This document shows, piece after piece, positions 1-32,495 of a stretch of 32,495 nucleotides of DNA. A program made the translations under genes and the position numbers. The notes under the pieces are model-generated. The model ran no database searches, was not told the DNA's origin, and saw only the letters and a program-made list of their open reading frames with translations. Location: contig JAFWQA010000021.1 of assembly GCA_017509255.1 (NCBI GenBank), positions 1 to 32,495 on the forward strand, written 5' to 3'. This DNA comes from Clostridia bacterium (GTDB lineage: Bacteria; Bacillota; Clostridia; Christensenellales; Aristaeellaceae). Every line of letters begins with the position of its first letter. Within the stretch, counting starts at the first letter, position 1.

Positions 1-1
1 A

Positions 2-295
2 GGCTATGAGGTGGATGTGGATCTGCCTGGCTTCCACAAGGATGAAATCAAACTGGATCTGAACAACGGTTACCTGACCATCTCCACCGAGAAGAGTTTG
101 AACAAGGAGAACAAGGGTAAGATGCTTCGTCAGGAGCGTTATGTCGGCACCATGCAGCGCAGCTTCTATGTGGGTGAGAGTATTACTGAAGATGACATAA
201 AGGCCAAGTTCGAGAATGGTGTACTGAGCCTGATGATTCCTAAGAAGGAAGCTCCGAAGGTTCCTGAAAAGAAACAGATTTTGATTGAAGGATAA
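2..295 (+). CDS. Hsp20 / small heat shock protein (5' truncated by window)
   Basis: The frame is open from the window edge and ends with TAA at 293-295, so only the C-terminal 97 or so residues are seen. The text reads as an alpha-crystallin domain: a VDLPGF strand at the start, then LDLNNGYLTIS, the RQERYVGTMQRSFYV strand pair, and FENGVLSLMIPKKE followed by a short charged tail. Small heat shock proteins are ATP-independent cytoplasmic holdases that keep unfolding proteins soluble. The Hsp18-type proteins of Clostridia have the same pattern. The C-terminal ILIEG may serve as the I-x-I oligomer anchor. The true start lies upstream, and the GTG at 11 is internal. A clear terminator follows. 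Confidence 0.93.
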   Translation, partial: GYEVDVDLPGFHKDEIKLDLNNGYLTISTEKSLNKENKGKMLRQERYVGTMQRSFYVGESITEDDIKAKFENGVLSLMIPKKEAPKVPEKKQILIEG

Positions 296-306
296 ACACA
301 CTGCAA

Positions 307-349
307 GCCCGCAGTCTGGTTCTTACGAGCCGGATCGCGGGCCTTTTTT
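307..349 (+). terminator. Rho-independent terminator after Hsp20
   Basis: GCCCGC (307-312) pairs with GCGGGC (337-342), with an inner stem CTGGTTC/GAGCCGG, and is followed by CTTTTTT. It ends the Hsp20 transcript 12 bp after the stop codon. Confidence 0.9.
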
Positions 350-397
350 CGTTTTTTCAAGGGTTGAAAAAAGTTTTGAAAAATTCTGTTGTAACTA

Positions 398-426
398 TTG
401 ACATTACATCTTTGCTGCGTTATCAT
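398..426 (+). promoter_or_regulatory. Sigma-70-type promoter for the SnoaL-like gene
   Basis: TTGACA (398-403), a 17-bp spacer and TATCAT (421-426) form a near-consensus vegetative promoter. The leader to the ATG at 487 is about 50 nt and ends with AGGAGG at 473-478. Confidence 0.8.
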
Positions 427-486
427 CCTCTCGCCAGTTGAAACCGCAAAGGTTACATCTGAGAAATAAACCAGGAGGAATCCACC

Positions 487-1257
487 ATGACAAACATCGA
501 AAAGGCTCTCGCCCTCATCAACACCTTCGCGACCGGAGACACCGAAAAAGCAGCTTCTCTTCTGGCGAAAGGCTATATCCAGCACAACCTCGCCTACGGT
601 ACAGGGCGGGATGCCTTTGTTGGCAGTGTGGCCTGGCTGGCTTCCGCGCCTGTGAAGACCACCGTTCAGAACATCCGTGCCTTCGAGGACGGCGACAAGG
701 TGTTCCTGCAGACCGTCTACAACTTCGCCGGGGCCGGTGAGCAGGTGGCCTTTGATATCTTCCGCTTCGACGCCGACGGAAAGATCGCGGAGCACTGGGA
801 CAATCTGGCTGCGAAAGCCGATCCCAACCCCTCCGGCCACACCCAGATCGACGGTACGCTTGAGAAGCGGGACGTCGATAAGGAAGAGACCCGCCGGATC
901 GTTGCGGGCTTTGTGGGCGATGTGCTTCGCGGGGAAAACCCGGATAAGCTGACCTCTTACTACGATGGCGATCGGTACATCCAGCACAACATCTCCATCG
1001 CTGACGGACTCTCGGGCCTTGGCGCGGCGCTTGCGGCCATGGCCGAGCAGGGCATTTCCATGGTTTACAATAAGACGCACATGGTGCTTGCCGACGGTGA
1101 TTACGCGCTTGTCTGCAGCGAAGGCACTTTCGGTGGTGTACCGACCACCTACTATGACCTGTTCCGTGTGGAGAACGGATTTATCGCGGAGCATTGGGAC
1201 GTCATGGAGACTCTCGCTGCGAAGGAAACCTGGCAGAACCAGAATGGAAAGTTCTGA
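487..1257 (+). CDS. Tandem SnoaL-like / NTF2-fold protein
   Basis: This 256-residue protein is made of two similar halves. Each starts with a helix leading to a YIQHN motif (residues about 31-35 and 160-164), then a strand with GDKVFLQ or GDYALVC, and ends with a DxFRxxxGxIAEHWD motif (about 93-106 and 227-240). The IAEHWD ending is typical of SnoaL-like polyketide cyclase/ester-cyclase relatives of the NTF2 fold. Single-domain members are about 130 residues, so this is a fused duplication. The substrate is unknown. The ATG at 487 follows AGGAGG by 8 nt. The next gene begins 29 bp after the stop with its own ribosome site, so the two are probably co-transcribed. No signal peptide is seen, so it is cytoplasmic. 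Confidence 0.85.
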   Translation: MTNIEKALALINTFATGDTEKAASLLAKGYIQHNLAYGTGRDAFVGSVAWLASAPVKTTVQNIRAFEDGDKVFLQTVYNFAGAGEQVAFDIFRFDADGKIAEHWDNLAAKADPNPSGHTQIDGTLEKRDVDKEETRRIVAGFVGDVLRGENPDKLTSYYDGDRYIQHNISIADGLSGLGAALAAMAEQGISMVYNKTHMVLADGDYALVCSEGTFGGVPTTYYDLFRVENGFIAEHWDVMETLAAKETWQNQNGKF

Positions 1258-1286
1258 TTTGAAAGAATAATGAGGAGGAAACCACT

Positions 1287-1730
1287 ATGAAGAAGTTTGT
1301 TGCTATGCTGCTTGCCGCAATGATGCTGCTGACTGCTATGACTGCCATTGCTGAGGAGAATACTATTATGAACTGGGCTTACGGCGCGATGCCGCTGAAC
1401 AACGGCAACGTGGGCACCATCTACTACACGGCTGCATACTATGATCTGGAAGGCATTGTGAACCCAACCAATCTGGAGTACGCTCCCTATACCGCCGAGG
1501 AGATCGCCGCTATCAGGAACGGCGCGGTGGAAGGCGCGGAAGGCTATCGCTTCGACGCTCCCGCCGCTGCCCTGATCGGTGTGGGTGTTGCCGACTCTGA
1601 CGTGATCTACTGGTATGACGCTGAGAACGCTGTTGCCATCGTCGGTCACGCAGACCCCCTGACTCTGGACGCTGAGACCGGAAATTTTGTAACCGCCGAG
1701 GGTACAGCTGTTGCTTCTCCCATCCAATAA
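1287..1730 (+). CDS. Small secreted protein of unknown function
   Basis: The 147-residue product opens with a textbook Sec signal: MKK, a hydrophobic core of Met, Leu and Ala, then AIA-EE, with likely cleavage after about residue 22. The mature part is acidic, rich in Ala, Tyr and Asn, and has no cysteines, so no disulfides are possible. A TAEEIAAIRNG helix and a VADSDVIYWYD stretch are the only recognisable shapes. I do not recognise the family. It follows the SnoaL-like gene with a GAGGAGG site and probably shares its transcript. It may be an exported partner of that gene, but this is only an inference from position. Confidence 0.8.
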   Translation: MKKFVAMLLAAMMLLTAMTAIAEENTIMNWAYGAMPLNNGNVGTIYYTAAYYDLEGIVNPTNLEYAPYTAEEIAAIRNGAVEGAEGYRFDAPAAALIGVGVADSDVIYWYDAENAVAIVGHADPLTLDAETGNFVTAEGTAVASPIQ

Positions 1731-1786
1731 GGGTATAATAGACATCGAAGCAGGTGTCTGTGGTCTGCGGTTATAAGGTAGCAGAC
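1711..1786 (+). promoter_or_regulatory. Promoter and structured leader of the Rrf2 gene
   Basis: TTGCTT (1711-1716), a 17-bp spacer and TATAAT (1734-1739) overlap the end of the preceding gene. Downstream lie two dyads: GACATC/GGTGTC (1741-1758) and GTCTGC/GCAGAC (1763-1786). They sit where an autoregulating Rrf2 protein or an mRNA leader structure would act. The operator role is inferred. Confidence 0.6.
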
Positions 1787-1802
1787 GCGGGGAGGTGAGC
1801 AC

Positions 1803-2243
1803 ATGCAGATATCGAGTCGGTTTACCATTGCGCTGCATATCTTCGCATGTGTCGAAACCTTCAAGGACGAGTATAAGGTCACCAGCGACTTCTTGGCGGG
1901 CAGCATCAACACCAACCCCGTCATCATCCGCCGGATCCTGACGCAGCTGAAAAGCGCCGGGCTGATCACAGTGGCTCGGGGCACAGGCGGAATCGAACCG
2001 ACCAGGGCGCTGGAGAAGATCAGCTTCTACGATGTATATCAGGCTATTGAGCCGGTGGAAAACGGCGACCTGTTCCACTTCCATGAAGCGCCAAATCCCA
2101 AGTGCCCGGTAGGCCGGAACATCCATGCCCTGCTGGACGATAAGCTGACGGCGATCCAGAACGCGATGGAAGACGAGATGAGAAAGTATACCCTCGCGGA
2201 TCTGCGGGAAGGCATGCACGATCTTCTGGCAAAGGGAAACTGA
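1803..2243 (+). CDS. Rrf2-family transcriptional regulator (YwnA-like)
   Basis: The 146-residue protein has the Rrf2 winged helix at the N-terminus: MQISSRFTIALHI, then a helix-turn-helix around TSDFLAGSINTNPVIIRRIL and the wing ARGTGG at about 59-64. Rrf2 proteins are DNA-binding sensors of redox or Fe-S status. The three-cysteine cluster of IscR/NsrR is absent; a single Cys lies in PNPKCPVGRNIH, as in the YwnA-like subgroup, so a thiol switch is more likely than a cluster. It is followed by a terminator and then by the flavin/ferredoxin-macrodomain-sirtuin operon, which it may control. Confidence 0.9.
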   Translation: MQISSRFTIALHIFACVETFKDEYKVTSDFLAGSINTNPVIIRRILTQLKSAGLITVARGTGGIEPTRALEKISFYDVYQAIEPVENGDLFHFHEAPNPKCPVGRNIHALLDDKLTAIQNAMEDEMRKYTLADLREGMHDLLAKGN

Positions 2244-2248
2244 TCAAG

Positions 2249-2285
2249 AGAGGCTCCGGCGAAGTTGGCACCGGAGCCTCTTTCA
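2249..2285 (+). terminator. Terminator or attenuator between rrf2 and the sirtuin operon
   Basis: An 11-bp perfect stem, AGAGGCTCCGG (2249-2259) with CCGGAGCCTCT (2271-2281), is followed only by TTC. The weak T-run and the next ribosome site directly after it suggest partial read-through from the Rrf2 promoter. No separate promoter is evident for the downstream operon. Confidence 0.7.
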
Positions 2286-2296
2286 AAGGAGTGCAC

Positions 2297-2917
2297 ATGG
2301 AAGCGAAAGATTATCTGGCGTATATCGTGAACGAAATTTACACGACCATCGTGGCAACGGTGGATGATGAGGGCCTTCCAATCACTGCCGCCATTGACAT
2401 GATGGACAGCGACGAGAGTAGCCTCTACTTCCTGACCGCAAAGGGAAAGGGCTTTTATAACCGTTTGAAAAAGCGCGGCTTTCTGGCTCTGACCGCGATC
2501 AAAGGGCAGGACACCATGTCCAGCGTGGCCGTTTCTGTTCGCGGCAAGGTCAGGGAGCTCGGCTACGAGCGGATTTCCGCGCTGTTTGAAAAGAACCCGT
2601 ACATGCACCAGATCTATCCGACGGAGGACGCGATGCACGCCCTGACGGTTTTCCAAATCTGGGAAGGAACCGGAGAATGGTTCGATCTCTCAAAGAAACC
2701 GATCGAACGGGCCTCCTTCACCTTCGGTGGCGCTCAGGAGCGGCCGGACGGGTTCTTCATCACGGACGCCTGTATCGGCTGCGGAAGCTGTCTTCCGGTA
2801 TGCCCGCAGAGCTGCATTGATTCCGCCACCGTTCCATTCCGTATCGTGCAGGCGCATTGTCTGCGCTGCGGCAACTGTATGACAGCCTGCCCTGCAGGGG
2901 CAGTGCAAAAGAGGTAA
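2297..2917 (+). CDS. FMN-binding split-barrel protein with C-terminal 2[4Fe-4S] ferredoxin domain
   Basis: This 206-residue protein joins two redox modules. Residues 1-130 read as a pyridoxamine-phosphate-oxidase-like FMN barrel (TTIVATVDDEGLPITAAID, then YFLTAKGKGFYNRLKK and VRGKVREL). Residues 159-201 carry two CxxCxxCxxxC clusters, with Cys 159, 162, 165 and 169 and Cys 188, 191, 194 and 198. The likely role is electron transfer between ferredoxin-type clusters and a flavin in the cytoplasm; the substrate is unknown. I chose the ATG at 2297 rather than the GTG at 2291 because AAAGGA lies at the right distance. The macrodomain gene starts 6 bp after the stop, so they form one operon. Confidence 0.87.
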   Translation: MEAKDYLAYIVNEIYTTIVATVDDEGLPITAAIDMMDSDESSLYFLTAKGKGFYNRLKKRGFLALTAIKGQDTMSSVAVSVRGKVRELGYERISALFEKNPYMHQIYPTEDAMHALTVFQIWEGTGEWFDLSKKPIERASFTFGGAQERPDGFFITDACIGCGSCLPVCPQSCIDSATVPFRIVQAHCLRCGNCMTACPAGAVQKR

Positions 2918-2923
2918 AGTACG

Positions 2924-3730
2924 ATGGACAAAACGATGACGCAGGACCAGCGGCTGAGCTTTCTGGTGGAAGCTTTCAAGGTCGATTCCGGTGAATATAA
3001 GGATCTGATCACGCCAGGGGACACCGGTGACAGGCGGCGCATCCTCCGCTCCCTGATGAACATCCGCATGCCGGGCGCGATGCCGGAGGACGTGCTGCGG
3101 GTACAGGATGATTACCTGCGGGGCCGTGCTGAAGAAAAAGGCGTCGTCACACTGGACGATATCCCGGCGCTTCCGGGTGGTCTCTCCCTCTGGCAGGGCG
3201 ACATCACCAGACTGGCCGTGGACGCCATCGTCAACGCCGCCAACTCGCAGATGCTCGGCTGCTTCGTGCCCATGCATACCTGCATCGACAACTGCATCCA
3301 CACCTTTGCGGGGATCCAGCTCCGCGCAGCCTGCAGCCGGCAGATGGAAGCGCTGCGGCGGCAATATGGGCCGGATTACGAGCAGCCAACCTCCGTCCCT
3401 ATGCTGACGGACGCCTATAATCTGCCCGCGAAAAAGGTAATCCATATCGTGGGGCCCATCGTGGAGGACCGGCTGACGCCGGCTTTGGAGCAGGCACTGG
3501 CCGACTGCTATACGAATACGCTGGATATGTGCGCGGTGAACGGGCTGAAAAGCGTAGCCTTTTGCTGTATCTCCACAGGGGTCTTCCGTTTTCCGGGCCG
3601 AAGGGCGGCACAGATCGCGGTGAAGGCCGTCAAAGAATGGATGCATGGGCATCCCGGTGCCATGGATCGTGTGATCTTCAATGTCTACAAGGATGAGGAT
3701 AAAGCATACTATGAGCAGGAATTACGATAA
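2924..3730 (+). CDS. Zinc-dependent macrodomain protein-ADP-ribose hydrolase
   Basis: The 268-residue protein is a macrodomain with a 90-residue N-terminal extension, as in the SirTM-linked Zn-macro family. Visible are GDITRLAVDAIVNAAN (92-107), the zinc site in GCFVPMHTC (Cys113, His118, Cys120), and the phosphate loop STGVFRFP (217-224). Family knowledge: these enzymes remove ADP-ribose that SirTM places on a target, using zinc in the active site. It overlaps the sirtuin start by 20 bp and lies 6 bp after the FMN/ferredoxin gene, so writer, eraser and redox protein are made together. All zinc ligands are present, so it should be active. Confidence 0.92.
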   Translation: MDKTMTQDQRLSFLVEAFKVDSGEYKDLITPGDTGDRRRILRSLMNIRMPGAMPEDVLRVQDDYLRGRAEEKGVVTLDDIPALPGGLSLWQGDITRLAVDAIVNAANSQMLGCFVPMHTCIDNCIHTFAGIQLRAACSRQMEALRRQYGPDYEQPTSVPMLTDAYNLPAKKVIHIVGPIVEDRLTPALEQALADCYTNTLDMCAVNGLKSVAFCCISTGVFRFPGRRAAQIAVKAVKEWMHGHPGAMDRVIFNVYKDEDKAYYEQELR

Positions 3731-4703
3731 AAGACCGAACGGCTATCTCGAGACCATTCAGCAGGGGCTGGACGGTGTGCGCGGCTTCCGGGGTGGTTTG
3801 TCCCTGGGCATCGGCACCCGTGCGGAACAGATCGGGCGGCTGAAGACGGAACTGAAGACAGCGGACGCCATCGTGATCGGCGCGGGAGCTGGCCTGTCCA
3901 CCTCGGCGGGCTTTGTCTACAGCGGAGAACGCTTCCGTTCCTGGTTTTCGGATTTCGCGGACCGCTTCGGGATCACGGATATGTATTCCGGCGGCTTCTA
4001 CCCGTTTCCGGATGAGGAAACCTACTGGGCGTGGTGGAGCCGGCACATCTGGTGCAACCGGTACGCGAACGCGCCGAAGCCTGTCTACGAGAACCTCCTG
4101 CAGCTTGTTGCAGGCAAGGATTATTTCGTGATCACCACCAATGTGGATCACATGTTCCAGAGGGCGGGCTTTGACAAGAAGCGCCTGTTCTATACCCAGG
4201 GCGACTACGGCCTTTTCCAGAACCAGCACCCGACGTTGCAGAAGACGTGGGACAACGAAGCCTGGGTCATGCAGGCCATGGCCGCACAGGGCTTTGTGAA
4301 GCACACGGATGGCTCGTTTGTTATGCCGAAGGACAGAAAAGTAGCCATGCGCATTCCGACCACGCTGATTCCCCGCAGCCCGGAGGACGGACGTAAGGTG
4401 GTGCCCAATCTCCGGGCAGATGATTCCTTTGTGGAAGACGAAGGATGGCACCGGGCATCAGCAGCCTATTCCGATTATCTCCGCCTGCATCAGGGGCAGC
4501 ATGTGCTGTATCTGGAGATCGGCGTCGGCAGCAACACGCCTGTCATCATCAAGTATCCCTTCTGGCAGATGACGAATGATAACCCGAAGGCAGTTTACTG
4601 CTGCCTTAACTACAATGAGGCCTACTGTCCAAAGCAGATTGAGGCTCAGAGCATCTGCATCGACGGGGATACGGGAAGCCTACTGCGTGAACTGCTTCTG
4701 TGA
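3711..4703 (+). CDS. SirTM-class sirtuin (protein ADP-ribosyltransferase)
   Basis: The 330-residue protein has the Sir2 NAD-binding signature GAGAGLSTSAGF (57-68) and the TTNVDH loop (142-147). Where deacetylase sirtuins have the catalytic His, it reads YTQGDYG, with Gln at 163. Class-M sirtuins (SirTM) are known for this change and act as ADP-ribosyltransferases, not deacylases. The ATG at 3711 overlaps the macrodomain stop and fits the usual N-terminus; the in-frame ATG at 3681 lies deep inside that gene. In staphylococci and streptococci the neighbours are a GcvH-like carrier and a lipoate ligase; neither is present here. A terminator follows at once. Confidence 0.93.
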   Translation: MSRNYDKRPNGYLETIQQGLDGVRGFRGGLSLGIGTRAEQIGRLKTELKTADAIVIGAGAGLSTSAGFVYSGERFRSWFSDFADRFGITDMYSGGFYPFPDEETYWAWWSRHIWCNRYANAPKPVYENLLQLVAGKDYFVITTNVDHMFQRAGFDKKRLFYTQGDYGLFQNQHPTLQKTWDNEAWVMQAMAAQGFVKHTDGSFVMPKDRKVAMRIPTTLIPRSPEDGRKVVPNLRADDSFVEDEGWHRASAAYSDYLRLHQGQHVLYLEIGVGSNTPVIIKYPFWQMTNDNPKAVYCCLNYNEAYCPKQIEAQSICIDGDTGSLLRELLL

Positions 4704-4708
4704 ATATA

Positions 4709-4746
4709 AAAATGGCCAGTCGTTACATATTCCGGCTGGTCATTTT
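4709..4746 (+). terminator. Terminator after the sirtuin operon
   Basis: AAAATGGCCAG (4709-4719) pairs with CTGGTCATTTT (4736-4746) with one G-U pair. The A-run and T-run flanks make it usable from both strands, ending the sirtuin operon and possibly the convergent fragment at 4757. Confidence 0.75.
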
Positions 4747-4756
4747 AATTATGATT

Positions 4757-5068
4757 CTATTCACCTGTTTCTTTAAAATCGAGTACTTTCTGAAACTCTG
4801 CCAGTGCTTCCTTATGCTTTCTGACTGCATACCGCTTTGTGATGAACATCATCTTCCCGATCTCTTCAAACGTCTTCCTGTCGAAATACCTCGCTGACAG
4901 AATCTCAGCACAGTCTGGCGGAATCTTGCTCATCATCTGGATCGCGTCACGCTTCTTCTGCAGAAAATCTCTGGTCTGACTATCGATCCCTTCTTGGATG
5001 TCCACTACCATCGCAACGGTGTCAGCCATCACATTGACATTCTTCGTGTGAGTATGGAACCATTCATG
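4757..5068 (-). pseudogene. N-terminally truncated phage-type sigma-like protein (region 4 HTH)
   Basis: The minus-strand frame is open from 5068 without a good start; a weak GTG-ATG pair lies at 5032/5029. The sequence upstream of that pair (EWFHTHTKNVN) looks like coding text that continues the protein, so the 5' end was probably lost. The body has a coiled N-part (GIDSQTRDFLQKKRDAIQMM) and a helix-turn-helix like sigma region 4 (LSARYFDRKTFEEIGKMMFITKRYAVRKHKEALAEFQKVL). Similar proteins are late-gene regulators (ArpU/DUF1492-like) of Firmicute prophages. No other phage genes adjoin it, so I read it as a relic. Confidence 0.6.
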
Positions 5069-5096
5069 TTAATTCAACAACCATAATGCTGGTGTT

Positions 5097-5975
5097 TTAC
5101 GAAGTAAAACTGACCTGCAAATGCTTCAGGAAACGATCGGCAATCGGCGAGAAGGTCTGATATTTTTTCCAGATCAGAAACAGCTGATTCTCAAGCCTCG
5201 GCGACAGTGGTCGGAACTCCAGCCCGGAATCTGAGGAAGTGTCGATCAGATGCTCAAAGGTCAGCAGATAGCCAAGCCCTTCCCGCGCAAACAGGGAACC
5301 ATTGTAGGACAAGCGGAACGATCCTTCCATATGCAGATCATGGATGCGTTCTCCGCACCATCTGGGGATATCGTTTTGCCAGCTCTGCTCTGAACAGAAC
5401 AGCGGGAGACCGACAAGATCATCCACCGTAATGACTTCCTTTTGCGCCAGCGGATCATCTGCCGGAAAAACCAGCCCCCATACATCAGCCTGCGGAAAAA
5501 CCAGATAATCGTATTTGCCTGTATCCGGCATTTCCGCCAGCACGGCGAAATCCAGCAGTCCCTTGTCCAGTTTTTCCGTCACCTGCTCGGTATCGCCGCT
5601 GGTGATGTGATAATGAAGCTCAGGATACTGCTGCCTGAATTCCTTGATGGCCCGTGCCAATATCCGGATCTGATAGGATTCAGCCATTCCAAGGTAAATA
5701 TCGCCTCCGGTGATGTCATCCAACGTCACAAACTCCTGCGTGATCTTATCTGCCATGCTGACCAGGTCTTCCGCATGATTGCGCAGCAACACACCTTCCT
5801 CCGTAAGCCGAATTGAAAAGCTGTGCCGGGTGAACAGCTTTTTGCCCAGTTCATCTTCCAGCGCTTTCAGTGCCTTCGATAATGTAGGCTGGGTCACGTG
5901 CAGCTGTTCCGCTGCCCGGGTCATGTTTTCCTCCCGCGCAACAGCCAGAAAATAGCGCAGCGTCCTGATCTCCAT
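5097..5975 (-). CDS. LysR-family transcriptional regulator
   Basis: The 292-residue protein has the LysR N-terminal helix-turn-helix (MEIRTLRYFLAVAREENMTRAAEQLHVTQPTLSKALKALEDELG, about 1-44), a linker helix, and a periplasmic-binding-like effector domain from about residue 90 (GDIYLGMAES). Full length for the family. The ATG at 5975 is preceded by AAGGAGGG. It is divergent from the 6097-7851 operon (small protein, hydrolase, flavodoxin-like) and so is its likely regulator. A perfect palindrome lies at the start of its own transcript, pointing to autorepression. The effector is unknown. Confidence 0.93.
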   Translation of the reverse strand: MEIRTLRYFLAVAREENMTRAAEQLHVTQPTLSKALKALEDELGKKLFTRHSFSIRLTEEGVLLRNHAEDLVSMADKITQEFVTLDDITGGDIYLGMAESYQIRILARAIKEFRQQYPELHYHITSGDTEQVTEKLDKGLLDFAVLAEMPDTGKYDYLVFPQADVWGLVFPADDPLAQKEVITVDDLVGLPLFCSEQSWQNDIPRWCGERIHDLHMEGSFRLSYNGSLFAREGLGYLLTFEHLIDTSSDSGLEFRPLSPRLENQLFLIWKKYQTFSPIADRFLKHLQVSFTS

Positions 5976-6001
5976 CTTGCCCTCCTTGAAATGCCTGACT
6001 G

Positions 6002-6046
6002 GAATATCATGATATTCATTATAACCATTAGCACGAAATCTGGCAA
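6002..6046 (-). promoter_or_regulatory. LysR promoter with adjoining 16-bp palindromic operator
   Basis: On the minus strand TTGCCA (6046-6041), a 17-bp spacer and TATAAT (6023-6018) form a strong promoter. Directly downstream is the perfect palindrome GAATATCATGATATTC (6002-6017), which also contains AT-rich T-N11-A spacing typical of LysR sites. A bound regulator would block its own transcription and could contact a plus-strand promoter near 6028-6057 (TTAGCA, 18 bp, TATCAT). Confidence 0.65.
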
Positions 6047-6096
6047 GATGCTATCATATTATTGTCCTGAGGGACAGAACTGAGGCGGAGGAAACA

Positions 6097-6306
6097 ATGC
6101 AAGCGGAAACTGCAAGGCAGTGTATGACCGACATCGGGCTGAGCAGGGAGAACGCAGATTACGTGACAGCGCTCCTGAATGCGGGCCGCAGAGACGAAGC
6201 CTGGAAAAAGCTGAGAGTGATTCGTTGCGAAATGATGGACGAGCTGCACAACTGCCAGAGAAAAGTGGATCAGCTGGACTGGCTGATCCGCGAAACGGAG
6301 AAATGA
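6097..6306 (+). CDS. Small helical protein of unknown function
   Basis: A 69-residue protein with GGAGG 7 nt before the ATG. It is predicted mostly helical and charged: a first part with SRENADYVTALLNAGRRDEAWKKL and a second part resembling a short coiled coil (CEMMDELHNCQRKVDQLDWLIRETE). It has three Cys and no export signal. It opens the operon that continues with the hydrolase 25 bp later. I do not recognise the family; an adaptor or regulatory partner is possible. Confidence 0.7.
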   Translation: MQAETARQCMTDIGLSRENADYVTALLNAGRRDEAWKKLRVIRCEMMDELHNCQRKVDQLDWLIRETEK

Positions 6307-6331
6307 TCAAAGTGAAAGGAAGAACACGACC

Positions 6332-7324
6332 ATGATGAAGACAGAAAAGCTGGTACTGACGCAGGAATGGGACAAGACTTTCCCCAAGAGCGAAAAAGTG
6401 GATCATTGCAAGGTGACTTTTGTAAACCGTTATGGCATCACCCTGGCGGCGGATATGTATCTGCCCAAAAAAGCAGAGGGAAAACTGCCCGCCATCGCCG
6501 TGTGCGGCCCCTTTGGCGCGGTGAAGGAGCAGTGCTCCGGCCTGTATGCCCAGACGATGGCGGAACGGGGTTTTCTGACGATTGCCTTCGATCCCTCCTT
6601 TACCGGGGAAAGCGGGGGACAGCCCCGGTATATGGCATCTCCTGATATCAATACGGAGGATTTCCAGGCGGCGGTGGATTTCCTGTCTCTGCATGACAGA
6701 GTGGATCCGGAACGCATCGGTATCATCGGCATCTGTGGCTGGGGCGGCCTCTCGCTGAACACTGCGGCGATCGATACCCGTGTGAAGGCTACTGCCGCCA
6801 TGACCATGTACGATATGAGCCGTGTCAACGCCAACGGTTACTTTGACGCCATGGATGAGGACGCACGGTATGCTGCCCGTCAGGCGCTGAACGCCCAGCG
6901 TATCGTGGATTACCGCAGCGGCAGCTATGAGCTGGGCGGCGGTGTGGTGGATCCGCTGCCGGAGGACGCGCCCTTCTTCGTGAAGGACTATTATGCCTAT
7001 TACAAAACGCCCCGCGGCTATCATCCCCGCAGCCTCAACTCAAACGGCGGATGGAACAAGATTGGCTGCATGTCTTTTATGAACATGCCGCAGCTCACTT
7101 ATACCCATGAGATTCGGAATGCGGTTCTGATCGTGCATGGCGACAAGGCCCACTCCTGCTATTTCAGCCGTGACGCCTACGCTGCCATGGTGAAGGACAG
7201 CAAGTACAGCGATAACAAGGAACTGATGATCATTCCCGGCGCGGTACATACGGATCTGTATGATCAGGTGGATATCATTCCTTTTGACAAGCTGGAAAGC
7301 TTCTTCAGGGAGTATTTGAAATGA
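6332..7324 (+). CDS. Alpha/beta hydrolase with Cys nucleophile (dienelactone-hydrolase-like)
   Basis: The 330-residue protein has an alpha/beta hydrolase core: an N-terminal strand pair (TFVNRYGITLAADMYLP), the oxyanion region VCGPFG, a nucleophile elbow GICGWGG with Cys135 where Ser is usual, an acid loop VHGDKAHS and the catalytic His in PGAVHTDLYD. A Cys nucleophile is known in dienelactone hydrolase and some thioesterase-like relatives. A lid insert lies between about 150 and 250. It acts in the cytoplasm since no signal is seen. The stop overlaps the start of the flavodoxin-like gene by ATGA, so the two are translationally coupled, and LysR is divergent. Confidence 0.88.
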   Translation: MMKTEKLVLTQEWDKTFPKSEKVDHCKVTFVNRYGITLAADMYLPKKAEGKLPAIAVCGPFGAVKEQCSGLYAQTMAERGFLTIAFDPSFTGESGGQPRYMASPDINTEDFQAAVDFLSLHDRVDPERIGIIGICGWGGLSLNTAAIDTRVKATAAMTMYDMSRVNANGYFDAMDEDARYAARQALNAQRIVDYRSGSYELGGGVVDPLPEDAPFFVKDYYAYYKTPRGYHPRSLNSNGGWNKIGCMSFMNMPQLTYTHEIRNAVLIVHGDKAHSCYFSRDAYAAMVKDSKYSDNKELMIIPGAVHTDLYDQVDIIPFDKLESFFREYLK

Positions 7325-7851
7325 GAGTTCTGATTCTGAACGGCAGTCCCCGTCCGAATGGCAATACAAAACAGATGATCCGAGCCTTCTGCGAAGGACT
7401 TGAGGAGGCCAGGCATGAATTTGACGAGCTGGATATCTGCCGAATGAATGTTCATGGGTGTCAAGCCTGCGAATACTGCCACGGAAAAGGAAACGGCCAG
7501 TGCGTACAAAAGGACGATATGGGAAAAGTGTATCACGCTCTTGGTGAAGCGGATATGCTGGTCATCGCATCGCCGATTTATTATCACGGTCTGACAGGAC
7601 AATTGAAGTGCTGCATTGACCGTTTCTATGCGGCACTCTATCCGAAAAAGCCCATGAAACTGGCGAAGGTCGCCATGCTGCTGGCTTCCGGTGACGCGGA
7701 TATGTATGATGGCGCCATGTTCTCCTATCGGGGAGATTTCCTGGATTATCTGGGGCTGGAAGACATGGGCGTGATCACGGCTCAGGCATATGCGCCTGAT
7801 ATACCGGCTGAAAAGATTGAAGAGATCAGAAGGTTCGGAGCGTCACTCTGA
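7321..7851 (+). CDS. Flavodoxin-like NAD(P)H-dependent FMN oxidoreductase
   Basis: The 176-residue protein starts with the flavodoxin-fold phosphate loop LILNGSPRPNGNT (4-16), followed by the Cys-rich segment HGCQACEYCHGKGNGQC typical of the iron-sulfur-flavoprotein-like family, and the flavin-contact motif ASPIYYHGLTGQLKCCIDRF. It probably binds FMN and passes electrons in the cytoplasm. The start overlaps the hydrolase stop by 4 bp. The spacing of the four Cys (C-xx-C-xx-C and a later C) could hold a cluster, but a plain reductase is also possible. Confidence 0.9.
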   Translation: MRVLILNGSPRPNGNTKQMIRAFCEGLEEARHEFDELDICRMNVHGCQACEYCHGKGNGQCVQKDDMGKVYHALGEADMLVIASPIYYHGLTGQLKCCIDRFYAALYPKKPMKLAKVAMLLASGDADMYDGAMFSYRGDFLDYLGLEDMGVITAQAYAPDIPAEKIEEIRRFGASL

Positions 7852-7882
7852 TCTTTTATGAAGGCGGTGAAAATCTCGAACG

Positions 7883-8860
7883 ATGAAAAGGCTGTGTTTT
7901 TTCCTGCTGTGTGCTATTCTTGTCATTACAGCGTCATGCGGGGTGGCTGAAACCTCAGACATCACGCCGCAGAATGCAGAAGTTCAGCAAACTGGTCCTG
8001 AAATGAGTGCGAATCAGGAGGCAGCGCAGGTGGGCGTATTCGATTTTGAAAACAGAACTGTATTGCTGAACAGCGGCTATACCATGCCCATCATGGGGCT
8101 CGGCACCTATGCGCTGGATCACGACACCTGCGTGAATTCCGTGATGACGCTCATCGCAAACGGCGGCAGGCTCATCGATACGGCCTACATGTACGGCAAC
8201 GAGGAAGCCGTCGGCGAGGGCGTCCGCCGGGCCATGGCGGAGTATGGCGTCCCCCGGGAAGAAATCTTTGTCATCACCAAGATCTATCCCAGTCAGTTCA
8301 GCAATCCGGAGGCGGCCATCGACATGGCACTGGAGAAGCTGAACATCGGCTATATCGACATGATGCTCCTGCACCACCCTGGCAGCAATGACGTCAAAGC
8401 CTACCTGGCCATGGAAAAGTATGTTGCTGAGGGGAAAATCCGCTCCCTCGGACTGTCGAACTGGTACATTAAGGAGCTGACGGATTTCCTTCCGCAGGTG
8501 AATATCATGCCCTCTCTGGTGCAAAACGAGATTCATCCCTATTATCAGGAGCAGGAGGTCGTGCCTTTCATTCAGGAGAAAGGCATTGTGGTGCAGTGCT
8601 GGTATCCCCTGGGCGGACGGGGCTATACAAAGCAGCTGCTGACGGATGAAACGATCACTGCCATCGCCAGCGCACACGGCGTATCAGCTGCGCAGGTCAT
8701 CCTTCGCTGGGATTTGCAGCGCGGCGTGGTGGTAATACCCGGCTCCTCCAATCCGGATCATATCCGGGAGAATCTCGACTTGTTTGGCTTTGAACTGACT
8801 CAGGAAGAAATGGATCAAATCGCTGCGTTGGATCGTGGCGAAAAGCATGACTGGTATTAA
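7883..8860 (+). CDS. Exported aldo-keto reductase (lipoprotein signal)
   Basis: The 325-residue protein carries a signal with a lipobox-like ending, VITASC (Cys19), then a Gln/Glu-rich linker to about residue 50, and a complete aldo-keto reductase barrel. The catalytic tetrad is visible: Asp99 and Tyr104 in DTAYMYGNE, Lys133 in ITKIY, His164 in LLHHPG. The NADP-phosphate region VVIPGSSNPDHIRENL is intact near the C-terminus. Such enzymes are normally cytosolic and need NADPH, so surface anchoring is odd. It starts 31 bp after the flavodoxin-like gene and may be the operon's last gene. A weak lipobox (T-A-S-C) leaves plain secretion possible. Confidence 0.88.
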   Translation: MKRLCFFLLCAILVITASCGVAETSDITPQNAEVQQTGPEMSANQEAAQVGVFDFENRTVLLNSGYTMPIMGLGTYALDHDTCVNSVMTLIANGGRLIDTAYMYGNEEAVGEGVRRAMAEYGVPREEIFVITKIYPSQFSNPEAAIDMALEKLNIGYIDMMLLHHPGSNDVKAYLAMEKYVAEGKIRSLGLSNWYIKELTDFLPQVNIMPSLVQNEIHPYYQEQEVVPFIQEKGIVVQCWYPLGGRGYTKQLLTDETITAIASAHGVSAAQVILRWDLQRGVVVIPGSSNPDHIRENLDLFGFELTQEEMDQIAALDRGEKHDWY

Positions 8861-9021
8861 TTTCCTGAATCAATAAACAGGCCCGCAAGCAGACGGAATT
8901 TGCAGAATTATTACCAAACTCGTGACAGTCATGCTTATCCCATCAAATCGCAGAACATCAGCATCTTGACGGGCTTTTGCAGATAACGTTGGAAGATTCC
9001 TTTCTAAACCCTGTTTCCAAG

Positions 9022-9073
9022 CCAAAAGGCGCTGGAAAGCACTTGTTTCAAGCCGCTTTCCAGCGCCTTTTGG
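9022..9073. terminator. Bidirectional terminator between convergent genes
   Basis: A perfect 19-bp inverted repeat, CCAAAAGGCGCTGGAAAGC (9022-9040) and its complement (9055-9073), has an inner CTTG-TTT-CAAG hairpin. A- and T-rich ends allow use by both the aldo-keto reductase transcript and the opposing GLUG protein transcript. The rest of 8861-9151 shows no gene. Confidence 0.85.
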
Positions 9074-9151
9074 ATATGGTCTGTTTTATCAGACTGTTCG
9101 CTTTCCGAAACAGGATCTCAGCTTGCTGTCCGTAAGTTGGATAGCTGCATT

Positions 9152-10897
9152 TCAATCCGCCTGAATCCAGATGATGCCCTGCATCAGAGCCTCCTGTGGA
9201 ACAGGACTGCCGTACTTCTCGATAACAGCTTCCACGTTAGAAGGAGCCACATAGCCCTCTGCGATCTGATACTCGCCGTTGTTGATCCAGCCCAGAGGCT
9301 GCCCGTCCAGCTCCGGCACGGTGCCGATGACCTTCTCCACGGTTTCACCGTTCAGGGTGACTGCAGTGGTGTTGCCGCTGGTGCCGCAGGCGGCAATGGG
9401 CGTGTACTGGAGGATCTGCAGCGCCCAGAAGGCGTCAAACCGGCCGGCCACGCTGCCCACAGATTCGCTGCCCTGTTCCGGATCCAGCGCGTTGGCCATG
9501 GAAATGGCCGCGTTGACCTTATTCTCAGTGGCTGTCATGTAATACTGGGAGCCGGTGAAGCCGCCTACGGCAACAGAAGCCTGACCCACGGGCTTGGCCA
9601 CGTTCACGCTGATTTCAGCGTCGACCGTGCAACCGGTGGAGGAGGTGTTGGATCCGCCCAGGCCGCCCACGTTGACAGTCAGCATTTCGTCTTCTGCCTT
9701 TTCGGAGATGTCTTGATGGTTCAGGGCCAGCTTCATGCCCTCAACCCGGCAGCCGGTGATGTTCGCGTAGTTTTCAGCGATCATGCCGCCCAGATAAACG
9801 GATCCGCCGTGGCTCTTCGCGGTGGTGACCGTGAGATCGATCTGGCCGCTGACGGCGCAGCTGCCCACGGTGCTGTTCCAGCCGCCGCCCTCCAGGCCGG
9901 CGACGGAGACATAGGCGGAATCCCGATGTTCTGCGGTGGCCTCGGTAGTCTCGACCCGGATGGTCACGTTGATGACCTGGATGTTCCGCAGCGTGGAGGC
10001 CATGTCGAAGGCCGCGATGGTACCCACATAGCAGAAACCGCCGTCATAGGCATGTTCCCCGGCCAGGTCGATCACGGCATCCTGCAGGATGAGATCGCTG
10101 ATGGACGCACCGGCGATGGCGCCGAACAGGCCAACGGTGCCGTCGCAGGTGACGCCGTCGTCATGCCAGACAGGAGTATCCTGATAGCCTGCGATGTCCC
10201 GGGCAGCAGAATTCAGGGTCAGGCCGGAGATGGTGTGTCCGCTGCCCAAGAGGGTCCCGCGGAAAGCATAGGTCCACCAGGCGGTCTCGAACAGCTCATA
10301 GTTTTTGAAATAGCAGCCCACGGGGATGAAGGCGAAACCGCTCATGTCAATGTCGGCTGTCAGCTTATAGGCGCCGTAGAGGTCGTTGGCCATGGCCTGC
10401 AGCGCTTCGGGGCTGTCAATGGCCTTGGGCTGCACCCAGCGGGCATAGAGGCGCACCTGTCCGTTCTCATCGGCATAGGGCGTCAGGTCCATCACTTCAT
10501 CGGGGGCCTGCATGGCCTGACCGAAGGGGCTGGCCTTGTGGCCCGGCAGCCAGAGGAAGGGCGAGACACCGTTGATGAGGTCGGCCTCAGTCACATCGGC
10601 TTTGGTCTGCCAGCCGGCAAAATACCAGCCCTCCCGTGCAGGCACCGGCAGATCGACGGAAAGCACGCCGTCTTCTGCAGGGAATACAGCCGGCTTTTCC
10701 TCGGTCACGGGCTGCCAGTTGGCGTCGTAGCCCGTGGTGGTATAGACGTAGGTCTCGTCGTCGGTCAGGTCGGGAGTGGTGTTCAGGTCGAAGGTCACGG
10801 TGATGGACGCCGTGCCTTCTTCAGCCAGAACGGGGAAAACGGCCAGACTCAGGGTCAGGGCCAGCAGGATCGCCAGCAGCTTGCGAACGGTTTTCAT
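9152..10897 (-). CDS. Secreted GLUG-repeat surface protein
   Basis: This 581-residue protein has a Sec signal (MKTVRKLLAILLALTLSLAVFPVLAEE). A Listeria-Bacteroides-type module follows (AREGWYFAGWQTKADVT to VRLYARWVQ, about 80-170), then several GLUG-type repeats: SGHTISGLTLNS, GLFGAIAGASISDLILQD, VGTIAAFDMASTLRNIQV and GGMIAENYANITGCRVEG. GLUG repeats occur in surface proteins that bind mucin, host or polysaccharide. The start at 10897 follows GAAGGAGG; the upstream frame to 10942 is not needed. It lies 61 bp after the GH78 gene on the same strand, so it may be the last gene of the rhamnoside operon and help hold substrate. Confidence 0.85.
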   Translation of the reverse strand: MKTVRKLLAILLALTLSLAVFPVLAEEGTASITVTFDLNTTPDLTDDETYVYTTTGYDANWQPVTEEKPAVFPAEDGVLSVDLPVPAREGWYFAGWQTKADVTEADLINGVSPFLWLPGHKASPFGQAMQAPDEVMDLTPYADENGQVRLYARWVQPKAIDSPEALQAMANDLYGAYKLTADIDMSGFAFIPVGCYFKNYELFETAWWTYAFRGTLLGSGHTISGLTLNSAARDIAGYQDTPVWHDDGVTCDGTVGLFGAIAGASISDLILQDAVIDLAGEHAYDGGFCYVGTIAAFDMASTLRNIQVINVTIRVETTEATAEHRDSAYVSVAGLEGGGWNSTVGSCAVSGQIDLTVTTAKSHGGSVYLGGMIAENYANITGCRVEGMKLALNHQDISEKAEDEMLTVNVGGLGGSNTSSTGCTVDAEISVNVAKPVGQASVAVGGFTGSQYYMTATENKVNAAISMANALDPEQGSESVGSVAGRFDAFWALQILQYTPIAACGTSGNTTAVTLNGETVEKVIGTVPELDGQPLGWINNGEYQIAEGYVAPSNVEAVIEKYGSPVPQEALMQGIIWIQAD

Positions 10898-10958
10898 GGG
10901 GTTGCCTCCTTCTCTCTTCGGGATGTATTCCCGATTGTTCATTTTTCAGGGTTCCGGC

Positions 10959-13490
10959 TCACAGTTCGACCGTGTATGCTCCGGCCCGGTATTCGGCCTC
11001 CTCGGAGCCGGGCAGCATCACTGTTGCCGTACAGCCCGCCGGGACTGTGAAAGTGTACGTGGTCTTCCCATCCTTCTTCTCCCAGCCGCACTCCACTGTG
11101 CCATAGATGCTGTCATACTTCAGCCGGGCATGAGTCAGATGTCCGCCGGGCCGGGGCACGATGACGAAGTGGTTTTCCCCGTCCACCCGGACGCCGCAGC
11201 AGGTATCAAACAGCCATTCGCACACCGCACCCTTGGAGTAATGGTTCAGGGAACAGATGCCGCTGTCGGACTTCGGCCCCTCCCAGCCTTCCCAGATGGT
11301 ACGTGCGCCGGCCTTGGGCATGGACAGCCAGCCGGGGATATCCTCGTTTTCCAGCAGGCGGTAGGCGTATTCGATGTCCAGATCCGCCAGCACATAGAGG
11401 ATCAGCGGGGTAGAGAGGAAGCCGGTGCCCAGCCGCCAGCCGTAGTTGTCCAGCGCTTGAATCAGGCGCTTTTTTGCAAAGGCAGTCTGTTCCCCGTTCA
11501 GCAGATCCATGTACAGGGGACGCACCAGCTTGGCCTGCCGGTCGGTGTCCAGGGTGAAGCGGGGCTTGGTGACCATCTCCTGATAAGCCCGCCTCGCGCC
11601 CTCGCTGTACTCCCGCAGCAGGGGGATCGGCTCCGTCTTGCCCAGCAACTCGCAGATCTCTGCCATGATGCCCAGTACCCAGGCGGTATAGGCGGTGGAT
11701 TCCTCCGGATGCGGCTCGGCGAAGTCCGTCCACACGAAGGACCGCACGTCGTTGGGCTCCGCCCACTCGCCATAGCTCTGCCCGGCGTTGACGGCGTATT
11801 TTCGGTTTTCCCTGGAGATGCCCAGGGGCTTGGCATAGATGCCTCCCCATTTTCCGCAGCGGGAGATCATGAACTTCGCATAGCGCAGCATGTTTTCGAA
11901 ATTGTCCTCGAGAATCCGCCGGTCGCCATACTTCTGATAAAAGCGCCAGGGCATCAGGATGCCCACATCCGCCCAGCCCACGGAGCCGTTCATGGGGGCC
12001 ATGAACCAGTCTTCATTGGCGTAGGGTGCGATCTGGGGCAGCTTGCCGTTCTTCCATTGACGATCAAAGACATCCCGCAGATGCTTCTGGGCAAAGGCCG
12101 CGTAGTCCGCCAGATAGCTGGCGGTGCCGAAGAACACCTGGCTGTCGCCGGTCCAGCCCATGCGCTCCCGGGTGGGGCAGTCGGATGGAATGTCCACGGA
12201 GTTGGATTTCAACGACCAGGTTGTCGCTTCCACAAACTGATTGATCAGCGGATTGGAGCAGCTGAACGTCGCTGTGAAGGGAAAATCCGAGTACAGGGCG
12301 ATCTGCGTAAAATCATCAAGCTCAAAGGGAATGTCCGTCTCAATCAGGGCGTACTGGAAGCCGCCGTAGAAGAAGGTGGACTTATACTCATTGAGCCCTT
12401 CCCGGCAGGTGTATGTGAATTCCTGCAGGGGCGAGGCCTTGCCACGGGTAACGCACTGGATGTTCTTTTGCGTGAATTCGCCGGCGTCGTCCAGCATTTC
12501 GCCCAGGCGGATGTGGATCTGCTGTCCCTTGTGTGCGTTCATTCGGAAGCTCAGGTACCCACACAGATTCTGCGGGAACTTCAACACGGTTTTCCCGCTG
12601 GGCGTGGTGATCTTTTCAATGGGCTTGAAGCGCTCATGCTCCGTCACAGACACATTGTTGGAAGCGGCCAAATTGGCAGTGAAATCGCAGACCTTCGCCC
12701 TGCCGGCATATGAAGGAACAAGGTTCGCGTCCACGATTTCCCCATCCTCATTGTCGGCAAAACGGATCGGGCCGTCATTGCTCCACTGCCAGCTGCCGTC
12801 GGTGATTACAGTCTGCACGCTGCCGTCCTCTGCGGTGATCTCCAGCTGGGCAATGAGCCGGGTCACCGTGCCGTAGGTGCAGGTGCGGCCCTTGGCCCCG
12901 CTGGAGCCACGGTACCAGCCGTCTGCCAGCTGAGCGGTCAGTACGTTCTTGCCCTCCCGCACAAGTTCTGTTACGTCATAGGTCTGATACTGGATGCGCT
13001 TGTGATAATCGGTGGAACCGGGGGCCAGAATGAAATCACCCACCCGCTGCCCGTTGATGCGGGCCTCGTACACGCCGCAGGCGGAGATGTACAGCCGGGC
13101 CTTCCGGATGGTCCCTGTGTCAAACACCTTCCGGAAGCAGTCCACGGGATAGCATTTTTTCCGGCTGGGCCGGTAATCCCCGGTGATCCATTGGGCCTTC
13201 CACTCCTGGATACCTATCTCGAAGAAGGCGGGCTCGCTCCATTCGCCGGGCACATCGTGTTCATCCCACAGACGGACCTTCCAGGTCACCCGCTCCCGGT
13301 CCTCGAGGGGCAGGGGATAATCCGCGTGCATGGAGGAGAAAAGGACCTTGCCGCTGTCCCACTGATCGCAGACGATCCGGTATGCGGTCTGGCGCATGCC
13401 GCCCTCGCAGTTCCAGAAGAGGCGGGGGTACTGCAGGTCGATGCCCTGCGGGTCGGTCAGGTATTCGGTCTTCAGTCGAACGGCTTTCAT
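10959..13490 (-). CDS. GH78 alpha-L-rhamnosidase
   Basis: The 843-residue protein has the Clostridia GH78 layout: beta-sandwich domains (about 1-400, with WKAQWITGD and the [24 protein letters not shown] jelly-roll), the (alpha/alpha)6 barrel, and a C-terminal beta-sandwich. The acid motif reads [14 protein letters not shown], with Asp437, Glu442 and Asp449 at positions known to be needed in the family, and TIWEGWEG carries the later Glu. It releases terminal L-rhamnose from plant glycosides or glycans. No signal peptide, so it acts in the cytoplasm on imported substrate. ATG at 13490 overlaps the transporter stop (ATGA). The same frame is open upstream to 14090, but that part is a shadow of the transporter. 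Confidence 0.93.
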
Positions 13491-15013
13491 TCGGCAGTCC
13501 TCCTGGCCTTGATCTCCTCCTGCTCCCTGGCGATGTTCTTCTCCACGTTGATGAACCACAGGATCACGGCCAGGATGATGCCGGTGAACACCTCCAGCCC
13601 CACGAAGGCGAAGGAGATCACCCAGTTGACGGAAGCGGGCTGCTGCAGAGCCACGGTCAAAACGCCGTCCACCGCGGGCTTCAGGCTTTCCAGCGCCACC
13701 TGGGCAGTCAAGCCGTTTGCCGCCAGTGTTGCGGCCGCAGCCTCCGTGCTCTCTGCCGCGATGGGCGCGATATAGCCCGCACCGGCCAGCATCCAGTTGA
13801 ACACACCGGTCATGATGCCCACCATAGCAACGGCGATGATGTTGTAGATGGACATGGCCGCGCCATCCGCCCGGATACGCTTGCTCCATTCCAGATGATC
13901 CAGACAATCTGCAAACAAGGCCATGAACACATAAGCACAGGGCAGGCCGCCAATGTTCTTGATGAACTGCCCCACAAGCACGATGACCAGATTCGTGGGG
14001 AACAGCCAGCAGATCAGGCTGCCCAGGGCATAGAGCAGGAAGCCCACCATGGTCACATTGCGCTTGCCGAATTTCTTGGCCAGGGGCCATACGGCGAAAA
14101 TGCCGATGCCCATGGGTACGCCGCCAATCACCGAGACCAGCATCTGGGTGATGCCGTCGTTGTAGGTGCCCAGCACATAGTTGCAGTAATAGACAAGCCC
14201 CAGATTCTTGAGGGTGGTGCCGATGGTGTAGACCAGGAAGTAGACATACATCAGCACCATGTATTTATCGGAGAAGATGATTCTCATCTGCTGCCGGAAA
14301 GTAAGCCGTCCGCCGTCATCCTCCGCGGAGGCTTCCTCCGTGACGCGTTCCTTGGTGAAGAAGTATTCCAGCAGCGTCAGGGGCAGGGCGATGATGGCCA
14401 GGATGGACATCAGGGTGATCCACTTGGACTTGTCCACGCCGATCATGGGCATGATCACCATGGGGAAGACCAGCGCCACCAGAATGCCGCTCATCATGAT
14501 GGTGGTGATCTGGTTGAATACGGAGAGACCGCCCCGGGCGGTGCCGTCCCGGGTGGAGAGCGGCACCATCAGGTTGTGGCTCATATTGAAGATCGTGTAG
14601 GCGAAGGAGTAGAACAGGTTGTAGCTGAGCATCACCCAGAGGGCCTTCACCGTGTCATTGGCCTCCGGAACGGTGAAGAGCAGGATGGCGGAGATGGTCA
14701 CCAGCGGCGCGGACAGCAGCAGCCAGGGACGCGCCTTGCCCTCCTTCGTCCGCGTCCGGTCGATGATCTGCCCCATAAGGATGTTGGTGACGGCGTCGAT
14801 CACCTTGGACACGATGGGGAAGACCGTCAGGAACAGGCCGCCCCACAGCGGCGTCAGGTTCAGTACGTCGGTGTAGTACACGTTCAGGTAGGTGGCCAGC
14901 ACGGCGTTGAGCAGCAGGGCGCCGGCAGGGCCCAGCAGGTAACCCAGCCATTTCTCGCTTTTCGTGACCTGTTCCGAATGGATCCGGCTTGCGGGCAGAG
15001 ACAAACGGCTCAT
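13487..15013 (-). CDS. GPH-family glycoside/cation symporter (MFS)
   Basis: A 508-residue membrane protein with about 12 hydrophobic segments. The family signature is present: [36 protein letters not shown] after helix 2. It resembles the MelB/XynP/YicJ transporters that bring oligosaccharides in with Na+ or H+. A long polar loop rich in Ala, Thr and Glu lies before the last helix (about 410-465). It starts 3 bp after the GH3 stop, with AGGAGG inside the GH3 end, and ends overlapping GH78, so import and hydrolysis are coupled. The likely substrates are rhamnosyl-glucosides. Confidence 0.93.
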
Positions 15014-15016
15014 GGT

Positions 15017-17146
15017 TCATTCCTCCTTCGGCAGCGTGGGTGTTTTGATGGGAGACAGGAAGGCCTTTGCGCCTTTGATCAGGCGGCCGTTGGCCAGGTT
15101 TACGAAACCTTCGGCGAAATTCCAGGGGAACGATTTCCCGGCTGACATGGACATGGAGCGCAGCGAGTTGCTCTCCAGGATCCGTTTCAGGAACAAGGCG
15201 CCTTTGCGCGTGTTGTCTTTCTCAGGCCCGTCCGGCATCTTTTCCGCCTGCTTCATCTGCTTATGGGCCGCGGAGAGCACCGCGTTGAACAGGATGCGGC
15301 CCATGAAGGTCTGCTGCAGGTCAGAGAAGCGGGATTCCGTCGTGATAGGGTATTTCGCAGGCAGAGGCGGAACGGTGTATGTATCCGGGTACACCGTTTC
15401 ATCCTCCGGTTCCACGGTGATGGAGACCGTCCGGCTTTCCCCGGGCTGCAGATACACCTTCCGGAAACCCCGCAGCTCGCCGTCCACATACAGCTGCGCG
15501 ACCTCGCCGCCAAAGCGGCTGCCGGTGTTGGTGATGGTTTGGGTGCAGGTATTTCCATCCTTCTGCCACTTACTGCGGCTGAAGGTCGTATAGCTCAGCC
15601 CATGGCCGAAGGGATAGCGCACGGGAATGCCGTGCTTCTGGTAATAGCGGTAGCCCACCTCTGTCCCCTCGGCGTACACCTCCTGCAGGGTCTGGCCGAA
15701 GCTCTCATGGCCGGGCACGTCCTCATAGCGAAGAGGCCAGGTTTCGGCCAGCTTTCCGCTGGGGTTTTTCTCCCCGAAGAGCAGCTGCGCCGTGGCCTCG
15801 CCGCCGTTCTGGCCCGGCAGGAACATGTTCAGGATGGCGCTGACCCGGTCGTTGAAGGGCAACTCCACCACACCGCCGCCGAAGAGGACAATCACGACCT
15901 TCTTGCCTGTGGCAATCATCTCATCGATCAGCCTCAGCTGTTTTTCCGGCAGGCGCATGTTCTCCCGGTCGCAGCCCTCGGACTCGTATTCATCCGTCAG
16001 CCCGGCGAAGACGAGAATGGTGTCACACTCCGCCAGGGGAACACTCCGGATGCCGCGCTGCTGGAAGGCAGCCTTCACCGTGGTCACCCGGGTGGGATGG
16101 ATCATGGAACTGCCCGCGCCCTGATAGCGCATGTTCTCAAAGAGCTCACCCGTGATGTGCAGTTTTCCCGTGCCCGTCAGAGGCAGGACGCCGTCGTTCT
16201 TCATGAGCACGGCGCAGTCGGCGGCGATCTCCGCTGCCAGGGCATGGTGGGCATCCCAATCCATGGGCGTTTCATCCGCAGGCTGCACATACCGTTCAAT
16301 CCAGCGCAGGATGTTCCGACAGGCTTGATCCAGGTCTGCCATGGGCAGGCTGCCCTCCGCCACCGCGTCCAGAATCCGGCGGCGACAGATCGCGGTGTCG
16401 CCCGGCATTTCCAGGTCGAGGCCGGCCTTCACGCCCGCCACCCGGTCATGGGTTGCGCCCCAGTCGGTCATCACTGCGCCGTCGAAACCCCATTCCTTTC
16501 GAAGCACTTCGGTGAGCAGCCACTTGTTTTCCGAGCAGTACACGCCGTTGATCTGATTGTAGGCGCACATCAGCGTGGCGGGACGGGCATGCTTCACAAT
16601 GTATTCGAAGGGCTTCAGATACAGATTGCGGATGGTGTTTTCCGACGCCACCGAATTGCCCATGAAGCGATAATTTTCGCTGCTGTTCATGGCGAAATGC
16701 TTCACGGAAACACCCACGCCTTGGCTCTGAACACCCTCCACTTCAGCAGCGCCCATGACGCCTGCCAACAGAGGATCCTCGGAAAAATATTCAAAATTCC
16801 GCCCGCATAGGGGATTCCGCTTGATGTTCACCCCGGGACCCAGCAGGGTGTGCACACCATAATGACGGCATTCTCTACCGATGGCCGCACCCATCTTTTT
16901 GAGATTATCCGGATTCCACCCGGAGGCAGTCGTCACTGCTGTGGGGAAGGCCGTGGCCGGTTCGCTTTTGCTGATGCCGTTGTCTCCGCCCTCTGTCTGC
17001 TTCCGAAGGCCATGCGGGCCGTCTGACATGCAGAGAGACGGAATCCCCAATCTCGGGACGGGATTGGTATACATGAAGTCAGTGCCTGATACCAGCGCTG
17101 CTTTTTCTTCAACGGTCATCTGTTTCAGAATGCTTTCAATATCCAT
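15017..17146 (-). CDS. GH3 beta-glucosidase
   Basis: The 709-residue protein has the GH3 N-domain (MSDGPHGLRKQ at 40-50; GPGVNIKRNPLCGRNFEYFSEDP; SVKHFA at 147-152; nucleophile Asp228 in VMTDWGATHD), the GH3 C-domain (VLFGGGVVELPF, GQNGGEATAQLLFG) and a fibronectin-like domain (GEVAQLYVDG, GFRKVYLQPGESRTVSI). About 110 residues with a helical SMSAGKSFPWNF stretch follow. It removes beta-glucosyl residues from oligosaccharides in the cytoplasm. The ATG at 17146 follows GAGGAGG; the frame above it is not used. First gene of the rhamnoside operon, divergent from AraC. Confidence 0.93.
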   Translation of the reverse strand: MDIESILKQMTVEEKAALVSGTDFMYTNPVPRLGIPSLCMSDGPHGLRKQTEGGDNGISKSEPATAFPTAVTTASGWNPDNLKKMGAAIGRECRHYGVHTLLGPGVNIKRNPLCGRNFEYFSEDPLLAGVMGAAEVEGVQSQGVGVSVKHFAMNSSENYRFMGNSVASENTIRNLYLKPFEYIVKHARPATLMCAYNQINGVYCSENKWLLTEVLRKEWGFDGAVMTDWGATHDRVAGVKAGLDLEMPGDTAICRRRILDAVAEGSLPMADLDQACRNILRWIERYVQPADETPMDWDAHHALAAEIAADCAVLMKNDGVLPLTGTGKLHITGELFENMRYQGAGSSMIHPTRVTTVKAAFQQRGIRSVPLAECDTILVFAGLTDEYESEGCDRENMRLPEKQLRLIDEMIATGKKVVIVLFGGGVVELPFNDRVSAILNMFLPGQNGGEATAQLLFGEKNPSGKLAETWPLRYEDVPGHESFGQTLQEVYAEGTEVGYRYYQKHGIPVRYPFGHGLSYTTFSRSKWQKDGNTCTQTITNTGSRFGGEVAQLYVDGELRGFRKVYLQPGESRTVSITVEPEDETVYPDTYTVPPLPAKYPITTESRFSDLQQTFMGRILFNAVLSAAHKQMKQAEKMPDGPEKDNTRKGALFLKRILESNSLRSMSMSAGKSFPWNFAEGFVNLANGRLIKGAKAFLSPIKTPTLPKEE

Positions 17147-17201
17147 GGGATGCCTCCTCGCACGACATGGAAAGAACAAACTTTTGCGGCGGTTTGATTG
17201 T

Positions 17202-17253
17202 ATAATAAACTCTTACCAAAAGTCTTGCAGAATTGTGATATTCAATATATAAT
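17202..17253. promoter_or_regulatory. Back-to-back divergent promoters sharing a -35 box
   Basis: For the AraC gene: TTGCAG (17225-17230), 17 bp, TATAAT (17248-17253) on the plus strand. For the GH3 operon on the minus strand: CTGCAA (17230-17225, the same six bases), 17 bp, TATTAT (17207-17202). The poor minus -35 fits activation by AraC, and the overlap means only one promoter can be occupied at a time. Confidence 0.65.
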
Positions 17254-17286
17254 TGTATCGTCTTAACACAGAAGGGTGGGAATATA

Positions 17287-18462
17287 GTGAAAAAGCTGGA
17301 TCTTTCCTATCTCTGCGGTACGATTGGCAGTCTCTGCGGCTTTCCTGTGCGGCTGTACGAGGGAGACAAACTGGTTTTCAAGGTGGATCATTCCGGCTTG
17401 AAATATGACCCTATGGTTTCCTTTCAGGAAGACTTGTTCGCATTAACAGAGCATGTGGGGACTTACATCACACCCCGCTATTATTTCTATGGCGTGGTGC
17501 GCAGCGATGAAGTCCGGCTGATTATGGGTCCAACCAGGCAGCTTCCCGCCACAGAACAAAAGCTTCGGGAACTGGCTTTTATGAGCAATGTACCATCTGA
17601 CGATACAAATGATTTTATTCAGGCCATGCGTTCCTTGGCCCCTATGCCATTGGAAAGTTTGCAACAAATATTATGTACTTTGAATTATGTGATGAACGGG
17701 GAAAAGCTTTCTCTGGAGGACATTGCTCTGAACGAGCCTGCAGAAAAGCAAATTATGCCTGCCGCAGTAAAAGGCAATGGCGAGCAAGCCTTCCATGAAG
17801 AAATCCATAACACGCTGGCCATTGAGCAAACCTTAATGAACATGATCCGCAAAGGCGATACAGACGCTCTGAAAGCCTGGATAGCCGCCGCGCCTGCGGT
17901 TCACGCCGGGCCAATGGCACAGGAGCATTTACGGCAGTACAAGAACACTTTTATTGTCACCGCCACCCTGGCCGCCCGTTCCGCCATCCGTGGCGGTATG
18001 AACGTGGAAGAAGCCCTATCCACCAGCGATCTTCTGATCCGCAACTGCGAAGCTCTCCAGGATGTGCAGAGCATTCTGAGCTTGCAAATCAATATGCTGC
18101 TGACCTATACGGAGCAGGTGGCGCGCTTGCGGGAAGGGATTCAGCCGACGCCTTTGTCCATTGCTGTGTCTGCCTGGGTACAGCGGCATCTATGCGAACC
18201 AATAGATACTGAAAAGCTGGCACTGGAGCTTCATTATTCGCGTCCCCATCTTTCCCGAAAGTTCAGAGAAGAAACCGGCATGACCCTCACCGATTTCATT
18301 CTGACGAAAAAAAGCGAGGAGGCCGCCCGCCTGCTCGCCTATACTGACAAGAGTTTAATCGCCATCAGTGACTATTTGGGCTTTTCCTCCCAGAGCCACT
18401 TTGCCCGGGTTTTCAAGAAATATATGGGAATGACGCCGACAGAGTACCGTTTGAAGATATAG
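17287..18462 (+). CDS. AraC-family transcriptional regulator
   Basis: The 391-residue protein has a C-terminal AraC/XylS double helix-turn-helix (about 295-391: IDTEKLALELHYSRPHLSRKFREETGMTLTDFI and LIAISDYLGFSSQSHFARVFKKYMGMTPTEYR). The N-terminal 280 residues form a sensor domain typical of Clostridia sugar regulators (two-part, with YYFYGVVRSDEVRLIMGPTR). The start is GTG at 17287 after AAGGGTGGG. It probably activates the divergent GH3-transporter-GH78 operon when a rhamnoside is present. A rhamnose-type inducer is inferred only from the neighbours. Confidence 0.93.
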   Translation: MKKLDLSYLCGTIGSLCGFPVRLYEGDKLVFKVDHSGLKYDPMVSFQEDLFALTEHVGTYITPRYYFYGVVRSDEVRLIMGPTRQLPATEQKLRELAFMSNVPSDDTNDFIQAMRSLAPMPLESLQQILCTLNYVMNGEKLSLEDIALNEPAEKQIMPAAVKGNGEQAFHEEIHNTLAIEQTLMNMIRKGDTDALKAWIAAAPAVHAGPMAQEHLRQYKNTFIVTATLAARSAIRGGMNVEEALSTSDLLIRNCEALQDVQSILSLQINMLLTYTEQVARLREGIQPTPLSIAVSAWVQRHLCEPIDTEKLALELHYSRPHLSRKFREETGMTLTDFILTKKSEEAARLLAYTDKSLIAISDYLGFSSQSHFARVFKKYMGMTPTEYRLKI

Positions 18463-18533
18463 CCGCAATAAACATATGTCATTTCCCCTGTTAGCGGAAG
18501 GTACTGGCTCTCTGTTGTTCATACAAGCCTACA

Positions 18534-18683
18534 GCTAATCTCTATACTGTCGATTTCCAAAGCATACATAGTCTGATCCATCAGAACGCCTTTCCATCAA
18601 TCCATATTGGCGGCATTGGCTATAGGATTCCCAAGGACACCTTTGATTCATGGCTTCATCAAAAAGAAAGCGGTGAAAGATAA
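18534..18683 (+). pseudogene. Remnant of an excisionase-type DNA-binding protein
   Basis: An open stretch without a start reads NLYTVDFQSIHSLIHQNAFP then SIHIGGIGYRIPKDTFDSWL and a short charged tail before TAA. The second half matches the winged-helix end of excisionase/HTH_17 proteins (FPxxxIGxxxRIPKxxFxxWL). The first helix is shortened, as if about 15 residues were deleted. It is the only clear content of the 409-bp gap between AraC and the AlbA gene and suggests a lost integrative element. Confidence 0.5.
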
Positions 18684-18705
18684 CTGCGCATCATCTCCTC
18701 GGGAT

Positions 18706-18743
18706 CGAAAAGCATCGCACACATAGGTGACGCTTTTCGTTTT
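18706..18743 (+). terminator. Terminator-like hairpin
   Basis: CGAAAAGC (18706-18713) pairs with GCTTTTCG (18732-18739) and runs into TTTT. It probably ended the lost excisionase gene or the AraC transcript. Confidence 0.5.
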
Positions 18744-18820
18744 GAGTTTGCATATCACAGATAAACTGAACCTGCTCGATATCTGATCGTCCAGAACTAT
18801 ACGTTAATTTTGTCGAGGAC

Positions 18821-18849
18821 TGGACAAAATAATGTGGATGTGCTATCAT
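18821..18849 (+). promoter_or_regulatory. Promoter of the AlbA-type gene
   Basis: TGGACA (18821-18826), a 17-bp spacer and TATCAT (18844-18849) lie 22 bp before the ATG; AAGGTGAG is the ribosome site. Confidence 0.7.
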
Positions 18850-18871
18850 TCTATCGAAAGAAGGTGAGAGC

Positions 18872-20329
18872 ATGGCTATCCCGATCAGTATTGAGCAATT
18901 GATCGGCCACCAAATTGTAGAATCAAGCCGTATTGAGTTTAAACAGGGGTATAACCCCGCAACCATTATCCGGACGATCTGTGCCTTTGCAAATGACATC
19001 GACAATCTTGGAGGCGGCTATATTGTCGTCGGCATCGAGGAGGAGAATGGCATACCCAAGCAGCCGATCACAGGAATTCCTGCGGATCAAATAGATTCCA
19101 TTCAGAAAAAACTTCTGCAATACTGTCATGCCATTGAGCCGTTGTATCTGCCAATCGCAGAACCTGTTCAATACAACGATGCATGGCTTCTTCTGATCTG
19201 GGTCCCGGGTGGTCACGGGCGGCCCTATAAAGCGCCAAGAGATGTGACTTCACCAAAAACAGAGAAGGAATACTTTATCCGTAAGTTCTCCAGCACTGTG
19301 GTTGCTTCACACGAAGAAGAAAAAGAGCTGTTCTATATCTCTTCCAACATACCATTTGATGACCGCCCGAACCTGACCGCAGAGGTTAGCGATCTTGACA
19401 TCGGACTGATGCGCGAGCATCTGCGTCAAATCGGCAGCAGTCTGTATCCTCTGTCTCTGCAGATGGATACCTTTCAGATCGCTGAGGATATGCAGCTCAT
19501 TGAAGGGCCTGCGGAGGACAGACGGCCTTTGAATGTGGGTCTTTTGATGTTCTCTGAACAAACGCAGCGTTTTTTCAGATACGCAAGGATTGAAGTGGTG
19601 GATATACCGGATCCCACAGGAAATGGTATGACAGAGAAAATCTTTGTGGGTCCTATTCAGCGCCAGCTGCGTGATGCCCTCTCTTACCTACGCAACTATG
19701 TTCTCCAGGAGGCGGTACTCAAAGATGCCCGAAAGGCAGAGGCAACGCGAATCTGGAATTATCCCTATGCGGCGATCGAGGAGATTTTGTCAAACGCAGT
19801 CTATCACCGTTCCTACCAGATTCCAGAGCCAATCACGGTTCGAATTACGCCCACATGCATTGAGATCACCAGCTTTCCGGGCTTTGATCGAAGCATCAGC
19901 GACGAGGCGATTCAACGGCAGGAGATCCGGGCACGGTCTTACAGAAATCGCAGGATTGGTGACTTCCTGAAGGAACTCCATTTGATTGAAGGTCGGAACA
20001 CAGGTTTCCCGAATGCTAAAAAGGCGCTTGAGGGCAACGGATCCGGGCCTTTGCAATTCGATATGGATCCTGACCGCAGTTACCTGGCCGTCACGATCCC
20101 GATTCATGAGCATTTTGCGCCAAATGCGAAGAAAGAAAAGCAGATTCGATATGAGCAAAGAATCCTGTCCTGTCTGCAACATCAGGAACTGGATCTGACC
20201 TCGCTGGCGAAGGTGATGGGATACAAAGGGATCTCTGAAAAGCTTCGCGCAACTGTTGAATCACTTCTCCAGCAAAAGCAGATCAGACAAATCACCATCG
20301 GGCGAAAAATAAAGTACACGACAAACTGA
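18872..20329 (+). CDS. Schlafen/AlbA_2-type putative DNA-binding ATPase
   Basis: The 485-residue protein opens with the AlbA_2 (Schlafen-like) domain: ESSRIEFKQG (17-26), a run with ICAFANDIDNLGGGYIVVGIEE (36-57) and YFIRKFSSTVVAS. A GHKL-like ATPase segment follows (AAIEEILSNAVYHRSY, then IEITSFPGF and RNTGFPNAKKAL), and the C-terminus is a winged helix (ILSCLQHQELDLTSLAKVMGYKG). Proteins of this make-up are widespread regulators; some relatives take part in phage defence. It is alone on its transcript, with its own promoter and terminator. Its place beside excisionase debris and phage scars makes a defence or element-borne role possible but unproven. Confidence 0.85.
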   Translation: MAIPISIEQLIGHQIVESSRIEFKQGYNPATIIRTICAFANDIDNLGGGYIVVGIEEENGIPKQPITGIPADQIDSIQKKLLQYCHAIEPLYLPIAEPVQYNDAWLLLIWVPGGHGRPYKAPRDVTSPKTEKEYFIRKFSSTVVASHEEEKELFYISSNIPFDDRPNLTAEVSDLDIGLMREHLRQIGSSLYPLSLQMDTFQIAEDMQLIEGPAEDRRPLNVGLLMFSEQTQRFFRYARIEVVDIPDPTGNGMTEKIFVGPIQRQLRDALSYLRNYVLQEAVLKDARKAEATRIWNYPYAAIEEILSNAVYHRSYQIPEPITVRITPTCIEITSFPGFDRSISDEAIQRQEIRARSYRNRRIGDFLKELHLIEGRNTGFPNAKKALEGNGSGPLQFDMDPDRSYLAVTIPIHEHFAPNAKKEKQIRYEQRILSCLQHQELDLTSLAKVMGYKGISEKLRATVESLLQQKQIRQITIGRKIKYTTN

Positions 20330-20342
20330 GGATATTCATCGT

Positions 20343-20371
20343 ACCCAGCGGATCACAACCGTTGGGTTTTC
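20343..20371 (+). terminator. Terminator after the AlbA-type gene
   Basis: ACCCAGCGG (20343-20351) pairs with CCGTTGGGT (20359-20367, one G-U), then TTTCTT. The next 180 bp hold no gene; a small GTTACC/GGTAAC dyad lies near 20513-20528. Confidence 0.75.
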
Positions 20372-20550
20372 TTCAAAATGGAATGGTGTGATATGTTGGC
20401 TGGTTCAGAAAAATTCACTGGATGAGTCCAGTCTGATCAGCGGGTCGGTACGGTACTTTGAACACTTTTTGGCAAACGCGCTTTCCATTACAGCTCCTTT
20501 GACAGCTGCCCGGTTACCAAAAGGTAACTATGTAATAAAATAGTGCGTAC

Positions 20551-20580
20551 TTGTATGCTGTATGCCTCTTCCCTTATCAT
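20551..20580 (+). promoter_or_regulatory. Candidate promoter of the RiPP cluster
   Basis: TTGTAT (20551-20556), 18 bp and TATCAT (20575-20580), 45 bp before the precursor ATG. A TTGACA at 20499-20504 lacks a -10 at normal spacing. The ribosome site AAGGAGGA (20611-20618) is very strong, as expected for an abundant precursor. Confidence 0.5.
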
Positions 20581-20625
20581 GAAAACACGGAAGATCCTTC
20601 CGAATCTGACAAGGAGGACAAACAC

Positions 20626-20862
20626 ATGGCTCTGAACAATCTGGCTTCCTGGAACATGCAGATGGCTCCCGTCGCCTGCGGCGCGGCCTGCGGGGCATCC
20701 GACAAGCCCGCCGAGAAGCAGAAGCCCGCGGCTCAGCCTGCTGCCTGCGGCGCTGCCGATCAACCTGCCGAACAGCCCGCAGCTTGCGGGGCTGCTGACA
20801 AGCCTGCCGAAAGAGAAAAGCCTGCTGCCTGTGGGGCAGCCTGCGGCGCTGGCGACAAGTGA
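20626..20862 (+). CDS. RiPP precursor with six ACGA motifs (ACGX-repeat type)
   Basis: A 78-residue peptide starting at ATG 20626, right after AAGGAGGA. Residues 1-16 (MALNNLASWNMQMAPV) look like a leader. The rest is low in complexity and has six Cys, at 18, 22, 41, 54, 69 and 73, each within A-C-G-A. Linkers are built of Lys, Pro, Ala, Glu and Gln (SDKPAEKQKP, ADQPAEQP). The first and last motifs are doubled (ACGAACGA). Peptides of this kind next to a SPASM radical SAM enzyme have been named ACGX-repeat peptides in genome surveys; I recall the name but no structure for the product. The maturase gene follows after 74 bp. Modification at the Cys is the obvious expectation, giving a thioether-bridged peptide. 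Confidence 0.85.
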   Translation: MALNNLASWNMQMAPVACGAACGASDKPAEKQKPAAQPAACGAADQPAEQPAACGAADKPAEREKPAACGAACGAGDK

Positions 20863-20882
20863 TGGAAATCTGACCCGTTCAT

Positions 20883-20908
20883 GCTCCGACCGCCGCGGCT
20901 GTCGGAGC
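20883..20908 (+). promoter_or_regulatory. Intercistronic hairpin between precursor and maturase
   Basis: A perfect 8-bp stem GCTCCGAC/GTCGGAGC with a 10-nt loop and no T-run. Such hairpins commonly keep the upstream message stable or let only part of the transcripts continue, giving more precursor than enzyme. Confidence 0.6.
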
Positions 20909-20936
20909 GATCCTGGAATCAAGTGAGGCAAACGGC

Positions 20937-21992
20937 ATGAAACAGTATTTCGCTTTTCAGTGGCATATCACGGATGACTGTGATCAGCGCTGCAAGCACT
21001 GCTATATCTTTGCGGAGAACACTTGCAAGCAGCTTGACAGCATGACCTGGGATCAGATGCAGGAAGTGGTGGCCAACTGCGAGAATTTCTGTGAAATGTA
21101 TGGCCGTCTGCCTTATTTCTATATCACCGGCGGAGACCCGATCCTGCATCCGGATTTCTGGCCGTTGCTGGAAATGCTGGCTGTGAAGCGGATCCCCTTC
21201 ACCATCATGGGCAATCCCTTCCATTTGACGGACGAAAACTGCCGGCGGATGAAGATGCTTGGTTGTGAGAAATATCAGCTTTCCATCGACGGATTGGAAC
21301 AGACCCATGACTGGTTCCGGAAACCCGGGAGTTACCGGACCACGCTGGAGAAAATCGGCACCATTAACCGGGCAGGGGTCCGCTCGGTGGTGATGACGAC
21401 CGTCAGCGGGACGAACATCCGTGAGGTGCCCGGGATCATCGACGCAGTGGTGGAAGCCGGGGCCTGTGTATATGCGTTCGCCCGCTACTGTCCCACCGGC
21501 GGGGACAAAGATACTGGTATGACATCTCAGGAATACCGGCACCTGCTGGAAGTCTGCGACGCCAAGTTCAAGGCGTATGAGGCGGCGGGCTGCGGCACTT
21601 ACTTCAACCGCAAGGACCACCTGTGGACGCTGTACCAGTACGAAACCGGAGAGTTCGCGATCCCGGACAGCGCGGAGCCGGGGATGATCTACGGCGGCTG
21701 CAACTGCGGCAACTGCCACATCACCATCCTGCCCAGTGGAGACGTGTACGCCTGCCGCCGGGTGCAAAACAGCAGGGTTGGCAACGTCTTTGAAGACCGG
21801 TTGGCTGACCTGTGGGTCTGCGAGATGGAACAGTATCGGGAATATAATCAGTTCAAAAAGTGCACGAAATGTGAGCTGAGGCCCTGGTGTAGGGGCTGTC
21901 CTGCGGTGGCAAGCAGCGCGAATGGAGACTTCTACGCGCCTGATCCCCAATGCTGGAAAACGAAGAACGATTTGACCGGGGAGGTGCTGTGA
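20937..21992 (+). CDS. Radical SAM/SPASM peptide maturase
   Basis: The 351-residue protein has the radical SAM cluster motif CDQRCKHC (Cys15, Cys19, Cys22), the GGDPILHP motif in FYITGGDP, and a SPASM C-terminus binding auxiliary Fe-S clusters: GGCNCGNC, then ILPSGDVYACRR, CTKCELRPWCRGCPA and a last Cys near PDPQCWK. SPASM maturases use S-adenosylmethionine radicals to make C-S or C-C crosslinks in ribosomal peptides, in the cytoplasm. With the ACGA-repeat precursor directly upstream, this is its cognate enzyme. The ATG at 20937 follows AAGTGAGG. The stop abuts the nitroreductase ATG, so the two are coupled. Confidence 0.95.
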   Translation: MKQYFAFQWHITDDCDQRCKHCYIFAENTCKQLDSMTWDQMQEVVANCENFCEMYGRLPYFYITGGDPILHPDFWPLLEMLAVKRIPFTIMGNPFHLTDENCRRMKMLGCEKYQLSIDGLEQTHDWFRKPGSYRTTLEKIGTINRAGVRSVVMTTVSGTNIREVPGIIDAVVEAGACVYAFARYCPTGGDKDTGMTSQEYRHLLEVCDAKFKAYEAAGCGTYFNRKDHLWTLYQYETGEFAIPDSAEPGMIYGGCNCGNCHITILPSGDVYACRRVQNSRVGNVFEDRLADLWVCEMEQYREYNQFKKCTKCELRPWCRGCPAVASSANGDFYAPDPQCWKTKNDLTGEVL

Positions 21993-22574
21993 ATGGAATT
22001 GCTGGAATTGATGAAGTATCGCCGTTCGATCCGCAAATATGAAGACCAGCAGGTTGAAAAAGCCGATCTGGAAAAGGTGATTCAGGCCGGGCTGTTCGCT
22101 CCCAACGCGGGCGGAGGCCAGCGCAGCATGATCGTGGCGGTACACAATCCGGAACTGGTGGAGAAGCTGGGCCGGCTGAATGTGGCCTGCATGGACCGCA
22201 GCCGCCTGATCGGTTCCCATGTGTCAGCGGAGCAGCCCAGCATCATCGACGATCCCGCCATCAAAAGCGGTTTCTACGGTGCGCCGACGGTGTGCGTTGT
22301 CTTCGCGATGAAGAACTTCCTCTACAGTATTCCGGATGCTTTCTGCTGCGCGGAAAACATGGTGCTGGAAGCCACAGAATTGGGGCTGGCCTCCTGCATC
22401 ATCGCCCGGGGAGAGGAAACCTTCGCGAACCCTGAGGGACAAACATACCTGAAACAATGGAACATCCCGGAAAACTATGTTGCGCGTTGCTTTGTGCTGC
22501 TGGGATACTGCAAAGGCGATTACCCAACCGAAAAGCCCCGGAAGCCGGGACGCAGCATGATTGTGGAGGAGTGA
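21993..22574 (+). CDS. Nitroreductase-family FMN oxidoreductase
   Basis: The 193-residue protein has the nitroreductase opening MELLELMKYRRSIRKYEDQQV, the FMN contact APNAGGGQRS, a central helix with DAFCCAENMVLEATELGLASC and the ending RCFVLLGYCKGDYP. It binds FMN and reduces or oxidises small or peptidic substrates with NAD(P)H. It starts one base after the maturase stop with GGGGAGGTG upstream. Relatives in some RiPP clusters dehydrogenate azolines, so it could work on the peptide, but an unrelated redox job is possible. Confidence 0.92.
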   Translation: MELLELMKYRRSIRKYEDQQVEKADLEKVIQAGLFAPNAGGGQRSMIVAVHNPELVEKLGRLNVACMDRSRLIGSHVSAEQPSIIDDPAIKSGFYGAPTVCVVFAMKNFLYSIPDAFCCAENMVLEATELGLASCIIARGEETFANPEGQTYLKQWNIPENYVARCFVLLGYCKGDYPTEKPRKPGRSMIVEE

Positions 22575-22579
22575 AATCA

Positions 22580-23128
22580 ATGAAGCGTACTTTCCTGATC
22601 TTTCTCTGTGTGACCTTGCTGGGAGGAATGCTGATGACCGCCCAAGCCGAAGAAACGACCCTGGGTTTCTTCGAAGAACTGAACTTCGAGGATGGGATCA
22701 GTGTGGTCGTGGATGTGTTTCAGCGCTTCCCGCTGCAATACGCCACCACCCTGGGACTTGATGGGAATCCGCAGATCCGGCCCATCGAGTTCAAGTTTGA
22801 AGAGGACGGGGTGCTGTATTTCGATACCGTGACCTTCTATACGTCTTACCGCGAGCTGCAAGCGCATCCCTATATCCAGCTCTGTGTTTGCGACCAGGAG
22901 ACCATGACCTATGTGCGGCTGGGCGGCAAAGTGAATTTCACCACAGATCAGAGCGTCATCGACCGATGCTTTGAAGCCAGTCCGGTGCTGACCAGCCAGT
23001 TCGGGAACCGTCGGGACGTGGTCATTGGTTACTATCTCACCGAGGTCTGGGCGGAGTTTGCTTCCTTCTCAGCAGAGCTGCCCAACAAAACCTATCGTCT
23101 TCCCAACAAATACGACGCAGCAGAATGA
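22580..23128 (+). CDS. Exported PPOX-fold (FMN split barrel) protein
   Basis: The 182-residue protein has a Sec signal ending TAQAEE (cut after about residue 22) followed by a pyridoxamine-phosphate-oxidase-like barrel: FQRFPLQYATTLGLDGNPQIRPIEFKFEEDGVLYFDT, YRELQAHPYIQLCVCDQETMTYVRLGGKVNF, then a tail with NRRDVVIGYYLTEVWAEF. Proteins of this fold bind FMN, F420 or heme. Export of the fold is unusual. It starts 5 bp after the nitroreductase stop and is the last gene of the cluster, ending at a terminator. Confidence 0.87.
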   Translation: MKRTFLIFLCVTLLGGMLMTAQAEETTLGFFEELNFEDGISVVVDVFQRFPLQYATTLGLDGNPQIRPIEFKFEEDGVLYFDTVTFYTSYRELQAHPYIQLCVCDQETMTYVRLGGKVNFTTDQSVIDRCFEASPVLTSQFGNRRDVVIGYYLTEVWAEFASFSAELPNKTYRLPNKYDAAE

Positions 23129-23133
23129 ATAAA

Positions 23134-23165
23134 GCGCTCAGCCTCTGATCGGCTGGGCGCTGTTT
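23134..23165. terminator. Terminator of the RiPP cluster
   Basis: GCGCTCAGCC (23134-23143) pairs with GGCTGGGCGC (23151-23160), then TGTTT. It separates the cluster from the convergent HxlR gene and may serve both. Confidence 0.75.
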
Positions 23166-23176
23166 GCTGCTGTCGG

Positions 23177-23512
23177 TTATTCTGCTGTCCTGATCATCTG
23201 CTGATAGACTTTTCCCCAGATCTCCATGGTCTCAATGATGGGACGCATGGAATTGCCGAGCTCACTGAGGGCATATTCCACCCTGGGCGGCACTTCGGGA
23301 AAGACCGTGCGGGTGATGATGCCGTCATTTTCCAGTGCGCGGAGATTATCCGTCAGCACCTTCTGGCTGATGCCGGGAATGGAGCGCAGCATCTCATTGA
23401 ACCGCCAGGGCCGGACCAGCAGATTGCGCAGGATCAGCAGCTTCCACTTGTTGCCGATGAGCTGTACCGTGGTGGCCACCGGGCAATCCGGGAGTTCTTC
23501 TTTGGTCAGCAT
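23177..23512 (-). CDS. HxlR-family winged-helix regulator
   Basis: The 111-residue protein has the HxlR core: CPVATTVQLIGNKWKLLILRNLL, RFNEMLRSIPGISQKVLTDNLRALENDGIITR and the wing PRVEYALSELG. I chose the ATG at 23512 because GGAGG lies 8 nt upstream; the longer frame from 23539 has no ribosome site. HxlR proteins are dimeric regulators that often sense electrophiles or redox state through the N-terminal Cys (here in PDCPVATT) and control flavin reductases. It is convergent with the RiPP operon and might regulate its nitroreductase/PPOX genes, but no shared operator is visible. Confidence 0.92.
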   Translation of the reverse strand: MLTKEELPDCPVATTVQLIGNKWKLLILRNLLVRPWRFNEMLRSIPGISQKVLTDNLRALENDGIITRTVFPEVPPRVEYALSELGNSMRPIIETMEIWGKVYQQMIRTAE

Positions 23513-23645
23513 ATGCAGCACCTCCGGAGGAATGTACATCCATATTTGAATGCTGCAGTCATTTTAACTTGCAGAACGCTGATCGTCAACACACTGCTGG
23601 ATCCGAAAACAGAAAAACAAAAAGCAAACCGCTGAGCGGCCATAA

Positions 23646-23804
23646 ATGTGTATCTGTATTCAACCATGCCTGGAGAAGTTGATCCCTGCTTTGTTGGAGA
23701 ATGGCTACAAATGTGTGACCATCTCAGAACTGCTGGAGTTGGATGACATTGTGATAGATGAAGAGTCGGAGATCTATGTTTATGATAAACGTGGGACACA
23801 ATGA
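23646..23804 (+). pseudogene. C-terminal remnant of a polysaccharide-deacetylase-like gene
   Basis: Within the 468-bp gap before the AbiE operon, 52 codons read LEKLIPALLENGYKCVTIS and ELLELDD before an acidic end. The L-I-P-x-L-x-x-x-G-Y-x-x-V-T-I-S-E-L-L pattern is the usual end of NodB-type deacetylases. The catalytic parts are missing. The ATG at 23646 is followed by poorly matching text, so the body was deleted. The rest of the gap shows no gene. Confidence 0.45.
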
Positions 23805-23925
23805 TTAACGTTATCTTCTATTAATCAGACCTGATATCTCAACACTCCTGCAAGGCTCATCACCCTGCGGGAGTCTCTATTTTCTGAAACACATGTCTGT
23901 TGAGAAACCATCCAGAAATTTGAGC

Positions 23926-23968
23926 TTGCACTCATGTCACGAATAATATATAATATTCGTGACATGAG
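23926..23968 (+). promoter_or_regulatory. AbiE promoter buried in a 14-bp-arm operator
   Basis: TTGCAC (23926-23931), 17 bp and TATAAT (23949-23954) form the promoter. Perfect inverted arms CTCATGTCACGAAT (23931-23944) and ATTCGTGACATGAG (23955-23968) cover the spacer and -10 box. AbiEi antitoxins are known to repress their own operon at inverted repeats; this fits exactly. Confidence 0.85.
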
Positions 23969-23980
23969 AGGAGGGGCACT

Positions 23981-24595
23981 ATGAACAATGGCTTTTCCCA
24001 AAGGATGCGGGAACGTATCGCTGCCGCTCCGGACGGATCAGTATTTACTGCCTCTGATTTTGCGGATATCGCGGATACCGCAACCATCAGGCAGTGCTTG
24101 AACCGTATGGTTACGGAGGATGTGCTTCGAAGAGTGATCCGTGGTGTATTTGAGAAGCCTCAATACAGCACACTGTTGAACGAGTATGTAGCGGTAGATC
24201 CCGACAAGGTTGCGCAAGCCCTCGCCAGGTCATATCACTGGACGATCACCGCTAGTGGAAATACAGCTCTGAACCTGCTTGGCTTATCCGAACAGGTGGC
24301 TTCCTCATGGGAATATCTAAGTGATGGTCCATACAAAACCTATGAATGGGGAAACACAAAGCTGGTCTTCAAACACCGTACCAACAAAGAGATCACCGGT
24401 CTTTCCCATGTCACCAGTCTGGTGATTCAAGCGTTGAAGGCACTGGGAAAGAGACAGGTAACTGCTGAAACAATTCAGTATCTGTCTGGAAAACTTAGCG
24501 AGGAAGAACGGACGGCACTGATGGCTGAATCGGGCGAATCCACGGACTGGATTGTTGATACGATCCGTAAGATCTGTACGGGAGGTGCCGCATGA
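23981..24595 (+). CDS. abiEi: AbiEi-type antitoxin / DUF6088 regulator
   Basis: The 204-residue protein begins with a winged helix (GSVFTASDFADIADTATIRQCLNRMVTEDVLRRVIRGVFEKP, 19-61) and continues with the AbiEi antitoxin-like C-domain (ITASGNTALNLLGLSEQV, YKTYEWGNTKLVFKHRTNKEI). Type IV-type AbiE systems pair this repressor/antitoxin with an AbiEii nucleotidyltransferase toxin that aborts phage infection. The ATG at 23981 follows GAGGAGGGG. It overlaps the toxin start by ATGA, but the toxin is destroyed, so this is an orphan antitoxin. Confidence 0.85.
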   Translation: MNNGFSQRMRERIAAAPDGSVFTASDFADIADTATIRQCLNRMVTEDVLRRVIRGVFEKPQYSTLLNEYVAVDPDKVAQALARSYHWTITASGNTALNLLGLSEQVASSWEYLSDGPYKTYEWGNTKLVFKHRTNKEITGLSHVTSLVIQALKALGKRQVTAETIQYLSGKLSEEERTALMAESGESTDWIVDTIRKICTGGAA

Positions 24596-24773
24596 GAAAC
24601 ACAGCACGACTTTCAGCTCAGGATCGAAGCGATCTTTTTCGCAACACAGCTGACAGGATGGGGCTGAGCGATGCTATGAATCCATGAAAGGAATGCTTTT
24701 CGGAAAGATACTGTCATTCGATGATGTGATGGAATCGATACGCCAGCTGGAAACGGAAATCAATGCGGATTGA
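24592..24773 (+). pseudogene. Internally deleted AbiEii toxin
   Basis: The start ATG overlaps the antitoxin stop. The first 28 residues are normal for AbiEii (MRNTARLSAQDRSDLFRNTA, then DRMGLSDA). The frame then reaches TGA at 24685. From about 24674, in another frame, the typical AbiEii C-terminus resumes (YESMKGMLFGKILSFDDVME and IRQLETEINAD) to the TGA at 24771. Full toxins have about 250-300 residues, so some three quarters, including the nucleotidyltransferase GS-x-D site, has been removed with loss of frame. Confidence 0.75.
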
Positions 24774-24796
24774 AACAAAATTCACCGTCTGCTCGT

Positions 24797-24828
24797 GCCC
24801 TCTCCCACAGTTTTCCGGGAGAGGGCTT
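24797..24828 (+). terminator. Terminator of the AbiE operon
   Basis: A perfect 10-bp stem GCCCTCTCCC (24797-24806) with GGGAGAGGGC (24817-24826), then TTAAT. It lacks a long T-run. Confidence 0.65.
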
Positions 24829-24870
24829 AATACGTCCGATGAGGACATCAGCTGAAGAGATCGATCATGA

Positions 24871-24990
24871 GTATGGTGCCGACCAGATCAGGAGGAGGTT
24901 TTGAGGGTACAGATCAAAAAGCTCTATGGCAGTCAGCGCGACGAAGAACTTGACGACGAAGAAACAGACGATGACTCTGCTGCCATTTGA
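24871..24990 (+). pseudogene. C-terminal fragment of an unidentified, probably phage, gene
   Basis: An open stretch with no start reads PDQEEVLRVQIKKLYGSQRD then an acidic tail (EELDDEETDDDSAAI) before TGA. The last 26 or so codons recur at 32169-32246. I do not recognise the parent protein. It lies directly before phage tail genes and is cut at its 3' flank exactly where the copies diverge. Confidence 0.45.
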
Positions 24991-25000
24991 AACTGAGGTA
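24913..25000 (+). repeat. 88-bp direct repeat, copy 1 (copy 2 at 32169-32256)
   Basis: 87 of 88 bases agree with 32169-32256; the single change is A to G in GAAGAACTT/GAAGAGCTT. The repeat ends with AACTGAGGTA, which in copy 2 is the left arm of a perfect palindrome. Here the palindrome is broken and the sequence switches to the tail-protein fragment. Confidence 0.95.
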
Positions 25001-25002
25001 CC

Positions 25003-25116
25003 CATGACAACCGCTATCAGGCGGTAGCCGACGAAGGCGAGAACGGCTTCACTGCCGCCATGGGCGAAACCTTCCTGCAGTCCGTGTACACGCCCGTGAT
25101 CACGCCCACCCCGTAA
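25003..25116 (+). pseudogene. C-terminal fragment of a phage major tail protein
   Basis: Reads HDNRYQAVADEGENGF then TAAMGETFLQSVYTPVITPTP and TAA, joined directly to the 88-bp repeat. The position directly before the tail chaperone, together with the text, fits the end of a phi13-type major tail protein. Its first 150 or more residues are missing. Confidence 0.55.
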
Positions 25117-25126
25117 CCATCACCCC

Positions 25127-25164
25127 GCTGCCGCATGGCCATGACGCTGTGCGGCAGCTACTTT
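25127..25164 (+). terminator. Terminator after the tail-protein fragment
   Basis: GCTGCCGCA (25127-25135) pairs perfectly with TGCGGCAGC (25150-25158) and is followed by TACTTTT. Hairpins at this place commonly follow the highly expressed major tail gene. Confidence 0.7.
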
Positions 25165-25185
25165 TGAAGTTTTGGAGGTATGAAT

Positions 25186-25596
25186 ATGATCACCTGTACG
25201 CTTGGTAAAAAGAAATACACTGTGGACTTCGTTTCCGGCAGAGCCCTGCGCGAAATGGAGCCCGCTTCCAAAATGTACGGCAGGCTGGTGCGCCTGTCCC
25301 AGGACGCGACCGAGGGCAAGGACGTCTCCCAGGAGCAGATGACCGTGACCGATGCCCTGGACACCATGGTGAAGTGGTTTTGCATCCTGTTCAACAACCA
25401 GTTCACTCCAGATGAGGTCTACGACAACTATCCCGCCGACCGCCTGATGCATGACATCGCGCTGGCGCTGATGGCCACCCAGACCCAGACCACAGAGGTG
25501 CTGGATACTTTCCCTACGATTCCGGTGGTTCAGGAAGCGGAACAGATTCTGGCGGAGGCGGAGAATCCGGAAGTGACGATTCCACAGGAAGCCTGA
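25186..25596 (+). CDS. Phage tail assembly chaperone gpG-like
   Basis: The 136-residue protein starts MITCTLGKKKYTVDFVSGRA and is mostly helical after that (ALREMEPASKMYGRLVRL, MTVTDALDTMVKWFCILFNNQFTPDEVYDNYP). It is the short form of the tail assembly chaperone that coats the tape-measure protein during tail building in siphophages. The ATG at 25186 has GGAGG 7 nt upstream; the ATG at 25180 is too close. It holds a slippery heptamer at 25509-25515, leading to the overlapping T frame. Intact in itself, though flanked by wreckage. Confidence 0.8.
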   Translation: MITCTLGKKKYTVDFVSGRALREMEPASKMYGRLVRLSQDATEGKDVSQEQMTVTDALDTMVKWFCILFNNQFTPDEVYDNYPADRLMHDIALALMATQTQTTEVLDTFPTIPVVQEAEQILAEAENPEVTIPQEA

Positions 25597-25784
25597 CGCT
25601 GCCGGAATATGTGTACGCCACCTATAACGAACTGATGAAGAACGGCTGGTGGATGAAGGAAATCGACGAAATGGACATGCTGGGCTTCCTGCGTCTGCGG
25701 GCATGGGACGCACAGCGGGAGCAGGAAAAGAAGAAACCCCGGCAGTGCTTCATTGATGAAGTCTGGCCGGGGGTGAAGCCGTAA
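25509..25784 (+). CDS. gpT extension of the tail chaperone, reached by -1 frameshift
   Basis: In gpG frame the bases T-TTC-CCT (25509-25515) allow both tRNAs to slip back one base onto TTT-CCC. The -1 frame is open from 25455 to the TAA at 25782. It encodes a Gly/Ser/Asp-rich linker (YDSGGSGSGTDSGGGESGSD) and then LPEYVYATYNELMKNGWWMK, MDMLGFLRLRAWD and a tail with FIDEVWPGVKP. The gpG-gpGT fusion is a known rule in long-tailed phages. No start codon or ribosome site opens the T frame, which supports frameshifting. A heptamer with C in the second half is less common than A or U. Confidence 0.65.
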   Translation, partial: FPYDSGGSGSGTDSGGGGESGSDDSTGSLTLPEYVYATYNELMKNGWWMKEIDEMDMLGFLRLRAWDAQREQEKKKPRQCFIDEVWPGVKP

Positions 25785-25785
25785 G

Positions 25786-25821
25786 GAAAAAATCTCCGGT
25801 CATCGGTCTGATAGACCGGAG
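25786..25821 (-). terminator. Terminator for the minus-strand peptide transcript
   Basis: CTCCGGTC (25794-25801) and GACCGGAG (25814-25821) form an 8-bp stem. Read on the minus strand it is followed by ATTTTTTCC, a good T-run; on the plus strand there is none. It lies 67 bp past the stop of the fragment at 25888. Confidence 0.75.
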
Positions 25822-25842
25822 AGCTATGGTTCGGCGTACCAA

Positions 25843-25855
25843 GCCTTGGGACGGA
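25843..25855. repeat. 13-bp direct repeat flanking the leader-peptide segment (second copy 26554-26566)
   Basis: GCCTTGGGACGGA occurs at 25843-25855 and again, in the same direction, at 26554-26566, 711 bp apart. The two copies bracket the minus-strand leader-peptide gene inside the tail module and may mark an insertion. Confidence 0.6.
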
Positions 25856-25887
25856 TAATTCCGGTATTGTCTTCCAAGGGAATTATA

Positions 25888-26085
25888 TTAAAAACCTGTC
25901 CAGCCTCTTTCCCAATGTTGACACAGGAAGTTGTGAAGCGTATCCAAATCGCCACTTCGATAGTATTTTTCGATATCATAGGAAGGAATCTGCGTCTTTA
26001 TTATATCTGCGGCAATATCTTTGCCAAAGCTTTTTTCACAAGCTCGTATACTAATTGCCCAACTGGGTGTGGCGCATAAATGGGT
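25888..26085 (-). pseudogene. Startless fragment downstream of the leader-peptide gene
   Basis: Beginning 3 bases after the leader gene's stop, a minus-strand frame of 65 codons reads protein-like text (SFGKDIAADIIKTQIPSYDI, EKYYRSGDLDTLHNFLCQHW, ERGWTGF) to TAA. It has no ATG, GTG or TTG. It may be the end of a second gene of the peptide operon left after a deletion. The 302 bp from 25787 to 26088 hold only this, the minus-strand terminator and one direct repeat. Confidence 0.45.
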
Positions 26086-26088
26086 TTA

Positions 26089-26433
26089 TCAGATCTCAAA
26101 TCCGTTATTTTTCCCATCGATCCTGCGTTCCCAGTGATCAACAACGCCCCACGCTCCATAATATCGCAGCAATTCTTCGTTGTGTGGGTTTGGATCTAAT
26201 TCGTTGGCAAACTTGATAGCAACATCCACACCCTTGTCTTTTTTAATGCTATCCAAAAGTTCACCATAAGCAGTCAGTGGAAATTCGCCAATCCCAATGA
26301 GATCAATATAATATACGCCATCTCTCTTGCAGGTCTGACCACCAGTAACCTGCTCCATCTCATCCATGCTCAGTTCGCGTTTACCATGCGCCTTCAGAAC
26401 CTCATTGACCTTCTCCATCATTTCCTTATCCAT
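26089..26433 (-). CDS. Peptide with double-glycine leader (bacteriocin-like)
   Basis: The 114-residue product opens with a charged helix and the motif ELSMDEMEQVTGG (20-32), matching leaders cut after Gly-Gly by peptidase-ABC exporters (LSxxEMxxVxGG). The 82-residue cargo after the cut (QTCKRDGVYYIDLIGIGEFP onward) has one Cys, a central DSIKKDKGVDVAIKFANELD helix and an aromatic stretch YYGAWGVVDHWERR. It is too long and too Cys-poor for a lantibiotic; an unmodified class II-type bacteriocin, a signal peptide or a substrate of an unknown enzyme are all possible. ATG at 26433 with AAAGGA 7 nt upstream. No transporter or immunity gene is near. It lies antisense inside a phage tail operon. Confidence 0.7.
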   Translation of the reverse strand: MDKEMMEKVNEVLKAHGKRELSMDEMEQVTGGQTCKRDGVYYIDLIGIGEFPLTAYGELLDSIKKDKGVDVAIKFANELDPNPHNEELLRYYGAWGVVDHWERRIDGKNNGFEI

Positions 26434-26662
26434 CTTCGTATCCTTTCCGCTGTCTTACAGCTTTCAAAATCTTGGTTCCGTATGTTTGTACGCAGCAGCA
26501 TGACCCGCTGGCAGTACCGGACGAAAATTTTGCCGAATACTTTTTTCCGCTATGCCTTGGGACGGAAAATCAGTAATTTTCCTTACTAAGACTGAAGTCC
26601 GCTGACATCTCCAATTATATGCCAAATGCTCCCAAATTACAATGGAAAAGTAGGTGAACTTT

Positions 26663-27229
26663 ATGGCCGAAACCCTGCGCGAACTGGTGGTCGCGCTGTC
26701 GCTGGATTCCAGCAATTTCTCGCGCAATATGCGCACCATCAACCAGCAGATCAAGGAAGCCGAGTCCACCTTCCGTCTGGCCGGGGCTGGTGTACAGAAC
26801 TACGAAAAGACCATCGCGGGCACGGAAGCCAAGCTGTCCATGCTGGGACAGAAGCTTACCCAGCAGCAGCGGGCCGTGGAACAGTACAGTCGGGCTCTGG
26901 TGGCAGCGAACGATAAGCTGAAGGAAAACTACGACCGGCATCAGGACTACACCCAGCGGCTGGAGCAGGCCAAGGCCCGTCAGGAAGATCTGCGGTTTGA
27001 AGTGGAAGCGGCTACTGTCGCCTATGAAAATTACCGTGATTCCCTGGGCGAAACGGACTCCGCCACCATTGCCGCCAAACAGAATCTGGAAGCCTATCAG
27101 CAGGAATATGAGGAAGCGACCGCCGAGGTCACCAAGCTGGAAGGTCAGGTCAAGGCCCTGCAGAAGACCATGCAGAACAGCGCGGACGCGGTCAGCAAGG
27201 CACAGACCGACCTGAACAACGCTAAGGCA
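26663..27229 (+). pseudogene. N-terminal stub of a phage tail tape-measure protein
   Basis: The first 189 residues are a tape-measure start: MAETLRELVVALSLDSSNFS, then TINQQIKEAESTFRLAGAGV and a long coiled coil (SMLGQKLTQQQRAVEQYSRA to QKTMQNSADAVSKAQTDLNN). After AKA at 27229 the text changes to unrelated AT-rich DNA. Full tape measures are 700-1500 residues or more. The frame stays open through the junction and runs into the next gene, so automated calls would yield a false 1674-residue fusion. ATG at 26663 has a TAGGTG site. Confidence 0.75.
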
Positions 27230-27355
27230 TTCAAAGAGATTTATGCCTTTGGTGCCGGCCTCGATTGGTTCGTACTTCTATTGCAGCATACATCGTCAAT
27301 TGTGCGGCGTTGCCTTAGATTTCTGACGAGGAATCAAAAACGCAGTGAAATTTCC

Positions 27356-27384
27356 TTGTTAACCCGTCGAAAAAGTGGTACAAT
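27356..27384 (+). promoter_or_regulatory. Promoter of the large secreted protein
   Basis: TTGTTA (27356-27361), 17 bp and TACAAT (27379-27384). The 255 bp between the tape-measure stub and the next start hold this promoter and an AGGAGG site at 27471-27476, showing that the secreted protein has its own transcript. Confidence 0.75.
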
Positions 27385-27484
27385 AGACCGAATATATATA
27401 TCATCCGTCAAACAACGGACCTCAGGGCCGTTCACTTTTGTGACAGGACTTGCACCGAAGCATTCTTCAGAGGAGGAAATGAAC

Positions 27485-30400
27485 ATGACGAAACGGTTGA
27501 GCGGCCGCGGACTGGTGCTGCTGCTCTGCGCGATTGCGGCGCTGGGGTTGTTTGCTGCTGCCGCCCTCGCGGACGGCGCGGTGCCCTATGTGGAGCGCAG
27601 CTGGAACGGCACGCAGGTCGTGTCCACCGATCAAACCCATACCGCCGAGCCGGTGCCTTCCAACGGCAATATGACCAGCGGCTGGTATTATCTGAACAGC
27701 AACGTCACCAAGAACGGCCGCGTGGAATCCATCACCGGTGACGTCTGCCTGATCCTGGGCGACGGTTACACCCTGGATGTGAAGGGCCTGTACGTCCCCC
27801 AGGGCAGTACGCTGACGATCTATGCCCAGAGCGATGGTGAGAATGCCGGCAAGATCTATTCTCATCCCTCCGGCGGCGCGGCCATCGGCGGCTACTCCGG
27901 GCATGACAACGGCAATATCGTGATCCACGGCGGCACCATCGAGACTACGGGCTATGACCACTGCGCGGGCATCGGCAGCAACGACGGCAAGACCGGCGGC
28001 GCCATCACGATCTATGGCGGCGAAATCACGGCCACGGGCGGCAGCGACGGCGCGGGCATCGGCGGCGGCCGGAACTGCAGCGGCGGCACCATCACCATCT
28101 ACGGCGGCGACATCACCGCCCACGGTGGCAGCGAGAACGGCGCGGGCATCGGCGGCGGTGACAGCGGCGACGGCGGCACCATCGTCATCTGGGGCGGTAC
28201 CATCACCGCCAACGAAGATCCCAATGAGAACGGCGCAGGCATCGGCGGCGGCGACTGCGGCAACGGCGGCACCATCACCATCCACGGCGGCACGCTTACG
28301 CTTTACAGCCGCGACGGCGCAGGCATCGGCGGCGGCGACGACGGCGACGGCGGCACCATCACGATTCACGGCGGCACCATCACCTCGACCAAAGTGAACC
28401 AGGGCCAGGGTGCGCGCATCGGCGGCGGCTGTGACGGTGCTCCCGGTACGATCATCGTCAGCGGCGGCACGGTCACCACCATCGGCGGCTCCGGCGCGGG
28501 AATCGGCGGCGGCAAGGGGAACAAATCGGGCGGCTCGGTCACCATCGACGGCGGCATCATCAGCGCCAGCGGCAGTTACGGCATCGGCAGCGGCGAGGAG
28601 GGTGCCGACGTGGCCATCACCCTCGGCTGGACGGACGCCACGAGTGAGACCATCAGCATCACCGCTTCTTCCTATGGTGGGACCGTCACGGCAGCACAGC
28701 CGTTCAAGACGGATACGACTCTGATCTATCCGGGCACCGTGACGGACGTGAGCCCGCTCGCGGGCAGCACGCTGCTTGCCTGGGACGGAAAAATCACTTC
28801 CTGGGGCATGCTGCAGTTGGCTGTCAACTCCGCGCAGGACGGCGCGGTCATCACGCTCCAGCAGAGCCTTACGGCCAATTCCAGCGACACGGCGATCGTG
28901 GTTCCCGGGGGTAAGACCGTCACCCTGGATCTGAACGGCTTCACGCTGGACCGCGCCATGACGGACGCGGCAGCCGACGGCTATGTGATCCGGAACAACG
29001 GAACGCTGATAATCATCGACTCCGGGGACAGTGAAGCTGCCGGCACAATCCGGGGCGGCTGGAACACCGGAGACGGTGGCGGCATTTACAACACTGGCAC
29101 CCTGAACCTGCAGGGCGGCTTGATCGAAACCAACAAATCCGGCGGAAACGGCGGCGGCATCTATAACGCGGGTACGGTCAACATGACCAGCGGCACGATC
29201 CGGCTTAACAGCGCCGACACAGGGGGCGGCGGCGTTCATGTCTCTGAAAGCGCCAATCTGGTTGTCTCCGGCTCTCCCACCGTGGAGAACAACACCAAAG
29301 GAGAGTTGGCCAACAACATCAACCTCGCTGGTAATGCTGTCATTCAGGTAGATGGCGCGCTGGCAGAAGGCGCGAGGCTCGGCGTGTTCATATCCGGCGC
29401 ATTCGGTGTGTTTACCGACGGCTATGGCGCGAACAACACGGCCTCTCCGGACAGCTTCTTCTTCGCGGATACCGGTGGTTGGTGCGTTTTCCTGGAGGAA
29501 GGTGAAGGTTCTCTGAGCTCCACATGGGAGCAGTTCAGGCTGTCACTCAATCAGGGCGGTTCGATTGCCCTCACCGAGGATATCACGGCTTTCCCGTATG
29601 ACAGTATCCTCTCGATTCCAGCCGGCGTCACGGTTGAGCTGGACCTGCAGGGGCACACACTGGACGCTTCTGCATTGAATCCCCCTGCAGGGGTCGAGTA
29701 CCCCTGCTGTCTGTCGATCAATGGAATCCTCACGCTGTCGGATACCGTCGGCGGAGGCCGGTTCAAAGGCGGCGACAACGGGTTTATCGACTTCATTGCA
29801 GCGGAATCCGGCTCCTCCTTTACGATGAACGGAGGCGCCATCGTCGGCTCCGGGACCCTGGAGAACGTTGTGTACGTGTACGACTATGCCACCTTTACCA
29901 TGTGCGGGGGCGCCGTCACCGCCGACATGAACGGTACAGTACGCAGGTTTGGCCGGGTCAGTGTGGATGATTACGCGACCTTCATCATGAACGGCGGCAC
30001 GATCGGCGGCTCCGGGGGACAATCGGACATCTATGCAGATGGCGGCTGCGTCTGGCTGAACGGCGGATCTCTCACCGGCAGCGATCCGGCATATGGCAAT
30101 GTATATGTTCTTTCTGCGGACCAAATCAAAAATGGCCAGCTCTTTGTCTCCGGCTCGCCGCTCATGTCCAAGGGCGTGTATCTGGACTACGATCACACCA
30201 TCACCGTAGCCGGCCCGCTGGGTGAGGACGTGATCATCCCCGTCATGACGGAAGCTAAGCCCACCTCCGCTGAGCCCGTGATCATCACCAACGGACTTGC
30301 GCAGGGTGGAGAAAACGCCGTTTCCCATTTCACAAGCGCATCCGATATCTGGTGTGTGGTGCTGAACGACGACGGCGAAGCTGAATTGCGGAAAGCCCCG

Positions 30401-31684
30401 ACTGAGTGGGACACGCTGCAGCTGCTCATCGACGGCACGGAGAACGGCGGGGTCCTCACCCTGGAAAAAGACTATACCGCGACAAACAAGGATCGGTACC
30501 TGAATATCGCCGGCGGGAAAGCGCTGACCATCGATCTGAACGGGCACACCATCGACGGGTCCGCGCTGAATGACGACTATGTGATGACTATCAGCGGAAA
30601 CCTGACCCTGCGTGACTCAACAGGCGGCGGCACCGTCCTGGGCCGCAATCATCAGGATGTCATCAAAACCACGTCCGAAAACGCTGTCCTCTGCCTTGAA
30701 AGCGGCACGATCCACGGTGACAACTGCTATGATGTCGTGTACGTCTATGCTGGCGGCAGCTTCATCATGACCGGCGGCACTGTGTCCGGAAGCGGGAGCA
30801 GCGGCCATATCGACGTTTTAGTGGAATGTGGCACATTTACCCTGACCGGAGGATCCATCCGTGCTGATCAGAAGGGGTCTGATACCGCAGTCTTGACCAC
30901 TAAGTATACGAACTTTAACCTTCAGGGTTCACCGGACATCAAAGGGAGCTTCGAGCTGGGAAAACCCGTACAGTTCACCGGGCCGATCAGTCACGACCTG
31001 CGAATCAAGGTACGTCGTACCGGTGATCTGCACAATGAATGGAATGATGTGTTCACATCCGGACTGCCCGGCAACGGTACGGTGAATAATTTCATCAGTT
31101 ACTATCCGAAGAATTACGCGGTGGGCCTGAACGAAGCCGGCGAGGCTTTCCTGGGCAGTCCCGTCACCGTCGTCTTCGCCCCCGGTTATGAGACGAATGA
31201 GACCATGGAAACCGTGAGTTGGGCAAAGGACGGGTGGTATCCGCTGCCCGCGTGCGGATTCAGCGGGCCGGCGGGTCACGCCTTTGCCGGCTGGCGTGTT
31301 TGGGAAGACGCGGAAACCGTCAATGCGGGAGATTTGATCAATGTGTCAGACGGCATCACGCTGACAGCGGTCTGGCAGGTGGGTGCCTTCGGCAACCCGG
31401 ACTTCGAGATTCCCACCGGCACGCGCACCATCGGGGACAACGCCTTCGAGGGCATCGCGGCCACGGTGGTGGAGATTCCGGAGGACTGCACACACATCGG
31501 AAACGAGGCTTTCAGGTACTGCACGCAGCTGACCATGATCCGGATCCCGGCGGGCTGCCAGCTGGGCGAGCGCGTCTTTGACGGCTGCACGAAGGTGTAC
31601 GTCTTCGGCGCCGCGGGCAGCGATGCGCAGCGCTACTGCAATGAGAACGCGAACTGCGTGTTCGTGGAGGATGCGCAGGAGTGA
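27485..31684 (+). CDS. Large secreted Gly-rich beta-helix / BspA-like surface protein
   Basis: The 1399-residue protein starts at ATG 27485, 8 nt after AGGAGG, with a Sec signal (VLLLCAIAALGLFAAAALAD, cut near 29). Residues about 128-378 are a Gly-rich beta-helix of roughly 24-residue turns with GAGIGGG and GGTITIHGGTIT. Further beta-helix domains follow, each starting with a hydrophobic strand and DLNGxTLD or DLQGHTLD (about 475, 720 and 1020). A Listeria-Bacteroides repeat (VVFAPGYETNETM to ITLTAVWQ, about 1222-1299) and a BspA-type leucine-rich end (GTRTIGDNAFEGIAATVVEI, about 1308-1390) close it. No LPxTG or membrane anchor is seen. A role in adhesion or glycan binding is likely. Confidence 0.85.
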   Translation: MTKRLSGRGLVLLLCAIAALGLFAAAALADGAVPYVERSWNGTQVVSTDQTHTAEPVPSNGNMTSGWYYLNSNVTKNGRVESITGDVCLILGDGYTLDVKGLYVPQGSTLTIYAQSDGENAGKIYSHPSGGAAIGGYSGHDNGNIVIHGGTIETTGYDHCAGIGSNDGKTGGAITIYGGEITATGGSDGAGIGGGRNCSGGTITIYGGDITAHGGSENGAGIGGGDSGDGGTIVIWGGTITANEDPNENGAGIGGGDCGNGGTITIHGGTLTLYSRDGAGIGGGDDGDGGTITIHGGTITSTKVNQGQGARIGGGCDGAPGTIIVSGGTVTTIGGSGAGIGGGKGNKSGGSVTIDGGIISASGSYGIGSGEEGADVAITLGWTDATSETISITASSYGGTVTAAQPFKTDTTLIYPGTVTDVSPLAGSTLLAWDGKITSWGMLQLAVNSAQDGAVITLQQSLTANSSDTAIVVPGGKTVTLDLNGFTLDRAMTDAAADGYVIRNNGTLIIIDSGDSEAAGTIRGGWNTGDGGGIYNTGTLNLQGGLIETNKSGGNGGGIYNAGTVNMTSGTIRLNSADTGGGGVHVSESANLVVSGSPTVENNTKGELANNINLAGNAVIQVDGALAEGARLGVFISGAFGVFTDGYGANNTASPDSFFFADTGGWCVFLEEGEGSLSSTWEQFRLSLNQGGSIALTEDITAFPYDSILSIPAGVTVELDLQGHTLDASALNPPAGVEYPCCLSINGILTLSDTVGGGRFKGGDNGFIDFIAAESGSSFTMNGGAIVGSGTLENVVYVYDYATFTMCGGAVTADMNGTVRRFGRVSVDDYATFIMNGGTIGGSGGQSDIYADGGCVWLNGGSLTGSDPAYGNVYVLSADQIKNGQLFVSGSPLMSKGVYLDYDHTITVAGPLGEDVIIPVMTEAKPTSAEPVIITNGLAQGGENAVSHFTSASDIWCVVLNDDGEAELRKAPTEWDTLQLLIDGTENGGVLTLEKDYTATNKDRYLNIAGGKALTIDLNGHTIDGSALNDDYVMTISGNLTLRDSTGGGTVLGRNHQDVIKTTSENAVLCLESGTIHGDNCYDVVYVYAGGSFIMTGGTVSGSGSSGHIDVLVECGTFTLTGGSIRADQKGSDTAVLTTKYTNFNLQGSPDIKGSFELGKPVQFTGPISHDLRIKVRRTGDLHNEWNDVFTSGLPGNGTVNNFISYYPKNYAVGLNEAGEAFLGSPVTVVFAPGYETNETMETVSWAKDGWYPLPACGFSGPAGHAFAGWRVWEDAETVNAGDLINVSDGITLTAVWQVGAFGNPDFEIPTGTRTIGDNAFEGIAATVVEIPEDCTHIGNEAFRYCTQLTMIRIPAGCQLGERVFDGCTKVYVFGAAGSDAQRYCNENANCVFVEDAQE
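27950..28590 (+). repeat. Internal tandem coding repeats of the beta-helix
   Basis: About eight degenerate copies of a 70-75 bp unit encode GAGIGGG plus GGTITIxGGxIT turns; the DNA keeps runs such as GGCGGCACCATC and GGCATCGGCGGCGGC. Such arrays can change copy number by recombination. Confidence 0.75.
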
Positions 31685-31700
31685 TGTCACGAATCAACCG

Positions 31701-31734
31701 ACCCAGTGGCAGAGAAATCTGCTGCCGGGTTTAT
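31701..31734 (+). terminator. Weak terminator after the secreted protein
   Basis: ACCCAGTGGCAG (31701-31712) can pair with CTGCTGCCGGGT (31719-31730) with one mismatch and two G-U pairs, then TTATC. It is 16 bp after the stop. Confidence 0.45.
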
Positions 31735-31909
31735 CAAGCCGTTGAATGATTGCCCTATATGCATTTGTGGAGGCCACCGAGAATCACACATACGATATCG
31801 GATGAATATTCCGCTGCACCATGCATGATGGCAAAGGCAGTGGCGCTCGGCATCAAAGGACCGCACACGTCATATGCTCATCGGTTTTGTTGCCTTCAGA
31901 CTCCAACTA
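31735..31909. other. Intergenic stretch with no supported gene
   Basis: Short frames exist on both strands (for example a minus-strand one reading MPSATAFAIMHGAAEYSSDI near 31860-31790) but none has a ribosome site, a recognisable domain or coding-like length. It may be debris of an inserted element next to the TGTTACCT repeats. Confidence 0.5.
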
Positions 31910-31976
31910 TGTTACCTCTGCCACCACTTTGTTACCTCAAAGCGCTAAAGTGTTACCTTGCCCCAAAGGGTAACAC
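31910..31976. repeat. TGTTACCT repeats, possible insertion-sequence end
   Basis: TGTTACCT occurs three times in direct order at 31910, 31930 and 31951 (spacing 20 and 21 bp), and an inverted copy GGTAACAC (31969-31976) pairs with GTGTTACC (31950-31957). Evenly spaced repeats of about 20 bp are typical of transposase-binding ends of IS21- or Tn7-like elements. No transposase is in the window. Confidence 0.5.
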
Positions 31977-32012
31977 AAGGAAACATTGTATCAAACCTGA
32001 CGTTTCTTTCCA

Positions 32013-32040
32013 CGGAACCCTTGAGAAATCAAGGGTTCCG
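32013..32040 (+). terminator. Perfect 12-bp GAAA-tetraloop hairpin
   Basis: CGGAACCCTTGA (32013-32024), loop GAAA, and the full complement (32029-32040), followed by CTTCTATTTT. It looks like a strong terminator, but no gene now lies upstream. Confidence 0.7.
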
Positions 32041-32065
32041 CTTCTATTTTGCGAGCTTCCACCCC

Positions 32066-32102
32066 AACCCCACCCCAACGGGCTTTTCTTTGGGGTGGGG
32101 TT
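32066..32102. repeat. 13-bp C/G-rich inverted repeat
   Basis: AACCCCACCCCAA (32066-32078) and TTGGGGTGGGGTT (32090-32102) are exact complements around an 11-nt loop. Strand-asymmetric C4/G4 runs. Function unknown; perhaps a terminator of lost genes. Confidence 0.6.
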
Positions 32103-32168
32103 ATACACCATGCAGCATGATTGAACGAGGTTAACTTCCGTTGCTCACCGTTTACAAACCGGCAATGA

Positions 32169-32256
32169 ATCAAAAAGCTCTATGGCAGTCAGCGCGACGA
32201 AGAGCTTGACGACGAAGAAACAGACGATGACTCTGCTGCCATTTGAAACTGAGGTA
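32169..32256 (+). repeat. 88-bp direct repeat, copy 2
   Basis: Near-identical to 24913-25000. It encodes the last 25 residues of the unidentified phage-like gene (IKKLYGSQRDEELDDEETDD and DSAAI, TGA at 32244) and runs into an intact palindrome. It shows what followed this gene before copy 1 was cut. Confidence 0.95.
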
Positions 32257-32285
32257 TATCCGGTTTTTCCGGATATACCTCAGTT
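32247..32285. other. Perfect 17-bp palindrome just upstream of the intron
   Basis: AACTGAGGTATATCCGG (32247-32263), loop TTTTT, exact complement (32269-32285). It starts one base after the TGA of the fragment, so it is probably that gene's terminator hairpin. The intron begins 5 bp after it. Insertion next to terminator hairpins is the habit of group IIC introns. Confidence 0.75.
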
Positions 32286-32290
32286 AATGC

Positions 32291-32495
32291 GTGTGCCGGG
32301 CATGGCACAATTCTAGCGGGTGAAAGTCCCGCCACGGGTAGTTACCGCCAAGTGTAGCGAACCGCAAGCTGCTATCAGCAATGACGGGAGGGGAGGAAGC
32401 GGTGTAGCAAAGCCGAAGAGCCTACGAACAGAAACCGGATACAAGGCTAAACGGTGGGCAAGGGTGCGTATCAACCCGAAGCCCAAAGGGTAAAC
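32291..32495 (+). mobile_element. Group II intron, 5' part (cut by window end)
   Basis: The sequence from GTGTGCCGGGCATGGCACAA onward shows group II intron domain I features: a GTGYG-type 5' end, GGGTGAAAGTCCC, TACCGCCAAGTGTAGCGAACC, and a purine-rich GGGAGGGGAGGAAGC stretch. These introns self-splice and move with a reverse transcriptase/maturase encoded further on, outside this window. The exact 5' end (32289 or 32291) and the class cannot be fixed without the rest. Confidence 0.85.

Follow-up and report, generated by a model that had tools for sequence, protein, structure and literature searches.

We propose that the ACGX locus described here represents a thiol/electrophile-stress module, found in Clostridia of gut and rumen, that acts inside the cell and is tied to reversible protein ADP-ribosylation, a reading to which we assign a probability of roughly 0.6. 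If it is true, a radical-SAM peptide would belong to the internal stress machinery of common gut bacteria and would not be a secreted product. In the proposed mechanism an HxlR-type thiol-switch regulator would control a tandem GTNAC-type operator, and the induced cell would make a short, leader-poor, Cys-repeat peptide that, once modified, would serve as a multi-site thiol redox element in the cytoplasm. This peptide would be served by a nitroreductase or a quinone oxidoreductase (QOR) together with a PPOX-ferredoxin protein, and a class M sirtuin (SirTM) would put ADP-ribose on the peptide or on a protein of the module, from which a Zn-macrodomain protein would take it off.

In the window, by which we mean the whole stretch of 32,495 nucleotides that was analyzed, the first-pass annotation had described a cluster of four genes, and all four were found. 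The ACGX precursor peptide of 78 aa (20626..20862, + strand; TIGR04341, 52.2 bits, cut-off 28) is followed, with 74 bp from stop to start, by the radical SAM/SPASM maturase rSAM_ACGX of 351 aa (20937..21992, +; TIGR04340, 579.7 bits, cut-off 400), and then by a nitroreductase-family flavoprotein (21993..22574, +; Pfam PF00881, 80.7 bits) and a PPOX-fold protein with a signal-like start (22580..23128, +; Pfam PF01243). Since both scores are over the curated cut-offs, the assignment of precursor and enzyme to the named ACGX/SPASM pair, which that annotation had already made, is not due to chance. Its precursor start at TTG 20551 had to be replaced by ATG 20626, which has AAGGAGG directly 5' and gives the 78 residues. 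Of the two intergenic gaps that it had given, the 5 bp between the nitroreductase and PPOX genes stands, while the 1 bp between the radical SAM and nitroreductase genes is in fact 0 bp; the translation bears out six ACGA motifs, with a doubled motif at either end. It had missed the Cys-x3-Asp grammar of the precursor, the HxlR regulator with its operator, and the link to SirTM and the Zn-macrodomain.

The HxlR-family regulator (23177..23539, −; Pfam PF01638, 108.5 bits) is convergent and downstream in the window, and 5' of the precursor lies a putative HxlR-type tandem operator, GTTACC-N4-GGTAAC followed by GTAATAAAATAGTGCGTACTT (20513..20552, +; 0 mismatches). Some 16 kb from the ACGX genes, at 2291-4703, the window carries a PPOX-ferredoxin/macrodomain/SirTM set, preceded by an Rrf2-family regulator gene (1803..2243, +; Pfam Rrf2, 104.3 bits, and a weak HypR match below the cut-off). 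The set comprises a PPOX-fold protein with two [4Fe-4S] ferredoxin motifs (2291..2917, +; Pfam PNPOx_N plus Fer4), a Zn-macrodomain protein predicted to be a protein-ADP-ribose hydrolase (2924..3730, +; NF003163, 289.4 bits, cut-off 272; motif GCFVPMHTC; best PDB matches 8rsi, 8rsm and 5kiv), and SirTM (3681..4703, +), in which TQG replaces HG. The start codon of SirTM is uncertain, since its reading frame and the macrodomain gene have 50 bp in common. In the structure search it matched 5a3a best (E 5.5e-51) and 8rsn next, with nothing else at E 0.001. The TQG mark of class M was present in 86 of the 88 SirTM sequences scanned, a check that covers these 88 and not every sirtuin match in the family and class counts below. 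Taken alone, the window ties the two gene sets weakly, with SirTM 16 kb off beside an Rrf2 gene and a single operator.

The link between the two sets comes from comparison of genomes. In a sample of 391 genomes of the class, SirTM was present in all 16 genomes carrying the ACGX enzyme over its cut-off, compared with 50 of the 375 others (Fisher 8e-14, with no correction for relatedness). The SirTM gene lies on the same strand as the enzyme gene and less than 5 kb downstream of it in 12 of these 16, and the order in these 12 operons is a divergent HxlR gene, the operator core, ACGX, radical SAM, nitroreductase or QOR, and then Zn-macrodomain and SirTM. A PPOX-ferredoxin relative is found within nine of these contiguous operons, 5' of the Zn-macrodomain gene. 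The 12 operons span four families; it weakens the link that six of them come from one family and that one sirtuin (genome G595) is just 42% identical to the query. Carriers of the operon include the commensals Coprococcus comes (L093) and Frisingicoccus caecimuris (L065). Within the family to which the window belongs, surveyed in 300 genomes, the association is less tight, with SirTM in 21 of the 26 precursor genomes versus 98 of the 274 others.

A shared operator was likewise seen. Of the 71 loci with at least 700 bp of sequence ahead of the enzyme frame, 60 have the ten-base operator core within that distance and the other 11 lack it. In the 300 family genomes the full operator pattern gave 56 sites in 40 genomes, compared with 6 for the reversed pattern. 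Among the 56 sites, 17 precede a radical SAM/ACGX unit, 6 more precede ACGX or HxlR-ACGX, and 16 precede SirTM (one with a small exported gene in between), a placement that was made partly by hand for the 56 operator sites, 38 enzyme places and 20 SirTM places, the remaining SirTM places lying, on visual inspection, on contigs free of operator sites. The operator also stands ahead of SirTM or macrodomain genes in genomes without the enzyme. No second operator was found in the window, and in the window's genome the full pattern has its single site at ACGX, the ten-base core being at chance level there (2 matches versus 4 for the reversed core). The N-terminal Cys of the HxlR protein (CPVAT or CAVAT) is kept in 56 of 64 sequences, CPVAT being the form in the window, and its solved relatives include HxlR, YodB and YybR, which we take to be HypR. 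An N-terminal-Cys HxlR-family regulator beside nitroreductase-type genes resembles the YodB/HypR/HxlR (DUF24) regulons of Bacillus as excerpted from PMC6943732, whereas the ACGX regulon also takes in a RiPP and an ADP-ribosylation pair.

According to extracts of PMC4518038, Lachnospiraceae and Clostridiaceae have SirTM sirtuins, and the substrate described there is lipoyl-GcvH-L. The extended SirTM operon, as far as portions of PMC4518038 and PMC11490716 describe it, carries GcvH-L and LplA2 and shares with the ACGX operon a class M sirtuin with QG, a Zn-macrodomain, oxidoreductases and a stress setting. The ACGX operon differs in having no GcvH-L, with the radical-SAM peptide in that place, in having a nitroreductase or QOR and PPOX-ferredoxin where the extended operon has OYE and LLM, and in its HxlR-type operator. 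A search for GcvH found nothing in 11 of 14 ACGX genomes; the other three gave short, weak hits (21 to 29 bits), of which two reached or passed the cut-off, and these hits lie on contigs that lack the operon. A target within the module would fill the role that lipoyl-GcvH-L has in Staphylococcus and Streptococcus, and the operon offers a candidate substrate for the sirtuins of Lachnospiraceae and Clostridiaceae. We tentatively suggest, at somewhat worse than even odds, that the matured ACGX peptide itself is this substrate, reversible ADP-ribosylation switching the redox peptide on and off; the ADP-ribose would probably sit on the Asp or the free Cys of the ACGxACGAxD unit. Class M sirtuins would then have a second carrier, one unrelated to lipoyl-GcvH-L that takes the latter's place. 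To our knowledge the peptide would also be the first known RiPP regulated by ADP-ribosylation.

It is just as conceivable that one thiol-stress signal merely governs both the ACGX unit and the pair of SirTM and macrodomain, which would explain why they sit together, and that SirTM modifies some other protein without ever meeting the peptide. No ACGX peptide was seen at the SirTM loci of enzyme-less genomes in 35 of 35 cases (class) and 39 of 40 (family), these loci being chosen and not drawn (35 of 50 class genomes and 40 of 93 family genomes). Because SirTM/macrodomain pairs often occur without ACGX, the peptide cannot be the sole target. A purely regulatory connection also fits the location of some enzyme-less SirTM loci behind the same operator and the 16 kb between the gene sets in the window, but against it stand the contiguous, same-strand operons in 12 of the 16 class genomes, from four families, and the fact that most of the ACGX genomes examined gave no GcvH match that could serve as another target.

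The precursors follow a strict grammar. In 69 precursors, 6 of which are cut C-terminally by the reading window, the residue at +4 of Cys is Asp in 232 and Cys in 197 cases, together 429 of 462 Cys, and Glu in 5; the 33 Cys with neither Asp nor Cys at +4 count against the grammar. The window precursor has six Cys, four with Asp and two with Cys at +4. Gly directly follows Cys in 461 and Ala directly precedes it in 444 of the 462 cases, and judged from these counts the repeat is better written A-C-G-x-x-D. CGxxD is kept in divergent precursors despite other spacers, and the codon N/S ratio for Asp in the C-terminal unit is 0.09 versus about 2 at free positions; in the internal repeats Pro at +6 (0.26) is held tighter than Asp (0.53). 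The rule used for calling precursors gave none in 6 of 110 loci, and a few of the remaining 104 are doubtful (such as L030 and L069). Homologous precursors lacking a nearby radical SAM gene had been named as the finding that would speak against a precursor-maturase pair; among the 26 TIGR04341 precursor genomes in the 300 family genomes, 23 have the enzyme gene and the other three precursors sit at contig ends. Conversely, no ACGX precursor was seen 5' of the TIGR04340 enzyme in the family genomes L251-L255, L257, L258 and L260 or in L098, and the family genomes were therefore also counted by precursor.

The maturase has the Pfam domains Radical_SAM and SPASM, with no further domain found. Its AlphaFold model (pLDDT 81.8), with SkfB, SuiB, anSME, BlsE and PqqE as nearest folds, is of the ordinary SPASM type. 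Relatives of the enzyme at E 1e-3 were found in 413 stretches of a species-genome collection, not all of which are necessarily ACGX enzymes. We expect the enzyme to join Cys to the Asp at +4, most likely as a thioether with a loss of 2 Da per link; in every CGxAC doublet the first Cys would stay free. This chemistry would resemble freyrasin, a PapA/PapB ranthipeptide with Cys-Asp thioether links (PMC9413430, in excerpt), which likewise has multiple Cys-x3-Asp motifs per peptide and a SPASM maturase, a Glu variant being present in our locus L263. ACGX differs from freyrasin in its fixed Cys-Gly, its stress operon setting and an enzyme that scores 60.1 bits against the PapB model, under the cut-off of 340.

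A thiooxazole, that is, a backbone Ala-Cys heterocycle such as SbtM makes in the thio(seleno)oxazole peptide system (PMC11002830, in part), is an unlikely alternative that would leave the module otherwise unchanged. Outside its own family the enzyme comes closest to SbtM among the named families (166.2 bits), and the near-invariant Ala before and Gly after Cys fit a backbone change. That score nevertheless stays below the SbtM cut-off of 350, and a thiooxazole gives no reason for an Asp at +4 that is kept despite changed spacers.

Further partners were counted in 81 loci, namely the best 80 matches to the window enzyme plus the window; this is not a random sample, L001 to L039 are omitted because several duplicate named loci, and the window is scored as having SirTM, macrodomain and PPOX-ferredoxin by virtue of its distant set. 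Relatives of the nitroreductase occur in 49 of the 81 loci, and a nitroreductase or a QOR-type enzyme, never both, was found in 63 of the 70 loci that have 1.2 kb or more of downstream sequence, which agrees with the earlier proposal that the nitroreductase is a true partner. The window-type PPOX gene, proposed at the same time, is a minority accessory (7 of 81 loci). Its product has an N-terminus resembling a signal peptide (judged by eye) in the window, L040, L042 and L046; this is absent in L084 and L104, and L048 is masked there.

A metallothionein-like metal or electrophile sink, in which the radical SAM step merely shapes the peptide, seems improbable: the Cys-rich, flexible Ala/Gly/Lys/Pro/Glu chain and the redox-type regulator would suit it, but cross-linking at each Cys that has Asp at +4 would leave few thiols free, and SirTM and the macrodomain would be left unaccounted for.

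As for export, no exporter or protease was found at a fixed place among the gene clusters present in at least 4 of the 81 loci (judged by eye), and the ABC-ATPase-like cluster (15 loci) and MATE-like cluster (4 loci), likewise typed by eye, occur on either strand and at no constant distance. What had been called unexplained export may hence be better read as no export, and redox steps outside the cell are unsupported, with a signal-bearing PPOX protein in 4 of 81 loci. A secreted bacteriocin or signal whose exporter and protease are encoded elsewhere and whose redox finishing takes place outside the cell, as a repeat RiPP precursor with a radical SAM maturase and the signal-like start of the window PPOX protein might suggest, was set aside as very improbable on these grounds, given also the stress-type partner enzymes, the thiol-switch-type regulator and the spread of the enzyme over seven families of the class sample.

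Relative to the named ACGX system, the setting is new; the TIGR04341 and TIGR04340 family names are silent on the operon, the regulator, the operator, the Cys-x3-Asp grammar and the SirTM link. Our literature search found no paper with these family names or with ACGX together with SPASM, the word ACGX occurring, judged by titles, on other subjects only. ACGX peptides, which we found only as a family name, thereby gain a setting and a testable chemistry. Predicted promoters were at chance level only, and terminator-like sites, which were not used for any conclusion, were above chance (8 versus a mean of 3.0).

The precursor at 20626-20862 (+), 78 residues with six ACGA motifs, matches TIGR04341, and the radical SAM/SPASM enzyme directly after it (20937-21992, +) matches TIGR04340; by these family matches, the pair is an already named system. 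The first-pass annotation had begun the precursor at 20551, which is an upstream TTG; the six motifs stand, while the start moves to 20626, where a good ribosome site lies ahead. The genes it had placed after the precursor are all present within 20937-23128, the enzyme being followed by a nitroreductase (21993-22574, +) and then by a signal-bearing PPOX-fold protein (22580-23128, +), to which an HxlR regulator gene (23177-23539, -) is convergent. Radical_SAM and SPASM are the only Pfam domains over cut-off in the enzyme, and the solved folds closest to its structure model (mean pLDDT 81.8) are SkfB, SuiB, anSME, BlsE and PqqE. Elsewhere in the window a very long frame (26654-31684) by eye resembles a phage tail tape-measure protein at its start and continues as a Gly-rich surface-repeat protein.

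A scan of species genomes gave 413 stretches with a relative of the enzyme, and the best 80, from Clostridia and many from rumen or gut by their titles, were analyzed together with the window as 81 loci, using profiles built on the neighbouring genes. A nitroreductase is present in 49 of the 81 loci and a quinone-oxidoreductase-type (QOR) gene in 20, the two never together; of the 70 loci that extend 1.2 kb or more downstream, 63 carry one or the other. HxlR is present in 54 of the 63 loci that extend 2.2 kb or more upstream. Where at least 5 kb of downstream sequence was available (56 loci), we found a PPOX-ferredoxin gene in 41, the class M sirtuin SirTM in 37, a macrodomain in 25 and the second PPOX type of the window in seven. 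The recurring sirtuin and macrodomain are found in the window too, which scored positive in these counts through a gene set 16 kb away from the ACGX enzyme. This set consists of PPOX-ferredoxin (2291-2917, +), a macrodomain over the protein-ADP-ribose hydrolase cut-off (2924-3730, +), the best solved relatives of which are presumably Zn-macrodomains, and SirTM (3681-4703, +). The best solved relative of this sirtuin is 5a3a, followed by the fusion 8rsn, with no further solved match at E 0.001. It carries QG at the position of HG in other sirtuins, described as the mark of class M (PMC4518038). The CPxC zinc-ribbon motif is absent from it, as from 14 of 88 SirTM proteins scanned.

For quantification of the link we used 391 genomes sampled over Clostridia. 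TIGR04340 was found in 19 of them at E 1e-80, and 16, from seven families, were over the cut-off. All of these 16 have a SirTM match (E 1e-20) against 50 of the 375 others (66 of 391 overall; Fisher 8e-14), the sirtuin of one (G595) sharing only 42% identity with the query. No SirTM match was obtained in the three genomes with an enzyme below the cut-off, and no ACGX peptide was seen at their loci. Of the 16 genomes over the cut-off, 12 have the sirtuin gene on the enzyme's strand, beginning 1.3 to 3.6 kb downstream of it. All 12 contiguous loci, which represent four families with six loci from a single one, hold HxlR, the operator core described below, the ACGX precursor, a nitroreductase or QOR gene, the macrodomain and SirTM; nine also hold PPOX-ferredoxin. 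In the window the distance is 16 kb, and in G595, G615 and G631 the sirtuin is on a separate contig from the enzyme; ACGX is present in these last three, and the operator core at the G615 locus, not at those of G595 and G631. The link is weaker in the window's own family than across the class. Among 300 genomes of this family SirTM accompanies the precursor in 21 of 26, compared with 98 of the other 274 (Fisher 1e-5). Counted by the enzyme, several copies of which do not adjoin an ACGX peptide, SirTM is found in 26 of 38 genomes, compared with 93 of the other 262 (Fisher 1.5e-4).

We class the ACGX operon as another, second type of the extended SirTM operon, apart from the GcvH-L type. In the literature searched, with subscription papers mostly outside its scope, we found no publication joining sirtuin, macrodomain, radical SAM and operon, none with ACGX and SPASM together, and none using the names of the two families. 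The 2024 Zn-macrodomain paper contains neither "radical SAM" nor "nitroreductase" nor "ferredoxin".

A tandem element is found repeatedly upstream of ACGX, in the form GTNAC-N6-GTNAC and then GTNAY-N6-GTGCGTACTT (20513-20552 in the window). In 60 of the 71 loci with sufficient sequence, its ten-base core is located no more than 700 bp ahead of the enzyme frame. The longer pattern gave 56 sites in 40 of the 300 family genomes, against six matches for the reversed pattern. Seventeen sites lie within 800 bp of a radical SAM gene, four ahead of ACGX at contig ends and two ahead of HxlR followed by ACGX; 16 lie within 1.2 kb ahead of SirTM and one follows a macrodomain gene at the end of a contig; two are in nitroreductase-containing loci, two ahead of a family of small exported-type proteins, and 12 elsewhere. 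By this distribution the operator connects ACGX with SirTM even when the genes are apart, the exception being the window's genome, where the single site of the pattern is at ACGX. Beside the SirTM set of the window, 1287-1730 encodes a small protein of exported type that contains "NWAYG...GTIYYT", and by eye similar frames sit behind the same operator near ACGX or SirTM in other genomes. HxlR is the putative binder, judged by its position and by the sites ahead of HxlR itself; 56 of 64 HxlR proteins contain CPVAT or CAVAT. In Bacillus HypR, YodB and CatR an N-terminal Cys is described as sensing hypochlorite, quinones and diamide, HxlR is said to be more aldehyde-specific, and the genes under control include a nitroreductase (PMC6943732). 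In two genomes (G047, loci L175/L191; G199, L188/L208) the operator also precedes a "MKNYAKTTLGNEGRTELHDLLGLTGAEISINHLPSG"-type gene at loci that carry HxlR as well; the regulon may therefore extend beyond ACGX and SirTM. A shared regulon, with no direct contact between SirTM and the ACGX peptide, is a serious rival to the reading in which the peptide would be the carrier that SirTM modifies.

SirTM is described as modifying the lipoylated carrier GcvH-L, the macrodomain as reversing the modification, and a role as redox scavenger has been proposed (PMC4518038, PMC11490716). A GcvH model search found no match in 11 of 14 ACGX genomes (13 of the 14 at least 90% complete) and short matches of 29.1, 22.2 and 21.3 bits (cut-off 22.2) in the other three, on contigs without the operon; in 14 control genomes there was a match in 13, over the cut-off in ten. 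Since the ACGX peptide is, regulator aside, the only small non-enzyme seen in the operon, we consider it the leading candidate for the carrier that is missing, and it would fill the role of GcvH-L for the operon's SirTM.

Repeat statistics were taken from 69 distinct precursors with 462 Cys residues, six precursors being cut short by the reading window. Cys is followed by Gly in 461 and preceded by Ala in 444 cases, and position +4 holds Asp in 232, Cys in 197, Gly in 14, Ala in nine, Glu in five and the sequence end in five. Because the repeats are copies of one another, codons were analyzed as well. In 59 C-terminal units the Cys and Gly positions, two of each, have a non-synonymous/synonymous ratio of 0; Asp has 0.09, the Lys that follows it 0.37, and the two free positions 1.7 to 2.1. 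For Asp in internal units the ratio is 0.53, against 0.26 for the Pro at +6; Asp is therefore less fixed there than in C-terminal units, and less than this Pro. Clearer evidence than the codon ratios comes from divergent precursors: those of L259, L261, L262 and L264 have very different spacers, with Asp or Cys at +4 from every Cys, and in that of L263 this holds for four of five, the fifth having Glu. The repeat thus mostly follows the rule A-C-G-x-x-D. In the precursor at L025 several repeats read RGAADK, with Arg for Cys, as if decaying.

The ACGX peptide has the Cys-x3-Asp motif in common with freyrasin, in which PapB is reported to cross-link this motif and to accept Glu too (PMC9413430). 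The enzyme of the window is not a PapB (60 bits against a cut-off of 340), and the closest other named family is SbtM, reported to make thiooxazoles (PMC11002830). We give a Cys-Asp thioether about one chance in two as the ACGX product, and a thiooxazole is about half as likely.

Three radical SAM enzymes from one genus (L231, L232 and L233) score 285-308 bits against TIGR04340 at loci without ACGX or SirTM. At L251 (G091, 970-1938) and L253 (G104, 472-1929; both enzyme-oriented) no ACGX peptide was seen beside the TIGR04340-passing enzymes, which adjoin large frames with Gly/Ser/Cys-rich C-termini, e.g. SSCSSCGGSSCGSGGGSSF, possibly a second substrate type of the enzyme family.
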